Source: Maribacter caenipelagi (lineage in GTDB: Bacteria > Bacteroidota > Bacteroidia > Flavobacteriales > Flavobacteriaceae). From it: DNA of 64,000 nucleotides. A program made the translations under genes and the position numbers. Positions 1 through 64,000 of the stretch are shown here, in pieces; the stretch's first letter is position 1; every line of letters begins with the position of its first letter. The notes beneath the pieces are model-generated. The model worked only from the letters and a program-made list of their open reading frames with translations. It did no database searches and was not told the origin of the DNA. Location: NCBI RefSeq assembly GCF_004364175.1, contig NZ_SNZW01000018.1, forward strand, positions 62,001-126,000, given 5' to 3'.

Positions 1-1
1 T

Positions 2-2308
2 GCTTTTCTGTGCCTATTATATTCCTTCACCAAACCACAGCATACTCATATTGTAAAAAATGTAGCAGAGTTTACTGCATTGCTTCAAAAAGTACAGCCT
101 GGAGATAGCATAGTTCTTGCCAATGGAATTTGGATGGATTCTGAACTACTCTTCGAAGCAAACGGTACCGCAGAAAAACCCATTACGCTTATCGCAGAAG
201 AAAAGGGAAAAGTGATATTATCTGGTGCTTCAAACCTAAGAATTGCTGGCGACCATTTAATAGTAAAAGGGCTTGTATTCAAAAATGGGTACACTCCTAC
301 CAACGCTGTTATTTCCTTTAGAAAAAGCAGGGAACAAATGGCAAATTATTCTCGCCTTACCGAATGTGTAATCGATAATTTCAATAACCCTGAGCGTCAA
401 GTACAAGATTACTGGATTACCATCTATGGAAAAAACAACCGAATTGACCATAACCATATTGCAGGTAAAAAGAATTTAGGGGTTACGATGATTGTTGGTT
501 TAGATACTGAAGATAGTAGAGCAAATAACCATCAAATAGATCACAATTATTTTGGACCACGCCCTACCTACGGAAACAATGGAGGAGAAACCTTAAGAAT
601 AGGTACTAGTCATCATGCCTTAGAAAAATCGAACACCTTGGTCGAATCTAACTATTTTGACAGAACAAATGGCGAGCATGAAATCATCTCCAACAAATCT
701 TGTAATAACACCTTTAAATACAACACATTTTTTGAATGCACAGGTACTTTAACCATGCGCCATGGTAATGAAACCTTGGTAGATGGTAATGTTTTTATTG
801 GTAATAATAAACCGAGTACTGGCGGAATTCGTGTTATCAATGAATCTCAAACTGTGATTAACAATTACCATATCGGCTTAACAGGTTATCGTTTTAGAGG
901 TGCTTTTGTAATGATGAACGGCGTACCAAATTCGCCACCAAACAGGTATGTACCCGTTATCGATTCCAAAGTGAACAACAATACTTTTGTAAACTGTGAC
1001 AATATTCTTTTTGGTGCAGGTAGCGATGCAGAGAGAAGTCAGGCGCCAAGAACTTCAGAATTTTCAGAAAATATCATTTACAACGATACCAAAAAAGATG
1101 TTTTTACCATTGATGATGATATTAGCGGTATTACTTTCAACAATAATATTCTTGGTGAAAATTCAGGAACTACTATTAAGGAGGGTTTTAAGAATGCCAA
1201 GATTAAATTGGTAAAAGACAAAAACGGATTCCAGATTCCTACTTCAAATAAGATTAAAACTAAAGTTATTATTAGTCCGAATATTGCAACCAAAGAGAAT
1301 ACAGGGGTATCTTGGTATTCAAAAGCAGATAATACAATTGCTCTAAATTCTGGCAGTACCATCAACGTAGCCGCAGGCATTAATACATTATTCGATAAAG
1401 TAAAAGAGACGAAAGCAGGTGATATCATCATTCTTGAAGATGGTGGCACTTACTTATTGACCAAGGCTGTTAAAATAAAACACCCATTAACATTCAAGAC
1501 AGTTGGCAAAGAAAAAGCGACCATCTTATTTGAAAGAATGATGGCTTTTGAAATTGAAAATGGAGGCAGTCTTTCGTTAGAAAACATCACTTTTGATGGT
1601 ACCAAATCGCCAGATTACGCGGGTAATTCCGTCATAAGTACAAGCAAAAAATCTATGATCGACAATTATAAGTTGTTCATTGATAGATGTGAATTTAAAG
1701 ATATGATCGTAAACCATTCTTTTGATGTACTGCGCGTTTCTAAAGGAACTTTTGCCGATACTATTAGCATTCAAAACTCTAGCTTCAAAAATATCTCTGG
1801 TACCATTGCTGCCCTAGATAAGGAAAGTGATGATATTGGGGCTTATAATGTAGAATACTTTTTAATGAATAATAATGCTATTACAGATTTACAAGGTCCA
1901 GCGTTACGATTGTATAGAGGTGGTAAAGATGAAAGTACCTTTGGTCCGTTTTTAGAAATGGAACATAACGTATTTGACCATGTTGGTTACGGTTCTAAAA
2001 ATAAATATGATGCTACCGTTTCTTTATACGGCGTTCAAGAAACAGCAATAAAAAACAACATTTTTAAAGATAGCAAGGCCATTAACATGCATCTGGTAGT
2101 CGGTGAGCCAATTGTCAAAGTTCTTAATAATGCTTTGAGTAATTCAGAAAAACTAATGGTCACCGGCGATCAGAAATACCAAGTGGAAAATCAATGGGAA
2201 CTAGCCCCTGAGTTTTCAAAAGACACTAATTACTCATTACCTTCAGATTCTCCATTAAAAGGAAAAGGTACTGACGGTAAAGACTTAGGTCTACAAAAAA
2301 ACGAATAA
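2..2308 (+). CDS. PL6 family alginate lyase (5'-truncated by window edge)
   Basis: Predicted secreted polysaccharide lyase of family 6 that cleaves alginate by beta-elimination. The frame is open to the left edge, so the signal peptide and true start lie outside; the first internal start (TTG at 80) is not credible because matching sequence continues upstream. The first half is a parallel beta-helix with N-rich turns. The PL6/chondroitinase B catalytic set is visible: Glu and Lys seven residues apart in GEHEIISNKS (about 675-700), then Arg in TLTMRHGN, 21 residues after the Lys, the same spacing as E243/K250/R271 of chondroitinase B. From about 1345 a second beta-helix begins (INVAAGINTLFDKVKETKAGD), as in two-domain PL6 enzymes. 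It is 5 bp from the PL17 gene and clearly co-transcribed. Endo- or exo-action and M/G preference cannot be read from the sequence. Confidence 0.9.
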   Translation, partial: AFLCLLYSFTKPQHTHIVKNVAEFTALLQKVQPGDSIVLANGIWMDSELLFEANGTAEKPITLIAEEKGKVILSGASNLRIAGDHLIVKGLVFKNGYTPTNAVISFRKSREQMANYSRLTECVIDNFNNPERQVQDYWITIYGKNNRIDHNHIAGKKNLGVTMIVGLDTEDSRANNHQIDHNYFGPRPTYGNNGGETLRIGTSHHALEKSNTLVESNYFDRTNGEHEIISNKSCNNTFKYNTFFECTGTLTMRHGNETLVDGNVFIGNNKPSTGGIRVINESQTVINNYHIGLTGYRFRGAFVMMNGVPNSPPNRYVPVIDSKVNNNTFVNCDNILFGAGSDAERSQAPRTSEFSENIIYNDTKKDVFTIDDDISGITFNNNILGENSGTTIKEGFKNAKIKLVKDKNGFQIPTSNKIKTKVIISPNIATKENTGVSWYSKADNTIALNSGSTINVAAGINTLFDKVKETKAGDIIILEDGGTYLLTKAVKIKHPLTFKTVGKEKATILFERMMAFEIENGGSLSLENITFDGTKSPDYAGNSVISTSKKSMIDNYKLFIDRCEFKDMIVNHSFDVLRVSKGTFADTISIQNSSFKNISGTIAALDKESDDIGAYNVEYFLMNNNAITDLQGPALRLYRGGKDESTFGPFLEMEHNVFDHVGYGSKNKYDATVSLYGVQETAIKNNIFKDSKAINMHLVVGEPIVKVLNNALSNSEKLMVTGDQKYQVENQWELAPEFSKDTNYSLPSDSPLKGKGTDGKDLGLQKNE

Positions 2309-2313
2309 CTAGC

Positions 2314-4542
2314 ATGATTAAATACTTAACAACAGTACTTCTTTCAATTTGCGCTATTTTAATAACGATCAGCACAGCTGCACAAGAACATCCTAGCCTA
2401 ATTCTTACCAAAGAAGGAGTTGAAAAAATTAAAGCAGAATTAAGTTCTCTACCTCTATTTGATGCATCGCTACAAAAACTGAAAGAAGAAATTGATGCCG
2501 AAATCGCTTTGGGTATCGATACGCCTATACCTAAAGATTATTCTGGTGGTTACACACATGTACGTCATAAACGTAACATGTTCGTAATGCAACAAGCCGG
2601 TGTTTTATATCAAATTTTGGAAGATGAGAAATATGCCAAGTACGTAAAAGACATGCTATTGCAATATGAAAGTATTTATAAAACATTACCGTTGCACCCG
2701 AAAACAAGATCATACGCTCAAGGTAAATTGTTTTGGCAATGTTTAAACGATTCTAACTGGTTGGTTTACGTTAGCCAGGCATACGATTGTATATATAATT
2801 ACTTAAGTGCAGCTGAAAGAAAAAAGCTAGAAAAAAACCTTTTTAGACCATTCGCAGATCACATTTCAGTTGATAGTCCGCAATTCTACCAAAGAGTACA
2901 CAACCATAGTACATGGGGTAATGCCGCTGTTGGTATGATCGGCTTAGTAATGAACGACAAAGAGTTAATTGATCGTGCTTTATATGGTATTCCAGATTTA
3001 GAGATGGATAAAACCGCTAAGGACGATGATGGCGGATTTATAAATAAGGAAGGTAAAGCAGGGTTTTTAGCGAACATAGAAGAACCTTTTTCTCCTGATG
3101 GGTATTATAACGAGGGGCCATATTACCAGCGTTATGCCATGTATCCGTTCTTAATTTTCGCGGAAGGCCTACAAAATGTAAAACCAGAATTGAAAATTTT
3201 TGAATATAAAGATGGTGTTCTTTTAAAATCAATTAACGCCCTTTTGAATTTATCTGATGCAGATGGTGAATTTTTTCCGCTTAACGATGGTCAAAAAGGA
3301 ATGTCTTATTACACCGATGCTTTAGTTACCGCTGTAGATATTTCTTATTATTACGGAAACCAAGACCCTGGCTTATTGAGTATTGCAGAAAAGCAAAAAA
3401 AAGTATTATTAGATGATTCTGGATTGGCAGTTGCACTGGGAGTGAAAAATGGAAAAGCAAAACCTTTCATTAAAAAATCGATCAACTTATCTGACGGACC
3501 TGGCGGAAAACAAGGTGGTGTCGGTATTTTACGAAGTGATGACTTAGAACTTGTATTTAAATATGCAACACAAGGATCAAGCCATGGTCACTATGATAAG
3601 TTATCATACTCTTACTATGAAAATGGTGATGAAGTATTACAAGATTATGGTCTTGCCCGTTTTGTGAATATTGAACAAAAAGGTGGTGGTAATTATCTGA
3701 AGGAAAATAAAACTTGGGCGAAGCAAACGATTGCCCACAACACCCTTGTGCAAAATGAGAAATCTCACTACCAAGGCAAATATGATATTGGTAGCAAGCA
3801 CAACCCTATTTTACATGTTTTTGATGATTCTAATTCCAATGTACAACTAGTTAGTGCCAAGGAAACTAACGCGTATCCAGGAACGGAGATGCACAGAACA
3901 ATGGCTATCATAAAAGATGATGGATTTGAAAAGCCTTTTCTGCTTGATATTCTAAGAGTTAAATCTGATAGTACAAACCAATATGATCTGCCATTTTATT
4001 TTATGGGTCAAGTATTGAAAACAAATTTTGAATATGAAGTTCCGAAAATACTTGAGCCTTTAGGTATTGATAACGGCTATCAACATTTATGGTCAGAAGG
4101 TTGCGGAAGTACAACAGAAAAAAACACTAAGTTAAGTTGGCTAGAAAAAGGGAGGTTCTATACCTTAACATCTGCAACCTCAGAAGATGACGAGTTAAGA
4201 TTTGTACGAATAGGTGCCAATGACCCTGAGTTTAATTTAAGAAGAGAAGCTGGTTTTATTATCCGTAGAAAAGATACAGATAACACACTTTTTGTCTCAA
4301 CTATAGAAGCGCATGGAAGCTATAGTCCGGTTTCAGAATCTGCTGTTAATTCTAATAGTTCTATTTCAGCATTAGAGGTCGTTTTAGATACTGAAGATTA
4401 CACAGCTATTTCTATAACTACTGTTAAAGATATTAGTAAATTATTTATTGTAGCAAATACAAATGCTTCAAAAGAAGCTACACATACTGTAAAAATTAAC
4501 AATAAGAATTATGAGTGGTCTGGTTCTTATTATTTTAAATAA
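2314..4542 (+). CDS. PL17 oligoalginate lyase (heparinase II/III-like)
   Basis: Exo-type alginate lyase that reduces alginate oligomers to unsaturated monouronate. It is 742 aa, the usual PL17 length. A signal peptide (residues 1-23, ending TAAQ) exports it to the periplasm. An N-terminal alpha/alpha-toroid is followed by a heparinase II/III beta-sheet domain. Active-site elements are present: N197-H198 in VHNHSTWGN, the tyrosines of GYYNEGPYYQRY (264-274), and SSHGHYDKLS (H424, H426). The family uses a conserved Asn/His/Tyr set in these positions. The start ATG lies 5 bp after the PL6 stop codon, and the downstream kdgF start is 19 bp after this stop, so the three form one transcript converting polymer to linear keto-uronate. 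Confidence 0.93.
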   Translation: MIKYLTTVLLSICAILITISTAAQEHPSLILTKEGVEKIKAELSSLPLFDASLQKLKEEIDAEIALGIDTPIPKDYSGGYTHVRHKRNMFVMQQAGVLYQILEDEKYAKYVKDMLLQYESIYKTLPLHPKTRSYAQGKLFWQCLNDSNWLVYVSQAYDCIYNYLSAAERKKLEKNLFRPFADHISVDSPQFYQRVHNHSTWGNAAVGMIGLVMNDKELIDRALYGIPDLEMDKTAKDDDGGFINKEGKAGFLANIEEPFSPDGYYNEGPYYQRYAMYPFLIFAEGLQNVKPELKIFEYKDGVLLKSINALLNLSDADGEFFPLNDGQKGMSYYTDALVTAVDISYYYGNQDPGLLSIAEKQKKVLLDDSGLAVALGVKNGKAKPFIKKSINLSDGPGGKQGGVGILRSDDLELVFKYATQGSSHGHYDKLSYSYYENGDEVLQDYGLARFVNIEQKGGGNYLKENKTWAKQTIAHNTLVQNEKSHYQGKYDIGSKHNPILHVFDDSNSNVQLVSAKETNAYPGTEMHRTMAIIKDDGFEKPFLLDILRVKSDSTNQYDLPFYFMGQVLKTNFEYEVPKILEPLGIDNGYQHLWSEGCGSTTEKNTKLSWLEKGRFYTLTSATSEDDELRFVRIGANDPEFNLRREAGFIIRRKDTDNTLFVSTIEAHGSYSPVSESAVNSNSSISALEVVLDTEDYTAISITTVKDISKLFIVANTNASKEATHTVKINNKNYEWSGSYYFK

Positions 4543-4561
4543 ATATTAAAGAATAAAAATT

Positions 4562-4936
4562 ATGAAAAGATTCAGTGAAAAATACGTCATTACAAAAGAT
4601 ATGGAATGGGAAGTGCTTGGAGGAGGAGTTTCAAGAAAGTTCTTAGGCTATGACAACCAAATTATGATGGTTAGAGTAAAATTCGACAAAGGAGCATTAG
4701 GTGCCCCTCATCAACATTTTCATACACAAGCTACCTATTGCGTTTCAGGTAAATTTGAATTTGTAATCGATGGTGAGAAACAAATTGTAGAAGCAGGTGA
4801 TGGCGTTTATATTGAACCTAATTTATTACATAGTGCAGTTTGCCTTGAAGAAGGTGAACTTATTGATACTTTTAGCCCTGTCAGAGAAGATTTCTTAAGT
4901 GGAGTAGGTCCATCTTATTTCGGAGACAAAGAGTAA
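4562..4936 (+). CDS. kdgF: KdgF-type cupin, unsaturated uronate linearisation
   Basis: Small single-domain cupin (124 aa). KdgF proteins convert the cyclic 4,5-unsaturated uronate left by PL6/PL17 lyases to the linear ketose, 4-deoxy-L-erythro-5-hexoseulose uronate (DEH), a step that is otherwise slow and spontaneous. The metal ligands of the cupin fold are visible: H50 and H52 in PHQHFH, Q56, and H90 in NLLHSA. There is no signal peptide, so action is cytoplasmic. It closes the PL6-PL17-kdgF operon, and the DNA after it is degenerate. The assignment rests on the motif and its place next to alginate lyases. Confidence 0.88.
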   Translation: MKRFSEKYVITKDMEWEVLGGGVSRKFLGYDNQIMMVRVKFDKGALGAPHQHFHTQATYCVSGKFEFVIDGEKQIVEAGDGVYIEPNLLHSAVCLEEGELIDTFSPVREDFLSGVGPSYFGDKE

Positions 4937-5027
4937 GACCTAAGCTATCTACAGTTACTTTTAGTGGCTTCAAATAGATTTTTTGAAGTACTATTTTTAT
5001 CACATATAAAATGTTGAACCAATACTT

Positions 5028-5144
5028 ATGACAACAGAGAATATATCCTTTTCAGGGAAATTTAAAGAACGTCTTAAGAATTTTGGTCCAGCATTTTTTA
5101 TTATTGGTTACGTTGTAGGCACTGGCAGTTTAAACTCAAAATGA
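5028..5144 (+). pseudogene. Nramp-like transporter stub
   Basis: A 38-codon frame starting at an ATG encodes a cytoplasmic lead and the start of a first membrane helix, KNFGPAFFIIGYVVGTGS, which resembles the first helix of Nramp (SLC11) metal-ion transporters. It then runs into a stop (TGA at 5142-5144) where the family normally continues for about 400 residues. I read it as the 5' stump of a deleted gene. No continuous downstream frame restores it. Family assignment is from the motif only. Confidence 0.5.
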
Positions 5145-5660
5145 CTGCCTAACGGATTTATTTAAAAAGAAAGCCATTCGTTCTTTAATCTATTTTCTAT
5201 CGTTATTCCGGTAGGCATACCTATTCTCCTATTGTGCTACCAACTACACGAGTATATATTTAATACTCATCAAATTAGTCCCTAACATCTTAATAAGGTA
5301 ACACCTTATTTAAAAAATTGCTAAAGGGTATACAGACATATTTTTAAAAACTGTCTTTAAAAAGGGCATTTTACTATTCCATCAGAACTAAAAGAAGTTA
5401 TTAAACATTCTGTTCATCACCTACTACTAGAAACCAAAAAATAATTGAAACTCTAGAGCCCAAAGCGATTCAACATTAACGATTTATTACCAAAAAATAA
5501 ATTTATTCAAAAGTGAATATATGTATCACAAAGATTAATAACTCTGTTAACTATATACCATATTCTCAATACTTGTTAGACTTAAAATATGATTTCTAAA
5601 AATCTAACCTAGTGAAAGTTGTTAAAATGTGATAATCTCTTTTTTTAACGAATAAATAAC
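5145..5660. other. Degraded non-coding stretch
   Basis: No intact gene is visible. Several short peptides look like gene scraps: a hydrophobic piece SIVIPVGIPILLLCYQLHEY around 5200-5260, and a soluble tail FTIPSELKEVIKHSVHHLL ending in a stop near 5440. The stretch is AT-rich and packed with stops in all frames. Together with the Nramp stub before it and the SusD tail after it, this is best read as a graveyard left by deletion of several kilobases from the alginate locus. Confidence 0.5.
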
Positions 5661-5661
5661 A

Positions 5662-5705
5662 TATATTTGGTAAACCAATTTGGATAACCAGTTTGGGTAA
5701 CCAAA
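5662..5705 (+). promoter_or_regulatory. Promoter with triple TGG-CCA operator array
   Basis: TATATTTG at 5662-5669 matches the Bacteroidota -7 element TAnnTTTG. Overlapping and following it are three copies of a TGG-N4-CCA type site: TTGGTAAACCAA (5667-5678), TTTGGATAACCAG (about 5680-5691) and TTTGGGTAACCAAA (5692-5705), phased about 13 bp apart. The same core (TGGTTAACCA) lies before the gntR gene, so this is the probable operator of the GntR repressor. It now controls only the SusD remnant. Confidence 0.65.
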
Positions 5706-5759
5706 CTATCACATTATTCGAATTATCATCAATCTTAAATAAACATAATATGACTACAA

Positions 5760-6128
5760 ATGAATTTAAAAATAAAATTGGGGTTAGTAATGATGTTGTT
5801 ACTCAGCACTGGTGCCATCTTTATGTATACAGAAACACTAAACGAAACAAGTTCGCCTGCCTCTACAGTATTTCAATGGTTAGATACTATAAGATCGAGA
5901 GTAGGTTTAACAAGCTTAAAAGGTACAGTAAGCTCACAAGCTGAGGTTAGTCAAGAACCAAGAGTAGAGTTAGTCTTAGAAAATCATAGATGGTTCGATT
6001 TGGTTAGAACGGTTACCGTTGATGCTACAATGGGTCAAACGATTGACAGTAACTATTATGTGTTTTCAATTCCGTCATCTGAAGTACTTGCAAGTGGTGG
6101 CGTTATTACACAAAACCGAAGGTATTAA
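5760..6128 (+). pseudogene. SusD/RagB C-terminal remnant fused to a foreign N-terminus
   Basis: This 122-codon frame is not a real SusD gene (normally 450-600 aa) but its tail. Residues from about 38 on match the SusD C-terminus: WLDTIRSRVGL (the LN..R.RAG helix), PRVELVLENHRWFDLVRT (family: ERRLELAFE.HRWFDL.R.G) and YYVFSIPSSEV...GVITQNRRY (family: Y.FPIP..E....ITQN.GY). Strongly conserved residues are already mutated (ERR to EPR, RTG to RTV, NPGY to NRRY), as expected under no selection. The first 23 residues look like a signal peptide (MNLKIKLGLVMMLLLST), perhaps from the lost SusC or SusD start. The promoter-operator upstream and the terminator downstream are still there, so an internal deletion removed the SusC/SusD pair. 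Confidence 0.75.
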
Positions 6129-6235
6129 GTTATAAGCTTTTTTTACTATCTGTAGATTCATGAATTAGCGTACAGAATATTTAGGTAATGAAAATTAAAG
6201 CATTTACTAAAGTAAGTTGTTGAGTTAGTTTTTAA

Positions 6236-6275
6236 AAAAAGATTGCTGGCTTGTTAAGCGGGTCGGCAATCTTTC
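6236..6275 (+). terminator. Rho-independent-like hairpin after the SusD remnant
   Basis: AAAGATTGC (6238-6246) pairs with GCAATCTTT (6266-6274), with further pairing inside. It sits 110 bp after the SusD remnant and before the gntR promoter. Probably the original terminator of the lost susCD transcript. Confidence 0.55.
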
Positions 6276-6322
6276 ATAATGAAAACTTTTAGTGAAGTTC
6301 TCAATATTAAGGTCTTGAAAAA

Positions 6323-6374
6323 TTTGATAACACAGTTATTTTCATAAATTTGATAAACCAATCTGGTTAACCAA
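6323..6374 (+). promoter_or_regulatory. gntR promoter with palindromic operator
   Basis: TTTG (6323-6326), an 18-bp spacer and TAAATTTG (6345-6352) form a good Bacteroidota promoter. Immediately downstream, ACCAATCTGGTTAACCAA (6357-6374) contains the perfect 10-bp palindrome TGGTTAACCA (6364-6373). The site lies 27 bp before the gntR start and shares its core with the array at 5667-5705, indicating autoregulation by the GntR protein. Confidence 0.7.
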
Positions 6375-6400
6375 TTTTTTATTAATATGAAATGTGATAT

Positions 6401-7102
6401 ATGAAGCTAGAAATCCTTACCAGAAACGAACACAAAGAACTTCACAATTTAATAATTGCAAACATTCGAGATTTAATTAATCGCAAGAATCTTGAACCAG
6501 GAGACAAATTACCCTCTGAGCGTATGCTATCAGAACGATTTGAAGTTAGTAGAAGTAATGTTCGCGAAGCAATTCAAAAACTTGAATTTTACGGTATTTT
6601 AAAATCGAAACCACAAAGTGGAACGTTCGTAGCCGATATTGGCCAAGTGGCAATGAACGGTATGATGAATGATATTCTTGCTTTAGAAGATCCTGATTTC
6701 AAGTCATTGGTTGAAACCAGAATTCTTTTAGAATTAAAGACTGTTAAACTAGCTGCCAAAAGAAGAACTGACAGCGATTTAGAAAGAATGAAAGCCGCTT
6801 TAGAGGCTTACAAAGTAAAAGTATTGAATAACGAAGACGCAGTTCAAGAAGATTTACTTTTTCATTTGGCAATTGCTCAGGCATGTGGCAACAGTACTAT
6901 CAATAGAATGATGCTGATTATTACACCAGAGATCATCAATAATTTTGAAAAATATCATGTATGTGATAAGAACCAAAGTCAAAAAAGATTAAAAGAGCAT
7001 CAAGATATTTTTAAGGCTATTAAAGAACAAAATACACAGAAAGCAAAACAAATGATGAAAGATCATTTTGTTGAACTGTATAAATATTGCTACAACATTT
7101 AG
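6401..7102 (+). CDS. FadR-type GntR regulator of alginate/uronate use
   Basis: Transcriptional repressor of 233 aa. An N-terminal winged helix (residues 13-80; PGDKLPSERMLSERFEVSRSNVREAIQKLE is the GntR signature region) is followed by an FCD ligand-binding domain. The metal-binding residues of the FCD subfamily are present: Asp/His in EDLLFHLAIA, His in KEHQDIFKAI and His in KDHFVEL. In related alginate loci this regulator senses an alginate breakdown product such as DEH or KDG; that ligand is inferred. It is the first gene of a gntR-MFS-SDR run, with its own promoter and palindromic operator upstream. Confidence 0.88.
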   Translation: MKLEILTRNEHKELHNLIIANIRDLINRKNLEPGDKLPSERMLSERFEVSRSNVREAIQKLEFYGILKSKPQSGTFVADIGQVAMNGMMNDILALEDPDFKSLVETRILLELKTVKLAAKRRTDSDLERMKAALEAYKVKVLNNEDAVQEDLLFHLAIAQACGNSTINRMMLIITPEIINNFEKYHVCDKNQSQKRLKEHQDIFKAIKEQNTQKAKQMMKDHFVELYKYCYNI

Positions 7103-7222
7103 AGGGGAAATAAAACTACCCTAATTAACCAACGGATTGAAAAGATTTAGGTCATTTTAGATTTTATCAAAGTATACCTTAATATTTTCATCAGCAAGCT
7201 ATAACCAAAAAAGAACAGAATT

Positions 7223-8524
7223 ATGAAAATTAAAGGATTAAGATGGTGGGTTATTGCTTTAATCGCAATTGCTACAATAATCAATTACATTGACCGTCAA
7301 TCTATCGGAGTTCTTTGGCCAGATATTGCAGAAGATTTGTTTCCGGATAAATCAAATGATGAACGTAAAGAAATTTTTGCCACTATTTCAGTTGTTTTCA
7401 TGTTCGCTTACGCTTTTGGGCAAGCTATCTTCGGTAAAATTTTAGACTGGTTAGGCACACGAATCGGTTTTGCCATTTCAATCGGTATTTGGTCTATTGC
7501 AACGGCACTTCACGCCTTGGCACAAGGAGTTCTAAGTTTTGGAATATTTAGAACAATTCTAGGAATTGCAGAGGCAGGTAACTGGCCAGGAGCCGCAAAA
7601 GCAAATGGAGAGTGGTTTCCAACTGAAGAAAGAGCGTTTGCTCAAGGTCTATTTAATTCTGGAGCCGCTATTGGTGGTATTATCGCTATACCTGCTATTG
7701 CTACTATGACAATATATTTTAGCTGGCAAATGATATTTATTTTAGTGGGTGCACTAGGTTTGCTATGGTTGATACCTTGGTTAATATTAGTAAAAGCACC
7801 TCCAAAAAAACATCCTTGGATCTCAGATGAAGAACGAAACTATATATTAACAGGTCAACAAAATCAAGATATAGATAATGATGGCACTCCAGACGACGGG
7901 TATAATCCAGACACTTCTAATCTTTTAAAGCATAAACAAAGTTGGGGTGTAATCATTGCTTCGGCAGCTATCGATCCAATCTGGTGGTTATTTGTGGTAT
8001 GGATTCCTATATATCTAAATGAGGTTTACGGTATGGACGTAAAAACTATAGGTATTTATGGGTGGGTGCCTTATGTAGGTGCTATGCTAGGTGCCTGGTT
8101 CGGCGGACTTTTTGCTCAGAATCGTTTAAAAGCAGGATGGACTGTTGATAAAACTAGAAAAATAATAATTACAATAGGTTGCTTAATAATGTTACCTAGT
8201 TTGTTAGCAATGGCTAACCCAGGTGGACCTACAGGAGCCGTACTAATTATGGCACTAATATTATTTGGTTTTCAAACTGCAATTGGTAATGTTCAAACTT
8301 TGCCAAGTGATTTTTTTGGAGGGAAAACAATTGGAACTTTATCGGGTATAGCCGGAATGGCCGCTAAATTAACAGCTGCTGCATTAATTTATTTAGTGCC
8401 TTGGTTAACCTCTGGTGGTAATTATACACCTGCATTTGTAATAGGTGCAACAATGGCAATTATTGCATTAGCAAGTATCTGGTTATTATGCGGTAAAATT
8501 GAACCGTTAAATGGAAATAATTAA
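7223..8524 (+). CDS. MFS hexuronate-type transporter
   Basis: Inner-membrane carrier of the anion:cation symporter (ACS/ExuT-like) branch, 433 aa with about 12 helices. INYIDRQSIGVLWPDI at the end of helix 1 and GIAEAGNWPGAAKANGEWFP in helix 4-5 are typical of this branch. By position between the uronate regulator and the DEH reductase it should import DEH or short uronates; this is inference. One oddity is the central cytoplasmic loop (codons 7867-7911), which carries DIDNDGTPDDGYNPD, an acidic run like a thrombospondin type 3 calcium loop, unusual for a cytoplasmic segment. The start ATG at 7223 places the first helix correctly. Confidence 0.88.
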   Translation: MKIKGLRWWVIALIAIATIINYIDRQSIGVLWPDIAEDLFPDKSNDERKEIFATISVVFMFAYAFGQAIFGKILDWLGTRIGFAISIGIWSIATALHALAQGVLSFGIFRTILGIAEAGNWPGAAKANGEWFPTEERAFAQGLFNSGAAIGGIIAIPAIATMTIYFSWQMIFILVGALGLLWLIPWLILVKAPPKKHPWISDEERNYILTGQQNQDIDNDGTPDDGYNPDTSNLLKHKQSWGVIIASAAIDPIWWLFVVWIPIYLNEVYGMDVKTIGIYGWVPYVGAMLGAWFGGLFAQNRLKAGWTVDKTRKIIITIGCLIMLPSLLAMANPGGPTGAVLIMALILFGFQTAIGNVQTLPSDFFGGKTIGTLSGIAGMAAKLTAAALIYLVPWLTSGGNYTPAFVIGATMAIIALASIWLLCGKIEPLNGNN

Positions 8525-8557
8525 ACTGAATTAAGAATAGATTAAATAAATTATAAC

Positions 8558-9319
8558 ATGAGTACAGAAGGAAAAGTAGCAGTAATTACAGGAGCAACTG
8601 GAGGAATCGGATTTGCAGTTGCTAAAAGATTAGGACAAGATGGATATACAGTTATCTTAAACGGAATAGATGACGCAGCTGGTGCCGAAAGAATCAAAGA
8701 ACTTACTGCAGAAGGTATTACTGCTGAGTACTTAGGATTTGATGTTACCAATGAAGAAGCGGTTGCGAAAAACATTAAAGCAATTGGTGAAAAATATGGT
8801 AAAATAGATACGCTTGTAAACAATGCAGGTGGTCTAGGTGGTAGAGCGCGTTTCGAAGAAATGACTACTGAATTTTACAGGTCTGTAATGGCATTGAACC
8901 TTGATTCAGCTTTCTTTGCGTCAAGAGCTGCCATACCTTACCTTAAAAAAGGTAACCATCCATCTATCATTAACTATACATCGAATGCAGGCTGGACAGC
9001 TGGTGGACCAGGTGCTGGTATCTATGGTACTTCTAAAGCGGGAGTTCATGCGTTAACTAGAGCTTTAGCAAAAGATTTGGCTGAATATGGTATTAGAGCG
9101 AATGCAGTATCTCCAGGTACTATTGACACTCCTTTCCACGCTCAGATCAAAGCAACTAAACCAGAAGTTTTCGCTTCTTGGGCAAATAACATAATGTTAG
9201 GTAGACTAGGGCAGCCAGAAGATGTAGCTGGTGTTGTTTCTTTCTTAGCTAGTAAAGATGCTGCTTTCATTACTGCAGAAACTGTACAAATCGGTGGAGG
9301 TCAAGCTTTAGGTATCTAG
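8558..9319 (+). CDS. SDR oxidoreductase, probable DEH reductase
   Basis: Classical short-chain dehydrogenase/reductase, 253 aa. The cofactor glycine motif TGATGGIG (11-18), NNAGG (about 88-92), the catalytic Ser of NYTSNAGW and the YGTSKAG Tyr-Lys pair are all present, and the C-terminus (ETVQIGGGQALGI) is normal. In alginate loci this position is held by the enzyme that reduces DEH to 2-keto-3-deoxygluconate (KDG) with NAD(P)H, and that role is inferred here. It follows the MFS gene by 33 bp and ends at a strong bidirectional terminator, so it closes the gntR-MFS-SDR unit. Confidence 0.85.
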   Translation: MSTEGKVAVITGATGGIGFAVAKRLGQDGYTVILNGIDDAAGAERIKELTAEGITAEYLGFDVTNEEAVAKNIKAIGEKYGKIDTLVNNAGGLGGRARFEEMTTEFYRSVMALNLDSAFFASRAAIPYLKKGNHPSIINYTSNAGWTAGGPGAGIYGTSKAGVHALTRALAKDLAEYGIRANAVSPGTIDTPFHAQIKATKPEVFASWANNIMLGRLGQPEDVAGVVSFLASKDAAFITAETVQIGGGQALGI

Positions 9320-9337
9320 TAAATATTTATACTTTAT

Positions 9338-9375
9338 AAAAAAGCGTTATTGTGAATCTCAATAACGCTTTTTTT
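9338..9375. terminator. Bidirectional terminator
   Basis: AAAGCGTTATTG (9341-9352) pairs with CAATAACGCTTT (9360-9371), with an A-tract before and a T-tract after. It lies between the convergent SDR (+) and LacI (-) genes and can end both transcripts. Confidence 0.88.
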
Positions 9376-10390
9376 ATTCTGATGAACTTCTAACGATCAG
9401 TTCTGAATCTAAAATTATTTTATTTAAAGATTGTACGATTACATCTTGATCAACATAACCCAAAAAAGTTTCTGCGGCAAGCTTTCCTATTTTATCGCTA
9501 TGCTGACTAATACTGGTAATAGAAGGTGTCACCAAAGAAGTGAACGGTTCATTTCCAAACCCAACCAATTTAATTTCTTCAGGTACTTTGATATTCTTTT
9601 CCTTTAAAACCTGTAGCGCACCCAAAGCAGCATAATCACTTGCTACATAAACGGCATCAGGCCTATTTTTTAAAGCCAATAATTTTTCAATTTGTTGTCT
9701 ACCATCCTCCAATGTCAAGCTGCTTTCAATTAACAACTCATCATCATGTGGTAAATCATGCTTTTTAATAGCATCTATATACCCACGTATTCTGTTATTA
9801 AATATTCGAGTTCTACGGTAACCGCCTATATGGGCAATTCGCTTACAACCCTGAGCCACTAAATGGGCTATAATCATATGACTACTATCGTAATCATTAA
9901 TACCTACATAATCAACGTTCAAATCATTCTCACCCCTATCGAAAAGAATTAAAGGAATTCCGTTAGATTTTATTTTTTCATAATATGATAGATCAACCGT
10001 TTCGTTAGCCATCGAGGCAATAATACCATCTACCTGTAAATAAAGCAATGTATCTATATTGTTGCACTCCTTTTCAAATGATTCGTTAGACTGCGTTATT
10101 ATAATATTATACCCGGCTTTATTAAGAACGCCCTCCATGCTCTCGACCACTGAAGAAAAAAAATGACTATTAGTTCTAGGCACGATAACGCCCACTAATT
10201 TGCTTTTACCTTTTCTTAGTGCACTTGCCAGATGATTAGGTTGGTAGTTCAACTCTTTGGCAACCTGTCTCACGGCTTTTTTAGTTTTTACGCTTATTCG
10301 TGTATCGTCATTTAAAGCTTTGGAAACAGCTGCTGTTGAAATACTTAAAACATTGGCAATGTCTTTTAAAGTTGTTCTTTTTTTATTCAA
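9374..10390 (-). CDS. LacI-family regulator of the KDG operon
   Basis: Repressor of 338 aa with an N-terminal HTH (TLKDIANVLSISTAAVSKAL, residues 7-26), hinge helix (HLASALRKGKSKLVGVIVP) and periplasmic-binding-protein-like effector domain. It is divergent from kdgK-pfp-eda. Two 16-bp sites of LacI type flank the intergenic region, one overlapping its own promoter and one before kdgK, so it probably represses both itself and the KDG operon. The effector is likely KDG or KDPG, by inference. It ends in the shared terminator with the SDR gene. Confidence 0.88.
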   Translation of the reverse strand: MNKKRTTLKDIANVLSISTAAVSKALNDDTRISVKTKKAVRQVAKELNYQPNHLASALRKGKSKLVGVIVPRTNSHFFSSVVESMEGVLNKAGYNIIITQSNESFEKECNNIDTLLYLQVDGIIASMANETVDLSYYEKIKSNGIPLILFDRGENDLNVDYVGINDYDSSHMIIAHLVAQGCKRIAHIGGYRRTRIFNNRIRGYIDAIKKHDLPHDDELLIESSLTLEDGRQQIEKLLALKNRPDAVYVASDYAALGALQVLKEKNIKVPEEIKLVGFGNEPFTSLVTPSITSISQHSDKIGKLAAETFLGYVDQDVIVQSLNKIILDSELIVRSSSE

Positions 10391-10407
10391 TTACTTTATA
10401 TATATTT

Positions 10408-10423
10408 GTTTAATCGATTAACC
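10408..10423 (-). promoter_or_regulatory. LacI operator O1 at the lacI promoter
   Basis: GTTTAATCGATTAACC with perfect 12-bp core TTAATCGATTAA (10410-10421), 18 bp upstream of the lacI start. It is the exact reverse complement of the site at 10487-10502, 79 bp away. Confidence 0.8.
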
Positions 10424-10453
10424 AAAAGTAAGACTTTAATTAACTTAAACAAA
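10423..10453 (-). promoter_or_regulatory. lacI promoter
   Basis: On the minus strand TTTG (10453-10450), a 19-bp spacer and TACTTTTG (10430-10423) match the Bacteroidota consensus TTTG-N19-TAnnTTTG. The last base of the -7 element is shared with operator O1, so binding would block RNA polymerase. Confidence 0.75.
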
Positions 10454-10486
10454 GAATGTCTGTTTTGGTTATTTTTTAACTAAAGT

Positions 10487-10502
10487 GGTTAATCGATTAA
10501 AC
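10487..10502 (+). promoter_or_regulatory. LacI operator O2 before kdgK
   Basis: GGTTAATCGATTAAAC, core TTAATCGATTAA at 10489-10500, 36 bp before the kdgK start. It mirrors O1 exactly. Confidence 0.8.
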
Positions 10503-10538
10503 AAACGATAAATCAATACATATAAACTTAATATTCAC

Positions 10539-11585
10539 ATGAAAAAAGTAGTAACATTCGGCGAGATAATGCTTCGCTTAGCACCAGAAGGATTTTTGAG
10601 ATTTTCACAAGCAAATAGATTTGATGCTATTTACGGTGGTGGTGAATCTAACGTAGCTGTTTCTTTAGCTAATTATGGTGTTCCTGTAGATTTCGTAACA
10701 CGTTTACCAAAGAATGATATTGGTGAATGTGCAATGATGGAAATGCGTAAAAGAGGTGTTGGTGTAGATAAAATTGTTTATGGTGGCGATCGTTTAGGTA
10801 TCTATTTCTTAGAAACTGGTGCAGTATCTAGAGGTAGTAAAGTAGTATATGATAGAGCACATTCGGCTATTGCTGAAATAGAGTCTGGCATGATCGATTG
10901 GGATGCTGTTTTCGAAGGTGTAGAATGGTTTCATTGGACGGGTATTACGCCTGCTATTTCTCAAGGTGCTGCAGATGTTTGTTTAGAGGCTGTAAAAGCT
11001 GCTAGTGCAAAAGGAATTACTATTTCTACAGATTTAAACTACAGAGCTAAACTTTGGACATTTTGTGATGATGCACATAGAGAAAAAATCATGTCTGGTT
11101 TAACTGAATACTGTGATGTTATTTTAGGTAACGAAGAAGATGCTGAAAAGCATTTTGGAATTCACCCTGAAGGACTTGATGTTCATAAAGATGGTGCCGA
11201 TGTTAAAGCGGAAGCTTTCTTATCTGTTTGTAAGCAAATGATGAAGAAATTCCCTAAAGCTAAAAAGGTAATTACAACATTAAGAGGTTCTATTTCTGCA
11301 TCGCACAACACATGGGCCGGTGTATTATGGGACGGTTCTAAAATGTACGAAACCCGTCAATACCAAATTACGGATATCGTTGACCGTGTTGGTGGTGGTG
11401 ATTCTTTTATGGGTGGTTTGATCTACGGATTATTAAAATACCCAGAAGATGATCAAAATGCACTTGACTTTGCTGTAGCGGCTTCATGTTTAAAGCATAC
11501 CATTAAAGGAGATGCCAACTTAGTAACAGTTTCTGAAGTTGAGAAACTAATGGGCGGTGATGCTTCTGGTAGAGTTGCTAGATAA
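10539..11585 (+). CDS. kdgK: 2-keto-3-deoxygluconate kinase
   Basis: PfkB-family sugar kinase (348 aa) that phosphorylates KDG to KDPG with ATP. The PfkB signature and catalytic aspartate are in DRVGGGDSFMGGL near the C-terminus; the substrate-binding YGGGESNVAVSLANYG is in the N-terminal half. The 2-keto-3-deoxygluconate kinase branch is indicated by GEIMLRLAPEGFLRFSQA at the start and by its place before the KDPG aldolase. It is the first gene of an operon with the downstream phosphofructokinase (35-bp gap) and aldolase, controlled by the LacI site 36 bp upstream. Confidence 0.92.
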   Translation: MKKVVTFGEIMLRLAPEGFLRFSQANRFDAIYGGGESNVAVSLANYGVPVDFVTRLPKNDIGECAMMEMRKRGVGVDKIVYGGDRLGIYFLETGAVSRGSKVVYDRAHSAIAEIESGMIDWDAVFEGVEWFHWTGITPAISQGAADVCLEAVKAASAKGITISTDLNYRAKLWTFCDDAHREKIMSGLTEYCDVILGNEEDAEKHFGIHPEGLDVHKDGADVKAEAFLSVCKQMMKKFPKAKKVITTLRGSISASHNTWAGVLWDGSKMYETRQYQITDIVDRVGGGDSFMGGLIYGLLKYPEDDQNALDFAVAASCLKHTIKGDANLVTVSEVEKLMGGDASGRVAR

Positions 11586-11620
11586 TTAGAAAATTGCTTT
11601 AACCTTTCTAAAAACTGAAA

Positions 11621-12841
11621 ATGTCGAAAAAATCTGTTTTAATTCTTTGTGGTGGCGGACCTGCACCTGGTATAAATACCGTGATCAGTACCGTGGCAAA
11701 GGCATTCTTAAAAGATAATTATCGCGTTCTAGGTTTACATGAAGGATTCAAGGGAATTTTTGATCAAAATCCTCAAATCAAAAAATTCGATTTTTTCCAT
11801 GCTGACAGGATTTTTAGTAGAGGTGGCTCTACGTTAATAATGAGCCGTTTTAAACCTAAAAACGAAAAACTAAACACTAGCCTTTTTATTGACAATAATG
11901 TAAAACTGTTGGTAAGTATAGGTGGTGACGACACTGCTTCTACTGCCAACAGAATTACGGGTTTTTTGAATAAAGAAGGTATTTCTATTGCCAATATTCA
12001 CGTACCTAAAACCATTGATAACGATTTACCGTTACCAGATAGAAACCCAACATTTGGGTTCCATTCTGCAAAAGATGAAGGTGTACGTATTGGCAATACT
12101 ACCTATGAAGATGCTCGTACCAGTCAAAACTGGTTTGTAATGTCTACCATGGGGCGTTCTGCGGGGCATTTGGCATTCGGTATTGCGGCTAGCTGCCACT
12201 ACCCTATGATGATTATACCAGAAATGTTTGACCGCACTGCTATCACTTTTGACAAAGTGGTTAGAATGGTCATCTCTTCAATGATCAAACGTAAAATTGA
12301 AGATATTCATTACGGTGTCGCACTGATTAGTGAAGGAGTCTTTCATAATATGCCCGATTCAGAATTAGATAAATGTGATATTAAATTCACTTATGACGAC
12401 CATGGGCACCCAGAGTTAGGTAATGTTAGTAAAGCGCATATTTTTAATATGCTCGTTCAAAAAAAATTAAAGGAGTTAGGTATTGATATTAAAAGTAGAC
12501 CAGTTGAACTAGGCTACGAATTACGCTGTTGTAGACCTATTGGGTTTGACCTTACATTATGTACGGTTCTGGGTCTTGGCGTAAAAAAATTATTTGATGA
12601 AGGCAAAAGCGGCTGTATGGTCACTGCGAATTCTAGAGGCGAAATTACTCCGCTGTTCTTATCAGAAATTCAAGATGAGAACGGTAAAATTGCTCCTCGA
12701 TTGGTAGATATTAATTCAGAATTGGCAGAATTATGCTTCCAAAACTTATTCTATATAACTGAAGAAGATTATATAGAGGCAAAAAAATATGTAGATAACC
12801 CTTCAGTCTACGATTTCAACAAAATTTTAACTGAGAAATAA
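11621..12841 (+). CDS. Phosphofructokinase, PPi-dependent by signature
   Basis: Group A phosphofructokinase, 406 aa. Two residues separate the PPi- from the ATP-dependent kind. Asp at the second position after GGD (GGDDT, D104 here) and Lys in PKTIDND (K130) are the PPi signature, whereas ATP enzymes have GGDG and PGTIDND. The N-terminal loop CGGGPAPGIN and MSTMGRSAGH fit the same group. PPi enzymes are reversible, which would suit growth on alginate, where fructose-6-phosphate must be made from trioses. It lies 8 bp before eda and 35 bp after kdgK, so it is part of the KDG operon. The cofactor is predicted, not shown. Confidence 0.85.
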   Translation: MSKKSVLILCGGGPAPGINTVISTVAKAFLKDNYRVLGLHEGFKGIFDQNPQIKKFDFFHADRIFSRGGSTLIMSRFKPKNEKLNTSLFIDNNVKLLVSIGGDDTASTANRITGFLNKEGISIANIHVPKTIDNDLPLPDRNPTFGFHSAKDEGVRIGNTTYEDARTSQNWFVMSTMGRSAGHLAFGIAASCHYPMMIIPEMFDRTAITFDKVVRMVISSMIKRKIEDIHYGVALISEGVFHNMPDSELDKCDIKFTYDDHGHPELGNVSKAHIFNMLVQKKLKELGIDIKSRPVELGYELRCCRPIGFDLTLCTVLGLGVKKLFDEGKSGCMVTANSRGEITPLFLSEIQDENGKIAPRLVDINSELAELCFQNLFYITEEDYIEAKKYVDNPSVYDFNKILTEK

Positions 12842-12848
12842 AAAATAA

Positions 12849-13517
12849 ATGGCACAATATTCAAGAATAGAAGTAGCAAACGTAATGAAGGAATCTGGCA
12901 TGGTACCTTTGTTTTATCACCCAGATGTAGAGTTAGGTAAAAAGGTTTTACAAGCTTGTTACGATGGTGGCGCACGTTTAATGGAATTTACAGCTCGTGG
13001 CGATTTCGCTTTCGAAGTATTTTCTGAATTGAACAAATATGCAATAAAAAATCTACCTGGCATGATCATGGGTGTAGGATCAATTACTGATGCCGGTGCC
13101 GCCTCATACTATATGTCTCTTGGTGCAAATTTCATTGTAACCCCTTCTTTAAGAGAAGATATTGCAATAGTCTGTAACCGCAGAAAAGTATTATGGTCTC
13201 CTGGTTGTGGTTCTTTGACCGAAATCAATAAGGCTGAAGAAATGGGCTGTGAGATCGTAAAATTATTTCCTGGTGACCTATACGGACCTGGATTCGTAAA
13301 AGGTATTAAAGGACCTCAACCTTGGACAAGCGTTATGCCTACCGGTGGTGTTAGTACCGATGAAGCTAATCTAAAAGGTTGGTTCGATGCAGGTGTTACT
13401 TGTGTTGGTATGGGATCAAAACTTATTAGTAAAGATATTTTAGCAAATAAAGATTACGCTGGTCTAGAAGCTTTGGTAAAAAACACCTTGACTACCATTA
13501 AAAAGCTTCGTTCATAA
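12849..13517 (+). CDS. eda: KDPG aldolase
   Basis: Class I aldolase of 222 aa that splits 2-keto-3-deoxy-6-phosphogluconate into pyruvate and glyceraldehyde-3-phosphate. The catalytic Glu (E46 in LMEFTAR), Arg (R50) and Schiff-base Lys (K138 in VKLFPGD) are all present, as is the phosphate loop MPTGGVSTDEANL. It is the last gene of the kdgK operon and is followed by hairpins. This completes the alginate-to-central-metabolism route. Confidence 0.92.
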   Translation: MAQYSRIEVANVMKESGMVPLFYHPDVELGKKVLQACYDGGARLMEFTARGDFAFEVFSELNKYAIKNLPGMIMGVGSITDAGAASYYMSLGANFIVTPSLREDIAIVCNRRKVLWSPGCGSLTEINKAEEMGCEIVKLFPGDLYGPGFVKGIKGPQPWTSVMPTGGVSTDEANLKGWFDAGVTCVGMGSKLISKDILANKDYAGLEALVKNTLTTIKKLRS

Positions 13518-13532
13518 AGTATAAAGGTTTCT

Positions 13533-13564
13533 CTGCATGGTTTAGCCCATGCAGTGTCATCTTT
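13533..13564 (+). terminator. Hairpin after eda
   Basis: CTGCATGG (13533-13540) and CCATGCAG (13547-13554) pair around a 6-nt loop, followed by a short T-run (CTTTT, 13561). Likely terminator of the KDG operon. Confidence 0.6.
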
Positions 13565-13599
13565 TAAAAGTGCATATTTAAGTTGTTAGTTGGAAAAGG

Positions 13600-13645
13600 G
13601 CATTTAAACTTTAGCGTTACGCTAAGGTTTGGTGCTCTTTTTGTT
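13600..13645 (+). terminator. Second hairpin with T-rich tail
   Basis: TTTAGCG-TTA-CGCTAAG (about 13610-13626) is the tip of a longer imperfect stem (GGGCATTTAAAC against GTTTGGTGCTC) followed by TTTTTGTTT. Probable back-up terminator. Confidence 0.5.
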
Positions 13646-13771
13646 TATCACAGTATCAAGTTACCTTCTCTTTATTAATTAAATCACTCATATTCAGTGT
13701 GATAATTTTTATAAATAATAACAAAAACCTAATTCAAAAAATAATACCCAAAAAGTGTCTACTTTAGAGGA

Positions 13772-15436
13772 ATGTCATACAAAAAGGTTTCATTTCCCCT
13801 ACGTTTTCTTTGTTTGTTTACCATGACCTTTTGCTTGTCATTAATTGGAACAGCCCAAACATCTTCTGATAGTTCTAGATTATATCGAAAAGCCATCTTA
13901 CAGCCTGCCAACCCTCAAGACCTACCCTCTGGAATTTATTATTACACCAAAAAAAAAGAAATAGATTTAGAGCTAAAAGATACCTTAAATGCAATTTATG
14001 ACTTAAGACTTTTATCGATAGCAGAATTTAAAATAGGCAACAATTTTAGTAGTGAAAACCATGTAGTCGAAGCTATTAACCTAATTGAATCTATGTCGAC
14101 CAAAGACACTTTAATTAATTCTAGGGTAGGTCTATATAATCAATTGGGGCGTATTTACAGAACTTCAAATAACTCAACTGAAGCCATAAGAACTTTTGAC
14201 AAGGCCTTAGAGATAGCGAATAAATTAAAGGACAGTGTTGTCATTCTTAATAACAAAGCTAATATTTATAAAGATTTACGCGATTATAAAAGTGCCCTTA
14301 ATATCCATTCCTTTCTATTTGCAAAACGCTTTGAATTAAAAGATGATAATCAAATGTCGTTAGTAGCTGATAATTTAGGGCATGTACAATCTAAATTAAA
14401 TTTACCCGAAGGTTTACAAAATTTAAAGTATGCTTTAGAGCTTCGTGAAAAAAATAATGATTTCATTGGCCAACACGCAAGCAATACCCATTTAGCTGAG
14501 TTTTATTTAAATAAAAAAGATACCAATACAGCTGTTGCCTATGCAAAAGAGGCTTTAGCGCTTTCTGACAAGATAAATAGCCGCTCCTTTAAGCTTGATG
14601 CTATTTCTACGCTTATGAATATGGACAAAAATCCCTTAATTCATGAATATAAAAAATTGACAGATAGTATTGCGAACGCCAAACAGTTAGCCGAAAATAA
14701 AAATGCGTTTCTAAAATACAATGTTGCTGAAGAACAAAAGAAAACGCAAGCCAGTATTCTTCTTCAAGAAATTGAATCTCGAAAAAGATTGGCTTACCAA
14801 GCGCTTGCTTTTATTATTTTTCTAATTCTAATAGGTTCTTATTTTATTTATAGAAACAGATACCGAAAAGCAAAAATTGAAGAAATCTATAAAACGGAAA
14901 CTAGAATCGCTAAAAAAGTACACGACGAAGTAGCGAATGATATGTATAAAGTGATGACTTCTCTTGAGAACAATTCTGGCATAGACAGTAATATTTTGGA
15001 CGAAATGGAAAAAATTTACACCAAAACACGAGATATTTCTAGAGATAATAGCGCAATTGACCTTAGAGAGGATTTCGGATTACAATTAAACGATTTGCTA
15101 CTGGGATATAAGAACGATAAGGTAAAAGTAATTACCCGCAACCTTTCAAAAATGCCATGGGATACTGTTCCCGAACTTAAAAAGACTACCGTTTACAGGG
15201 TATTGCAAGAACTCATGACCAATATGAGAAAACATAGTCAAGCAACTTTCGTTACTTTAATTTTTCAAAAAAAAGGTTCTAAAATCCACATAATTTATAA
15301 GGATAATGGTGTTGGAAGTGATCTTTTTAAGAAAAATGGTTTACAACATACGGAATCCCGTATCGCTTCTATAAATGGAACTATTAATTTTGAATCTAAG
15401 AAAGGTGATGGCTTTAAGGCATCAATAATAATCTAA
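13772..15436 (+). CDS. TPR sensor histidine kinase (NarL-partner type)
   Basis: Membrane sensor of 554 aa. A signal peptide (1-29), a periplasmic TPR-like helical region (about 70-310), a short coiled coil, one membrane helix (342-360) and a cytosolic kinase core. The phospho-acceptor His is H384 in AKKVHDEVANDMY (HisKA_3 type). The N-box is ELMTNMRKHS and the G-box DNGVGSD. The stop codon is 2 bp before the response regulator, so they form one two-component unit. The stimulus is unknown; TPR sensors often respond through partner proteins. A near -7 element (TACTTTAG, about 13760) lies just before the start. Confidence 0.85.
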   Translation: MSYKKVSFPLRFLCLFTMTFCLSLIGTAQTSSDSSRLYRKAILQPANPQDLPSGIYYYTKKKEIDLELKDTLNAIYDLRLLSIAEFKIGNNFSSENHVVEAINLIESMSTKDTLINSRVGLYNQLGRIYRTSNNSTEAIRTFDKALEIANKLKDSVVILNNKANIYKDLRDYKSALNIHSFLFAKRFELKDDNQMSLVADNLGHVQSKLNLPEGLQNLKYALELREKNNDFIGQHASNTHLAEFYLNKKDTNTAVAYAKEALALSDKINSRSFKLDAISTLMNMDKNPLIHEYKKLTDSIANAKQLAENKNAFLKYNVAEEQKKTQASILLQEIESRKRLAYQALAFIIFLILIGSYFIYRNRYRKAKIEEIYKTETRIAKKVHDEVANDMYKVMTSLENNSGIDSNILDEMEKIYTKTRDISRDNSAIDLREDFGLQLNDLLLGYKNDKVKVITRNLSKMPWDTVPELKKTTVYRVLQELMTNMRKHSQATFVTLIFQKKGSKIHIIYKDNGVGSDLFKKNGLQHTESRIASINGTINFESKKGDGFKASIII

Positions 15437-15438
15437 GC

Positions 15439-16104
15439 ATGTTCAAAAAAGTTTTAATTGCGGAAGATATGGAAGACATCAACAAAGGTGTGTTTTCTTT
15501 ACTGACCGAATTGGGAGTTACACAAATAGATCAAGTACAGTATTGTGATGATGCTTACCTAAAAATTAAAAGAGCTGATGTTGACGATGTACCATTTGAC
15601 CTGGTAATATCGGATCTTTCATTTAAAGTAGACCACAGATCACAAACATACCCAACTGGTCATTCATTGGTTGAAAAGTTAAAATCAGAATTCCCTGGTT
15701 TAAAGGTAATTGTCTACTCGGTCGAAGATCGCTTGCAAGCCGTTAGAACCCTTTTTAACCTACATCATATAGATGCCTATGTATGTAAAAGTAGAACCGG
15801 ACTCAAAAATCTGACTCAAGCAATCAGTGAAGTTGCTAAAGATGAAAAATTTTTATCACCAGAAGTTTCTAATGCATTCAGTAGCGAAAATGAATTAGAA
15901 GTAGACGATTATGATATTTCTCTGTTAGATAATCTAAGCAAAGGCCTATCTCAAGATGAAATCAGTGCATTATATAGGCAAAAGAATATATCACCAGCTA
16001 GCTTAAGTTCAATTGAAAAACGTTTAAACAAATTACGTATTCAATTTAATGCCAATAACGCCATACACCTTGTGGCTATTGTAAAAGATTTAGGTCTAAT
16101 TTAG
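15439..16104 (+). CDS. NarL/LuxR-like response regulator
   Basis: Receiver plus C-terminal helix-turn-helix protein (221 aa). Phospho-acceptor D59 lies in LVISDLSF, acidic pocket E9-D10, and the conserved Lys is in YVCKSR. The C-terminal 65 residues (LSKGLSQDEISALYRQKNIS...SIEKRLNKLR) resemble a divergent LuxR-type recognition helix. It follows the TPR kinase by 2 bp. A perfect inverted repeat begins 15 bp after its stop and a second copy lies at 63356, so this regulator is a good candidate to bind it. Confidence 0.8.
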   Translation: MFKKVLIAEDMEDINKGVFSLLTELGVTQIDQVQYCDDAYLKIKRADVDDVPFDLVISDLSFKVDHRSQTYPTGHSLVEKLKSEFPGLKVIVYSVEDRLQAVRTLFNLHHIDAYVCKSRTGLKNLTQAISEVAKDEKFLSPEVSNAFSSENELEVDDYDISLLDNLSKGLSQDEISALYRQKNISPASLSSIEKRLNKLRIQFNANNAIHLVAIVKDLGLI

Positions 16105-16119
16105 TAGTAATATAGCGCG

Positions 16120-16164
16120 TTACGGAAAACCGTAACCAACTTATAAACAATGGTATTAGTTTTG
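16120..16164 (+). promoter_or_regulatory. Inverted repeat TTACGGAAAACCGTAA with downstream -7 element
   Basis: The 16-bp site at 16120-16135 has 6-bp perfect arms (TTACGG/CCGTAA) around AAAA. TAGTTTTG at 16157-16164 matches TAnnTTTG and begins 21 bp after the site, placing the site where an activator would sit in place of a -33 box. The same site with a similarly placed -7-like element occurs at 63356-63371. Confidence 0.65.
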
Positions 16165-16215
16165 ATCTCGCTTAGCGATAGGTACACTAACCATTTATTA
16201 AAACATTAATGCTAT

Positions 16216-16276
16216 GGCCATCCTGCTGAAAAGGTATTTCGGGGGAACTAACCAATTTGGCGGGAATGGCCTTTTT
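16216..16276 (+). terminator. Leader hairpin with U-tract before 16298 gene
   Basis: GGCCATCCTGC (from 16217) pairs imperfectly with GCGGGAATGGCC (to 16271), followed directly by TTTTT (16272-16276). It lies between the inferred promoter at 16157 and the gene start at 16298, so it is either a terminator of the upstream regulator transcript or an attenuator of the gene. Confidence 0.5.
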
Positions 16277-16297
16277 ATAAACCACTTATTAAAAACT

Positions 16298-17020
16298 ATG
16301 CGTAAATTAATTCCGTTCTTAATTGTTCTCTTTATACTCATACCTAAACAAAACCAAGCTCAAGACAGTGGTGCTGCAATTGCAGGAGCTGTGGGAGCAT
16401 TAGCTGCAATAGGAGCCGGAGTTGCTGCTGTAGAGCAAATGAAGGAACGTGCTGAATTAACGGCAACGGAATGGTTATTGGCAAATAACCCTGATATCAC
16501 AAGTTTTTCATTAAAAACGATAGATTTTGATGGCAAAAAACTGAAAGATATGTCTTCAACATCTGTCATTACCTTTAAAATTCAAGAATTTGTACCGACC
16601 GACAAGCCAGAATTAGATGGAAAAAAACAAGTTTTACTGGGTTTCACAAGTCATGGATGGATTAATGAATATGGAATTGATTTCAATAAAATAAAATGGT
16701 TTTTGATTGATGAACCGGAATGGACAAACATGATGGTCTCTTATGTAAAAGTAGCATCTGGCGCTGCAAATACTTCAGAGGTTGAGTCCACTGTCAAAAA
16801 TGGAAGAATTGTCAATAAAGGAGTTAGACTTAAAAACAAAATGACCATCCCATTTTATCAGCTTTCTGGAGATATGTATGTTGTTACCGATTACTCTCAC
16901 GAAATGAAATTTATATACAACGAAAAGTCACTAGGCATTTTTCTAAAAGACACCGGAGATTTAGTTCAAATTAAAAGAGGTAGTTTAATCGAATTACATG
17001 AATTCTTTTTTGAAGAATAA
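16298..17020 (+). CDS. Secreted glycine-zipper protein of unknown function
   Basis: I do not recognise this family. From the ATG at 16298 it is 240 aa with a clear signal peptide (MRKLIPFLIVLFILIPKQNQAQ), followed by a glycine/alanine-rich segment (AAIAGAVGALAAIGAGVAA, about 25-44) like a glycine zipper that could insert in or associate with a membrane. A longer frame from 16214 is rejected because it passes through the leader hairpin and would bury the signal peptide. The rest is a soluble alpha/beta domain with no catalytic motif I can name. It sits behind the inverted repeat and hairpin described above and may be a target of the TPR two-component system. Confidence 0.7.
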   Translation: MRKLIPFLIVLFILIPKQNQAQDSGAAIAGAVGALAAIGAGVAAVEQMKERAELTATEWLLANNPDITSFSLKTIDFDGKKLKDMSSTSVITFKIQEFVPTDKPELDGKKQVLLGFTSHGWINEYGIDFNKIKWFLIDEPEWTNMMVSYVKVASGAANTSEVESTVKNGRIVNKGVRLKNKMTIPFYQLSGDMYVVTDYSHEMKFIYNEKSLGIFLKDTGDLVQIKRGSLIELHEFFFEE

Positions 17021-17911
17021 TTAAACCACCGCAGCAATATCAACCGATACATTCAATTTACTTTGACCACTACCATAAACTACGCCTTTTAAAGGTGGTA
17101 CATCATAGTAATCTCTACCCCAACCTACTACAATATGTTGGTCTTTTGGTATTTGATTGTTAGTCGGGTCAAAATCTACCCAACCAAAACCCGGAATAAA
17201 AATAGCGAACCACGCATGTGATGCATCTGCACCTATCAACTTCTTTTTACCAGGGGCAGGTAATGTTTCTATATACCCGCTTATATATCTTGCCGGTAAA
17301 CCAACAGATCGTATACAGGCAATGGCGATTTGTGCGAAATCTTGACAGACACCCTTCTTCTCTTTCATCACTTCTTCAATTGGAGTAGATATAGTCGAGA
17401 ACTCAGAATCAAAATCGAAATCGGTATAAATGCGTTGCATTAATTCGTATGCTGCTTCAAAAACCGACCTATCCCCTTTAAAAGATATTTCGGCATAATC
17501 ACGTATCGCCTTATCGGTTCTTCTTATAAAAATAGATTCTAGTATATATTGCTTTGCCTCAAGAATCTCTGGGTGCATGCCATTTAATGCAGCAAGGGCA
17601 TTACTCATTGTTACACTCTTACAGGCATCACTATTGAACGATTCGTGAAACTGAGCGTATTCCCTTTTTATTTTACTTCGAGTGGTAACTTTTAAGGTTT
17701 TATGTTCTGTCTGTATAGAAAAGCGGGTAATATAATTACCGAAGAAATCTATTCGTTCACTTATTTCTGCCGGTTCTGGCGAAATATCAATACTGTACTC
17801 TAGCAACTCTTGCCCTTTAGATTCTCTCGGGCGTAGCGTTGCTATATTATGACAATAGCTTACAGGAGCATTATAATCGTACTTAGTAATATGTGTAACG
17901 TTGAATATCAT
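17021..17911 (-). CDS. Transglutaminase-like cysteine protease, small
   Basis: Predicted cytosolic papain-fold enzyme with a bacterial transglutaminase N-terminal domain (residues 1-80) and core domain. The triad is complete: C189 in GVCQDFAQ, H232 in ASHAWFAI and D248 in VDFDPTNN. I prefer the ATG at 17911, 2 bp after the stop of the upstream gene, to a TTG 6 bp earlier. Homologues are encoded with an ATP-grasp/alpha-E protein and are proposed to cleave or transfer peptides made by it. No signal peptide. Substrate unknown. Confidence 0.85.
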   Translation of the reverse strand: MIFNVTHITKYDYNAPVSYCHNIATLRPRESKGQELLEYSIDISPEPAEISERIDFFGNYITRFSIQTEHKTLKVTTRSKIKREYAQFHESFNSDACKSVTMSNALAALNGMHPEILEAKQYILESIFIRRTDKAIRDYAEISFKGDRSVFEAAYELMQRIYTDFDFDSEFSTISTPIEEVMKEKKGVCQDFAQIAIACIRSVGLPARYISGYIETLPAPGKKKLIGADASHAWFAIFIPGFGWVDFDPTNNQIPKDQHIVVGWGRDYYDVPPLKGVVYGSGQSKLNVSVDIAAVV

Positions 17912-17913
17912 AA

Positions 17914-20475
17914 TCAAATAGGAAAAGACTGTGTAAACAATTGGGTCTGCTTGTCTGTATGATTGAAATAGGTGTTAGAGATGGATTGCGATGCCTTGTA
18001 CAATAAATCTGAAAGCTCCTCTAAAAGCGTATCTAAATCTTCGCGTTTAAAATCTGTTTCTGATTTGGTCATTGCCAATTTTGAAGACTCTGCCAACCTC
18101 AACTTTGAAAATGCCTCGAAAACATATTTTTGATAATTGTTTAATTGATGGTCATGTTTAGAATGCGGCAAACGTGCAATATCTTTTTGAATGCGATTGA
18201 TCATAAAAGTCAGCGAACGTGCGTAATCTAAATCAAGCACTACCAAATCTAACACATGTGCCAACTCTATATGAGAACGGTAACTGTATCTATAAATATT
18301 TAAACTTTCGTGACTGGTCAATAAATACTCTAACAGGTCATACTCCACCTGCTCATCATATTTTATAGTCAATAAGGCTCTGCATTTGGTAATATTCAAG
18401 GTGCTTTGTTCTAATTGTAAGCCGATGAAGTATAACAACAAACCTTGTTGTACCATAATGCTTTCTTCAATCAATCCCATAAATGCAATTAAACGGGTAA
18501 TTAATTGATTCAACACTTTTAATATTTTATTTATAGAATGATCCTTGCCATCTACCAAGGCATTCCATAGTTTCTGAATATTTTCAAATACACGCCACAT
18601 ATCTGAAGACCAGAGATTACGAATAGAGTAATAAGAATTGCTGAACATGCTAATGGTATGCGCTAGACTACCTATTCTATTTTTATCGAGAATTACCGAT
18701 AACATTTCTTCATACGGATTGTCCATTGCCAGTTTACCGTCTTTGTCCTTTTCGACAAACCCCGGATATGTACCTGTTAATTGGGTAACAGCTTTAAACA
18801 AGACTTTTAACTTCTCAGAATCTGGCTTTTCATCTCTATTCTGAACAATTGCCATTTGGCGCATTACCGTTCGTAAAAAACGTGCATTCACCAATGTACG
18901 CCCTACATAACGGCCTGCCCAATATAAATTCTCGGCTGTTAAACTTGGTAGATCATCAAGTCCAGAAATTGCTATCGATGATTTCTTTTGCCATTGCCTG
19001 TTCTTATCTTCTTTTATTTCTGCATCATCTAAAATCCAAAAATCTTTACTGGTACCTCCTCTTTGGTTTGAAACTCTTACCGTTTCGCCATCGGGTGCTA
19101 CTCTTACCAGACCACCTGGCATAACCGAATATTCACCTTTTGAAGCTATACAAAATGATCTAGCGACCACATTTCTAGGTTCTAATTTATCGTCTGAAAG
19201 ATTAGGTGCCGTAGAAAAATTAATACGCTCTTGCGCCACAAAACGATAAGGTCGCTCTAGAATAACTTTTTTAAGCTCTTCTAATTCTTTAGTGCTCATT
19301 TGCTCGCAAAAGTATATGCTCTCTCTATTGGTGCGATCTATTCTCTTTATAACCAATTCAGATATATGTTCAAGCACATAGTTTCTTTCTTTCTCCTGGC
19401 CACACCACCAAGAAGCTATCTGAGGTAATTCTAATTCTTCCTTCAAAAAATACTTTGCAATTGCCGGCATGAAGGGAATTAAACCCGGATTTTCAATTAC
19501 TCCGCTGCCAATAGGATTAATGACAGCTACATTTTTTCTTCGTACAACATCTAGCAATCCGGCAACGCCTAAATGGGAATCTTCACGCAGTTCTAACGGA
19601 TCTGTAAACGCATCGTCTACTCTTCGTAAAACGACATCTATCTGCTTTAAGCCTTGCAATGATTTCATCCAAAGAAAACCATCTCGCACTACCAAATCAT
19701 TACCCTGAACCAAGGGATACCCTAAGAACGATGCCATATAGGCATGTTCAAAATAAGTTTCGTTATGTGATCCAGGGGTAAGTATTACAATTGTCGGGTT
19801 CTCTTTTTTACCCGGTGCCGCGTCAATAAGCATTTGGTTGAATTCTTGAAAGAAACCCGATAAACGCTTTACCTTCATATCTGCGTACATATCTGATAGA
19901 ATTCTACTTGTGGTAGATCTATTTTCCAACGCATACCCCATTCCTGAAGGTGCTTCTGTACGATCATTTACAACCCACAAACGCCCATCTGTACCTCGGC
20001 AAAGGTCTGCTGCATAAATAGAAAGAAATTTCTCTAATTTAATCTCCATACCTGAACATTGCCTTAGAAAACCACGATGACCATAAATGACTTCATAAGG
20101 TACAATACCGTTCTTTATAAGCTTTCGTTCGCCATAGACATCTTTGAGAACCAAATTTAGCAGTTCTGCCCTTTGCTTTAAACCTGCTTCTACGGTTGTC
20201 CACTCATTTTGGTGCAGCATAAAGGGAACCACATTCAGGTTCCAAGGTCTATGCATACCTTTTGGGTCGTTATATACATTATATGTGACACCGTTCTCAG
20301 ATAACAACCAGTCAATATCTCTTTGACGGGCGGTCAATCCTGTAACCCCTAAGGTGTCAAATTCGGTTAATAATTTATTCCAATAGGGCTTCATACCATT
20401 GTTCAATGAATACATTTCATCATTGCCCTTTTGGGTATCATAATTATTAAACCAGCTCGTTTTTGTTGTTGGCAT
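17914..20475 (-). CDS. Circularly permuted ATP-grasp fused to alpha-E domain
   Basis: 853-aa fusion. Residues about 1-480 are a circularly permuted ATP-grasp ligase (DUF404/DUF407 type; GYALENRSTTSRIL, PTIVILTPGSHNETYFEHA and NPIGSGVIENPGL are typical). Residues about 520-840 are the all-helical alpha-E domain (DUF403; ENLYWAGRYVGRTLVNARFLR at its start). In many bacteria these are two separate genes. ATP-grasp enzymes of this group are predicted to join amino acids or peptides by amide bonds; the alpha-E role is unknown. Its start overlaps the upstream stop in TAATG, so it is translationally coupled to the large transglutaminase. Confidence 0.88.
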   Translation of the reverse strand: MPTTKTSWFNNYDTQKGNDEMYSLNNGMKPYWNKLLTEFDTLGVTGLTARQRDIDWLLSENGVTYNVYNDPKGMHRPWNLNVVPFMLHQNEWTTVEAGLKQRAELLNLVLKDVYGERKLIKNGIVPYEVIYGHRGFLRQCSGMEIKLEKFLSIYAADLCRGTDGRLWVVNDRTEAPSGMGYALENRSTTSRILSDMYADMKVKRLSGFFQEFNQMLIDAAPGKKENPTIVILTPGSHNETYFEHAYMASFLGYPLVQGNDLVVRDGFLWMKSLQGLKQIDVVLRRVDDAFTDPLELREDSHLGVAGLLDVVRRKNVAVINPIGSGVIENPGLIPFMPAIAKYFLKEELELPQIASWWCGQEKERNYVLEHISELVIKRIDRTNRESIYFCEQMSTKELEELKKVILERPYRFVAQERINFSTAPNLSDDKLEPRNVVARSFCIASKGEYSVMPGGLVRVAPDGETVRVSNQRGGTSKDFWILDDAEIKEDKNRQWQKKSSIAISGLDDLPSLTAENLYWAGRYVGRTLVNARFLRTVMRQMAIVQNRDEKPDSEKLKVLFKAVTQLTGTYPGFVEKDKDGKLAMDNPYEEMLSVILDKNRIGSLAHTISMFSNSYYSIRNLWSSDMWRVFENIQKLWNALVDGKDHSINKILKVLNQLITRLIAFMGLIEESIMVQQGLLLYFIGLQLEQSTLNITKCRALLTIKYDEQVEYDLLEYLLTSHESLNIYRYSYRSHIELAHVLDLVVLDLDYARSLTFMINRIQKDIARLPHSKHDHQLNNYQKYVFEAFSKLRLAESSKLAMTKSETDFKREDLDTLLEELSDLLYKASQSISNTYFNHTDKQTQLFTQSFPI

Positions 20476-23400
20476 TACTTCTTACGTAAATCTGTTACAT
20501 GCGGATACTCGGGGTTAACCGGCATCTCTTTGTATACAAATGTATTTGAACCTGCCTTAGGTTCAACCATTCTACCCGTAAAATTTGTTGAAGCGACCAA
20601 TTCTGTAGGAGTTACCGCATCTTGTGTTACCCCAATATCCCAAAATCTATTGATTCTGCGAGATTCTGCCTCTAAACTATTTACAGGGTACGTATCGTAA
20701 GATCGCCCACCAGGGTGCGCCACAAAATAAGTACAACCACCAATAGACTTCTTGTTCCAATCATCAACAATATCAAAAACTAACGGAGTATCAACACCAA
20801 TAGTAGGGTGTAATGCCGACCATGGCTCCCACGCTTTAAAACGAACACCAGCAACATACTCTCCTTTTGTGCCGGTCGAGCTGAGTTCTATTTTTACCCC
20901 ATTACAGGTCAGTATATATCGTTTACTATTAAAATTATTCACTTTTACCTGAACACGCTCTAACGACGAATCTACATAACGCGATGTACCACCACCGGTC
21001 ATTTCTTCGCCAAGAACATTCCAAGGTTCTATGGCCATTCGCAATTCCATTTGAATCGAATTTATTTCTACTAAACCGTATAATGGAAAACGGAATTCAA
21101 AAAATGGATCAAACCAATCTAACTTAAACGGATAGCCCGCGTCGTTCAATTGCTCTACGATATCTTTTACATCTTCTTTTACATAATGCTCTAGCAAGAA
21201 TTTGTCATGCAGCTCTGTACCCCAACGCACCAAGTCATGCTTATACGGCTTTTTCCAAAACCAAGAAACCAATGTACGTACCAACAACATTTGCATTAGA
21301 CTCATTTGTGCATGTGGCGGCATATCAAAAGCGCGTAATTCTAATATACCCAATCGTCCAGAAGAAGAATCTGGCGAGTATAATTTATCGATACAGAATT
21401 CTGCTCTGTGGGTGTTCCCCGTAATATCTGTTAATAGATGACGGAATAATCGATCTGTAATCCAAAACGGAACTTCTTCATCGTCCGGTATTTGAGAGAA
21501 GGCGATTTCAAGTTCGTACAAATTCTCTAACCTTGCCTCATCTACACGTGGCGCCTGACTCGTTGGTCCTATAAACGCCCCAGAAAACAAGTAAGATAAA
21601 CCTGGGTGATGCTGCCAGAATGTTAATAGACTACGTAATAACTGAGGGTTTCGCAAAAGCGGACTATCAGCCGGAGTTACACCGCCCAAAGTTACATGGT
21701 TACCGCCACCTGTACCGGTGTGCTTACCGTCTAACATAAATTTCTCTGTACCTAAACGGGCTTGTTTTGCTTCGGCATATAATGTCAAAGTATTATCGGT
21801 TAACTCTTGCCAGTTTTTCGCAGGATGTATATTTACCTCTATTACCCCTGGATCAGGCGTTACTTTTAATACCTCTAACCTATTATCTCTTGGCGGTTCA
21901 TAACCTTCTAAAATAACCGGAACGTTCAATTCTTTTGCAGTCGCTTCTATACATGCTACCAAATCTAAAAAGTCTTCTGCACTGTCTAATGGCGGAAGGT
22001 ACAGAAATAACTTTTTCTCACGAACTTCGGCGCAAATTGCCGTACGTACATAAGGGTGCTTTCTTGGGTGCGAAGTAGATTTTAGTTTCATTCGCTTTTG
22101 CAATGCAGCACCTGGCGTTGGCAAATCTGGCGTGTTTTCAAATAACTCTACCTCTGCCGTTGGTTCTGATGGAATTGGTGGATCTTTTGGCAAAGCCGCT
22201 AAAGGCAAACGTAACCCAATTGCCGAATTACCGGGTGTAAGCAGTAAATTCTTATTTCTGAATTCCCATTTATTGGTAATCCATTTGTTATCTTTTTTAA
22301 TCAACGGATACACATGACCTACCGTTTTTCCCAATCCTTGTTCTAAAATCTCCCCAAGCTTTCTGCGTAACTGGGTATCGTCTTTATTATATTTTTTCGG
22401 ATTTACATCTACAGGTAATTTTCCCTCTTCCCACAAGAAATAAAAAGCATCTTCATAGGCAGGCATAACACTATTGGTTTTACAACCTAAATAGCCGCCC
22501 AATGTCTTTAAAAATCGTTTCGTTATATTTCTTGGCATTTTATATTCCTCAGAAAATGATGCCAATAAGCTTGGGGCTTTCCAAATTGGCTTACCATCTT
22601 TTCTCCAATGTATTCCAATCAACCAACGAGGTAGCGCTTCACCTGGGTACCATTTACCTTGAGCATGATGCAACAATCCGCCCTTTCCAAAAACCTCTAA
22701 TAATCGAATAGACAATTTACTTGCCAATTCTCTTTTGTGTTGCCCATCTGCAGCAGTATTCCACTCTTCAGATTCCATATCATCTATAGAAACGAAGGTA
22801 GGTTCACCACCCATCGTCAAGCGAACATCATTTGCCTGTAATTCTTCTTCTACCTTAAAACCAAGATTGTAAATAGCATTCCACTGCTCATCGGTATATG
22901 GTTTTGTAACCCTCGGAGATTCGAATATTCTGGTGACCGAATTTTCAAATTCAAACGTAGTTTCTGCAAAATCTGTAAACCCGCTTACAGGGGCTGCACT
23001 TTCGTAAGATGGCGTACATGCTAAAGGTATGTGACCTTCGCCGGTAAATAGTCCAGAGGTGGCGTCTAAGCCTATCCATCCGGCACCTGGTAAATATACT
23101 TCTGCCCATGCATGTAAATCTGTAAAATCTTCTTCAGGACCAGAAGGACCGTCCAATGATTTTTCATCAGATTTCAATTGTACTAAATAACCCGATACAA
23201 AACGTGCCGCCAAACCTAAATGACGAAGTATCTGTACCAATAACCACGCAAAATCTCTACAAGAACCCAATTTGGCTTCTAAAGTTTCTTCACATGTTTG
23301 CACACCAGGTTCCATACGTAAGGTATAGTTCAGGTAATTATACAAGTTGCTATTCAGGTTAATTAAAAAATCGATACTTCGTAGCGGCGTCAAATCTATT

Positions 23401-23798
23401 TTAGAGAGATATTCTTTTAGTAGCGGACCACTTTCCACTTTTTCTAAATAAGGTAAAAGCTCCTTTTTAGCTTCTTCAGAATACTTAAAAGGAAATTCTT
23501 CACTCGCTTCTTCTACGAAAAAATCGAACGGATTAATCGTCTTTAAATCTGCAATGATCTCTACATCAACAGAAAGCTCGGTTGTCTTATCTGGGAAAAC
23601 GATACGAGCCATATAGTTGCCAAATGGATCTTGCTGCCAATTAAAAAAATGGTTTTCTGGCTTTATTTTTATTGAATATGCCTCTATGGGTGTTCGGCTA
23701 TGTGGTGCAGGTCGTAATCTGAATATGTGAGGAGATAGATTTATACTTCTATCATAAATATATTTTGTCTTGTGTTTGATAGCAACTTTTAATGCCAT
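20475..23798 (-). CDS. Large transglutaminase with DUF2126 domain
   Basis: 1107-aa two-part protein. The N-terminus is a transglutaminase N-domain (1-90) and core (C180 in GSCRDFAW, H229 in LHAWAEV, D245 in GLDATSG). From about residue 310 to the end is DUF2126, with GGEPTFV, KWYPGE, GTGGGNHVTLGG and LRAFDMPPHAQMS, a domain considered distantly related to amidoligases of the glutamine-synthetase fold. It is first of a three-gene operon with the ATP-grasp/alpha-E and small transglutaminase genes. No signal peptide. The biological product is unknown. Confidence 0.88.
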   Translation of the reverse strand: MALKVAIKHKTKYIYDRSINLSPHIFRLRPAPHSRTPIEAYSIKIKPENHFFNWQQDPFGNYMARIVFPDKTTELSVDVEIIADLKTINPFDFFVEEASEEFPFKYSEEAKKELLPYLEKVESGPLLKEYLSKIDLTPLRSIDFLINLNSNLYNYLNYTLRMEPGVQTCEETLEAKLGSCRDFAWLLVQILRHLGLAARFVSGYLVQLKSDEKSLDGPSGPEEDFTDLHAWAEVYLPGAGWIGLDATSGLFTGEGHIPLACTPSYESAAPVSGFTDFAETTFEFENSVTRIFESPRVTKPYTDEQWNAIYNLGFKVEEELQANDVRLTMGGEPTFVSIDDMESEEWNTAADGQHKRELASKLSIRLLEVFGKGGLLHHAQGKWYPGEALPRWLIGIHWRKDGKPIWKAPSLLASFSEEYKMPRNITKRFLKTLGGYLGCKTNSVMPAYEDAFYFLWEEGKLPVDVNPKKYNKDDTQLRRKLGEILEQGLGKTVGHVYPLIKKDNKWITNKWEFRNKNLLLTPGNSAIGLRLPLAALPKDPPIPSEPTAEVELFENTPDLPTPGAALQKRMKLKSTSHPRKHPYVRTAICAEVREKKLFLYLPPLDSAEDFLDLVACIEATAKELNVPVILEGYEPPRDNRLEVLKVTPDPGVIEVNIHPAKNWQELTDNTLTLYAEAKQARLGTEKFMLDGKHTGTGGGNHVTLGGVTPADSPLLRNPQLLRSLLTFWQHHPGLSYLFSGAFIGPTSQAPRVDEARLENLYELEIAFSQIPDDEEVPFWITDRLFRHLLTDITGNTHRAEFCIDKLYSPDSSSGRLGILELRAFDMPPHAQMSLMQMLLVRTLVSWFWKKPYKHDLVRWGTELHDKFLLEHYVKEDVKDIVEQLNDAGYPFKLDWFDPFFEFRFPLYGLVEINSIQMELRMAIEPWNVLGEEMTGGGTSRYVDSSLERVQVKVNNFNSKRYILTCNGVKIELSSTGTKGEYVAGVRFKAWEPWSALHPTIGVDTPLVFDIVDDWNKKSIGGCTYFVAHPGGRSYDTYPVNSLEAESRRINRFWDIGVTQDAVTPTELVASTNFTGRMVEPKAGSNTFVYKEMPVNPEYPHVTDLRKK

Positions 23799-24048
23799 AA
23801 TGCAGTGGGATTTCAGTACTAACTAATATAAGCACTAATAACAGCAAAAAGAAAACACAATTGCTTAATCGCTAAATTTTTATATATAAAAGAGTTGAAG
23901 AGATAATTATTGATAGATTCTTAATGTGGTGATTGAATTGTTGTTTTTTCTTTGAATAGGATAATTGGTGAAGAACAATGATTTAGGAAAGATACATTGA
24001 AACCTTTTAATTTTTGTAAATTAATATTTTTAACCAAACTCTAATAGA

Positions 24049-24591
24049 ATGGAAAAGGCCCTGCAAACCATGATTGATAATATGCCTGAGAAAACCGGCA
24101 AATCTTTAAGCGAATGGAAATCAATTCTGAAAACAAAATCTTTTACGAAACATTCTGAAGGTGTCAATTTTCTAAAAAAAGAGCACAGAGTTACCCATGG
24201 CTTTGCTAATACGATTGTTACATTATCAAAGGAAGAAAACAACGCACCAGCAGACCTAGTTGAACAACAATATAAAGGCAAAGAAAGTTTACAACCAATT
24301 TACAAAGCAATTTTAAAAATAGTGAAGGCATTTGGCAATGATGTTACCATTACCCCTAAAAAAACTACTGTAAGTATTATTCGTAAAAAGCAATTTGCCC
24401 TTATAAAACCTGCAACTAAAACAAGAATCGACCTCGGACTCAAAATAAAAGACAAACCTACCTCTGACCGACTAGAATCTTCAGGTCCATTTGGTTCGAT
24501 GTGTACACATAGAGTTCAACTCACTGAAGCTAACCAAGTGGATGATGAATTAATCGATTGGTTGAAGGAGGCGTATGAAAAAGCGGAGTAA
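24049..24591 (+). CDS. DUF4287/DUF5655 domain protein
   Basis: Cytosolic 180-aa protein. The N-terminal about 75 residues (MPEKTGKSLSEWKSIL...HRVTHGFANTIV) are DUF4287, and the C-terminal about 100 residues (IVKAFGNDVTITPKKTTVSIIRKKQFALI...DRVQLT-type end) are DUF5655, which has a small-molecule or nucleic-acid-binding look but no known function. Such two-domain proteins are common in Bacteroidota. Single gene, divergent from the transglutaminase operon. Confidence 0.78.
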   Translation: MEKALQTMIDNMPEKTGKSLSEWKSILKTKSFTKHSEGVNFLKKEHRVTHGFANTIVTLSKEENNAPADLVEQQYKGKESLQPIYKAILKIVKAFGNDVTITPKKTTVSIIRKKQFALIKPATKTRIDLGLKIKDKPTSDRLESSGPFGSMCTHRVQLTEANQVDDELIDWLKEAYEKAE

Positions 24592-24658
24592 TATTTTATG
24601 ATCTTAAATTTGATTACAAAAAATATACTTGATAATTTGAGTGTCTTACCTTTGTAAT

Positions 24659-25531
24659 ATGGGTATTGAGCAAACGGCAATTAAGACCACGTATTTCAGC
24701 ATCATAGGTAACATTTGCCTGGCTTTAATTAAAGGTTTCGCTGGTTTTTTTGGTAACTCTTATGCACTTATAGCCGATGCTATTGAATCTACCACAGATA
24801 TTTTTTCTTCTACTCTCGTACTCTTAGGTTTTAAATATGCGGAAAGACCCGCAGATGAAAACCACCCATACGGACACGGAAAAATAGAACCTATAATTAC
24901 ATTTTTAGTTGTCGCTTTTTTGGTGATTTCTGCTACCGTGATTGCTTATGAAAGTATTGAGAACATACAGACTCCGCATAAAGTTCCAAAAGCATGGACA
25001 TTAATCGTTTTAGGTTTGATAATTGTATGGAAAGAAATATCATATCGTGTTGTTATTAAAAAAAGTAAAGAGACACAGAGCACCTCTTTAAAAGCAGACG
25101 CTTGGCACCACAGAAGTGATGCTATTACTTCAATAATGGCGTTTATAGGTATTTCTATTGCCGTAATACTTGGCAAAGGTTATGAAACGGCAGATGATTG
25201 GGCAGCACTTATGGCATCGGGCTTTATTCTATACAATAGTTACTTAATTCTAAGACCTGCTTTAGGAGAAATAATGGACGAGCAACGGTATGACGAACTA
25301 TTGGAAGAAATACGTAAAAAATCACTGGAAGTACCCGGGGTTACCGGTACAGAAAAATGTTTTATACGAAAAGCCGGAATGAAATTTCATATTGACCTCC
25401 ATGCCATGGTAGATGGCACTATATCGGTTACAAAAGGGCATGATATTGCACATTTACTAAAAGACCATCTACATCATGAAATTCCGAACCTTGGTCACAT
25501 ATTAATACATATTGAACCTGATGATTTGTAA
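24659..25531 (+). CDS. Cation diffusion facilitator (Zn/Fe/Mn efflux)
   Basis: Inner-membrane metal-ion/proton antiporter, about 290 aa with six helices and a C-terminal cytoplasmic metal-binding domain (VPGVTGTEKCFIRKAGMKFHIDLH). Site A residues are present as DAIESTTD in helix 2 and HHRSDAITS in helix 5; HPYGHGKIEP follows helix 2. I chose the ATG at 24659 rather than the GTG at 24641 because TACCTTTG (24647-24654), a -7 match, would place transcription start at or next to this ATG. Metal specificity cannot be read. Confidence 0.9.
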   Translation: MGIEQTAIKTTYFSIIGNICLALIKGFAGFFGNSYALIADAIESTTDIFSSTLVLLGFKYAERPADENHPYGHGKIEPIITFLVVAFLVISATVIAYESIENIQTPHKVPKAWTLIVLGLIIVWKEISYRVVIKKSKETQSTSLKADAWHHRSDAITSIMAFIGISIAVILGKGYETADDWAALMASGFILYNSYLILRPALGEIMDEQRYDELLEEIRKKSLEVPGVTGTEKCFIRKAGMKFHIDLHAMVDGTISVTKGHDIAHLLKDHLHHEIPNLGHILIHIEPDDL

Positions 25532-26428
25532 CTAAACCCCCAAATGCAACAAGGCCAAAGCATCTTCTGTTTTTCCTTCTGCCAACCACTGTTTTGCCAG
25601 TTTGTGCAATGCTACAGCATCTTCATCGCCGTTTAGTATAGATTTTACCTCGGCATTTTCAGCAATGATTGCTATTGCTTCTTTGGTAGGTAATTGTTCT
25701 AAATTTCCTAATCGCCCTAAATTATTACCTGTTAAAACGGTACTATTACGTACGGCTTCCGGTAACATATCTACACCAATCCCTTTGGTACGTATAGGTT
25801 TAGGAATTTCAAACAAAGCATCGCCATTAGCCCTGCAATACCAATTACCCCCCATACGGGCAACTAAATCTAATTTTGGAGTATCCAGTTTTCCTTCGGC
25901 ATCTAGAAACGCTTTTTTTACATGAATCTGTACCACTTTGGCTAGGACTAAATTACCTGCTCCTGGTCCGTCGCCCAATGCTATTACTTGATCAACAACA
26001 CACTCAAAAGCCACGGGTGCTTCTCCTACTCTTGGTGGTCGAACCTTGTCGCTAGGTACTTGTGTGAATCCTGCTTTTACAAACTCATTTACTCCATCAC
26101 CATATTCGGTGCTTGACAACGACATTTGCTCTACCATGTCATAATTCACGATATTGATCACCGTTTCTTTTACTTCCAAAACATTTTCTAACGTATGCTT
26201 CGTCGTATTATCTCTACCTCGCCTAGAAGGTGAGAAAATCATGATTGGCGGGTTTACACTGAATAGGTTAAAATAACTGAACGGACTCAAATTTACATTG
26301 CCGTCTTTATCAATTGTGCTGGCAAAACAAATAGGTCTTGGCGCTACAGCAGATAATAAATACCCATGTAATTCTTGCTGAGAAATACTGTTTGGATCTA
26401 TAGAATTGATTTCTTCGTTCTTTGACAT
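25532..26428 (-). CDS. Flavin reductase-like FMN-binding protein
   Basis: 298-aa protein of the DIM6/NTAB flavin reductase family: split beta-barrel FMN domain over residues 15-200 (YLLSAVAPRPICFASTIDKDG...NLSPFSYFNLFS) with a C-terminal helical extension of about 80 residues. It is the last gene of the tyrosine degradation run, 30 bp from fahA, and this association is frequent in Flavobacteriia, but no step of the pathway needs flavin. Its role is unknown. It converges with the cation transporter without an obvious terminator. Confidence 0.85.
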   Translation of the reverse strand: MSKNEEINSIDPNSISQQELHGYLLSAVAPRPICFASTIDKDGNVNLSPFSYFNLFSVNPPIMIFSPSRRGRDNTTKHTLENVLEVKETVINIVNYDMVEQMSLSSTEYGDGVNEFVKAGFTQVPSDKVRPPRVGEAPVAFECVVDQVIALGDGPGAGNLVLAKVVQIHVKKAFLDAEGKLDTPKLDLVARMGGNWYCRANGDALFEIPKPIRTKGIGVDMLPEAVRNSTVLTGNNLGRLGNLEQLPTKEAIAIIAENAEVKSILNGDEDAVALHKLAKQWLAEGKTEDALALLHLGV

Positions 26429-26458
26429 GCTATAAACTTCTAGTGTGAATTGTATTAA

Positions 26459-27694
26459 TTATTTACTAGGTAAAATGGTTCCGGTTACTTGTCCGAATCC
26501 TACACGCTTACCTTCTTTTTCTGCGAAACCTCGCATGGTCACGGTATCATTATCTTCAATAAAAGTACGTTTGCTACCATCTTTTAACTCGAACGGTTTT
26601 TTACCGCCCCAAGAAATCTCCAGCAATGATCCATATGAGCTTTCATCTTTTCCTGATATGGTACCCGATGCCATTACATCACCAACATTTACATTACACC
26701 CATTTACGGTATGGTGCGCCAATTGCTGCATCATATTCCAATACATGTATTTAAAGTTTGAGCGACTAATTATGGTTTCTTCCGATGCTTGCGAAGCCAT
26801 GCCTACTTCTAAATGAATATCATAATTATGCTTTCCTTCTATTTCTAAATAAGAAAGTACAGCCGGTTGTTGCTCCGGACCCTGTACCTTAAATGGTTCT
26901 AAGGCTTCTAGGGTAACGATCCATGGTGACATAGATGATGCAAAGCTTTTTCCTAAAAACGGACCTAAAGGCACGTATTCCCATTTCTGAATATCGCGGG
27001 CAGACCAGTCATTGAACAGTACTAATCCGAAAATATGTTCAGCAGCTTCTTTTATGGAAACGCGTTCGCCCAGTTTGGTACTTTTACTTATTACGAACCC
27101 CATTTCCAATTCAAAATCCAAACGATTGGATGCCTGAAAAACAGGTGCTTCCATATCATTGGTTTTTACTTGCCCCATTGGTCTGTGAATATTAGTGCCG
27201 CTCACCACAATTGATGATGCACGACCGTGATACCCTACCGGAATATGCCTCCAATTGGGCAACAATGCATTTTCTGGATCACGGAACATTTTTCCCACAT
27301 TGGTAGCGTGTTCTATACTGGAATAAAAATCCGTGTAATCTCCCACCTGTATCGGCAAATGCATTGTTGCATCTTTCTGCAATACAAAAACTTCTGTGTG
27401 ATTCTTCAGCGGAGAATTCTCAATTACCAATAGCTTCTGAATATCTAACCGCACTTTATTGGTGGTTTTCTTTCCTAACGCGATAAACTCATTTAAGGTT
27501 TTCTGCCTAAAAAAAGTAGCATCTACGTCTAACAAACCCAATTCTGACACTGCTGCCAAATCAATGATCTGCTCACCAATGGCAATCCCTGCTCTTGGGG
27601 CATCTGCATGTAAAGAGAAGATTCCAAAAGGAAGGTTATAGATAGAAAAATCTGAGTTATTGGGTACTGAGACCCATGTATTTAGTTTTTTCAA
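26459..27694 (-). CDS. fahA: Fumarylacetoacetase
   Basis: Cytosolic hydrolase (411 aa) that splits fumarylacetoacetate into fumarate and acetoacetate, the last step of tyrosine breakdown. The N-terminal SH3-like domain is followed by the FAH barrel. Metal ligands and catalytic residues are visible: D in GDYTDFYSS, E and E in DFELEMGFV, D in FNDWSARDIQKWEY, and the catalytic His of SSIEHATNVG. It is 30 bp upstream of the flavin reductase-like gene and 153 bp after hmgA. Confidence 0.93.
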   Translation of the reverse strand: MKKLNTWVSVPNNSDFSIYNLPFGIFSLHADAPRAGIAIGEQIIDLAAVSELGLLDVDATFFRQKTLNEFIALGKKTTNKVRLDIQKLLVIENSPLKNHTEVFVLQKDATMHLPIQVGDYTDFYSSIEHATNVGKMFRDPENALLPNWRHIPVGYHGRASSIVVSGTNIHRPMGQVKTNDMEAPVFQASNRLDFELEMGFVISKSTKLGERVSIKEAAEHIFGLVLFNDWSARDIQKWEYVPLGPFLGKSFASSMSPWIVTLEALEPFKVQGPEQQPAVLSYLEIEGKHNYDIHLEVGMASQASEETIISRSNFKYMYWNMMQQLAHHTVNGCNVNVGDVMASGTISGKDESSYGSLLEISWGGKKPFELKDGSKRTFIEDNDTVTMRGFAEKEGKRVGFGQVTGTILPSK

Positions 27695-27724
27695 GCTTTT
27701 TCATTTAAATATTCTAACCAATCT

Positions 27725-27830
27725 AGCCTTCGACTGCGCCCTCCTAACGGCGGACAAGCTCAGGGTGACAATATCAATTCAATTAAACAACGTCTTCCAA
27801 TAGCCAGACAAGCTCAAAATGATATTCTAC
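27725..27830. repeat. Degenerate interspersed repeat between fahA and hmgA
   Basis: The 153-bp gap holds CTTCGACTGCGCCCTCCTAA and GACAAGCTCAGGGTGACA, followed by a weaker second copy (TAGCCAGACAAGCTCAAAAT). Pieces like this occur as dispersed repeats in flavobacterial genomes, in my recollection. It interrupts an otherwise tight catabolic run. Confidence 0.45.
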
Positions 27831-27847
27831 TAAAATCAAAAATTACT

Positions 27848-29008
27848 TTATTTATCCAACCACGATTTATAATAGTCGCCATCGTCTAATTTTAACGCAT
27901 TTTCAGTAACCATTAAAGGCTTGAAAGTATCAATCATAACAGCAAGTTCTTCTGATCCTTTTTGACCAATGCTTCGTTCTGCAGCCCCTGGGTGCGGACC
28001 GTGGGGTATACCTGCGGGATGCAATGATATATTGCCTGGCTGCACTCCGTTTCTACTCATAAAATCGCCGTCAACATAATACAGCATTTCATCTGAATCT
28101 ATATTAGAATGATTGTATGGTGCCGGTATGGACTGCGGATGATAATCATACAACCTTGGTACAAAAGAACAGATGACAAAGGCATTCGTCTCAAATGTTT
28201 GATGCACTGGTGGCGGCTGGTGAATTCTACCGGTTATAGGTTCAAAATTGTGAATGGAGAATCCGTATGGGAAATTATATCCATCCCAACCAACAACATC
28301 GAAAGGATGCCCAACATATACCATTTCATGCATAACCCCTTGCTTTTTTACTTTAATCAAGTGCTCATCAGTATCTGTAAAGGTTTCTAGATTTTGCGGC
28401 AATTTATAATCGCGCTCACAGAATGGGGAATGCTCCAATAGCTGACCAAACCAATTACGATATCTCTTTGGAGTATAGATCGGTGAATACGACTCGGCAT
28501 ACAAAATGCGATTGTCTTCACTATCAAAATCTATTTGATAAATTGTACCCCTGGGAATTATCAGATAATCGCCATATTCAAAAGGTATTTGTCCAAAAAT
28601 GGTTCTTAACGTACCTGAACCTTTATGAATGAACAACATTTCATCGGCATCGGTATTCTTATAGAAATACTCTCGTAACGATTTTCGTGGTGCCGCTACA
28701 CCAATAATTATATCTCTATTGACCAAAAGTGGCTCGCGCGCGGCTAAAAAATCATCTTGCGGCGAAGCGTTAAAACTCACTAGTTTCAACGAACGTATAT
28801 TCTTCTCCAAAGCAATTTTAGGAGAAACGTCAGTACTCTTAACTATCTCTTTGACCATAGTTGGTCTGTTATGATGATATAGTAAAGAGGACATACCATC
28901 AAAGCCAATGGTACCGAACAATTGCTCTGAGTACAATTCTCCGTTTGGCTTTCTAAACTGCGTATGCCGCTTAGGTGGCAACGCTCCCTGCTTATGATAA
29001 ATAGGCAT
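27848..29008 (-). CDS. hmgA: Homogentisate 1,2-dioxygenase
   Basis: Iron-dependent ring-cleaving dioxygenase (386 aa) that opens homogentisate to maleylacetoacetate. It is the short form found in Bacteroidota (other bacteria about 430 aa). Cupin metal-binding elements are in APYNHSNIDSDEMLYYVDGDF and HPAGIPHGPHPGA near the C-terminus. It lies between hpd and fahA, which fixes its function. Cytosolic. Confidence 0.92.
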   Translation of the reverse strand: MPIYHKQGALPPKRHTQFRKPNGELYSEQLFGTIGFDGMSSLLYHHNRPTMVKEIVKSTDVSPKIALEKNIRSLKLVSFNASPQDDFLAAREPLLVNRDIIIGVAAPRKSLREYFYKNTDADEMLFIHKGSGTLRTIFGQIPFEYGDYLIIPRGTIYQIDFDSEDNRILYAESYSPIYTPKRYRNWFGQLLEHSPFCERDYKLPQNLETFTDTDEHLIKVKKQGVMHEMVYVGHPFDVVGWDGYNFPYGFSIHNFEPITGRIHQPPPVHQTFETNAFVICSFVPRLYDYHPQSIPAPYNHSNIDSDEMLYYVDGDFMSRNGVQPGNISLHPAGIPHGPHPGAAERSIGQKGSEELAVMIDTFKPLMVTENALKLDDGDYYKSWLDK

Positions 29009-29083
29009 ATACGTTCGTTTTGCTAGTTACTACTATTTTATTAAAATTAAGCTATTCTGTGCTTGTCAAGAAATCTGTTGAAC

Positions 29084-30214
29084 TTATAACGTTCCTCTTA
29101 ATTCTTGCTCACGCTCAATAGCTTCAAACAATGCTTTGAAATTTCCTTTACCAAAGGAAGTAGCTCCTTTTCGTTGAATGATTTCAAAGAACATCGTTGG
29201 TCTTGCCTGTACCGTTTTTGTGAAAATCTGCAATAAATATCCTTCATCATCACGATCTACTAAAATACCCAGTTTTCTCAATGATTCGATATCTTCATCT
29301 ATCTCTCCTACTCTTTCGGTCAATACATCATAATATGTTGTAGGTATCGTCAAAAACTCAACCCCTCTACTTTTTAAATCTGAAACTGTTTTTACAATAT
29401 CATCAGTAGCTACTGCTATATGTTGTACACCTTCACCTTCGTAAAACTCCAAATACTCATCTACTTGAGATTTTTTCATACCAGGAGCCGGCTCGTTGAT
29501 CGGGAATTTAATGCGACCGTTACCGTTACTCATTACCTTACTCATCAGCGCAGTAAACTCGGTAGAAATATCTTTATCGTCGAAAGACATAATTTGTTTG
29601 AAACCCATAACATTTGCGTAGAAATCTACCCAATAGTTCATTCTACCTTCGTTGACATTACCTACCATATGATCTACAAATTTTAAACCAGTAGATGTTG
29701 GTTGATAATCGCTTTCCCATTTTTGGTACCCTGGTAAAAATGTACCACTGTAATCTTTACGCTCCACAAAAATGTGAACAACCTCTCCATAAGAATAAAT
29801 TCCAGAGGTAACTACTTTACCATCTTCATCCTTTTCTGTCTTAGGTTCCATATAACTTTTGGCTCCTCTTTTAACTGCTTCATTATACGCATAGGTAGCA
29901 TCATCAACCCAAAGGGCAGTAACTTTTACTCCGTCACCATGCTTGTCAATATGCCTACCTACATCTGTACCACTTTTTAAAGGAGAAGTCAATACCAATC
30001 TTATTTTATCTTGTTCTACCACATAAGATTCAAAATCTCTACTACCGGTCTCAAGACCTTTATACGCCAATGATTTAAAACCAAAAGCTGTTTTATAATA
30101 ATGTGCCGCTTGCTTAGAATTACTTACATAAAGTTCTAAATAATCGGTACCGTTAATAGGCATAAAATCTTGTGCCTCTTTGTGATCGTTTTGTGCTACT
30201 GTTGCTGTTGACAT
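29084..30214 (-). CDS. hpd: 4-hydroxyphenylpyruvate dioxygenase
   Basis: Fe(II) dioxygenase (376 aa) turning 4-hydroxyphenylpyruvate into homogentisate. Two vicinal-oxygen-chelate domains; the iron ligands are His in FVDHMVGNV, His in GVQHIAVAT and Glu in TMFFEIIQR. A MarR-type site, TTGTTGCTTCTGCAACAT (30246-30263), lies 32 bp upstream of the start. Second gene of the tyrosine run. Confidence 0.95.
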   Translation of the reverse strand: MSTATVAQNDHKEAQDFMPINGTDYLELYVSNSKQAAHYYKTAFGFKSLAYKGLETGSRDFESYVVEQDKIRLVLTSPLKSGTDVGRHIDKHGDGVKVTALWVDDATYAYNEAVKRGAKSYMEPKTEKDEDGKVVTSGIYSYGEVVHIFVERKDYSGTFLPGYQKWESDYQPTSTGLKFVDHMVGNVNEGRMNYWVDFYANVMGFKQIMSFDDKDISTEFTALMSKVMSNGNGRIKFPINEPAPGMKKSQVDEYLEFYEGEGVQHIAVATDDIVKTVSDLKSRGVEFLTIPTTYYDVLTERVGEIDEDIESLRKLGILVDRDDEGYLLQIFTKTVQARPTMFFEIIQRKGATSFGKGNFKALFEAIEREQELRGTL

Positions 30215-30245
30215 AGTTCTGGATTTTATATTTTTATTTCGTTTA

Positions 30246-30263
30246 TTGTTGCTTCTGCAACAT
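30246..30263 (-). promoter_or_regulatory. MarR-type operator before hpd
   Basis: TTGTTGCTTCTGCAACAT, inverted repeat with arms GTTGC/GCAAC around 4 bp. It matches the site at 31442-31459 in the marR-aminotransferase gap in arms and spacing. Confidence 0.65.
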
Positions 30264-30278
30264 ATATATTAAATTTTT

Positions 30279-31385
30279 TTATGCTGTTGTGGCTTGGGAT
30301 TTCATCAATACCTCTAACGCTGCTAAAAGTGCTTTATTCGCTTCTCTTACTCCAAATGATATCCTCACCTTTCCCGGTGCTCCAAAATTACCTACCGGGC
30401 GTACCATAATACCACGCTGTTCTAAGAATGAAGTAAACTCCATATCATTAACAGGTGGATCTATTAGTACAAAATTACCCTGAGTAGGCCAGTATTTTAT
30501 CTGTAAAGAATCAAGTCCGTTCAAAACAAACCTTCTTTCTTCCTTAACCAATGCTACGGTCTTGTTTACAAAATCTACATCTTCAAGTGCAGCAATAGCT
30601 CCTTCTAAGGCAGGTGTGGATAACAAAAAAGGCTTACAAATTCTACGCATGTAATTGCTAATTTCTAACGGGGCATAACAATACCCTACTCGTAAACCTG
30701 CCAAACCATAAGTCTTTGAAAAACTATTGACAGCTATCACATTTTTACCTTCTACCACAAAGGGTAAACCTGATGTGAAATCTTCAGCTTCAGCAAAATG
30801 TCTGTACACCTCATCTAACACCAATACTACATGTGCCGGTAATTTCTCAATGAAGCTTCGTAAATCTGCCATTGGAATATAATTCCCTGACGGATTATTA
30901 GGTGATGCAAGAAATACCAACTTTGTCCTATTTGTTATAGCCGCTAGAATTCCGTCTAAATTATAGTCGTAATTCTCGGTCATTGGAACATTGATCGCCT
31001 TTGCTCCCATCCATCTGGTAAAAGCAGTATAAGGCAAAAAGCATGGCTGACTAACGATTACCTCATCATCTTCGCTCAGGAATGCCTTTGAAATCATATC
31101 TATGATTTCTGAACCACTATTTGCGGTTATAAAATTACCTGCAACTAAAGCTTCCTCAAAATCTTTTACCAATGCTTCTCGCAATCTGATATCTGTATTA
31201 TCTGGATAGAAACTTAAATCATCTAACGTATTAGCTAAAGCTTCTTTTACTTTTGGCGAATACCCTAACGGATTCTCATTAGAAGAAAGCTTGTGTACCG
31301 TAACACCATCGGGCATGACAATTTTCTTGCCACCACCTTTATATGTGCTGTCTTCTAATATATATTTCTTGAAACTTAGTTGCAT
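30279..31385 (-). CDS. HisC-like aminotransferase, probable tyrosine aminotransferase
   Basis: PLP-dependent class I/II aminotransferase, 368 aa from the ATG at 31385 (an upstream GTG start would add seven residues and run into the divergent operator region). The PLP lysine is in VNSFSKTYGLAGLRVGY, and LASPNNPSGNYI and DEVYRHF are typical. The family is called histidinol-phosphate aminotransferase-like, but with no his genes around and hpd 65 bp downstream it probably makes 4-hydroxyphenylpyruvate from tyrosine. Confidence 0.85.
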   Translation of the reverse strand: MQLSFKKYILEDSTYKGGGKKIVMPDGVTVHKLSSNENPLGYSPKVKEALANTLDDLSFYPDNTDIRLREALVKDFEEALVAGNFITANSGSEIIDMISKAFLSEDDEVIVSQPCFLPYTAFTRWMGAKAINVPMTENYDYNLDGILAAITNRTKLVFLASPNNPSGNYIPMADLRSFIEKLPAHVVLVLDEVYRHFAEAEDFTSGLPFVVEGKNVIAVNSFSKTYGLAGLRVGYCYAPLEISNYMRRICKPFLLSTPALEGAIAALEDVDFVNKTVALVKEERRFVLNGLDSLQIKYWPTQGNFVLIDPPVNDMEFTSFLEQRGIMVRPVGNFGAPGKVRISFGVREANKALLAALEVLMKSQATTA

Positions 31386-31441
31386 ATTTCTACTTCTTTT
31401 GACCAATTTATCCGTAGTAAATATACACTTTTTTTTAATTA

Positions 31442-31459
31442 TTGTTGCACTAACAACAA
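31442..31459. promoter_or_regulatory. MarR operator in the divergent promoter region
   Basis: TTGTTGCACTAACAACAA within a longer palindrome (ATTGTTG/CAACAAT, 6-bp spacer). It lies between the aminotransferase (-) and marR (+), with a TACTTTTG -7 element for marR at 31479-31486. Same pattern as the hpd site. Confidence 0.7.
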
Positions 31460-31505
31460 TATTAACAATAAACTCTGTTACTTTTGGAAGAATAACATTA
31501 GTATT

Positions 31506-31952
31506 ATGGACAGGACGGAAGGATTCGGAGTATACATTGATCGCACGCTTAAAAAGGTTCAGAGTACTTTTTTACAAGTATTTGCAGAGAATAATATTGA
31601 TTTGACTATTGAGCAATGGGTAATTTTGCAGCGTGTGCATCTAGAAGGCAAAGATGCGTCGCAGGCAGATATTGCCAAATCTAATTTTAGGAATAGGGCT
31701 ACAACTTCTAGAGTTATTAGCGGATTATGTAAAAAAGGGTTTTTACGAAAGTCTCGATTTAGAGATGATCAAAAAAGATACAAACTTGTCATTACCGAAG
31801 AAGGTTCTGCACTCATACAACAGGCTATGCCATTTATTACCGACTTAAGAAAAGTTAGTACACTGGGTATCACAGAAGAAGAGTTTGAAATATTCTATAA
31901 AGTTCTTGATCAATTATGGGAAAATTTTGATCAATACGAAGGTCGCTCCTAG
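31506..31952 (+). CDS. MarR-family regulator of tyrosine catabolism
   Basis: Winged-helix regulator of 148 aa from ATG 31506. The longer upstream frame crosses the operator and promoter and is rejected. Helices and wing are visible: ASQADIAKSNFRNRATTSRVISGLCKKGFLRKSRFRDDQKRYKLVITEEG. It is divergent from the aminotransferase and shares an operator with it, and a second operator is before hpd, so it very likely controls the whole run in response to an aromatic acid. Confidence 0.88.
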   Translation: MDRTEGFGVYIDRTLKKVQSTFLQVFAENNIDLTIEQWVILQRVHLEGKDASQADIAKSNFRNRATTSRVISGLCKKGFLRKSRFRDDQKRYKLVITEEGSALIQQAMPFITDLRKVSTLGITEEEFEIFYKVLDQLWENFDQYEGRS

Positions 31953-32023
31953 CAGTAATTTAGCAAATAAAAGAAATAATTAAATTTTTGTTGATTTTGG
32001 TTTTACCAGTCTATAAAAATCAC

Positions 32024-32031
32024 TAAGTTTG
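32024..32031 (+). promoter_or_regulatory. tRNA promoter -7 element
   Basis: TAAGTTTG fits TAnnTTTG; TTTT at 32001-32004 is 19 bp upstream in the -33 position. The tRNA begins 26 bp downstream. Confidence 0.6.
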
Positions 32032-32056
32032 CACCCACATTTGAAAAAATGGTGTC

Positions 32057-32130
32057 GGTCGCATAGCTCAGCTGGATAGAGCATCTGCCTTCTAAGCAGA
32101 CGGTCGGAGGTTCGAATCCTCCTGCGATCA
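32057..32130 (+). tRNA. tRNA-Arg (anticodon UCU)
   Basis: 74-nt cloverleaf: acceptor GGTCGCA pairs with TGCGATC plus discriminator A; D-arm AGCTCAGCTGGATAGAGC; anticodon stem TCTGC/GCAGA with loop CTTCTAA (anticodon TCT); T-arm GGAGGTTCGAATCCTCC. CCA is not encoded. Decodes AGA, and AGG by wobble. Confidence 0.97.
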
Positions 32131-32134
32131 CTCT

Positions 32135-32160
32135 AAAGCCCCTTTTAAGGGGCTTTTTTG
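32135..32160 (+). terminator. tRNA terminator
   Basis: AAGCCCC-TTTT-AGGGGCTT stem followed by TTTTTTG, directly after the tRNA. Confidence 0.88.
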
Positions 32161-32266
32161 TTTTATAGCAATTTCCACACCTTCTATTTATTCACTTGTT
32201 CAAGAAGTCTTTTTCATATTTTGACATTTTTATTATTTTTGCCCATTAAGACCAATTTCATTTTAG

Positions 32267-32698
32267 ATGTATACATTGACTTATGAATCTGTTGCCACTA
32301 ATAAGATTAACGGCGCAGCAATGGAAGAATTACTTGAAAAGGCACGTGTAAATAATCAACGTGATGATATAACAGGTTGCCTAATCTATTATCAAGGTCG
32401 TTTTGTTCAACTACTAGAAGGCAACAAAGCCAAAATAGAAGTGCTTTACGACAAGATTAAAATAGATCCTCGCCATAAAAATGTCACTCTTTTTTCTGAT
32501 GATGAAACAAGCAAAAGAACTTTCCCAAATTGGGGAATGGCTTACTACCCTATCGATGAGAACAACACTAACAGATATGAGTATGAGCAATTCAAGAGAA
32601 ACCTAATTCTAATGGCAGATCTTATTGAACCTACCAATGTTACTTCAAAACACTTTTGGAAGAAAATCAAAACAATGATTTCAGAACCACCTATGTAA
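32267..32698 (+). CDS. BLUF-domain blue-light receptor
   Basis: 143-aa protein made of a BLUF domain (1-95) with a short helical tail and no output domain. The FAD-photochemistry residues are all there: Tyr6 in LTYES, Asn30 in VNNQRDDITGC, Gln48 in RFVQLLEG, and W89/M91 in PNWGMAY. It should sense blue light through flavin and act by contacting another protein. TATTTTTG at 32234-32241 is a good -7 element. Neighbours include several signalling genes, but no partner is obvious. Confidence 0.9.
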   Translation: MYTLTYESVATNKINGAAMEELLEKARVNNQRDDITGCLIYYQGRFVQLLEGNKAKIEVLYDKIKIDPRHKNVTLFSDDETSKRTFPNWGMAYYPIDENNTNRYEYEQFKRNLILMADLIEPTNVTSKHFWKKIKTMISEPPM

Positions 32699-32753
32699 AC
32701 ATTCGTTACACATACTATTCTAATTATTGGTCAAATAAAGAACTATTTAATAT

Positions 32754-33293
32754 TCAACTAGCACCCTCTTCTTCACTTTGAATTAGAGGATGATCTGTTC
32801 TACCTAATCCGATAATTTTAATAATATTGATAATGGTGTTGTAAAGCATTAATACCACTACTATTAGTGCAGAACTCAATATAGCGCTTACTCCTATAGT
32901 TACGTAATAGATTACATCAAAGTAATTCTCTGGTATATTTTCACTTTCTGTGACCGGTAAATTGAATACTAGAAAAAATAGCAATGATGCTATAAAAATA
33001 GCCGTATCCAACTTTGCAATTTGCATGATATGCATATAGTGATCGCTCTTCAATTTTGAATTTGTACCCGAACTAACACCTAATAAGGTCAACATTAAAG
33101 CAAGAATGGTTGCCGATGCCAACACAATGGTATTACATAACGTATTTAAACCTGTGAGGCTAGATTTAATCAACACTTTAGCTTCATACCCACTTAGATT
33201 CCCAAGCATTAAAGTTCCCAAACCTATAAATGCCAAAGAAATGACTCCACCAATGATTGCCCGTTTTGTGTAACCTGAAATATTTATGTCCAT
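32754..33293 (-). CDS. Four-helix membrane protein, unknown
   Basis: 179 aa, predicted inner-membrane protein with about four helices (residues 13-33, 47-68, 95-112, 125-148) and an acidic C-terminal tail. I do not recognise the family with confidence. It is followed on the same strand by no gene; the related-looking neighbour at 33332 is upstream and could be co-transcribed (38-bp gap). Confidence 0.7.
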   Translation of the reverse strand: MDINISGYTKRAIIGGVISLAFIGLGTLMLGNLSGYEAKVLIKSSLTGLNTLCNTIVLASATILALMLTLLGVSSGTNSKLKSDHYMHIMQIAKLDTAIFIASLLFFLVFNLPVTESENIPENYFDVIYYVTIGVSAILSSALIVVVLMLYNTIINIIKIIGLGRTDHPLIQSEEEGAS

Positions 33294-33331
33294 TATCTAA
33301 TCAGAAAAATTAATATTTAAAAAGTTTAACT

Positions 33332-33781
33332 TTAAACGTGCATAGCGAATCTTGCTAAGACCCAAGTAATGGTAACACCAAAGATCATATGCGCCACTAC
33401 CAATTGTATAAAAAAGTATTTCCATTCTATTTTTGGCGGATTGTCATCATAACTGATTAAAAGAGACCATCCTGCAACACCAATTATTCCCAAAATGAAT
33501 CCCAAGAACAACCCGGTCCATAGCGAAATATCATCAACTATATAAAAATTGTAGCAATACAATATGGCCGCCATACAAATGCCAATGGCAAAATGAATAA
33601 TCCATCCGAGGTAATGGTTATCTCCGATACTTGAATTAACGGACTTCAAATTTGATATGAGTCCGTTCAACAAATGTGCCTCATTAAACTTGTTATCGGT
33701 AAGTGATTCTACCACATGGCTGAACCCGGTCATGATAGCGGTTCCCAAAATGCCAGAAAAAAATATCGCAAAAATCTCCAT
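33332..33781 (-). CDS. Four-helix membrane protein, unknown
   Basis: 149-aa inner-membrane protein with about four helices (3-22, 59-80, 88-108, 125-145). The first helix contains GILGTAIMTGFSH and the central region GWIIHFAIGICMA, a pattern like small bacterial membrane proteins of the DUF2938/YagU type. I cannot name a function. It precedes the 32754 gene on the same strand. Confidence 0.7.
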   Translation of the reverse strand: MEIFAIFFSGILGTAIMTGFSHVVESLTDNKFNEAHLLNGLISNLKSVNSSIGDNHYLGWIIHFAIGICMAAILYCYNFYIVDDISLWTGLFLGFILGIIGVAGWSLLISYDDNPPKIEWKYFFIQLVVAHMIFGVTITWVLARFAMHV

Positions 33782-33988
33782 AACTGAATATTTAGTTCAA
33801 TGGTTAGGGTATAGAAAATTAAATAAATTTTTGGCTTTGAAATACATCTAAAATGTATTGAACAAATAATAGTTTTTAATGGATTACTTTTTAAAATTAA
33901 ACCCGCTTAAATTCCTTTATGTGAAAGATGACATGTTGTAATACCAATGAAGTAAAATTCTTTCGTATAACAAAAACCAATCGGATAA

Positions 33989-34243
33989 ATGGAAGAAATT
34001 ATAGGAATTCTAGCCGGAGTATTCACCACCGTAGCTGCAGTACCGCAAATATTTAGAGCTTGGAAAACCAAAAAGGTAGATGATGTTTCCCCTAAAATGT
34101 TTTTGGTACTTACCATTGGTGTGTTGCTATGGACCCTTTATGGTATCATGAAACAAGATGCCCCAATTATTATTACAAACGGAATTTCAACCTTATTAAA
34201 TATCACAATGCTCGTTCTCATTCTAAAATTCAAAAAAAAATAA
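33989..34243 (+). CDS. SemiSWEET sugar transporter
   Basis: 84-aa, three-helix protein of the bacterial half-SWEET (PQ-loop) family, which works as a homodimer to pass mono- or disaccharides down a gradient. The hinge Pro-Gln (P19-Q20 in AAVPQIFRAWKTK), W48 and N64 near the sugar pocket are visible. The start ATG gives a typical length. It lies 2 bp before the DUF421 gene. Confidence 0.9.
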   Translation: MEEIIGILAGVFTTVAAVPQIFRAWKTKKVDDVSPKMFLVLTIGVLLWTLYGIMKQDAPIIITNGISTLLNITMLVLILKFKKK

Positions 34244-34245
34244 AT

Positions 34246-34767
34246 ATGAAAGAACTATTCAATACTTCATGGGAAACTGTAATGCTAATTTCTGCCAGTG
34301 CCATTGGTATTTACGTGGCAATAATTCTACTTACCCGAATTATAGGAAAGCGTAGTTTTTCAAAGATGTCCAGTTTTGACTTTGCCATGACCGTTGCCGT
34401 TGGGTCAATCGTTGCCACTACCATACTATCTTCATCGGTAAAATTGATCGAAGGTTTGGTGGGTTTAACAATGATTTATGTACTTCAAATAAGCATAGCT
34501 TTAGCTCGAAGAAATAAAACGGTTCAAAATATGGTGGACAACTCTCCGCTATTATTAATGGATGGCGAAAAAATTATATCATCTAACTTAAGAAAAGCAA
34601 GAGTTACGGAAGGCGACCTTAGGTCAAAATTAAGGGAAGCCCATGTAACCGACCTCAGTCAGATCAAAGCTGTAATTTTTGAAACTACCGGTGATATTTC
34701 AGTTTTACATAAAAAAGATGATTCACCTCTTGATTTATGGATTATGAAAGATGTAAAAAGAGATTAA
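34246..34767 (+). CDS. DUF421 (YetF-like) membrane protein
   Basis: 173 aa from the ATG at 34246, which is 2 bp after the SemiSWEET stop; a longer frame in the same register overlaps SemiSWEET and is rejected. Two or three N-terminal helices (TRIIGKRSFSKMSSFDFAMTVAVGSIVATTIL is the family signature region) are followed by a cytoplasmic domain (LLLMDGEKIISSNLRKARVTEGDLRSKLREA) and ends with ISVLHKKDD. The molecular role of DUF421 is unknown; some members are tied to stress or spore coats. Probably an operon with SemiSWEET. Confidence 0.88.
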   Translation: MKELFNTSWETVMLISASAIGIYVAIILLTRIIGKRSFSKMSSFDFAMTVAVGSIVATTILSSSVKLIEGLVGLTMIYVLQISIALARRNKTVQNMVDNSPLLLMDGEKIISSNLRKARVTEGDLRSKLREAHVTDLSQIKAVIFETTGDISVLHKKDDSPLDLWIMKDVKRD

Positions 34768-35007
34768 TCTATTTTAATTCTCATAATTCAACTGTTAATT
34801 TATACTAAGCATTCAGATTACTAGTTATTGATATGCTATAATATTAATCGATTGAATTCATGAATTTTAGGTTTTGAGCTATTTTTTAAACCAATCGAAT
34901 TAGAGAATAGACCTCTTATTTTTTATCTTGCTGCTGGATTTTGATTAAAATTTTTAATTGAAATTTTCGTGAACAAACTTATTTAGAGTTTTAAATTATT
35001 AATTGCC

Positions 35008-35451
35008 ATGAGCAAAAATTTACTAAATGTCTTCCTAGCTGATGATGATAGCGACGACAGAACATTCTTTTCTGATGCCTTAAGAGAGATCCCAATACAG
35101 ACCAAGATTTCTGAATTTAATAATGGTGTAGATCTAATGGCAGGATTACTATCAGATACAGTAGAGATACCAGATGTTATCTTTTTAGATTTAAAGATGC
35201 CTATGATGGACGGATTTGAGTGTCTTGCAGATATTCGAGATCTTGAGAAATATGCTAATACCCCGGTAATTATCTACTCTACATCATACCACCCAAAAGA
35301 AATTATACGTTTAAACGAAATGGGTGCTTCTTTATATTTACAAAAACCTTCTTCTTATAATCAGCTTAAAACACTTTTACACAAATGTCTTCGCTATGTA
35401 GATAATTCTGAGCATAACAAGCCAGAAAGAGAATTTGTTATTTCTATTTAA
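35008..35451 (+). CDS. Single-domain response regulator (Rcp1-like)
   Basis: 147-aa receiver without an output domain. Acidic pocket DDD (11-13), phospho-acceptor Asp in FLDLKMPMMDGFE, conserved Thr/Ser in IIYSTS, and Lys in YLQKPSS. It resembles the 38956 receiver and the Rcp1 type that partners PAS/phytochrome kinases, so one of the two PAS kinases nearby is the likely donor. Stand-alone gene ending at a convergent terminator. Confidence 0.88.
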   Translation: MSKNLLNVFLADDDSDDRTFFSDALREIPIQTKISEFNNGVDLMAGLLSDTVEIPDVIFLDLKMPMMDGFECLADIRDLEKYANTPVIIYSTSYHPKEIIRLNEMGASLYLQKPSSYNQLKTLLHKCLRYVDNSEHNKPEREFVISI

Positions 35452-35574
35452 GCCTATCTTTTACAATTATCATTTCTATTTATAACTCAATTATTCCTGG
35501 AATTTATATACCCAGTCTACTAGTCTTACTTAAGTCAGTTGTATTCAAATTTCTTTTTATCTAGTTGTATAAAA

Positions 35575-35606
35575 CAAAAAAAGCCAGCTCTAAAGAGCCG
35601 GCCTTA
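35575..35606. terminator. Bidirectional terminator
   Basis: GCCAGCTC (35583-35590) pairs with GAGCCGGC (35595-35602), with A-tract before and a T-rich end after. It serves the convergent response regulator (+) and AraC gene (-). Confidence 0.75.
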
Positions 35607-35626
35607 TCATTTTCACATATTATATC

Positions 35627-36622
35627 TTATGCTGAAAGCGATACATTTCTAATATTCATTAGGTATGCTTTTGGCGTACATTTAAATTTGTTTCTAAAGA
35701 TTTTAGAGAAATAACTTCTACTTGTAAACCCTATAGAGTATACAATCTCTGAAATGTTCATGTCTGATGTCTGGATCAATTCTTCCGCTAATATCAATCG
35801 CTCGTTTCTAATGAAATTGGTTACAGTTGTACCTTCCATTACTTTAAAACCTTCTTGAAGTTTTGTTGGCGAAAGACCGTATTCTTTACTTAAATCGGTT
35901 ACCGTATAAGGAAACTCTGGCTTTCTCTTGATAGCATTTACTGCTTCTTCAATTCTTAAAAGCTCTTTTTTTGTTAGCATTGTCGAAACCTGACCGCTAT
36001 TCTCAATATCTTGCTTACAATGTAAAATCTCTAGTGCCAACGTAAAGTTCACAATACCTTCAATAAGCAGTTTTCTTACTAAACCTACCTGAGTAATTGA
36101 TCTTATCTGTAATAATTGTTCTTTTATTTTAAGATTGAAAGTACCTATATGAGCGCTACCATCTTCATTTAAAAACGAAGCAAATAATTGCTCATACAAT
36201 TCATTATTGTTAACATTCTTACTTAATGACTCACCATCTTGTGTAACCTTAATAATAGACAAGTTAGATTTTGTAGCCTCTCTAAGTTTAATATTAATAG
36301 TCTCATTAGAACCACCTATAACAACTGTCTGTAAAGCTTCAACTTTACTTATTTCTTTTCCTTTTGAAAATCTGAAACTACCTTCTAAACAATAAATAAA
36401 ATATAGACAACGATTTTCATCCAACTTTAAATCGAAATTGAAATCATCGTTCAAATCTAAATCATATTCTGTATAAGAAATTCCTGATCCCAAAGAAACG
36501 GTCTGTATTCTACCTGTACCCTTATCGTTATCGTATTGAAGAATACGATCCCCTTGAAAACTAGAGATACTTCCCCCTAAAACATTATTGAAATGACTTA
36601 ACTGATTATGGACTATTTGCAT
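35627..36622 (-). CDS. AraC-family transcriptional regulator
   Basis: 331-aa regulator with an N-terminal sensor part (residues 1-220, cupin-like start) and a C-terminal AraC DNA-binding domain with two helix-turn-helix units (PYTVTDLSKEYGLSPTKLQEGFK and ISEIVYSIGFTSRSYFSKIFRNKFKCTPKAY). It resembles the Bacteroidota AraC proteins that control siderophore or surface genes, but the target is unknown. It sits in the signalling cluster, transcribed away from the receiver. Confidence 0.85.
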   Translation of the reverse strand: MQIVHNQLSHFNNVLGGSISSFQGDRILQYDNDKGTGRIQTVSLGSGISYTEYDLDLNDDFNFDLKLDENRCLYFIYCLEGSFRFSKGKEISKVEALQTVVIGGSNETINIKLREATKSNLSIIKVTQDGESLSKNVNNNELYEQLFASFLNEDGSAHIGTFNLKIKEQLLQIRSITQVGLVRKLLIEGIVNFTLALEILHCKQDIENSGQVSTMLTKKELLRIEEAVNAIKRKPEFPYTVTDLSKEYGLSPTKLQEGFKVMEGTTVTNFIRNERLILAEELIQTSDMNISEIVYSIGFTSRSYFSKIFRNKFKCTPKAYLMNIRNVSLSA

Positions 36623-36893
36623 GATATATTATTTAGATGGTTATTATTTAATGAAGCCTCTTGTGCTTTAAAATTTTTGGAAAAACCAGGAGTACTATTC
36701 TGTACATTTAAAGTCTGGTCATAAGAATCTTTTCGTCTTACGTTACCTACTCTAGCATATTGAAGATTATTCATAAAGGCTTACATTTCTTGTTGATACA
36801 AAGATGCAGCCGATGCAGTGTAAATCTGTTACATCATTTTAAGAAGCTGTTACACAATTTTAAGAAGGCTTTCTTTAAAGCTATAAAAGCGAG

Positions 36894-38825
36894 CTATAAT
36901 AGGGTAGGAAGGTAGACGATGAACTCTGCCCCTTTGTTCATTTCGCCTTTGGCCGTGATGGTTCCGTTATGCGATTGAACAATTTTTTTACAGATAGACA
37001 AGCCTAAACCAGTACCTGAAAATTCAGTTTTACCATGAAGCCTTTGAAATATTTCAAAAATTTTCTCTTGATACTTTTTTTCGAATCCTATACCGTTGTC
37101 GATAAATTGTAGCTTCACGTAATTTATATTTGGTAATAAGCCCTCTACCGCGCTTTTATCACCACTAACAATACTACCTATAATTTTAATGTTTGGCTGT
37201 ACTCCTTCATTCACATATTTGAGTGAATTACCAATAAGGTTGGCAAATAATTGTTCTAATTGAAATTGAATGCCATTTACTACCGGTAAACTCACAGACT
37301 CTACTTTGGCACCTAAATCATTTATACGTTCACCTAGATCTTCAAGAACATTATTTAAAACATCATTAAGGTCTACTCGCCTAGGTTGCTCACCTACTTC
37401 ATCTATTTTTGAATACGATAAAAGATTATTAATAAGGTTACGCATTCTATCTGACGAGTACTTTATTTTAGATAAGTAGCCTTGCGATCTATAATTTAAC
37501 CGCCCTTCTTCTTCTTCATCTAATCGACTGACGAACATTTGAATTTTACGTAATGGCTCTTGTAGATCATGACTGGCCACACGGTTGAAAGCTTCTAAAT
37601 CGGCATTCGTTCTTTTCAGTTCTGAATTCTTAATCTGCAATACCGACTCTGCTTCTATTTGCTTGGTAACATCTCTAATAACGCCTACCATATACCAATT
37701 ACCTTCTTTTTGGTAACATTCACCAATGGTATTCATATATCGTAACTCCTTAAATTTAGTATATACACGAAAAACCAAGTCAGATTTAGACTTATTCTTT
37801 CTAGCCTCTTTAAAACTAGATTTCACTTTCTCAAAATCATTTGGATGTAAAAACGTGAGCAAGCGATCATATTTATTATCAAACTCATTAGGGTCGTAGC
37901 CAAACAAACGATATACATTATCAGAGTATTTTATTTGATCTTCGGCTAAATTCCATCTAAAACTACCAATATTCGCTACATGTTCAGCTTCTGACAACAG
38001 CCTGTTCTGTATAAACAACTGGGCTTCATATCTTTTCTCTTTAGTGACATCTTTAGAGAACAGAATGAGACCATCATTCATTTTAACTGCCTTGGTCGTT
38101 AACCAGACACATTCTTTATCAAAAATAAATTCTTTGGTGTATTCTTTATTTTCACCAGATGTATAACAATCTGCCAGAATTTCCAAAACTCCGTTCTCCG
38201 AGTTTTTCGGATAATACTCTAAAATAGTCTGGCCTTCAATAAATGCCGAATCATCTTTGGCAATTTCACCCATACGATTATTTATATAATCGATACGAAA
38301 GTCTTCAACATCGCCTTTCTTGTTAAAAATAGGTTTCAAGTAGCAAATAATACTGTCGTTACTATCTAAAACTCTTATACCAAAAAGATTAGAAATTTCA
38401 AGTTCCCTATTTCTAGATTGTGGTGTGCCTAACGGAAGCTTAGATTCTTTATCTGTTATAAACTTTGGCTTAATCAAGGATAAGGCAAACAATAGACCTT
38501 TATTAAACAATCTAATTCTAACATGATAATTAAGTATACTATCTGCTTCTTTAACAATGATATTAAAGTTCTCATCTTCTTCGGTTTTCAGAACTTTATT
38601 GGCCATAATAAGCAGTTCATCATATTTTACAATTACTTCTAAAGATTGATTTTCATTAGTATCATCTGAGATAGAAAAGAAACTTTGTGCTTTATGGTTC
38701 GCATACTTAACAAGATATTCTTTTGCATTTAAAGAATTAGGCTCGGATGACTCAGTGTATAATACAGCAGTGTCGGCTTTATCAACCATTGTTCTAAAAA
38801 TATCATCTGCTAAATTATTTTTCAT
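36894..38825 (-). CDS. PAS histidine kinase, cytosolic
   Basis: 643 aa with no membrane segment. Two or three PAS-like modules over about residues 1-390 (the last, SEAEHVANIGSFRWNL...DVTKQIEAE, is a clear PAS_3), then a HisKA domain with the phospho-acceptor His in VASHDLQEPLRKI and a HATPase (NSLKYV, DNGIGF, GTGLGLS). Closely related to the kinase at 42142 in its catalytic half. Downstream receiver gene at 38956 is transcribed the same way, upstream of this gene, separated by a terminator. The signal is unknown. Confidence 0.88.
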   Translation of the reverse strand: MKNNLADDIFRTMVDKADTAVLYTESSEPNSLNAKEYLVKYANHKAQSFFSISDDTNENQSLEVIVKYDELLIMANKVLKTEEDENFNIIVKEADSILNYHVRIRLFNKGLLFALSLIKPKFITDKESKLPLGTPQSRNRELEISNLFGIRVLDSNDSIICYLKPIFNKKGDVEDFRIDYINNRMGEIAKDDSAFIEGQTILEYYPKNSENGVLEILADCYTSGENKEYTKEFIFDKECVWLTTKAVKMNDGLILFSKDVTKEKRYEAQLFIQNRLLSEAEHVANIGSFRWNLAEDQIKYSDNVYRLFGYDPNEFDNKYDRLLTFLHPNDFEKVKSSFKEARKNKSKSDLVFRVYTKFKELRYMNTIGECYQKEGNWYMVGVIRDVTKQIEAESVLQIKNSELKRTNADLEAFNRVASHDLQEPLRKIQMFVSRLDEEEEGRLNYRSQGYLSKIKYSSDRMRNLINNLLSYSKIDEVGEQPRRVDLNDVLNNVLEDLGERINDLGAKVESVSLPVVNGIQFQLEQLFANLIGNSLKYVNEGVQPNIKIIGSIVSGDKSAVEGLLPNINYVKLQFIDNGIGFEKKYQEKIFEIFQRLHGKTEFSGTGLGLSICKKIVQSHNGTITAKGEMNKGAEFIVYLPTLL

Positions 38826-38904
38826 ACTATTTCACTTTTCAAGCCTATGTTAAGGTACTACGAAATAACCGATTATAATATGACTTGATTGGTGCTAAAA
38901 CAAA

Positions 38905-38934
38905 AAAAGTTGTTCCTAATGGAACAACTTTTAA
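38905..38934 (-). terminator. Terminator between receiver and PAS kinase
   Basis: AAAAGTTGTTCC (38905-38916), 4-nt loop, GGAACAACTTTT (38921-38932), with a poly-A/T flank on both sides. It ends the receiver gene 38956 (-) and implies the kinase has its own promoter. Confidence 0.8.
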
Positions 38935-38955
38935 GATATAACTTTGAAAGAGACC

Positions 38956-39402
38956 TTATATCTTTAATAAAAAATTCTCTTTCTTAAAATCATTTAAATG
39001 ATATGCCCAGTTCATTTTTACCACTTGCTTTAACGACTTTTTAAGTTCACTAAAGCTAGAAGGTTTCTTTATATAAATATTGGCTCCTTTTTCAAAAGTT
39101 TCCTCAATATCTCTTTCCGCAGATGAGGTAGAGTAAATTGCCACCAATAAATCTTTTAAATGAGGTGTACGTCTTATTGCTTCTAAACATTCAAACCCAT
39201 TCATAATTGGCATATTCAAATCTAGAAACACCAAATCAGGAGTATTATCAGTATCGGTCAATAAATATTCCATACAGCTTTTCCCATTCTCTAACTGGTG
39301 CAAATCGGTATTCAATTCGATTCCCTCCAATGCATCGGCAAAAAACTGTCTGTCGTCTTCGTCATCGTCAACGAGTAGTATTCTTAATTTATCCATTTTC
39401 AC
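38956..39402 (-). CDS. Single-domain response regulator (Rcp1-like)
   Basis: 148-aa receiver with no output domain. DDDEDD (16-21 region) acidic pocket, phospho-Asp in FLDLNMPIMNGFE, Ser/Thr in IYSTSS and Lys in YIKKPSS. It is a paralogue of the 35008 receiver. An internal ATG two codons in (MDKL) is equally possible as the start. It lies between the PAS kinase and an AraC gene, so it could be their link. Confidence 0.87.
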   Translation of the reverse strand: MKMDKLRILLVDDDEDDRQFFADALEGIELNTDLHQLENGKSCMEYLLTDTDNTPDLVFLDLNMPIMNGFECLEAIRRTPHLKDLLVAIYSTSSAERDIEETFEKGANIYIKKPSSFSELKKSLKQVVKMNWAYHLNDFKKENFLLKI

Positions 39403-39433
39403 TTTACATGTATTGAAAGAAGAACCGTTCTTC

Positions 39434-39967
39434 TCACTTTTTTCTAAACTTAATATACTGGGTGATGGTTAACCCAGTTACCTTTTTAAATTGATTCGAT
39501 AAGTGAGGTACACTGCTAAAATTTAAATCGTGAGCAATCTCACTTAAACTCGTATGCTCTAATAGCACTAAATCTTTCACTTTTTCAATGCGCACTAATA
39601 TATAAAAATTCTCTATCGAGGTAAACGTTTTACTGGAAAATAGATTTGAAAGATATGGATAACTAAAACCCAATTGATTGGTAAGCAATTCTGAAATTTT
39701 TACATTTCTAATATCGCCCTCATAAACCATCTTCTTAATATAAATCTTAATTTCTTCAACGATATCTCGATTCTCTTTTGTTTGAACCTTTATACCAAAA
39801 CCTTCAAGCTCTACCTGAATAGATTTAAGCTTTTCGTCACTTACATCTTCAGGTAACCTAAAGGTACCATCTTGCAACATTTCAAAATCAACTTCTGCAG
39901 CGATCATTGTTTTTCGAAACACTTCATTAACCATTTTTTCAGGGTTATATATGAAATTATATTCCAT
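39434..39967 (-). CDS. AraC-type regulator, short
   Basis: 177-aa protein with a 70-residue N-terminus and a C-terminal AraC helix-turn-helix domain (ISELLTNQLGFSYPYLSNLFSS and LSEIAHDLNFSSVPHLSNQFKKVTGLTITQYIKFRKK). The N-terminus matches no sensor domain I know and is too short for ligand binding, so activity may depend on a partner such as the receiver 31 bp downstream. Probably an operon with it. Confidence 0.82.
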   Translation of the reverse strand: MEYNFIYNPEKMVNEVFRKTMIAAEVDFEMLQDGTFRLPEDVSDEKLKSIQVELEGFGIKVQTKENRDIVEEIKIYIKKMVYEGDIRNVKISELLTNQLGFSYPYLSNLFSSKTFTSIENFYILVRIEKVKDLVLLEHTSLSEIAHDLNFSSVPHLSNQFKKVTGLTITQYIKFRKK

Positions 39968-40145
39968 TCAATAAAAACAATTAATTTGCAGCATAAAAGT
40001 TTGTAAAACTATTATTTTAGAAAAACATTATATAACAAAATACAATAAAATATTACCACTTTTCAACCTAAGCCTAAAAAACGGTTTAATTGTAAGTTTA
40101 AAACTACAAAAAAAACATAGGCAGTAATAGATAATTTTAAGACGA

Positions 40146-41942
40146 TTAGGATTTTGTAAAAATCAACGCACCATAAGCGGGAATATTAATTTTCCCCGTC
40201 CAATTTTTAGCGTCGGTACTTTCTTCAACTACGGCAACACTATCTACAGGCAATTCTGAAAAATCTTTATCATAAATTTTACTGCCAGCATTGACCCTTA
40301 GCTCAAATGGTTCATCTTCATTTAAACCTATACCATAGTTTTCATACTCTTGATTTTTAAAATTCAAAATAACAAGTACTGGTTCTGTAGGATCATTAGC
40401 ATCGAATCGTGTGTATGCCAATATTTTTGTTTCGTGGTTACTATGTAAAATCTCTATATGTTGACTTCTTAACCCTTTACCACCTTCAATTTCTCCTGTT
40501 CTTAACTTGATAATATCTCTAACAAGGTTTTCTATACCCTCATGCTTTTTTTTCTTTTCCCAATCTAAACCTTCGGTATCTTGAAAATATTCATCTTCAA
40601 TAAATTCTTGACCTTGAAAAATCATTGGAATACCTGGTGCGGTCAATGTTAAAACAATACCCAATAAGGCTCTCTTCTTTGCAAAATCACTTTCTGCATC
40701 ACCGGGCTGTATTTCTTCTGGCACCCTTGCTTTACCATTGGCAACCTCATCATGAGATTCGGTATATACAATACGGCTAAAGGCATCATTACTATACTTA
40801 AATTCTAAGGCATCAACTATTTTCTGTAGGTCTCTACTGTCGTCATGGGTATCTTCTATCACCTCTCTAACCGGATGAACGAAATTCATATCCCACTGCG
40901 AACCATATGCTAAACCATCGTGCTCTACAGCATCTGTAACCCTACTATCTCCTTTTAAATCTTCTGCAATGGTTAATACATGTGGATATTTCTCTCTGAT
41001 TTCTGAATTTATATCCCTCATTAAAACATTGCCTTCTTCAATCTCGGTATCGTAACCTAAACCTCCGCCTTCATAACGAATGTAAGAGGTGGCGTCCATT
41101 CGTAAACCATCGCAATGGTATTTTTCTATCCACATTAAGGCATTGTCACGTAAATATTGACGTACTTCTTCTCTACCATAATCTGGTCTGGTGTCTCCCC
41201 AAGGGGTTTCGCTTTTATGGTCGTTATAGAAATAAATTCCGCCTTTTTCATTTTCGCTCCATCCATCGAACTGCCATAAATCTACATCTGATGGTCCAAA
41301 ATGATTATAAACCACATCCATTATTACTGCAATTCCTCTTTTATGCGCTTCGTTTACCAATTTTGCGAATCCGTCAGGCCCACCATAATCTTGCTCAATC
41401 GCAAATGGATGTGCTGGATTATAGCCCCATGAAATACCACCTGCAAACTCAGCAACCGGCAACAATTCAATACAGTTAATTCCTAAATTTTTTAAGTAGT
41501 CGAGCTTGGCGATTACATCTTCAAATGTACCAACGGCATCTGGTGAAGAACGATTAAAAGTACCTACATGAAGTTCATATATAACCAACTCGTTCCAGCT
41601 TGGCATTTTAAAATCGGTATCGTCCCATTCAAAATCTAAGGTTCTAACGATAGAATTACCGTTGCTATTAGTGACCTCAAAAGCATACGGATCGTTTCTC
41701 GATAAAAGTTCGCCCTTATATTCAATAAAGAATTTATACTCATCTCCTTCTGATGCCTGATCTGTAATTACAGACCAATACCCATTATCTTCTATTTCAA
41801 GTGAAATATCATTTTTAGCCCAGTTATTAAAACTTCCGCCAACGAAGACTTTCTCTGCATTCGGAGCCCACACTCTAAAGGTTACCGTACCATCATTTAT
41901 GACAGCACCCATACCCGCCGATTTTGTAATTGTTGTATTCAT
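40146..41942 (-). CDS. GH13 alpha-glucan enzyme (branching-enzyme-like)
   Basis: 598-aa enzyme, no signal peptide. N-terminal CBM48 (GTVTFRVWAPNAEKVFVGGSFNNW, 15-40), GH13 barrel and C-terminal beta domain. Catalytic residues: nucleophile Asp in CDGLRMDATSY, acid/base Glu in TIAEDLKGD, and Asp in YTESHDEVANG. Region DVVYNHFG is present. The sequence is nearest alpha-amylase/branching-type GH13, and at 598 aa it is slightly short for GlgB. It could modify glycogen, but no other glycogen gene is in the window. Confidence 0.82.
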   Translation of the reverse strand: MNTTITKSAGMGAVINDGTVTFRVWAPNAEKVFVGGSFNNWAKNDISLEIEDNGYWSVITDQASEGDEYKFFIEYKGELLSRNDPYAFEVTNSNGNSIVRTLDFEWDDTDFKMPSWNELVIYELHVGTFNRSSPDAVGTFEDVIAKLDYLKNLGINCIELLPVAEFAGGISWGYNPAHPFAIEQDYGGPDGFAKLVNEAHKRGIAVIMDVVYNHFGPSDVDLWQFDGWSENEKGGIYFYNDHKSETPWGDTRPDYGREEVRQYLRDNALMWIEKYHCDGLRMDATSYIRYEGGGLGYDTEIEEGNVLMRDINSEIREKYPHVLTIAEDLKGDSRVTDAVEHDGLAYGSQWDMNFVHPVREVIEDTHDDSRDLQKIVDALEFKYSNDAFSRIVYTESHDEVANGKARVPEEIQPGDAESDFAKKRALLGIVLTLTAPGIPMIFQGQEFIEDEYFQDTEGLDWEKKKKHEGIENLVRDIIKLRTGEIEGGKGLRSQHIEILHSNHETKILAYTRFDANDPTEPVLVILNFKNQEYENYGIGLNEDEPFELRVNAGSKIYDKDFSELPVDSVAVVEESTDAKNWTGKINIPAYGALIFTKS

Positions 41943-42141
41943 AGGTCAAAAGTAGATTCGAATTCACCTATATAATATCCTTAAAGAAATATGCTTTAAC
42001 TCAATAAAATTTTCTTTTAAATATTTAGGGTAAAATCGATTTAACACCTCTATTTAAATGAATTACAATGACATACATACTTTACCCAATCGACATAATC
42101 GAGTGGGCAGTAAGAGTATTGAATAAGAAACCAGGTGCTAT

Positions 42142-43794
42142 TTATTGTTTTTTAGGAATTATAATTGTAAAAACAGATCCTTTATTTAATTCACCTTTCG
42201 CCGTAATAACCCCAAAGTGATTTTGAACTATTTTTTTGACTATGGCCAAACCTATACCTGTACCCACATATTCTTGTTTGGAATGTAATCGTTGAAATAC
42301 CTCGAATATTTTTTCAGAAAACTGTTCATCGAAACCAATACCATTATCGGTAATCGTAATTTGAACATATTCTTTATCATTTAATAGATTTTCATCTATG
42401 GTATTCGCATTGGTAATTATTTCGATTTCTAGAGTGACCACCGGTGGCACATCGCTTTTTGAGTATTTAATGGAGTTAGATAGAAGATTGTACATTAATT
42501 GGCGAAATTGAAATTTCACCATTTCGAGCTCAACTGAATTTACTATAGTTATAGTACCATTTTTTTTCTGAAGCTCTTCACCTAAATCACTTTTAACATC
42601 TTCTACAAGATTTTTTAAATCGACCGTTTCAAAAATCCTTTTTTCGGTATCAGTGCGCGAGTACGATAACAAATCGTTTATGAGCGATTGCATTCTATTT
42701 GCGGCAGATTGTATTTTTTCAAATTTGGTCTTTCCAGAAGTGGAGAGTTTGTCAAATTCGTTTTCCATCAGCACCTCTGAAAACATTTGAATTTTACGTA
42801 AAGGCTCTTGTAAATCGTGACTTGAAATATACGCAAAAGACTGAAGCTCTTTATTCATTGCCTCAAGCTTTAAATTACTATCGGCCAACTGTCTTGTACG
42901 ATTGTCTACCTCTTCTTTTAATTGCTCTGAAAATGATTTTTGCTTGTCAATATTCATACCCGTGCCGATAAAACCAATCATTTTACCTTCTTCGAACTTA
43001 GGAACACCTAAAACCTTAAACCACTCGTATTTATCGGTACTATGATTTTTAACTCTATACTCTAATGTAAAACCAGATTGCTCATCTAATGCTTTGGCAA
43101 AGCCTGAATACACCACGTCTAAATCATCAGGATGAACTACATCGACCCAAACTTGCCCTGTAAAATCAGATTCGTTTTTTATGCCTACATAATCTAATAA
43201 TGCCTTATTTGAATATTCTATATTTATTTCATTATCGGTAATCCAAATCCAAACTGGAGATAGGTCTGCCAACTCTCTAAATCTTCGTTCACTTTCTCGT
43301 AACCTTCTCTCTGCTAAAACCGCCTCTGTAGTATCTGTTACAATGACTAGTACGCCAGATACATTTCCAGATTCATCTTTAACGGGACTGTAACTAAATG
43401 TCCAATAGACATCTTCTATTCTACCATTTCTATGAATAGGTATCATTAAATTCTCTCTCCAAATAGACTCTCCCTTTTTGGTAACTACACTTAGCATAGG
43501 GTAAATATCTTTCCAAATTTCTGCCCACGCTTCTGCTCCGTTTAAACCTAAAATTTTAGGGTGTTTGCCATCTATACCCAAAATTGGTCTATAAGCATCA
43601 TTATAAAATCCTTTTAAGGTGTCGCCCCAAAATAAGAACATTGGGAAAGGAGAATTCAAAATAATGTTTATAGTAGTACGTAAACTCTGCGGCCACCTTT
43701 CTGGCGGACCCAGCGGAGTCAACGACCAATCTTTTTCGTGCATTAACTTACCCATCTCGCCACCATCATCAAGAAAATGAAATTCTTTTTTCAT
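42142..43794 (-). CDS. PAS histidine kinase
   Basis: 550-aa cytosolic sensor kinase. Two PAS modules (about 30-165, with WPQSLRTTINIILNSPFPMF and DTTEAVLAERRLRESE at the joint, and about 170-305), a coiled-coil linker, HisKA with the phospho-His in ISSHDLQEPLRKIQ and HATPase (NSIKYS, DNGIGF, GTGIGLA). The catalytic half is near-identical in layout to the 36894 kinase. It faces away from the sigma-factor gene across a 369-bp gap. Confidence 0.87.
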   Translation of the reverse strand: MKKEFHFLDDGGEMGKLMHEKDWSLTPLGPPERWPQSLRTTINIILNSPFPMFLFWGDTLKGFYNDAYRPILGIDGKHPKILGLNGAEAWAEIWKDIYPMLSVVTKKGESIWRENLMIPIHRNGRIEDVYWTFSYSPVKDESGNVSGVLVIVTDTTEAVLAERRLRESERRFRELADLSPVWIWITDNEINIEYSNKALLDYVGIKNESDFTGQVWVDVVHPDDLDVVYSGFAKALDEQSGFTLEYRVKNHSTDKYEWFKVLGVPKFEEGKMIGFIGTGMNIDKQKSFSEQLKEEVDNRTRQLADSNLKLEAMNKELQSFAYISSHDLQEPLRKIQMFSEVLMENEFDKLSTSGKTKFEKIQSAANRMQSLINDLLSYSRTDTEKRIFETVDLKNLVEDVKSDLGEELQKKNGTITIVNSVELEMVKFQFRQLMYNLLSNSIKYSKSDVPPVVTLEIEIITNANTIDENLLNDKEYVQITITDNGIGFDEQFSEKIFEVFQRLHSKQEYVGTGIGLAIVKKIVQNHFGVITAKGELNKGSVFTIIIPKKQ

Positions 43795-44163
43795 AAGGAT
43801 GCAAAATTGAAATATCTAATTTTAGGATTAAAACATTGAAGATAAATCTCTAAAATGTAACTTAAGAATAACTCTTATCTCAATTACACATTTAAAGCAG
43901 TATATACAAATTAAACAAATTTGCAGCTAAATTTTTGACTCAATAAAATAGAATTGCATTTTAATTGTCTATATCACGAAAAAAGATAGCGTCCATAGCG
44001 TTTTTAAATAAAAACCGTCAAAATATAATTTTCAAAAACCACCCTTTTTTACTCAAAAACAAGTAAAAAACCCTTTAAAATAGTCAAATTTATCATAAAA
44101 AACGTCATTTTCTTGCATTTTAACGAAATTATAGTATGTTATAGGTGAACTTAAAAATAATCT
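43795..44163. promoter_or_regulatory. Divergent control region, PAS kinase and sigma factor
   Basis: No gene. Very AT-rich. TTTTTTACT (44045-44053) and AGTAAAAAA (44062-44070) form a 9-bp inverted repeat around an 8-bp spacer; it is a candidate regulatory site. Nothing fits TAnnTTTG cleanly in front of the sigma-factor gene. Confidence 0.4.
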
Positions 44164-45024
44164 ATGCGACAACTAAAGATCACCAAACAAATCACGAACA
44201 GAGATTCCATTTCATTAGAAAAATATTTTCAAGAAATCAGTAAAATAGATTTAATTACTGCAGACGAAGAAGTAGAATTGGCAAGAAAAATTCGTGAAGG
44301 TGATCAGAAAGCGCTAGACAAATTGGTGAGCGCCAATTTAAGGTTTGTGGTATCTGCCGCCAAGCAATATCAAAATAGAGGGCTACGCTTAACCGACCTT
44401 ATCAACGAAGGTAATTTAGGGCTAGTAAAGGCTGCTAAGCGTTTTGATGAAACTCGAGGTTTTAAATTTATCTCGTATGCCGTTTGGTGGATTCGCCAAT
44501 CTATTCTACAGGCACTTTCCAACACTTCACGAATGATTCGGATACCGCAGAATAAAATAGCGGTAAACAGCAAAATCTATCAGGTATATTCTTCTTTAGA
44601 ACAAGTAAACGAAAGGCCACCGAGTGCCGACGAAATTGCATCAGAATTAGACATGAGCGTTTCGAAAGTAAAAACCTCCATGAAAAACTCAGGAAAATCT
44701 ATTTCTTTAGATGCTCCTTTTAAAGAAGGAGAATCTTCTTCTTTATATAATGTATTAGAATCTACAAAACTAAATAGCCCTGATAAAGAGATGATCGCCG
44801 AATCATTAGAAACGGACATCAATCAAGTGTTGAAAAAAATTCCGGAAAGACAAGGTGATGTTTTACGTCTTTTCTTTGGTTTGGGCAATCAGCCTGCAAT
44901 GAGCCTTGTTGAAATTGGTGAAGTCTTCGATGTTACTAGAGAACGTGTACGACAAATAAAAGACAAGGGTCTTAAATCTCTTAGACGTTCTTCGAATACC
45001 GAATTATTACGCGCCTATCTATAA
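44164..45024 (+). CDS. RpoD-like group 2 sigma factor
   Basis: 286-aa sigma-70 with regions 1.2 to 4.2 and no 1.1, the size of Bacteroidota primary sigma. Region 2 (DLINEGNLGLVKAAKRFDETRGFKFISYAVWWIRQSI) and the region 4.2 helix (VTRERVRQIKDKGLKSLRR) are intact. Compared with the nearly invariant flavobacterial RpoD, several positions differ: SNTSRMIRIPQNKIAV in place of the usual EQSRIVRLPLNKIG, QVLKKIPERQGDVLRL and AMSLVEIGEVFD. I therefore read it as a second, alternative sigma factor rather than the housekeeping one. Cytosolic, single gene. Confidence 0.8.
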   Translation: MRQLKITKQITNRDSISLEKYFQEISKIDLITADEEVELARKIREGDQKALDKLVSANLRFVVSAAKQYQNRGLRLTDLINEGNLGLVKAAKRFDETRGFKFISYAVWWIRQSILQALSNTSRMIRIPQNKIAVNSKIYQVYSSLEQVNERPPSADEIASELDMSVSKVKTSMKNSGKSISLDAPFKEGESSSLYNVLESTKLNSPDKEMIAESLETDINQVLKKIPERQGDVLRLFFGLGNQPAMSLVEIGEVFDVTRERVRQIKDKGLKSLRRSSNTELLRAYL

Positions 45025-45168
45025 GTATTACATCAGTATTTACCATTACACGGAAAAACCTTTTCCAACATTCATTCTATCCATTTAAAAATAGTATAAC
45101 ATAAGCTTAACAACTCTAATTTGGAGTTGGTAATGCATATGTTATGTTACTGTTTGAAATATCATTAC

Positions 45169-45360
45169 ATGAAATTAATTTATATCAAAAGAGAAAGCAA
45201 TACTAAAGAATTATACAGAACACGTAACGGACTTAAAAAGTCGAAGGTGACCTCAATTACAAAATATTTTATGGGCATCCCCGTAAAAACCCTGCACACC
45301 TACAGACAAATATATTACAGGCGTAAAAACAACGCTATCGAAAAAATGCTATTTATATAA
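45169..45360 (+). CDS. Small conserved-looking basic protein
   Basis: 63 residues from ATG 45169, no recognised domain. It is basic, with the pattern IYIKRESNTKELYRTRNGLK followed by KYFMGIPVKTLHTYRQIYYRRK, a type of small protein I have a vague memory of in flavobacteria. A longer frame from 45121 exists but its start is less likely. It lies between the sigma factor and proC. Function unknown. Confidence 0.5.
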   Translation: MKLIYIKRESNTKELYRTRNGLKKSKVTSITKYFMGIPVKTLHTYRQIYYRRKNNAIEKMLFI

Positions 45361-45404
45361 TTACACAATCACATATCTATCATCTAATAATTAAAATTGA
45401 ATTC

Positions 45405-46220
45405 ATGAAAATACTAGTAATAGGAGCCGGCAACATGGGATTGACTTATGCAGAAGGCATGTCGAAATCAAAATTACTTAAGAAGAGAAATATAATGGTG
45501 CTCGATACTTCTGAAGAGAAATTGGAAGAACTGCGCGAGAATCCGCAATTCGATGCTTTTGATGATTTAAAAAATTGTGCACCGCAAGCTGATATTATTT
45601 TTATCGCCGTAAAACCATATCACGCCGAAAGTGTATTCTTAAAACTGAATCCGCTAGTAAAACCTGGTCAAATTGTAATTTCGATCATGGCCGGTGTTAC
45701 TATCGATACTATTCAACATTTAACAGGACTCACAAAAATTGTTCGCGCAATGCCAAACCTGCCCGCATCAATTGGTAGAGGACTAACTTCATTCGTAGCC
45801 TCTAAAGAAGTAACTAGAATTGAACTGTTAACCATTGAAAGTTTGCTAGACACAACGGGTAAATCAATTCAAGTAAGCAACGAAAACTTCATTGACGCTT
45901 CAACCGGTATTTCCGGTAGCGGTCCGGCCTATGTTTTTTACTTTATGCAAAGCATGATGGAAGCTGCCCTAAAAATGGGCTTTACTCCGAATGTATCTAA
46001 AGTACTGGTCGCACAGACATTCACTGGAGCTATCGAATTATTTAACCAAAATGAACTTTCCCCAAATTCTTGGATGGACAAAGTTGCCAGTAAAGGTGGT
46101 ACTACTCGTGCAGCACTAGATTCTATGGAAAACAATAATGTAGGTGAACTTATAAAAGAAGCAGCTTTCGCAGCATTTGAACGTGCAGTCGAACTCGGAA
46201 AAGAAAAGGTAAATGTATAA
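45405..46220 (+). CDS. proC: Pyrroline-5-carboxylate reductase
   Basis: 271-aa NAD(P)H enzyme making proline from P5C. N-terminal Rossmann motif IGAGNMGLTYAEG (6-18); C-terminal P5C reductase signature GISGSGPAYVFYFMQSMMEAA and ASKGGTTRAALDSME. It overlaps proB by 8 bp, so all three proline genes are coupled. Cytosolic. Confidence 0.93.
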   Translation: MKILVIGAGNMGLTYAEGMSKSKLLKKRNIMVLDTSEEKLEELRENPQFDAFDDLKNCAPQADIIFIAVKPYHAESVFLKLNPLVKPGQIVISIMAGVTIDTIQHLTGLTKIVRAMPNLPASIGRGLTSFVASKEVTRIELLTIESLLDTTGKSIQVSNENFIDASTGISGSGPAYVFYFMQSMMEAALKMGFTPNVSKVLVAQTFTGAIELFNQNELSPNSWMDKVASKGGTTRAALDSMENNNVGELIKEAAFAAFERAVELGKEKVNV

Positions 46221-47001
46221 ACAGAAAATTGTAATTAAGGTAGGCACCAACGTAATGACCAATAAGGACAATCGTATTGTGAGACCGGTATTGCGAAATT
46301 TGGTACAACAGATTGCTGAATTATATGAACAAGATATTTTAACCGTACTCGTTTCTTCGGGTTCGGTAATTGCAGGCCGCGAGGTTTTAGGTGCATCAAC
46401 TATTGAAAATGACACACAGCGCAGGCAGGTTTATTCTGCTATTGGGCAACCACGCATGATGCGTCTGTACTATAACATTTTTCATGATTATGGTATGAAA
46501 TGCGCTCAAGTACTTCCAACAAAGCGAGATTTCACGCCAGGTGTACATCGCCAAAATATGATTAATTGTGTAGAAGGTCTATTGTCTGAAGGCGTTATTC
46601 CAATAGCTAATGAAGATGATGCCGTTTCGGTTACCATGAGCATGTTTTCTGATAATGATGAGCTAGCAAGTTTAATTGCGCAACTTATCGATGCAGATAA
46701 ACTGATTATTCTAACTGATATTGACGGACTCTATACGGGTAACCCAAATGCAGAAAGTAGCGATCTTATCGAACATGTAAATCCTGAAGAGAATTTAGAT
46801 CAATTTATACAGGATAACAACAAAAAAGCTGGTGAAGGCCGTGGTGGTATGGGCTCAAAATTAGATTACGCACAACAGGCAGCAGCTAAAAACATACCAA
46901 CTTACATCGCCAACGGTAAAAAAGACCGAACGATCATTGATATTATAGAAGGAAAAAATGTGGGTACGAAAGTAACCTTAGAAGAAAAAGCAGAAGCATA
47001 A
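46213..47001 (+). CDS. proB: Glutamate 5-kinase, PUA-less
   Basis: 262-aa amino-acid kinase, first step of proline synthesis. The kinase domain is complete (VIKVGTNVMTNKDN at the start, LVSSGSVIAGREVLG, and LIILTDIDGLYTGNP), but the C-terminal PUA domain of the 367-aa E. coli type is absent; the protein stops after GTKVTLEEK. Loss of PUA is common and may alter feedback control by proline. Start overlaps proC and the stop overlaps the proA start. Confidence 0.92.
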   Translation: MYKQKIVIKVGTNVMTNKDNRIVRPVLRNLVQQIAELYEQDILTVLVSSGSVIAGREVLGASTIENDTQRRQVYSAIGQPRMMRLYYNIFHDYGMKCAQVLPTKRDFTPGVHRQNMINCVEGLLSEGVIPIANEDDAVSVTMSMFSDNDELASLIAQLIDADKLIILTDIDGLYTGNPNAESSDLIEHVNPEENLDQFIQDNNKKAGEGRGGMGSKLDYAQQAAAKNIPTYIANGKKDRTIIDIIEGKNVGTKVTLEEKAEA

Positions 47002-48200
47002 TGAAAATAATTTCAACAGAAATAAAAAATAAGGTTTTAGATAGTATGATGCGACTTTTAGATGACAACCGCAGCAGTATTCTCGAAGCCAACAAGAAAG
47101 ATTTAGATCTATTTAATGTAGCAGATCAAGCCATGTACGATCGTTTGATTGTTACCGAAGATAAGATTGACGGAATGATGACTTCTATTAAAGAAGTAAG
47201 ATTACAAGAAGACCCAGTGGGCAAAACCATTTCGAAGCAGCAACTAGAAAACGGATTGGATATTACCAACAAAACAGCTCCATTTGGCACCATTATGATC
47301 ATTTATGAATCTAGACCAGATGTAACGATAGAGGCAGCTGTTCTTGCATTTAAAGCGAACAATAAAATTTTATTGAAAGGCGGTAAAGAAGCCTTGCACA
47401 GTAATACCATTCTTGTAGAACTTTGGCATAAGGCTTTAGCCGAAAACAAACTTTCTAACGATTTCATTCAGCAATTGAATATGAATAGGGAAGAAACGCA
47501 AAATTTCTTAAAAAATCCTACCGAAAAACTGGATCTTATAGTACCTAGAGGAGGTGAACGCTTGATCAATTTTGTAAAAGAATATGCCAAATGCGCAGTT
47601 CTGGTAAGTGGTAGAGGTAATAACTTTTTGTTTGTAGATAAAGAGGCCGATTGGGAAAAGAGTGTGAAAGTAATTATGAATGCCAAGACCGAAAAAATAT
47701 CGGCTTGTAATGCATTGGACAAAATATTGATTAATTCCAATATTGAAAACTACGAACAGAAATTGACAGATATTTATCAGCTTTTAAATGCAAAAGGGGT
47801 AGAAACTTTGGTAGATGCCGATGTAAATAATATTCTAAAAGACGCCCAGCAAATAAAAGATGACGCTATTTGGAAAGAAGAGTTCCTTGCAATGAAGTGT
47901 TGCTTAGGCTCGGTTGAATCTCTCGATGAAGCAGTCGAAAAAATAAACCATAATTCTGGCGGACATTCCGCTACGATTATGACCGCGAATAAAAATACAG
48001 CTCTGCAATTTATGGAAGAGGTAGATTGTGCCGCCGTATATCAAAATGCTTCTACACGTTTTACCGATGGTGGCCAAATGGGTGTGGGTGCAGAGTTAGC
48101 GATTAGTACAGATAAATTGCACCATCGTGGTCCGTTGGGTCTAAAACAATTGGTCACCAACAAATATTATGTATTCGGCGATGGTCAAATTCGCGAATAG
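47001..48200 (+). CDS. proA: Gamma-glutamyl phosphate reductase
   Basis: 399-aa aldehyde-dehydrogenase fold enzyme, second step of proline synthesis. Markers: FGTIMIIYESRPDVTIEAAVLAFKAN, CNALDKILI with the catalytic Cys (KISACNALDK), and HNSGGHSATI. It is translationally coupled to proB. The last residues (YYVFGDGQIRE) are the normal end. Confidence 0.94.
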   Translation: MKIISTEIKNKVLDSMMRLLDDNRSSILEANKKDLDLFNVADQAMYDRLIVTEDKIDGMMTSIKEVRLQEDPVGKTISKQQLENGLDITNKTAPFGTIMIIYESRPDVTIEAAVLAFKANNKILLKGGKEALHSNTILVELWHKALAENKLSNDFIQQLNMNREETQNFLKNPTEKLDLIVPRGGERLINFVKEYAKCAVLVSGRGNNFLFVDKEADWEKSVKVIMNAKTEKISACNALDKILINSNIENYEQKLTDIYQLLNAKGVETLVDADVNNILKDAQQIKDDAIWKEEFLAMKCCLGSVESLDEAVEKINHNSGGHSATIMTANKNTALQFMEEVDCAAVYQNASTRFTDGGQMGVGAELAISTDKLHHRGPLGLKQLVTNKYYVFGDGQIRE

Positions 48201-48235
48201 TAAACGGAATACTTCACAAAAGTAAATCGAAATTG

Positions 48236-49087
48236 ATGTTCGAAATAATTGAAAATATAGACGGTGCATTGGTCTATCATGGTATTATGCACAACCGAAT
48301 CTATTTTTCTGAAGCCGATAATGTCAACTTAGATAATCTGCTTCAAAAAATAAAAGACCTAGCTAAAAAGAAGCGGTATGAGAAAATTCTAGGCAAGGCA
48401 TCTGAAAAAGAGCTGAACGTATTAAAATCAAAAGGTTTTATAATGGAAGCCAAAATTCCCGGTCTTTACCATGGTAATGTAGATGGTTATTTTCTAGCTG
48501 AATACCCTAACAAGCAACGTTATGCTAATGACGAGAAAAACTTAAAAACGATTGCTACGGTTAAAACGATAGCGAAGGCAGCCAATAGTTCGCATTCAAA
48601 TTCTTATTTTGAAATGCCGGTCGACTTCATTATTGAAAAGCTAACTTCATCTGAATTTGAAAGCTTAGAAGATTTGTATCAAAAAGCCTATAAATATCAT
48701 CCTCATCAAATAAAAGATGCTACCTATTTCTCTAAACTTAAAGAGTTGAATCACCAGTTTTATGGATTATTCCAAAACGGAGAGTTGCTCGTTTCTGCCA
48801 TTTTATCAATAAATGAAACGGAATCTAATATGGAGATTGTTGATTTTATTACCCACCCAAACTACAGAGGTCAAAATCTTTCTTATTTCTTAGTACAAGA
48901 AATTAAACAGCAAATGGATGATTTGAAATGTAAAACGGTTTATACTATGGTAAGAGCAACCTCATATGGATTGAATATTACTTTTAGCAAGCACGGTTTT
49001 CTTCTTGCAGGTACTTTGACCAATAATTGTAAAGTTTTAGATACTATGGAAAGTATGAATGTGTGGTACTTTAAAAAAGAAGCTTAA
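48236..49087 (+). CDS. ablB: Putative beta-lysine N-acetyltransferase
   Basis: 283-aa GNAT-family protein with a long N-terminal extension. The acetyl-CoA region is IVDFITHPNYRGQNLSYFLV. The C-terminus YGLNITFSKHGFLLAGTLTNNCKVLDTMESMNVWYF resembles AblB (YodP), the enzyme that makes N-epsilon-acetyl-beta-lysine, an osmoprotectant in archaea and some bacteria. The lysine 2,3-aminomutase partner (AblA) is not in the window, so this call is moderate. It follows proA by 35 bp and could be co-transcribed; both products are osmolytes. ATG 48236 is preferred to a TTG one codon earlier. Confidence 0.65.
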   Translation: MFEIIENIDGALVYHGIMHNRIYFSEADNVNLDNLLQKIKDLAKKKRYEKILGKASEKELNVLKSKGFIMEAKIPGLYHGNVDGYFLAEYPNKQRYANDEKNLKTIATVKTIAKAANSSHSNSYFEMPVDFIIEKLTSSEFESLEDLYQKAYKYHPHQIKDATYFSKLKELNHQFYGLFQNGELLVSAILSINETESNMEIVDFITHPNYRGQNLSYFLVQEIKQQMDDLKCKTVYTMVRATSYGLNITFSKHGFLLAGTLTNNCKVLDTMESMNVWYFKKEA

Positions 49088-49128
49088 AAGAGCTTCAAAC
49101 TACAAACTTCTTTGTTGAAACATAGCAC

Positions 49129-49177
49129 AAAATGAGCCTAAAATGAATGGAATGATTGTTCATTTTAAGCTCATTTT
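49129..49177. promoter_or_regulatory. Long inverted repeat before the Nudix regulator
   Basis: AAAATGAGCCTAAAATGAA (49129-49147) and TTCATTTTAAGCTCATTTT (49159-49177) match at 18 of 19 positions around an 11-nt loop. No poly-T tail follows. It could be an operator of the Nudix regulator 94 bp downstream or an end of the proline transcript. Confidence 0.5.
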
Positions 49178-49270
49178 ATCTATTGTCTCACTTTATGACA
49201 ATAATTCTTTGATTACACGGTTTTTTGTGCTTTATTTGAAAAACACAACTTAAATTTATCAAATTCATTA

Positions 49271-49969
49271 ATGAAAGGTATCAAAAATATGAAATTCATC
49301 CCTAACCTTTCTTATGATTGCGTAATCTTCGGATTTAATGGTAAAACGTTAAAAATACTCATTTTAGAGTATCACAATACTGGTTTATTTGCACTTCCGG
49401 GAGGATTTATTAAAAAAAACCAAAGTCTACAAGATGCTGTAAATAAGGGTGTTGAAGAACGTACAGGAATAAAAGATGTTTTCTTAGATCAATTTCAAAT
49501 TTTTGGAGATCCCGAAAGAGCTGACCCTATTGCCATGCGCCGCATTTTAGAAGCAAATAATCAAGATTTGAAAAAAAATGAGTGGATGATGGGGCGGTTT
49601 ATAACCGTAGGTCATTATGCACTTATAAATTACGAAGATGTTGATCCAAAACCAGACCATCTATCGGATAGTATTGATTGGTATGATATCAATAGTGTAC
49701 CAAAATTAATGATGGATCATAACGAAATTGTAGATAGAGCTCTTGAAGTACTTCGTAATAATATAAGTGAGAAAATTATAGGAATGAACCTGCTTCCTCC
49801 TAAATTTACTATGAAGCAGTTACAACAAGTCTTCGAAGCTATTTTAGACCAAACACTAAGACGTACCAGTTTTCAACGTAAAATGTTGTCTCTAGATATA
49901 TTACAAAGGCATGAAAAGCTTTTTGAAGGTAAAGCTCACAAAGCTCCATACCTATACAGTTTCAAATAA
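49271..49969 (+). CDS. Nudix-type transcriptional regulator (NrtR/AraR-like)
   Basis: 232 aa. N-terminal Nudix fold plus C-terminal winged helix (LLPPKFTMKQLQQVFEAILDQTLRRTSFQRKML). The Nudix box has lost catalytic residues: after G45, Q51 sits in place of Glu, K59-G60 in place of Arg-Glu, and R64 in place of a Glu, so it should bind a nucleotide or sugar without hydrolysis. This is typical of NrtR/AraR-type repressors. The downstream genes (sugar isomerase-like, esterase, GH3) are its likely targets. An internal ATG (49289) is an alternative start. Confidence 0.85.
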   Translation: MKGIKNMKFIPNLSYDCVIFGFNGKTLKILILEYHNTGLFALPGGFIKKNQSLQDAVNKGVEERTGIKDVFLDQFQIFGDPERADPIAMRRILEANNQDLKKNEWMMGRFITVGHYALINYEDVDPKPDHLSDSIDWYDINSVPKLMMDHNEIVDRALEVLRNNISEKIIGMNLLPPKFTMKQLQQVFEAILDQTLRRTSFQRKMLSLDILQRHEKLFEGKAHKAPYLYSFK

Positions 49970-49999
49970 AATTAAATACTTAAACTAACAACAACAACA

Positions 50000-50878
50000 A
50001 TGAAAAAATCAACACTCAACAACTTATTAAAATGTACTGTTTTAGCAGTTTTTATGCTCGGAACACTAACCACTTATGCGCAAAAGAAATTTGGCGGCCT
50101 AGCGCTTTATACTGTTAGAGACGATATGGGTACCGATGCAAAGGCTACACTAAAAGCCGTTTCAGATGCAGGTTATAAAAATATAGAAGCTGCCGGTTAT
50201 GAAGACGGCAAATATTATGGTATGACACCGGCAGATTTTAAAGGGCTATTAAAATCCCTTAAATTGAAGCCTATTAGTACTCACCAAAGTGCAGTGACCC
50301 TTGATAATGCAGATAAAATGATGGCAGATGCCAAAGCTGCCGGTTTCAAGTATTTCGTAGTTCCAATTCCGCCAATGGGTATGTTCACTTTTAATCAGGA
50401 GAATATGACTATGGGTATGACAGGTACTGTAGAAGATTTGGCAAAAATTCTTACCACTCTTGGGGAAAAGGCTAATAAAGCAGGGTTAAAATTACTCTAC
50501 CATAATCATGACTTCGAGTTCAAGAAGAATTCTGCTGGCATTGTTCCAATTGACTATTTATTAGAAAATGTAGACCCTAAATTATTGAACTTTCAGATGG
50601 ATTTATATTGGGTAACCAAAGCTGGTGCCAACCCTATTGCTTATTTCAACAAATACCCAGGTCGTTTTAAAATATGGCACGTTAAAGATATGGACGAACA
50701 AGGTAGATTTGCACCTGTTGGCAAGGGCTCTATAGGTTTTAATAATATTTTGGCCAATAAAGCCCTTTCTGGTATGAAGTATTATATGGTAGAGCAGGAT
50801 ATGACTTTCGACGGATTAAAACCCTTAGATGCCATTAAAATTAGTCATGACGGATTAGAAGAAATAGGCTTCAAATAG
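50000..50878 (+). CDS. Exported sugar-phosphate isomerase/epimerase-like TIM barrel
   Basis: 292 aa with signal peptide (1-27, TTYAQ end), then a xylose-isomerase-like TIM barrel. The metal-binding pieces are LLYHNHDFEF, FQMDLYWVTKAG, WHVKDMD and YMVEQDM (Glu, Asp, His, Glu). Exported members of this family are often found with keto-sugar or glucoside-processing enzymes. Substrate unknown. It is in the run after the Nudix regulator, 24 bp before the esterase. Confidence 0.8.
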   Translation: MKKSTLNNLLKCTVLAVFMLGTLTTYAQKKFGGLALYTVRDDMGTDAKATLKAVSDAGYKNIEAAGYEDGKYYGMTPADFKGLLKSLKLKPISTHQSAVTLDNADKMMADAKAAGFKYFVVPIPPMGMFTFNQENMTMGMTGTVEDLAKILTTLGEKANKAGLKLLYHNHDFEFKKNSAGIVPIDYLLENVDPKLLNFQMDLYWVTKAGANPIAYFNKYPGRFKIWHVKDMDEQGRFAPVGKGSIGFNNILANKALSGMKYYMVEQDMTFDGLKPLDAIKISHDGLEEIGFK

Positions 50879-50902
50879 TCTCACAGCCAACAAACTAACA
50901 TT

Positions 50903-52522
50903 ATGAAAAATTCAATTCAATTAATGACCGCAATAGTCATTACGATTCTTTGCACCCCAATTTCTGCTCAAGATGTTGTGCTTACCGGTTCTCAAGTTCC
51001 CGTAACTGATACTGAAAACGGACAAATACGTGGTTATATTCACAATGATATAACTACCTTCAAGGGCATTCCTTATGCTCAAGCAAAAAGGTTTGAAGCT
51101 GCTGAAAACCCAGTAAAATGGGAAGGTGTAAAAAGCACCACTATGTATGGTCCGGTAGCTCCTTTATTAAATCCTACGACAGCTATTCAAGATGAGTCAG
51201 AGTTCGTATTCGATCACGATTGGGGATTTCCAAATGAAGACTGCCTTAGCCTGAATGTATGGACACCCGAAGCATCTACCGCTAAAAAGAGACCTGTTCT
51301 TTTTTGGATTCACGGTGGTGGTTTCACTGCTGGTTCTAGTCATGAACTACCATCTTACGACGGTGAAAACTTGGCAAAAAAAGGTGATGTCGTAGTCGTA
51401 TCAATCAATCATAGATTAAATATTTTAGGCTTTTTAGATTTATCCGCCCAAGGCGAAAAATACCAACACTCTGCCAACAACAGTATTCTTGATATGGTAA
51501 AGGCGCTGGAATGGGTGAAAAACAATATTGAGAATTTTGGTGGTGATCCTAATAACGTAACCATTTTTGGTCAATCTGGCGGTGGTGCAAAAGTAACTAC
51601 ACTTATGTCTATGCCCAAAGCGCAAGGCTTATTTCATAAAGCTATCAATCAAAGTGGATCTTTTAGAACGGCAATGTTAGAAAAAGAAGACACCCAGGCA
51701 ATTGCGGCAGAAACATTGAGCATATTAGGATTGAATGCCACTAACATAGATAGTATTCAAAAAATCCCTTTTGAAGTATTGGCTAAAGCTGGTGAAAAAG
51801 CCCTTAAAATTGTTGGGGAAAAAATGAAATCCGAAAGAAAACCGGTTATAGGTTTCGGATTAAATTGGGGACCAAGTAGAGATGGTAACGATCTTCCATA
51901 TCAACTGAATGCAAAAGAGGCTTTGGCTTTATCTAAAGATGTACCATTAATGCTAGGCACGGCAAAAAACGAATTTGCTCCTTTTGCCAATATGCGTTTT
52001 GTAGGTGCTTCAGAAGAAACAATAATGGAACATATTAAAAACACATACAAAGAGAAATCTGATGACTATATAAAGGCGGTAAAAAAAGCATACCCTAATG
52101 ATACCGACCCTAAAGACTTACTAGATGTAGATACCATGTTTAGACCTGGTGCTGTTATACAAGCGAATGAAAAATCTGCCCTTGTCGGTGGTGCAGATGT
52201 TTATATGTACTTGTTTACATGGCAATCGCCCGTTTTCGATGGCAAATATAAAGCGTTACATTGTATGGAATTACCATTCGTCTTTGATAATATTGATCTT
52301 GCCAATCAAATGACCGGTGGCGGCAAAGAAGCTCATGTATTGGCCGACAAAATGAGTAATGCTTGGCTGAATTTTGCAAAAACGGGAAACCCCAATCATA
52401 TGGGACTACCCGAATGGCCCGCTTATAACGACAGCAATACGGCAACGATGCATTTTAATGTTACTTGTGAGGTGAAGCCACAACTAGATAAAGAATTATT
52501 CAATATTGTTTTAGGAAATTAA
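50903..52522 (+). CDS. Secreted type B carboxylesterase
   Basis: 539-aa alpha/beta hydrolase with signal peptide (1-22, PISAQ). Oxyanion HGGG (137-140), nucleophile S225 in IFGQSGGGAK, Glu in GTAKNEFAPF and His in KALHCMELPF make a full catalytic set. EDCLSLNVW is the type B signature. Position between a TIM barrel and a GH3 enzyme suggests removal of an ester group from a plant or algal glycoside, by inference. Periplasmic or surface. Confidence 0.88.
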   Translation: MKNSIQLMTAIVITILCTPISAQDVVLTGSQVPVTDTENGQIRGYIHNDITTFKGIPYAQAKRFEAAENPVKWEGVKSTTMYGPVAPLLNPTTAIQDESEFVFDHDWGFPNEDCLSLNVWTPEASTAKKRPVLFWIHGGGFTAGSSHELPSYDGENLAKKGDVVVVSINHRLNILGFLDLSAQGEKYQHSANNSILDMVKALEWVKNNIENFGGDPNNVTIFGQSGGGAKVTTLMSMPKAQGLFHKAINQSGSFRTAMLEKEDTQAIAAETLSILGLNATNIDSIQKIPFEVLAKAGEKALKIVGEKMKSERKPVIGFGLNWGPSRDGNDLPYQLNAKEALALSKDVPLMLGTAKNEFAPFANMRFVGASEETIMEHIKNTYKEKSDDYIKAVKKAYPNDTDPKDLLDVDTMFRPGAVIQANEKSALVGGADVYMYLFTWQSPVFDGKYKALHCMELPFVFDNIDLANQMTGGGKEAHVLADKMSNAWLNFAKTGNPNHMGLPEWPAYNDSNTATMHFNVTCEVKPQLDKELFNIVLGN

Positions 52523-52577
52523 AACTGTTGTTGACAGCATTTAAATTCCTTACATATCAATTTAACATATACATTAA

Positions 52578-54872
52578 ATGAAAAAATCAACCCTTAAATT
52601 TAGTACAGCTACCCTCATCATACTTACGATGATGACCAGTTGTGGTGAAAAATATACGGCAGAAATTAAAGAAGGAGTTACTATAGTGAAAAATGAAGAT
52701 GGTGCCACCTTAGGATACTCAACAGTATCTGGAATTTCCATTATTGTGCAAGACAGATATGCGTTTAAAGATTTGAATAAAAATGGAACGCTTGACAGAT
52801 ATGAAGATTGGCGTTTACCAGTATCGGAACGTGCCAAAGATTTAGCTAGCCAAATGAGTTTAGAAGATATTGCGGGCCTTATGCTGTATAGTTCGCATCA
52901 ATCCCTGCCTGGTAGCAGCCGTGGTTTTGGATCGTCTACCTATGACGGTAAGCCTTTTCCAGAAGGTGGTGCTGTGGCAAGCGACCTATCTGATGAGCAA
53001 AAGAAATTCTTGACCGATGATCATTTGCGTCATGTATTGATTACCTCTGTTGAAAGTCCGGCAATTGCTGCTCAATGGAATAATAATGCACAAGCCTTTG
53101 CTGAAGGATTGTATTTAGGTATTCCAGTAAATAACAGTTCGGATCCACGACATGGCAGTGATTCTTATGCAGAATTTAATGCAGGTGCCGGCGGTGCCAT
53201 TTCTATGTGGCCTGGTACTTTGGGCATTGCTGCGTCTTTTGATCCAGCATTAATGAAACAATTTGGAGAAATAGGATCTAAAGAGTATCGCGCTTTAGGA
53301 ATTGCAACATCGCTTTCTCCACAAATAGACTTAGCTACAGAACCACGTTGGAGCCGTTTTGACGGTACCATGGGCGAAGACCCAGATTTGGCTACCGATT
53401 TGGCACGTGCCTACGTAGATGGGTTTCAGTCTACCGATGGTGGTGATTGGGGTATGCAGAGTGTAAATGCCATGGTAAAACATTGGCCTGGTGGCGGACC
53501 AGAAGAAGGTGGTCGTGATGGTCATTTTGGGTATGGCGCTTATGCCGTTTACCCTGGTAAAAATATTTCAGACCACATGAAACCGTTTACCGAAGGTGCC
53601 TTTAAACTAGATGGTCCTACTAAAAAGGCTGCTGCCGTAATGCCCTATTATACGATATCTACAGGTGAAGGTGAAAATGTAGCCAATGGGTATAACAAGT
53701 ATTTAATCACCGATATCTTAAGAGGTAAATACGGTTATGAAGGTGTATTATGTACAGATTGGGGCATTACTAGAGATATTACTTCAGTATCTAAATTTGA
53801 AGGAAAACCTTTTGGTGTAGAAAGCTTATCTGTTGCAGAACGTCATTATAAGGCTATTGCAGCAGGAATGGACCAATTTGGAGGAAATAATGACATGGGT
53901 CCGGTTTTGGAAGCTTATAAACTAGGTGTTGCAGCAATGGGCGAAGAAGCAATGCGCGAACGATTTGAAGCTTCGGCAGTACGCTTATTAACGAATATCT
54001 TTAGAGTCGGACTATTTGAAAATCCGTATTTAGATGTAGCGGAAACCAGTAAAATTGTGGGGAACAGTGAGTTTATGAAAGCTGGTTTTGATGCACAATT
54101 GAAATCAATTATAATGTTGAAGAATAATGGCAAAACTTTGCCTATTAAAGACAAAAAGAAGGTATATGTACCACAACGTTATGTAGCCCCTAGCACCAAC
54201 TGGTGGGGTATGACTTCTGAACCAAAAATTGTAGATGCTTTTAATATGGAAGTAGTAGCCAAATACTTTGATGTGGTAGAAACTCCAGAAGAAGCAGACA
54301 TTGCCTTGGTAGGTATTTATAGCCCAGATGGTGGTGTTGGTTACAACAGTGGCGATTTAGAACAAGGAGGTAATGGCTATGTACCTATTAGCTTGCAATA
54401 TGGTGATTATACCGCAGATACCGCTCGTGAAGTGAGTTTGGCCGGCGGTAGTCCGTTAGAAGATTTCACCAATAGAACCTATAAAGGAAAATCGGTAAAA
54501 ACGATAAACACTTCAGATATGCAATTGGTAAATGATACCAAAGCGAAGATGGGAGAAAAGCCCGTAATCGTTTCTGTAAAGGTTGGTAAACCAATGATTT
54601 TTTCTGAAATAGAAGGTAGTGCTTCGGCCATATTGGTGCACATGGGTGTGCAAGACCAAGCTCTAATGGAAATTATTACTGGCGCTGCAGAACCTTCTGC
54701 CCTGCTTCCTTTTCAAATGCCTGCCGATATGTTAACGGTAGAAGCGCAATTTGAAGATGTACCAAGAGATATGAAACCATATACCGATGCCGATGGCAAT
54801 TCTTATGATTTTGCATACGGCTTAAATTGGAACGGTGTTATCGAAGATGAACGGGTAAGTGCTTATAAATAA
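52578..54872 (+). CDS. GH3 glycoside hydrolase lipoprotein
   Basis: 764 aa. A lipobox (MMTSC, C22) marks it as a lipoprotein. An EF-hand-like DLNKNGTLDRYED (65-77) precedes the GH3 barrel. The substrate motif KHW (301-303) and the catalytic nucleophile D394 in VLCTDWG are present, followed by the alpha/beta sandwich domain. It should hydrolyse a beta-glycoside, such as a glucoside, at the cell surface or periplasm. Last gene of the Nudix-controlled run; ends at a strong terminator. Confidence 0.9.
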   Translation: MKKSTLKFSTATLIILTMMTSCGEKYTAEIKEGVTIVKNEDGATLGYSTVSGISIIVQDRYAFKDLNKNGTLDRYEDWRLPVSERAKDLASQMSLEDIAGLMLYSSHQSLPGSSRGFGSSTYDGKPFPEGGAVASDLSDEQKKFLTDDHLRHVLITSVESPAIAAQWNNNAQAFAEGLYLGIPVNNSSDPRHGSDSYAEFNAGAGGAISMWPGTLGIAASFDPALMKQFGEIGSKEYRALGIATSLSPQIDLATEPRWSRFDGTMGEDPDLATDLARAYVDGFQSTDGGDWGMQSVNAMVKHWPGGGPEEGGRDGHFGYGAYAVYPGKNISDHMKPFTEGAFKLDGPTKKAAAVMPYYTISTGEGENVANGYNKYLITDILRGKYGYEGVLCTDWGITRDITSVSKFEGKPFGVESLSVAERHYKAIAAGMDQFGGNNDMGPVLEAYKLGVAAMGEEAMRERFEASAVRLLTNIFRVGLFENPYLDVAETSKIVGNSEFMKAGFDAQLKSIIMLKNNGKTLPIKDKKKVYVPQRYVAPSTNWWGMTSEPKIVDAFNMEVVAKYFDVVETPEEADIALVGIYSPDGGVGYNSGDLEQGGNGYVPISLQYGDYTADTAREVSLAGGSPLEDFTNRTYKGKSVKTINTSDMQLVNDTKAKMGEKPVIVSVKVGKPMIFSEIEGSASAILVHMGVQDQALMEIITGAAEPSALLPFQMPADMLTVEAQFEDVPRDMKPYTDADGNSYDFAYGLNWNGVIEDERVSAYK

Positions 54873-54898
54873 TTACAACTATCAAACAACGGAGATTG

Positions 54899-54936
54899 CC
54901 CCGAAGAGATTTTTCTCTTTGGGGTTTTCTTTTTTA
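54899..54936 (+). terminator. Terminator after GH3
   Basis: CCCCGAAGAGA pairs with TCTCTTTGGGG around a T-rich loop, followed by TTTTCTTTTTT. Confidence 0.88.
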
Positions 54937-55039
54937 AATACTTTCTAATTAAACCTTTCATCCCAAACATTGTCTTAATCATATATAAAATTATGTACCT
55001 ATTTTTGATTACTAAACACCAACTTTTAAAAAATGAAAA

Positions 55040-55546
55040 ATGAAAATGACCACAAGTTTACGCATGAGAATTATACACAGATATTTAGGCTTCTTTTTAG
55101 CGGGTATCATGGCGATGTACTCCATCAGCGGAATCATTATGATTTTTAGAAACACCGATTTTCTAAAGCACCAAGAAGTATCAGAACGGCAATTAGAACC
55201 TAATTTGACCGGAGGCGAACTGAGCCCAAAATTACGTATGGCCGTCAAAGTAGATAAAAAAGAAGGCGATGTACTTTACTTTAAGGATGGAAATTACAAT
55301 ACCAAAACGGGTATGGCTACCATAACAAAAATGGAACTTCCCTTTATCCTTGACAAAATGGAACACCTACATAAGGCAACTACCAATAGCCCTGTTTACT
55401 GGTTGAATATAATGTTCGGACTCTCATTACTCTTTTTCGTAATATCCTCTTTTTGGATGTTCATGCCAAAAACTACTGTTTTCAAAAAAGGACTCTATTT
55501 CTCACTTGGCGGCATATTACTGACCATTATTTTGCTTTTCGTATAA
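55040..55546 (+). CDS. PepSY-associated-like membrane protein
   Basis: 168 aa with helices at about 10-35 (RIIHRYLGFFLAGIMAMYSISGIIMIF), 120-140 (IMFGLSLLFFVISSFWMF) and 150-167. The first helix region RYLGFFL resembles the PepSY-associated TM family, which often goes with iron or thiol handling. It stands alone between the GH3 terminator and another hairpin. Role unknown. Confidence 0.7.
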   Translation: MKMTTSLRMRIIHRYLGFFLAGIMAMYSISGIIMIFRNTDFLKHQEVSERQLEPNLTGGELSPKLRMAVKVDKKEGDVLYFKDGNYNTKTGMATITKMELPFILDKMEHLHKATTNSPVYWLNIMFGLSLLFFVISSFWMFMPKTTVFKKGLYFSLGGILLTIILLFV

Positions 55547-55569
55547 TTATTTAAGATAAATTGATATCA

Positions 55570-55606
55570 AAACCGCTTTAAAGACATTTCTTTAAAGCGG
55601 TTTTTT
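55570..55606 (+). terminator. Terminator
   Basis: AACCGCTTTAAAG pairs with CTTTAAAGCGGTT around ACATTT, followed by TTTT. Ends the 55040 gene. Confidence 0.9.
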
Positions 55607-55636
55607 GGTTTGTGATAAACACTGCTACCATCAAGA

Positions 55637-55801
55637 ACCCACCCCTAGCCCCTCCCAAGAGGGGAATGGATTGTGCCATTTATTGAGCATTTTTGATAAA
55701 ACAAATACAGTGACTCTAATAAAATCCAATCTTCAAAGCAACCAAAAAAACGCAAAAAAAAAGAAAACCTCCCCTCTCGGGAGGGGATTGATGGGTGGGT
55801 G
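55637..55801. repeat. IR element 1
   Basis: Left arm ACCCACCCCTAGCCCCTCCC (55637) with a short inner palindrome, interior with CCAATCTTCAAAGCAACC, right arm CCTCCCCTCTCGGGAGGG (55768) ending GGTGGGTG. Followed by CTACGGTGATGA. Confidence 0.85.
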
Positions 55802-55845
55802 CTACGGTGATGATGATTTTAATAAATACGCTAACTCAAATGGAT

Positions 55846-56010
55846 CCACCCCTAGCCCCTCCAAGGAGGGGAACAGTTTCTGACTTGAAACAAACTTTTT
55901 AGATAAAAGCAGACGTGGTGACTCTTAGAAATCCAATCTCCCAAAGCAACCAAAAAAAACGCAAAAAAAAAGAAAACCTCCCCTCTCGGGAGGGGATTGA
56001 GGGGTGGGTG
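55846..56010. repeat. IR element 2
   Basis: Same arms as element 1, 44 bp downstream of it; interior ATCCAATCTCCCAAAGCAAC. Confidence 0.85.
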
Positions 56011-56064
56011 AATACTAAACGCCGTTCTCACATATTTTAAAAATACTTCTCAAAATCAAATAGC

Positions 56065-56595
56065 TCACTTAAAAGATGCAGCAATACTTACCAAAACTTC
56101 GTTCGCTAGTGTTAGACTGTCTCCGCCAATACCAAAATCTTGTCTATTAATTTCAAAATCCGCTGATATAAGTATTCTATTTAAGTCACGTTCCATAGTT
56201 AATGGAATATGTATTTCCCGTTCTACATTTTTTATAACCAACTTAAACACCGTATCTATAGACTTTCCTTTTTGGGCTTCACAGTAAAGCAATTCCATCC
56301 AGATTTCTGGATAAAGTTCTATATCGAAATAATCATCATTTTTAAGGTGTTCATCCCTAAGGGAAATACCTGTATGTATAGAAGCTACTTTTAACTTTCC
56401 GTTCAGTTTTTTGATTTTACAATTCGATTGTTGTAATTCCATTTCTGCCTTTACATCATCAAAATATCCGTTTACCCAAAATCCTGCATTCTTAACCTTA
56501 AAATTTACGGTGGCTTCTTCTAGCACCAATTTTTGTGCAATAGCGGAACAACTACATAGAAAAATAAATATCAATGTAAAATAGCTGCTTTTCAT
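56065..56595 (-). CDS. YceI-like periplasmic protein
   Basis: 176 aa, signal peptide (1-20, SAIAQ). The lipocalin-like YceI fold is suggested by VNFKVKNAGFWVNGYFDDVKAEM, SIHTGISLRDEHLKNDDYFDIELYPE and DFEINRQDFGIG. YceI proteins bind polyisoprenoid-like lipids; the substrate here is unknown. Its start overlaps the dihaem gene stop by 4 bp (ATGA), so the two are coupled. Confidence 0.85.
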   Translation of the reverse strand: MKSSYFTLIFIFLCSCSAIAQKLVLEEATVNFKVKNAGFWVNGYFDDVKAEMELQQSNCKIKKLNGKLKVASIHTGISLRDEHLKNDDYFDIELYPEIWMELLYCEAQKGKSIDTVFKLVIKNVEREIHIPLTMERDLNRILISADFEINRQDFGIGGDSLTLANEVLVSIAASFK

Positions 56596-58121
56596 AGACT
56601 ATTGACGTAGGCAATTAATGCTTGTTTATTTTCGGTAGAAAGTTCTAACCCAAATGGATGACCTTCAACTTTTTGACTTGTATTATAGGTTGCGTTATAC
56701 CCTGTGCGCTCAAAATTATCCTGTAAACGCTCTTTGCTCAACAGTTCTTCTAAACTGCTAATACTACCATCATGTAGCAAGGCCTGCCTATTCCAAACAC
56801 CAATTAAAGATGGCACCTTGTAAAACCCTGTTCCCCTCCTAGTACTCATTGCCAATTGCGGATCGGTACCTACAGATATATCAAAAATATCAAGCTTGCT
56901 TTTATATGATTTAGGAAACGTAAAACCATCTACCGGCAACAACATATTATTGGAAAAATATGGCGGAGCGTGGCAAGTAACACAACCTTCTTTAGCAAAA
57001 ATACGCTGCCCTTTATTCACTAGTTCTTCGGGTTGTGAAATAGGGTTTTTGGGTGCGTTCAAACTATAAATATATTTGGCAAGGGCATATAACTGTGCGT
57101 CGGAATATCGTCTACCCGCCCGCATCGGATTTTCTTGCTCATTGGGCCAAGGGCGCAGCATGTTATAATCATTGTACTTGCTCATAAAATCCGTTTCTTC
57201 GTTAAATGTGGCATACAACATTAAATCTTCGATTGATCTATGGCGCATGAGTCCCGTATGATCTAAGTACTTCCTATCCTTTAAGTTATATAGATCTGGT
57301 ATACTTGCCGGTGTTCCAATATTTGTACCATGTCTATGCACTACACCGCTAGGGGCTCTATCAATATTCTCTATAAAATCTTCGGGTGACATGTCCAATA
57401 ATCGTTGCTGTGCTACAGATTTGATCCACGGTGCCCCAAACAGAAACATTTTATCTCCAAAGAGTCCCTGCATAATTTGTTCTTGCGGAACATTCTGGCT
57501 TCTGGCATTACCTAATAAACCTCTTAAATCTTCCGCATAATCGGGATCGAAAGGAAAATTGCCTTGTGCGCCTTTAATTATAGAACTATCGGGCATTATT
57601 TTAGTATGGCACATAACGCAAGAACGCCCTGTTATAAGTAACACCCCTTTTTCCGGAACTACCAATTTATAAAATGGAATAATACCGTCTTTACCAACCG
57701 GTAACTTTTCTTTATCGTGCAATAAAGTCAACCTTGTTAGAAAAGTGGAGTCTAAAGGGCGTAGCGATAAGCTATAATCAAAAACCAGTTCACCCGCTTT
57801 TACCCAATCTTCATTAGAGGTCAATTCATCTTCCTTGAATACCACTTCTGGCTCTAATTGTGATAAGCTCTCATAATATCCCTCAGGCTCTCTTCCTGGT
57901 AGATATACAGGATATGATTTATATATTTCTTGGGTTGCCAGTTTTTCATACTGATCTTCTGGCACGTAATTTATACTGATTGTACTATCTGCCAACGGCA
58001 CATACACTCCTTCAAGATATTTTTTAATGTACGGTTTTGGAATATCAATAGTAACGACCATAAAACCAAACAAGGTTGTTAGTGCTATACAAGTCAGTAG
58101 CACTTGGTATAATGTTCTCAT
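56592..58121 (-). CDS. Dihaem cytochrome c peroxidase/MauG-like protein
   Basis: 509 aa, exported (N-terminal helix about 5-24). Two haem c sites: CVMCH (C168, C171, H172) and CVTCH (C380, C383, H384). The order and the RKGTGFYKVPSLIGVWNRQALLHDGSIS-type region (RRGTGFYKVPSLIGVWN) are typical of CCP/MauG proteins. It probably reduces peroxide or oxidises a partner; the coupled YceI gene suggests a lipid-related role. Expressed upstream of yceI in one transcript. Confidence 0.87.
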   Translation of the reverse strand: MRTLYQVLLTCIALTTLFGFMVVTIDIPKPYIKKYLEGVYVPLADSTISINYVPEDQYEKLATQEIYKSYPVYLPGREPEGYYESLSQLEPEVVFKEDELTSNEDWVKAGELVFDYSLSLRPLDSTFLTRLTLLHDKEKLPVGKDGIIPFYKLVVPEKGVLLITGRSCVMCHTKIMPDSSIIKGAQGNFPFDPDYAEDLRGLLGNARSQNVPQEQIMQGLFGDKMFLFGAPWIKSVAQQRLLDMSPEDFIENIDRAPSGVVHRHGTNIGTPASIPDLYNLKDRKYLDHTGLMRHRSIEDLMLYATFNEETDFMSKYNDYNMLRPWPNEQENPMRAGRRYSDAQLYALAKYIYSLNAPKNPISQPEELVNKGQRIFAKEGCVTCHAPPYFSNNMLLPVDGFTFPKSYKSKLDIFDISVGTDPQLAMSTRRGTGFYKVPSLIGVWNRQALLHDGSISSLEELLSKERLQDNFERTGYNATYNTSQKVEGHPFGLELSTENKQALIAYVNSL

Positions 58122-58269
58122 AATGTGATGGTTAAATTATTAATTTACAATTCATATTAAAATATTTGCATCAAAATTTTATGTATCGTTCAGAAAACAT
58201 TGCAGATGGTAGAAAAAACCGATTTTTTGGTAAAGCGATTAATTTAAGAATATGTATAAAGGATGAATG

Positions 58270-58435
58270 ACCCACCCCTAGCCCCTCCCAAGAGGGTAAC
58301 AGTTAGTGACTTTTATTATACCGTTTAGACAAAATAGATGTAGTAACTCTTAAAATCTATTCTCCCAAAGCAACCTACAAACCCGCAACCAAAGACGAAA
58401 ACCTCCCCTCTCGGGAGGGGATTGAGGGGTGGGTG
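58270..58435. repeat. IR element 3
   Basis: Arms as element 1; interior includes TTTAGACAAAATAGATGTAG and CTCCCAAAGCAACC. Followed by linker GTAATGAAGTTTTCATTAAA (from 58441). Confidence 0.85.
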
Positions 58436-58477
58436 ATTGCGTAATGAAGTTTTCATTAAACATACTGACCCAAAAGG

Positions 58478-58642
58478 CCCCACCCCTAGCCCCTCCAAGG
58501 AGGGGAACAGTTTCTGACTTGAAACAAACTTTTTAGATAAACAGACGAAATAACTCTAATAAAAACCAATCTCCATAACCACCAAAAAACCCACAAACCA
58601 AACGAAAACCTCCCCTCTCGGGAGGGGATTGAGGGGTGGGTG
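58478..58642. repeat. IR element 4
   Basis: Left arm CCCCACCCCTAGCCCC, right arm ending GGGTGGGTG; followed by the same 42-bp linker as element 3. Confidence 0.85.
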
Positions 58643-58684
58643 ATCGCGTAATGAAGTTTTCATTAAACATACTGACCCAAAAGG

Positions 58685-58716
58685 ACCCACCCCTAGCCCC
58701 TCCGAGGAGGGGAGCA
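58685..58716. repeat. IR element 5, left arm only
   Basis: ACCCACCCCTAGCCCCTCC with a slightly changed inner palindrome (GAGGAGGGG). No right arm before the amidohydrolase. Confidence 0.8.
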
Positions 58717-58896
58717 GATAGTGACTTTTATCAAACTCCTTTTAATGCTCGACTATAAAACTTTTTTAGTCAAACTTCTGTATCTTGCTGTAATCAATAA
58801 AGTCCACTCCCCTAACACTTTATAGTATTATTTTCATCAAAGAACTACGGTTATTGTATTCTTTGAAAAAGACTATATAAATCCAAACATTACCAC

Positions 58897-60171
58897 ATGA
58901 AACAATTTTTATCACTCCTTCTCCTTTTAACAGCGACATTATCCACAATTGCACAATCTAAACTGATCAAAGCAGACTCTTACTTAGATGTCAGAACCGG
59001 AAAATTAATTTCTCCCGCTAATCTACTTATCGAAAACGGAACCATAAAATCTATTAATCCGAAGACATTACCTGAAGGCGTAGAAACTGTAGACCTATCG
59101 GGTAAGATACTATTACCGGGACTTATGGATATGCATGTGCATTTAGATGGCGATTTTAGAGGCAGCTGGGACTATATCTATAAAGAAAGTGCTAGCCAAG
59201 GTACTGTTAGGGCAGTGGTCAATGCCGAAAAAACATTAATGGCAGGCTTTACTACCATAAGAAGTATAGGGCAGTTACATATTACGCCCGAGCTTATTGA
59301 TGTTGCGGTTTCCGAAGCTTCTAATAAAGGGATGATCGCAGCACCCAGAATCATTCCATCGGGACATATGATTTCTATAAATGGCGGCCACGGAGATATT
59401 TCTTTAGGACTAGCTGAAGGATTAGTTACTGTAGGTCCAAATGACGGAATAATTAATGGTAAATATGATGCGATTGAAGCAGTACGCTATCAAATTAAGC
59501 ACGGTGCCAAATTCATTAAAATGCATGCTACCGCAGGTGTGCTCTCTATGGAAGATGCGATAGGAGCACAACAATTAAGTAATGAAGAAATGAAGACCAT
59601 TGTTGACGAAGCGTCTAGGCACCATATAAAAGTTGCTGCCCACGCACATGGTACCAAAGGCATTAAAGAAGCTATAAAAGCTGGTGTATATTCAATTGAG
59701 CACGGATCTATTATAGATGATGAGGGTATTCAACTAATGAAAGAAAACAATGTTTACTTGGTTCCAACAAGAGGGCTCGCTACCATTATTGAACCTATGA
59801 TCGACAAAATGGATCCCGTTATGGCCGGCAAAGCAAAGTATGTTATGCCCATTGCCAAACAGAACCTTACTAAAGCCATTAAGGCAGATGTTAAAATTGC
59901 CTTTGGCACAGATACACCTATAATCCCTCATGGTAAAAACGCCATTGAATTCGCAGCTTTGATCGAATGTGGTATGAGCACTAAAGAAGCTATAAAAACT
60001 GCCACTACCAACAGCGCAGAAATGCTAGGCCTTACCGATCGTGGTGAAGTAAAAGAAGGTTTACTTGCCGATTTAATTGCTGTAGACACAAACCCCATAG
60101 ATGACATAACCACTTTAGAACATGTAAAATTTGTTATGAAAGATGGTGTTGTATATAAGAATAAAAAATAA
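58897..60171 (+). CDS. Exported amidohydrolase
   Basis: 424 aa, signal peptide (1-20, STIAQ). Metal ligands H80 and H82 in MDMHVHLDG, the carbamylated Lys in KFIKMHATAG, His residues in AAHAHGTKG and IEHGSI and Asp in FGTDTPIIPHG give a full binuclear site. It belongs to the imidazolonepropionase/Xaa-Pro dipeptidase-like branch, so it may cut a peptide or imide. Substrate not knowable. Alone, flanked by repeats. Confidence 0.87.
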   Translation: MKQFLSLLLLLTATLSTIAQSKLIKADSYLDVRTGKLISPANLLIENGTIKSINPKTLPEGVETVDLSGKILLPGLMDMHVHLDGDFRGSWDYIYKESASQGTVRAVVNAEKTLMAGFTTIRSIGQLHITPELIDVAVSEASNKGMIAAPRIIPSGHMISINGGHGDISLGLAEGLVTVGPNDGIINGKYDAIEAVRYQIKHGAKFIKMHATAGVLSMEDAIGAQQLSNEEMKTIVDEASRHHIKVAAHAHGTKGIKEAIKAGVYSIEHGSIIDDEGIQLMKENNVYLVPTRGLATIIEPMIDKMDPVMAGKAKYVMPIAKQNLTKAIKADVKIAFGTDTPIIPHGKNAIEFAALIECGMSTKEAIKTATTNSAEMLGLTDRGEVKEGLLADLIAVDTNPIDDITTLEHVKFVMKDGVVYKNKK

Positions 60172-60218
60172 AAGCCACTTGTTGGTAGTATAGTCAATAA
60201 ATCAAAAAAACGAATATC

Positions 60219-61979
60219 ATGAAATCATCGCATAATAAATCAATCAGAAAACTTCTTTTAGGCTTTTTAGCATTATTATTTACGAGCTCCATGGCATTTG
60301 GCCAAACGAAAGCCGAACAGATAGATGAACTTCTAAATCAATATAAATCTTATGGAGAATTCAATGGCTCTGCTCTAATTGCCGCAGATGGTGAGGTAAT
60401 TATTAAAAAAGGTTACGGAATGGCAAATATGGAATGGGATATTCCCAACAGCCCCAGTACCAAACATAGACTAGGTTCAATAACCAAGCAATTTACCGCC
60501 ATGCTTATTCTACAATTGGCTGCCGAAGGTAAACTAGACCTACAGGCACCTATAACCACCTACTTACCCAATTATCCAAAAGAAAACGGAGACAAAATTA
60601 CCACCCACCATTTATTGACTCATACCTCTGGAGTACCGAACTATACTGCCTTCCCTAAGTTTTTTGAAGAAGAAAGTCGTGACCCTTACACTCCGGAAGA
60701 GTTTACAAAAATTTTTCAAGATATGGCATTGGAGTTTACTCCTGGCGAGAAATTCAACTATAGCAATTCCGGTTATTTTCTTTTGGGTGTGCTTATTGAA
60801 AAACTATCCGGTAAAACGTATGAAGAAATGCTAGACGAGAAGATATTTTTTCCATTAGGTATGAAGGAATCCGGATTCGATCATCATTCAGACATCCTAA
60901 AAAATAGAGCAACAGGTTACGAGAATAATGGAAACGGATTTATCAATTCCCCTTTCCTAGATATGTCTATTCCGTATGCTGCAGGCTCGCTATACGCTAC
61001 CGTAGAAGATTTATACCTGTGGGACCAAGCATTGTATACCAACAAATTACTACCCCAAAAATATATGGATATGTATTTTAAACCACACATACCCGCTTTC
61101 GGCAGTTTTCATTATACCTATGGATGGATGGTTGGTAATGAACCCCTCGGCAACACAACCGATAGTATCGCAACAATTACGCATGGTGGCGGTATTAACG
61201 GATTCAATACACAAATTTCAAGACAGCTTTCAGACAAGTCATTGATTGTGCTTTTAAATAATACAGGTGGTGCCCCATTAGGTAAAATCACACAATCGAT
61301 TCTTGGTATTATAAACGATAAAACTTACGACCTCCCTAAAACTCCTTTAGCATCTAAACTTTTAGAGGTCATAGAAACTAAAGGTATAGATGCAGGGGTT
61401 GCGTATTTTGAAAAGAATAAGGACAACAAAGATTTTGATGTCAATGAAAATGAAATGAACCAAACGGGATATCAACTATTAGGGTCTAACAAAACAAAAG
61501 AAGCAATTCAAGTTTTTAAACTGAACGTAGACGCGTATCCAAAATCTGCCAATGTTTATGATAGTTATGCCGAAGCATTAATGAAATCTGGCGATAATAA
61601 AGGTGCTATTGAAAACTACAAAAAGTCTGTAGAGATGAATCCTGCAAACGTAAACGGAGTAGACATGCTAAAAAAACTTGGTGTAGACACCAGCAGTCTC
61701 ACCAAAGAGTTCGAAGTAACAGAAGGACTATTAGAAAGCTACCAGGGTGTTTATGAATTAATGCCCACTTTTAAAATTACAATTACCAAAGAAGGCAAGC
61801 AATTAAAAGCACAGGCAACGGGGCAACCCATGTTCGATATTTTTGCAAAATCGAACGATACTTTTTACTTAAAAGAAGTTGCTGCTCAAATTCAGTTTAT
61901 AAAAGATGAAAACGGAGCAATTGAAAGTTTAACTCTATTTCAAAACGGGCAAGAAATGAATGGTAAAAAGGTTGAGTAG
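60219..61979 (+). CDS. Beta-lactamase-family serine hydrolase with TPR-like tail
   Basis: 586 aa, signal peptide (1-29, AFGQ). Class C-like serine hydrolase domain: S87-I-T-K90, YSNSG, and HGGGINGF, then a TPR-like region (SANVYDSYAEALMKSGDNKGAIENYKKSVEMNP) and a C-terminal beta domain. It probably hydrolyses a peptide or ester in the periplasm; beta-lactam resistance is not implied. 47 bp after the amidohydrolase and perhaps in one transcript with it. Confidence 0.87.
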   Translation: MKSSHNKSIRKLLLGFLALLFTSSMAFGQTKAEQIDELLNQYKSYGEFNGSALIAADGEVIIKKGYGMANMEWDIPNSPSTKHRLGSITKQFTAMLILQLAAEGKLDLQAPITTYLPNYPKENGDKITTHHLLTHTSGVPNYTAFPKFFEEESRDPYTPEEFTKIFQDMALEFTPGEKFNYSNSGYFLLGVLIEKLSGKTYEEMLDEKIFFPLGMKESGFDHHSDILKNRATGYENNGNGFINSPFLDMSIPYAAGSLYATVEDLYLWDQALYTNKLLPQKYMDMYFKPHIPAFGSFHYTYGWMVGNEPLGNTTDSIATITHGGGINGFNTQISRQLSDKSLIVLLNNTGGAPLGKITQSILGIINDKTYDLPKTPLASKLLEVIETKGIDAGVAYFEKNKDNKDFDVNENEMNQTGYQLLGSNKTKEAIQVFKLNVDAYPKSANVYDSYAEALMKSGDNKGAIENYKKSVEMNPANVNGVDMLKKLGVDTSSLTKEFEVTEGLLESYQGVYELMPTFKITITKEGKQLKAQATGQPMFDIFAKSNDTFYLKEVAAQIQFIKDENGAIESLTLFQNGQEMNGKKVE

Positions 61980-62000
61980 TGTTAGGTTATTTAGTCTTAT

Positions 62001-62157
62001 CACCCAACCCTAGCCCCTCCCAAGAGGGGAACAGCTAGCGTCTTTAATTAAAATATATTCTAACAATAATTTTATGAAAACAGAAGTTTCAACTAACTCT
62101 AGCTTCGCAATCAATAACGTACTTCTCCCCTCTTGGGAGGGGATTGAGGGGTGGGTA
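62001..62157. repeat. IR element 6
   Basis: Left arm CACCCAACCCTAGCCCCTCC (variant), right arm CTCCCCTCTTGGGAGGGG to GGTGGGTAC. Its right end is 5 bp before the DUF559 start. Confidence 0.85.
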
Positions 62158-62162
62158 CTACG

Positions 62163-62534
62163 ATGAGAAAGATTATTCCGTATAACCCAAATTTAGTTGA
62201 ACTCGCTAGAACATTAAGAAACAACATGACCCTTGGTGAAATTGTGCTATGGAGAGAAATCAAAGGTAAAAAGCTAGGTCAAAAATTTAGTAGACAAATT
62301 CCTATCGATCAATATATAGTTGATTTTTATTGCAAAGATCTTCAGCTCGCCATAGAAGTAGATGGCAGTATTCACTTTAAAGAAGGACATGAAGAAAAAG
62401 ATAAAAAAAGGCAAGCACGCTTAGAATTTTTAGGTGTGTATGTGCTCAGGTTTTCAGATACCGATGTAAAGAATAATTTAAGCTTTGTTTTAGAAGAGAT
62501 TAAAGTAATAATTGAGAGATTAGAACTAACATGA
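62163..62534 (+). CDS. DUF559 (Vsr-like) nuclease-fold protein
   Basis: 123 aa from ATG 62163; a GTG 12 bp upstream lies in the repeat arm and is not preferred. The domain resembles very-short-patch-repair endonuclease: LRNNMTLGEIVLW, PIDQYIVDFYC, LAIEVDGSIHF, with D54, E65 and D67 as likely metal ligands, and VYVLRFSDTDV near the end. Such proteins are frequent in Bacteroidota as small orphan genes. Function unproven. Its exact fit between two IR elements is noted separately. Confidence 0.85.
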   Translation: MRKIIPYNPNLVELARTLRNNMTLGEIVLWREIKGKKLGQKFSRQIPIDQYIVDFYCKDLQLAIEVDGSIHFKEGHEEKDKKRQARLEFLGVYVLRFSDTDVKNNLSFVLEEIKVIIERLELT

Positions 62535-62685
62535 ACCCACCCCTTGCCCCTCCCAAGAGGGGAATAGATCGTTACTTTTATTGGGTATTTTAGACAAAAT
62601 AGATGTGGTGGCCCTTAACACCTATTCCCCCAAAGCAACCAAAAACGAAAACCTCCCCTCTCGGGAGGGGATTGAGGGGTGGGTG
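62535..62685. repeat. IR element 7
   Basis: Left arm ACCCACCCCTTGCCCCTCCC begins on the base after the DUF559 stop codon; right arm CCTCCCCTCTCGGGAGGGG. Followed by the 42-bp linker. Confidence 0.85.
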
Positions 62686-62727
62686 ATCGGGTGATGAAGG
62701 TTTCATTGAACATACTAACCCAAAAGA

Positions 62728-62759
62728 ACCCACCCCTAGCCCTCCCAAGAGGGGAACAG
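62728..62759. repeat. IR element 8, left arm only
   Basis: ACCCACCCCTAGCCCTCCC, one C shorter, after the 42-bp linker; no right arm follows before the next gene. Confidence 0.8.
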
Positions 62760-62841
62760 CTAGTCACTACAATTGAATAATTGCATACCAATACCCATTA
62801 CCTCACCCAACACTGGTATCTTGCATGTATAAATTACAATT

Positions 62842-63066
62842 ATGAAAATCAATTTATTGTCTTGTGATGCCCCAAGACCAGACAGAAGAGCTATTGCCAA
62901 TTGTATTGTAGAGATATCGCCTAGCTGTAGTGCATCGCTAGCAAATGAACTTACCGATATACTTTTAGAAGGTGATGCCGTTGACATAGAATTGGATGAT
63001 AAAAATACCGGTTCCGCATTACGGGCCTTACGAAAGCTTAGTATTGACTATGAAATTATAGAATAA
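62842..63066 (+). CDS. Small protein of unknown function
   Basis: 74 aa. Starts MKINLLSCDAPRPDRR and ends ALRALRKLSIDYEIIE; CIVEISPSCSASLANEL is the middle. An alpha/beta pattern is likely, with acidic DIELDDKN. No family recognised. It lies between element 8 and element 9, and could be real or an insertion-bred frame; I lean to real because its codon use is like its neighbours. Confidence 0.5.
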   Translation: MKINLLSCDAPRPDRRAIANCIVEISPSCSASLANELTDILLEGDAVDIELDDKNTGSALRALRKLSIDYEIIE

Positions 63067-63069
63067 AAT

Positions 63070-63287
63070 ACCCACCCCTAGCCCCTCCCAAGAGGGGAAC
63101 AGCTTTTAGTTATCATTCATCTTTTTAGATTAAGAACATATATCAACACCAAATTGCGCAATGGCACCCTTTAGGGTCTGGGCGAGCGCTGGCATTATAA
63201 AAACCAATCTCCCCAACCACCAAAAAACCCACAACCAAAAACGCAATTCTCCCCTCTTGGGAGGGGATTAAGGGGTGGGTGCTACGG
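63070..63287. repeat. IR element 9, longer copy
   Basis: Left arm ACCCACCCCTAGCCCCTCCC (63070), right arm CTCCCCTCTTGGGAGGGG (63249), then GCTACGGTG. About 50 bp longer inside than the others, with a GC-richer insert (GGGTCTGGGCGAGCGCTGGC). Confidence 0.8.
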
Positions 63288-63355
63288 TGTACTAACTTCA
63301 ACTACAAATGCAGCTCGTTATATTTTCTTTACAACCTTTTATTTTTCTGACAGTT

Positions 63356-63401
63356 TTACGGAAAACCGTAAGAAAATGTACCATAAACTTCTTTATATTG
63401 C
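63356..63401 (+). promoter_or_regulatory. Second TTACGGAAAACCGTAA site with -7-like element
   Basis: TTACGGAAAACCGTAA at 63356-63371, identical to 16120-16135. TATATTGC (63394-63401) is a weak -7 match placed 22 bp after the site, one base from the first copy's spacing. The next gene starts at 63501. Confidence 0.6.
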
Positions 63402-63425
63402 AGTACCAAGTCAAGTATATTCCCC

Positions 63426-63479
63426 CAACCACTTTAACGGAAATTATATGTAATAGCTATTACATATACCGAATGTTGG
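63426..63479. repeat. Large palindrome before the right-edge gene
   Basis: A perfect 24-bp palindrome at 63445-63468 (half TATATGTAATAG) sits inside outer arms CCAAC...CGG and CCG...GTTGG. It could be a hairpin, a regulator site or an attC-like recombination site. Confidence 0.5.
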
Positions 63480-63500
63480 CAGTAGTTAAAAAAACATTAA

Positions 63501-64000
63501 ATGGACATTCATAAAATTGACAATACAAGTCTTTCTAAACTACCTACAGGAAGTTGTTGTGAAATTAATTGTATCTATATAAAGATTAAAGATTTTAGAC
63601 CAATAGTTGACGAATTTGAGAAACATATTTGTGATACAAATTGGATAAAAAATCTTGACGAAATATCACAGATAACTTTTCGAGCTACTTCAAAAAAAAC
63701 TATTGATAAAATTGTAAATGAAATAATTGCTAAAATATCTTCAAATGTAAATACTGAAATTGGAGAATTTATTGTTTCGTATGCAGCTCAGCAAGCTTTA
63801 GAAATTGAACATTCTCATAAATTAATTCCGTTAGCTGAATTACTTAAAGAAAAAATTACAGGAAACCCTGGTTTTGACTATCATTCTATAAGTTCTAAGA
63901 GTTATTTAGTTTTTGGAGAGGCAAAGTTTAGTTTAGAAGGAACTCCAAGAGCCAAAGCCTTAAATCAAATAATTGAATTTATTGGAGACAGAGATAGCTC
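63501..64000 (+). CDS. PD-(D/E)XK nuclease-like protein, 3' truncated by window
   Basis: Start ATG 63501; frame open for 166 codons to the window end. It looks like a DUF1837-type nuclease fold: E89 in IGEFIVSY, D126 in NPGFDYHS, E140-A-K142 in VFGEAKFS and Q156 in NQIIEF give a PD-(D/E)XK-like set. DUF1837 includes HamA, the nuclease of the Hachiman defence system. The identity is a motif-level guess and the partner helicase would lie to the right. The gene is visibly more AT-rich than its neighbours, fitting recent acquisition. Confidence 0.5.
   Translation, partial: MDIHKIDNTSLSKLPTGSCCEINCIYIKIKDFRPIVDEFEKHICDTNWIKNLDEISQITFRATSKKTIDKIVNEIIAKISSNVNTEIGEFIVSYAAQQALEIEHSHKLIPLAELLKEKITGNPGFDYHSISSKSYLVFGEAKFSLEGTPRAKALNQIIEFIGDRDS

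Follow-up and report, generated by a model that had tools for sequence, protein, structure and literature searches.

In this study, we found that a stand-alone DUF559 nuclease gene of Maribacter caenipelagi lies between two inverted copies of a palindrome with the architecture of triplex-type repeats, in a window of 64,000 nucleotides (the whole stretch of DNA analysed). The association of DUF559 genes with such repeats, and the co-variation of the two, is well supported by sequence comparison. We favour, with some reserve, the reading that the gene and its two bracketing, cognate palindromes form a compact selfish unit, whose cutting and movement we infer.

Results

A DUF559 gene in the linker slot of a repeat array

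The arms of the window array, nine left and seven right, lie between positions 55638 and 63280 (Table 1). No right arm was found for elements 5 and 8 at up to 7 mismatches. In tandem copies, about 44 bp separate a right arm from the following left arm; the DUF559 gene takes the place of this linker. Right arm 6 closes with GGGTGGGT, its last base being 62156, and a gap of 6 bp (ACTACG) separates it from the ATG at 62163. As a preliminary description of this DNA had stated, the gene runs directly up to left arm 7: its stop codon TGA occupies 62532-62534, and the arm starts with ACCCACCCC at 62535. The same description had placed the ATG 5 bp after right arm 6 and had given the linker of tandem copies as 42 bp; the adjacency and the short linker were found, but the distances were 6 bp and, for linkers 3-4 and 4-5, 44 bp. 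The linker figure depends on the arm end that is chosen. The palindrome CCCCTCTYGGGAGGGG has 13 copies in the M. caenipelagi genome, 11 of which lie in the 7.6-kb window array, whereas a reversed control pattern has 0. The layout of gene and arms in the window thus exceeds chance.

Short copies had been proposed to be internal deletions of complete units. The bases GCTACGGTG after right arms 1 and 9 indeed matched ACTACGATG across the DUF559 start. Among 27 linkers, which are not independent because they are related copies, the first 25 bp resembled the gene start above shuffles in 13, but the last 25 bp resembled the gene end in 4. These results suggest that the right-arm side is common to linkers and gene, and weakly support an internal-deletion origin of the linkers. 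Full internal deletion of the gene was set aside, since only the 5' side matches. One truncated DUF559 copy, comprising residues 1-20, was found in G206.

Elsewhere in the M. caenipelagi genome, eleven related hairpins, mostly about 111 bp apart, form a second array (G000:C3:513301-514477; L137 602-1778), and none of the three DUF559 matches in this genome falls there. Inside element 9 of the window, GGCACCCTTTAGGGTCTGGGCGAGCGCTGG at 63160-63200 resembles the downstream end of another kind of DUF559 element; an open gene of this type stands in the slot after a beta-lactamase gene in G209 and G231. A 74-aa ORF without a Pfam match (62842-63066) lies beside arrays in 10 of 20 congener regions, and DNA similar to it occurs elsewhere in some congeners without the array, e.g. 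G207, G216 and G219.

Table 1. Positions of the DUF559 gene and the repeat elements in the window
Feature	Position	Strand	Remark
DUF559 (YcjD/Vsr-like, PD-(D/E)XK superfamily) nuclease gene, 123 aa	62163..62534	+	PF04480, E 2e-29
Right arm, element 6: hairpin CCCCTCTTGGGAGGGG, loop, mirror block AGGGGTGGG towards gene	62125..62156	+	triplex-motif detector (L017)
Left arm, element 7 (same motif, opposite strand); touches DUF559 stop codon	62535..62564	+	
Left arm, element 6	62003..62031	+	1 mismatch
Right arm, element 7	62653..62684	+	
Left arm, element 8; one base shorter, right arm not found	62729..62756	+	
Left arm, element 9	63071..63099	+	
Right arm, element 9, then GCTACGGTG	63249..63280	+	
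Element 1	55638..55799	+	left arm 55638-55666, right arm 55769-55799, then GCTACGGTG
Element 2	55845..56009	+	left arm 55845-55873, right arm 55978-56009
Element 3	58271..58434	+	left arm 58271-58299, right arm 58403-58434
Element 4	58479..58641	+	left arm 58479-58507, right arm 58610-58641
Left arm, element 5; right arm not found	58686..58714	+	

Architecture of the arms

On the purine strand, an arm consists of a stem, a loop, the second half of the stem, about 3 nt and a block that mirrors the stem (GGGAGGGG ... GGGGTGGG, with T opposite A). The motif was detected with a stem of 6-12 nt and at most 1 mismatch per block, within 250 bp on each side of the gene. Scores of this detector, as well as the other-phyla and Mantel scores below, take the best-scoring motif and not the nearest one. 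At the window locus (L017), both sides showed the Watson-Crick stem, the mirroring third block and the purine strand rich in G/C that define BoxC/PIT/TM repeats by sequence. For the analysis of the mirror block, hairpins were picked without requiring such a block, because circularity was to be avoided. Across 68 distinct stems, the block matched its own stem with a mean of 0.682, compared to 0.589 when blocks were permuted among loci (sd 0.011; maximum of 2000 permutations, 0.627). The mirror block of the bracketing arms usually points towards the DUF559 gene; the nearest motif (stem of 7 or more) faced inward on both sides at 18/26 and 22/35 two-sided loci. These results indicate that the arms have the architecture of intrastrand-triplex (BoxC/PIT/TM) repeats, with triplex folding as a prediction. 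For the E. coli motif, triplex folding was reported in vitro, and footprinting in vivo gave no support for a stable triplex, as described in PMC4666352.

The flanks of another DUF559 clade (L057, L061, L063, L065 and L079-L082) carry a different palindrome without a mirror block. It has a purine hairpin, then TGGC- or a similar sequence and, by eye, an apparent second hairpin.

The DUF559 product as a predicted nuclease

The window ORF scored 102 bits against PF04480 (curated cut-off 20.6), which places it in the DUF559 family. Its AF2 model had a mean pLDDT of 87.7. The best PDB matches of the predicted fold by Foldseek were 3hrl (E 7e-7) and 3r3p, the catalytic domain of I-Bth0305I (E 1e-4), the latter with a TM-score of 0.54-0.58 by query, in agreement with an EDxHD catalytic-domain fold; Vsr (1vsr) was among the weaker matches (E 0.12). 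Sequence-profile comparison gave 3hrl at E 3e-20 and 3r3p at E 0.02. In 42 DUF559 sequences, E65, H71 and D80 were invariant and D67 was present in >90%, the residues being read from the alignment and not from the positions of 3r3p. Among twelve open copies in the genus, that of the window included, the median dN/dS was 0.083 (60 usable of 66 pairs), a sign of purifying selection. These results suggest that the window DUF559 product is probably a DNA-cutting enzyme.

YcjD was already treated as a PD-(D/E)XK protein in 2005, according to PMC1189080, and a 2022 paper files a DUF559 gene under EDxHD (PMC9403480). In Caulobacter, the SOS response seen in a methyltransferase mutant has been attributed to the DUF559 protein VsrA, which the authors read as a mismatch-repair endonuclease (PMC12907096).

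Longer ORFs with a DUF559 domain were also observed. Those in Winogradskyella and relatives have 441-450 aa (at 5001 in L192, L195, L197, L200, L202, L203, L211, L215, L219, L223 and L228); in L195, the one checked with Pfam, DUF559 is joined in frame to a PALP (pyridoxal-phosphate) enzyme. In an Allomuricauda genome (L225, 5001-5795), an in-frame fusion links DUF559 with the protein component of RNase P; L194, L226 and L229 have ORFs of similar length, the fusion being checked in L225.

Recurrence of gene and motif

We searched 199 genomes of the family and obtained 112 DUF559 matches, from which 70 short open frames (plus L025, a fusion) were taken. Eight fragment-like or weak short-frame matches were left out (two each in G013, G110 and G050:C21, one in G082 and G135:917037), and 68 loci were scored, L025 (fusion) and L085 (cut-off) being dropped. 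A motif lay within 250 bp of 40 of these 68 wider stand-alone genes, on both sides in 28. Among close homologues from the contig scan (ORFs <220 aa), the count was 58/62, with 38 on both sides, and the 62 loci are not independent because many are orthologous. All 17 longer, fused DUF559 ORFs had a motif within the same distance. As controls, the detector gave 0/59 at places 3 kb away, 0/25 at Y1-transposase loci and 5/130 in shuffled flanks. Upstream of long-ORF DUF559 genes, the motif was found in 0/20; downstream, one could be scored, with a weak match, and the other 19 stretches end inside the ORF.

The detector found no triplex motif at 28/68 wider stand-alone genes, several of which have other palindromes, so that a triplex motif at every DUF559 gene was set aside. 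The proposal that DUF559 belongs with the repeat family, as a plausible mobility or maintenance factor, is upheld by the arms at 58/62 close homologues. That homologues carry arms holds for most of this close set but not for the 28 wider genes without a detected motif. The related expectation that arms do not border unrelated genes agrees with the 25 Y1 genes and the 59 sites 3 kb off, but some genomes, e.g. G033 with its 127 exact motifs, have solo arms next to other genes.

Loci from other phyla (Cyanobacteriota, Deinococcota and Pseudomonadota) came from 43 plasmid-collection records, of which 22 were taken and 21 scored; L272, a long ORF, was dropped, and L277, L348, L349 and L351 were weak. 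A motif was present on at least one side in 20/21 (upstream in 14, downstream in 15), compared to 2 of 42 control stretches 600-850 bp away. These results show that the pairing of gene and motif recurs in four phyla.

Joint variation of gene and repeat subtype

The exact type-A motif was found in 16/199 family genomes: in 10 of the 11 with a DUF559 at least 70% identical to L027, versus 6 of the 188 others. It was not found in G011, whose DUF559 is 74% identical. Type A without the cognate gene occurs in G054, G069, G073, G119, G157 and G168, and G157 has 7 exact copies and no DUF559 match. Among the matches listed, the type-B subtype was present in 6/6 clade-B genomes versus 1/193 others. The B/C pattern occurred in 14/199 genomes, and a spacing control with one extra spacer base in 0/199. 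G047, G146 and G181 have type C without the cognate gene and carry only long-ORF DUF559. The highest count of the B/C search was that of G033, with 127 exact matches (20 of the 127 places listed). Exact motifs away from the locus of the gene were seen, among the matches listed, in 4/10 clade-A and 4/6 clade-B genomes; in G138 (clade A), the off-locus motif lies on another short contig. Co-occurrence of gene and motif is in large part the bracketing itself.

Across 77 loci with <90% protein identity, arm similarity tracked protein similarity (Mantel r 0.597, reached by 0/2000 permutations), a signal that, like the co-occurrence, is partly explicable because gene and flanks share inheritance. 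These results show that the repeat sequence changes together with the DUF559 protein sequence.

Movement-like history at related loci

In the genus of the window, 36 genomes were searched and 20 regions compared. DUF559 lay near the syntenic block in 15 of these, all with type-B motifs (one in G231) and in several gene orders, and five (G207, G075, G213, G216 and G219) had neither DUF559 nor motifs in the stretch. The gene follows a beta-lactamase-family gene in seven congener regions and stands in other positions in G227, G232, G236 and G215. G220 and G235 are without the beta-lactamase gene, and their DUF559 may hold the same slot. A 39-40% identical DUF559 occupies the first slot in G209 and G231. 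Array and gene follow a radical-SAM gene in 2/5 genomes of the genus of G153, and neither is there in 3/5. In G201, DUF559 is again in the linker slot, in an array of ~188-bp units. At the polA site, the orientation of DUF559 relative to both flanks is opposite between loci, e.g. in Lacinutrix (L160) and Flavivirga (L161). Two side-by-side DUF559 copies were observed at the polA/radical-SAM site in L160 (5001-6074) and L171 (5001-6377).

In Deinococcus, DUF559 is found in different gaps of one hpa cluster, and D. proteolyticus has two overlapping genes where strain NW-56 has DUF559. The cassettes of the two are 78.6% similar over a span that begins 57 bp upstream of the gene and ends 21 bp beyond its stop; the other 65 and 99 bp of the query lie outside this span. 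On Sphingomonas parapaucimobilis plasmids, DUF559 was observed within gene clusters (L345 1183-1593, L348 1195-1590), between sufB and sufC and between transhydrogenase genes. By eye, no target-site duplication was evident at the Deinococcus and Sphingomonas junctions, which were compared without a base-exact empty site. Comparison of empty and filled orthologous sites revealed presence, absence and altered gene orders among related genomes; neither a target-site duplication nor a base-exact empty site was seen.

Comparison of these sequences showed gene order around DUF559 to differ between congeners, and its orientation between genera at one orthologous site; related cassettes were shown to occupy different gaps of one Deinococcus gene cluster. 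Neighbours that were rearranged, rather than a gene that moved, may account for the altered order.

E. coli ycjD and BoxC

The DUF559 gene of E. coli K-12 is ycjD, and BoxC-type motifs lie on its 3' side. Its 3' end enters a degenerate motif. About 170 bp further on, the BoxC-type pattern, built on letters that we take to be the BoxC consensus, is matched in full; no motif was seen upstream of the K-12 gene. The gene is present in 3365/5426 E. coli genomes. In two ycjD-less genomes that were inspected, efflux genes lie beside sapF or fabI, and eefRABCD has been reported in the place of ycjD (PMC12817139). Because efflux genes or eefRABCD are found there, absence of ycjD is a replacement, and E. 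coli was rejected as a clean empty/filled site.

The name, loops and class of the BoxC/PIT/TM family used here are those given in PMC4666352. Holder et al. 2015 reported 23 copies in MG1655 and the motif in more than 260 genomes, with E. coli loci that carry triplex motifs more rearranged than controls (PMC4666352). Holder et al. found neither a mobility gene nor mobility activity near these repeats, and the main text of that paper gave no match for ycjD, DUF or endonuclease. As cited by Holder et al., earlier work found no promoter or terminator activity of triplex motifs, which disfavours a plain terminator role (PMC4666352).

Discussion

The compact selfish unit that we favour would act in the manner of a homing endonuclease or of a REP/RAYT pair, without an intron or intein or a Y1 transposase. 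The nuclease would recognise its cognate motif, perhaps as a folded single strand during replication, and would cut at or near it. Repair would then copy from another copy of the motif, by which the gene or a gene-less unit could spread. The same copying repair could lead to tandem arrays, inversion of the gene between arms and shuffling of genes between arrays, and solo motifs would be products or remnants of unit copying.

The nuclease could instead be a maintenance enzyme that nicks or resolves its cognate hairpin or triplex for replication; slippage and recombination would then suffice to spread the repeats. The Vsr repair enzyme among the weaker fold matches (E 0.12), the reading of Caulobacter VsrA as a mismatch-repair endonuclease by its authors (PMC12907096) and the rearranged E. 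coli motif loci described in PMC4666352 are consistent with such a role, which by itself, however, does not account for the bracketing by arms or for the differing cassette places in one cluster, and motifs are kept without the cognate gene in some genomes (G157). We regard it as unlikely. An old gene and palindromes that are merely co-inherited, with arrays arising by unequal recombination and an unrelated job for the nuclease, are a further alternative: many loci are orthologous across genera, which inflates both the co-occurrence and the Mantel score, but the same mirror architecture is built from different palindromes in different lineages, the orientation and surroundings of DUF559 vary, and the motifs have no promoter or terminator activity in the account of Holder et al. 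(PMC4666352). Linkage of this kind is improbable.

Bracketing of a gene by inverted palindromes also recalls REP/RAYT loci, and the arms might be the ends of a REP-type element moved in trans by a Y1 (RAYT/TnpA-REP) transposase, with DUF559 as a passenger. Some Y1_Tnp match is present in 21/28 motif-bearing genomes, but none in the other 7/28 (among them G147, only 73% complete). The triplex motif was found at 0/25 Y1 loci and type A/B/C hairpins at 0/31, and in M. caenipelagi, Y1 matches occupy two sites, of which one is broken by a stop and the other scores 30 bits. A repeat driven by a RAYT was set aside, as Y1 loci are without such motifs, and the passenger role is very improbable.

The selfish unit shares features with several known systems. 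As in REP/RAYT REPtrons described in PMC8266576, a gene is framed by short inverted palindromes, enzyme and palindromes co-evolve, and solo copies are dispersed. Unlike in these, the enzyme would be a PD-(D/E)XK-type nuclease and not an HUH Y1 transposase, the palindrome has a mirror block, and a constant GTAG-/CGTC-type tag was not seen, the bases at the tag-stem position varying by eye (AG, AA, TG, AAAG and others). BoxC/PIT/TM repeats as described in PMC4666352 have the same purine-strand hairpin and mirroring third block, with second loops TTA and CCG, and are linked to genome instability; here, in contrast, repeat subtypes are coupled to DUF559 genes, and spacers occur in the arrays that the units form. 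The predicted catalytic-domain fold resembles that of the EDxHD/Vsr-like homing endonuclease I-Bth0305I (3r3p). Unlike I-Bth0305I, the window protein has 123 residues only, a size that leaves no large separate DNA-binding part; it lies in no intron or intein, and it would have as its target the palindrome that brackets its own unit. With the DUF559/YcjD family (PF04480), it shares sequence membership and the fold of 3hrl.

More tentatively, and perhaps with nearly even prospects, the units may form a class across phyla, in which a homing-type DUF559/YcjD nuclease has a folded triplex palindrome as both bracket and target. BoxC/PIT/TM repeats, those of K-12 (ycjD) among them, would have their missing mobility factor in such a nuclease, which would also drive array growth, gene inversion and gene shuffling there. 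We found no report linking DUF559 with these repeats in the open-licence literature, the scope of our search; subscription papers lie outside it. The DUF559 gene may be the missing partner of an E. coli repeat family without a known enzyme. With a cognate nuclease, an unexplained family of repeats would become an enzyme-substrate pair open to testing in laboratory E. coli K-12 (ycjD), and a function would suggest itself for a domain that is widespread but of unknown function.
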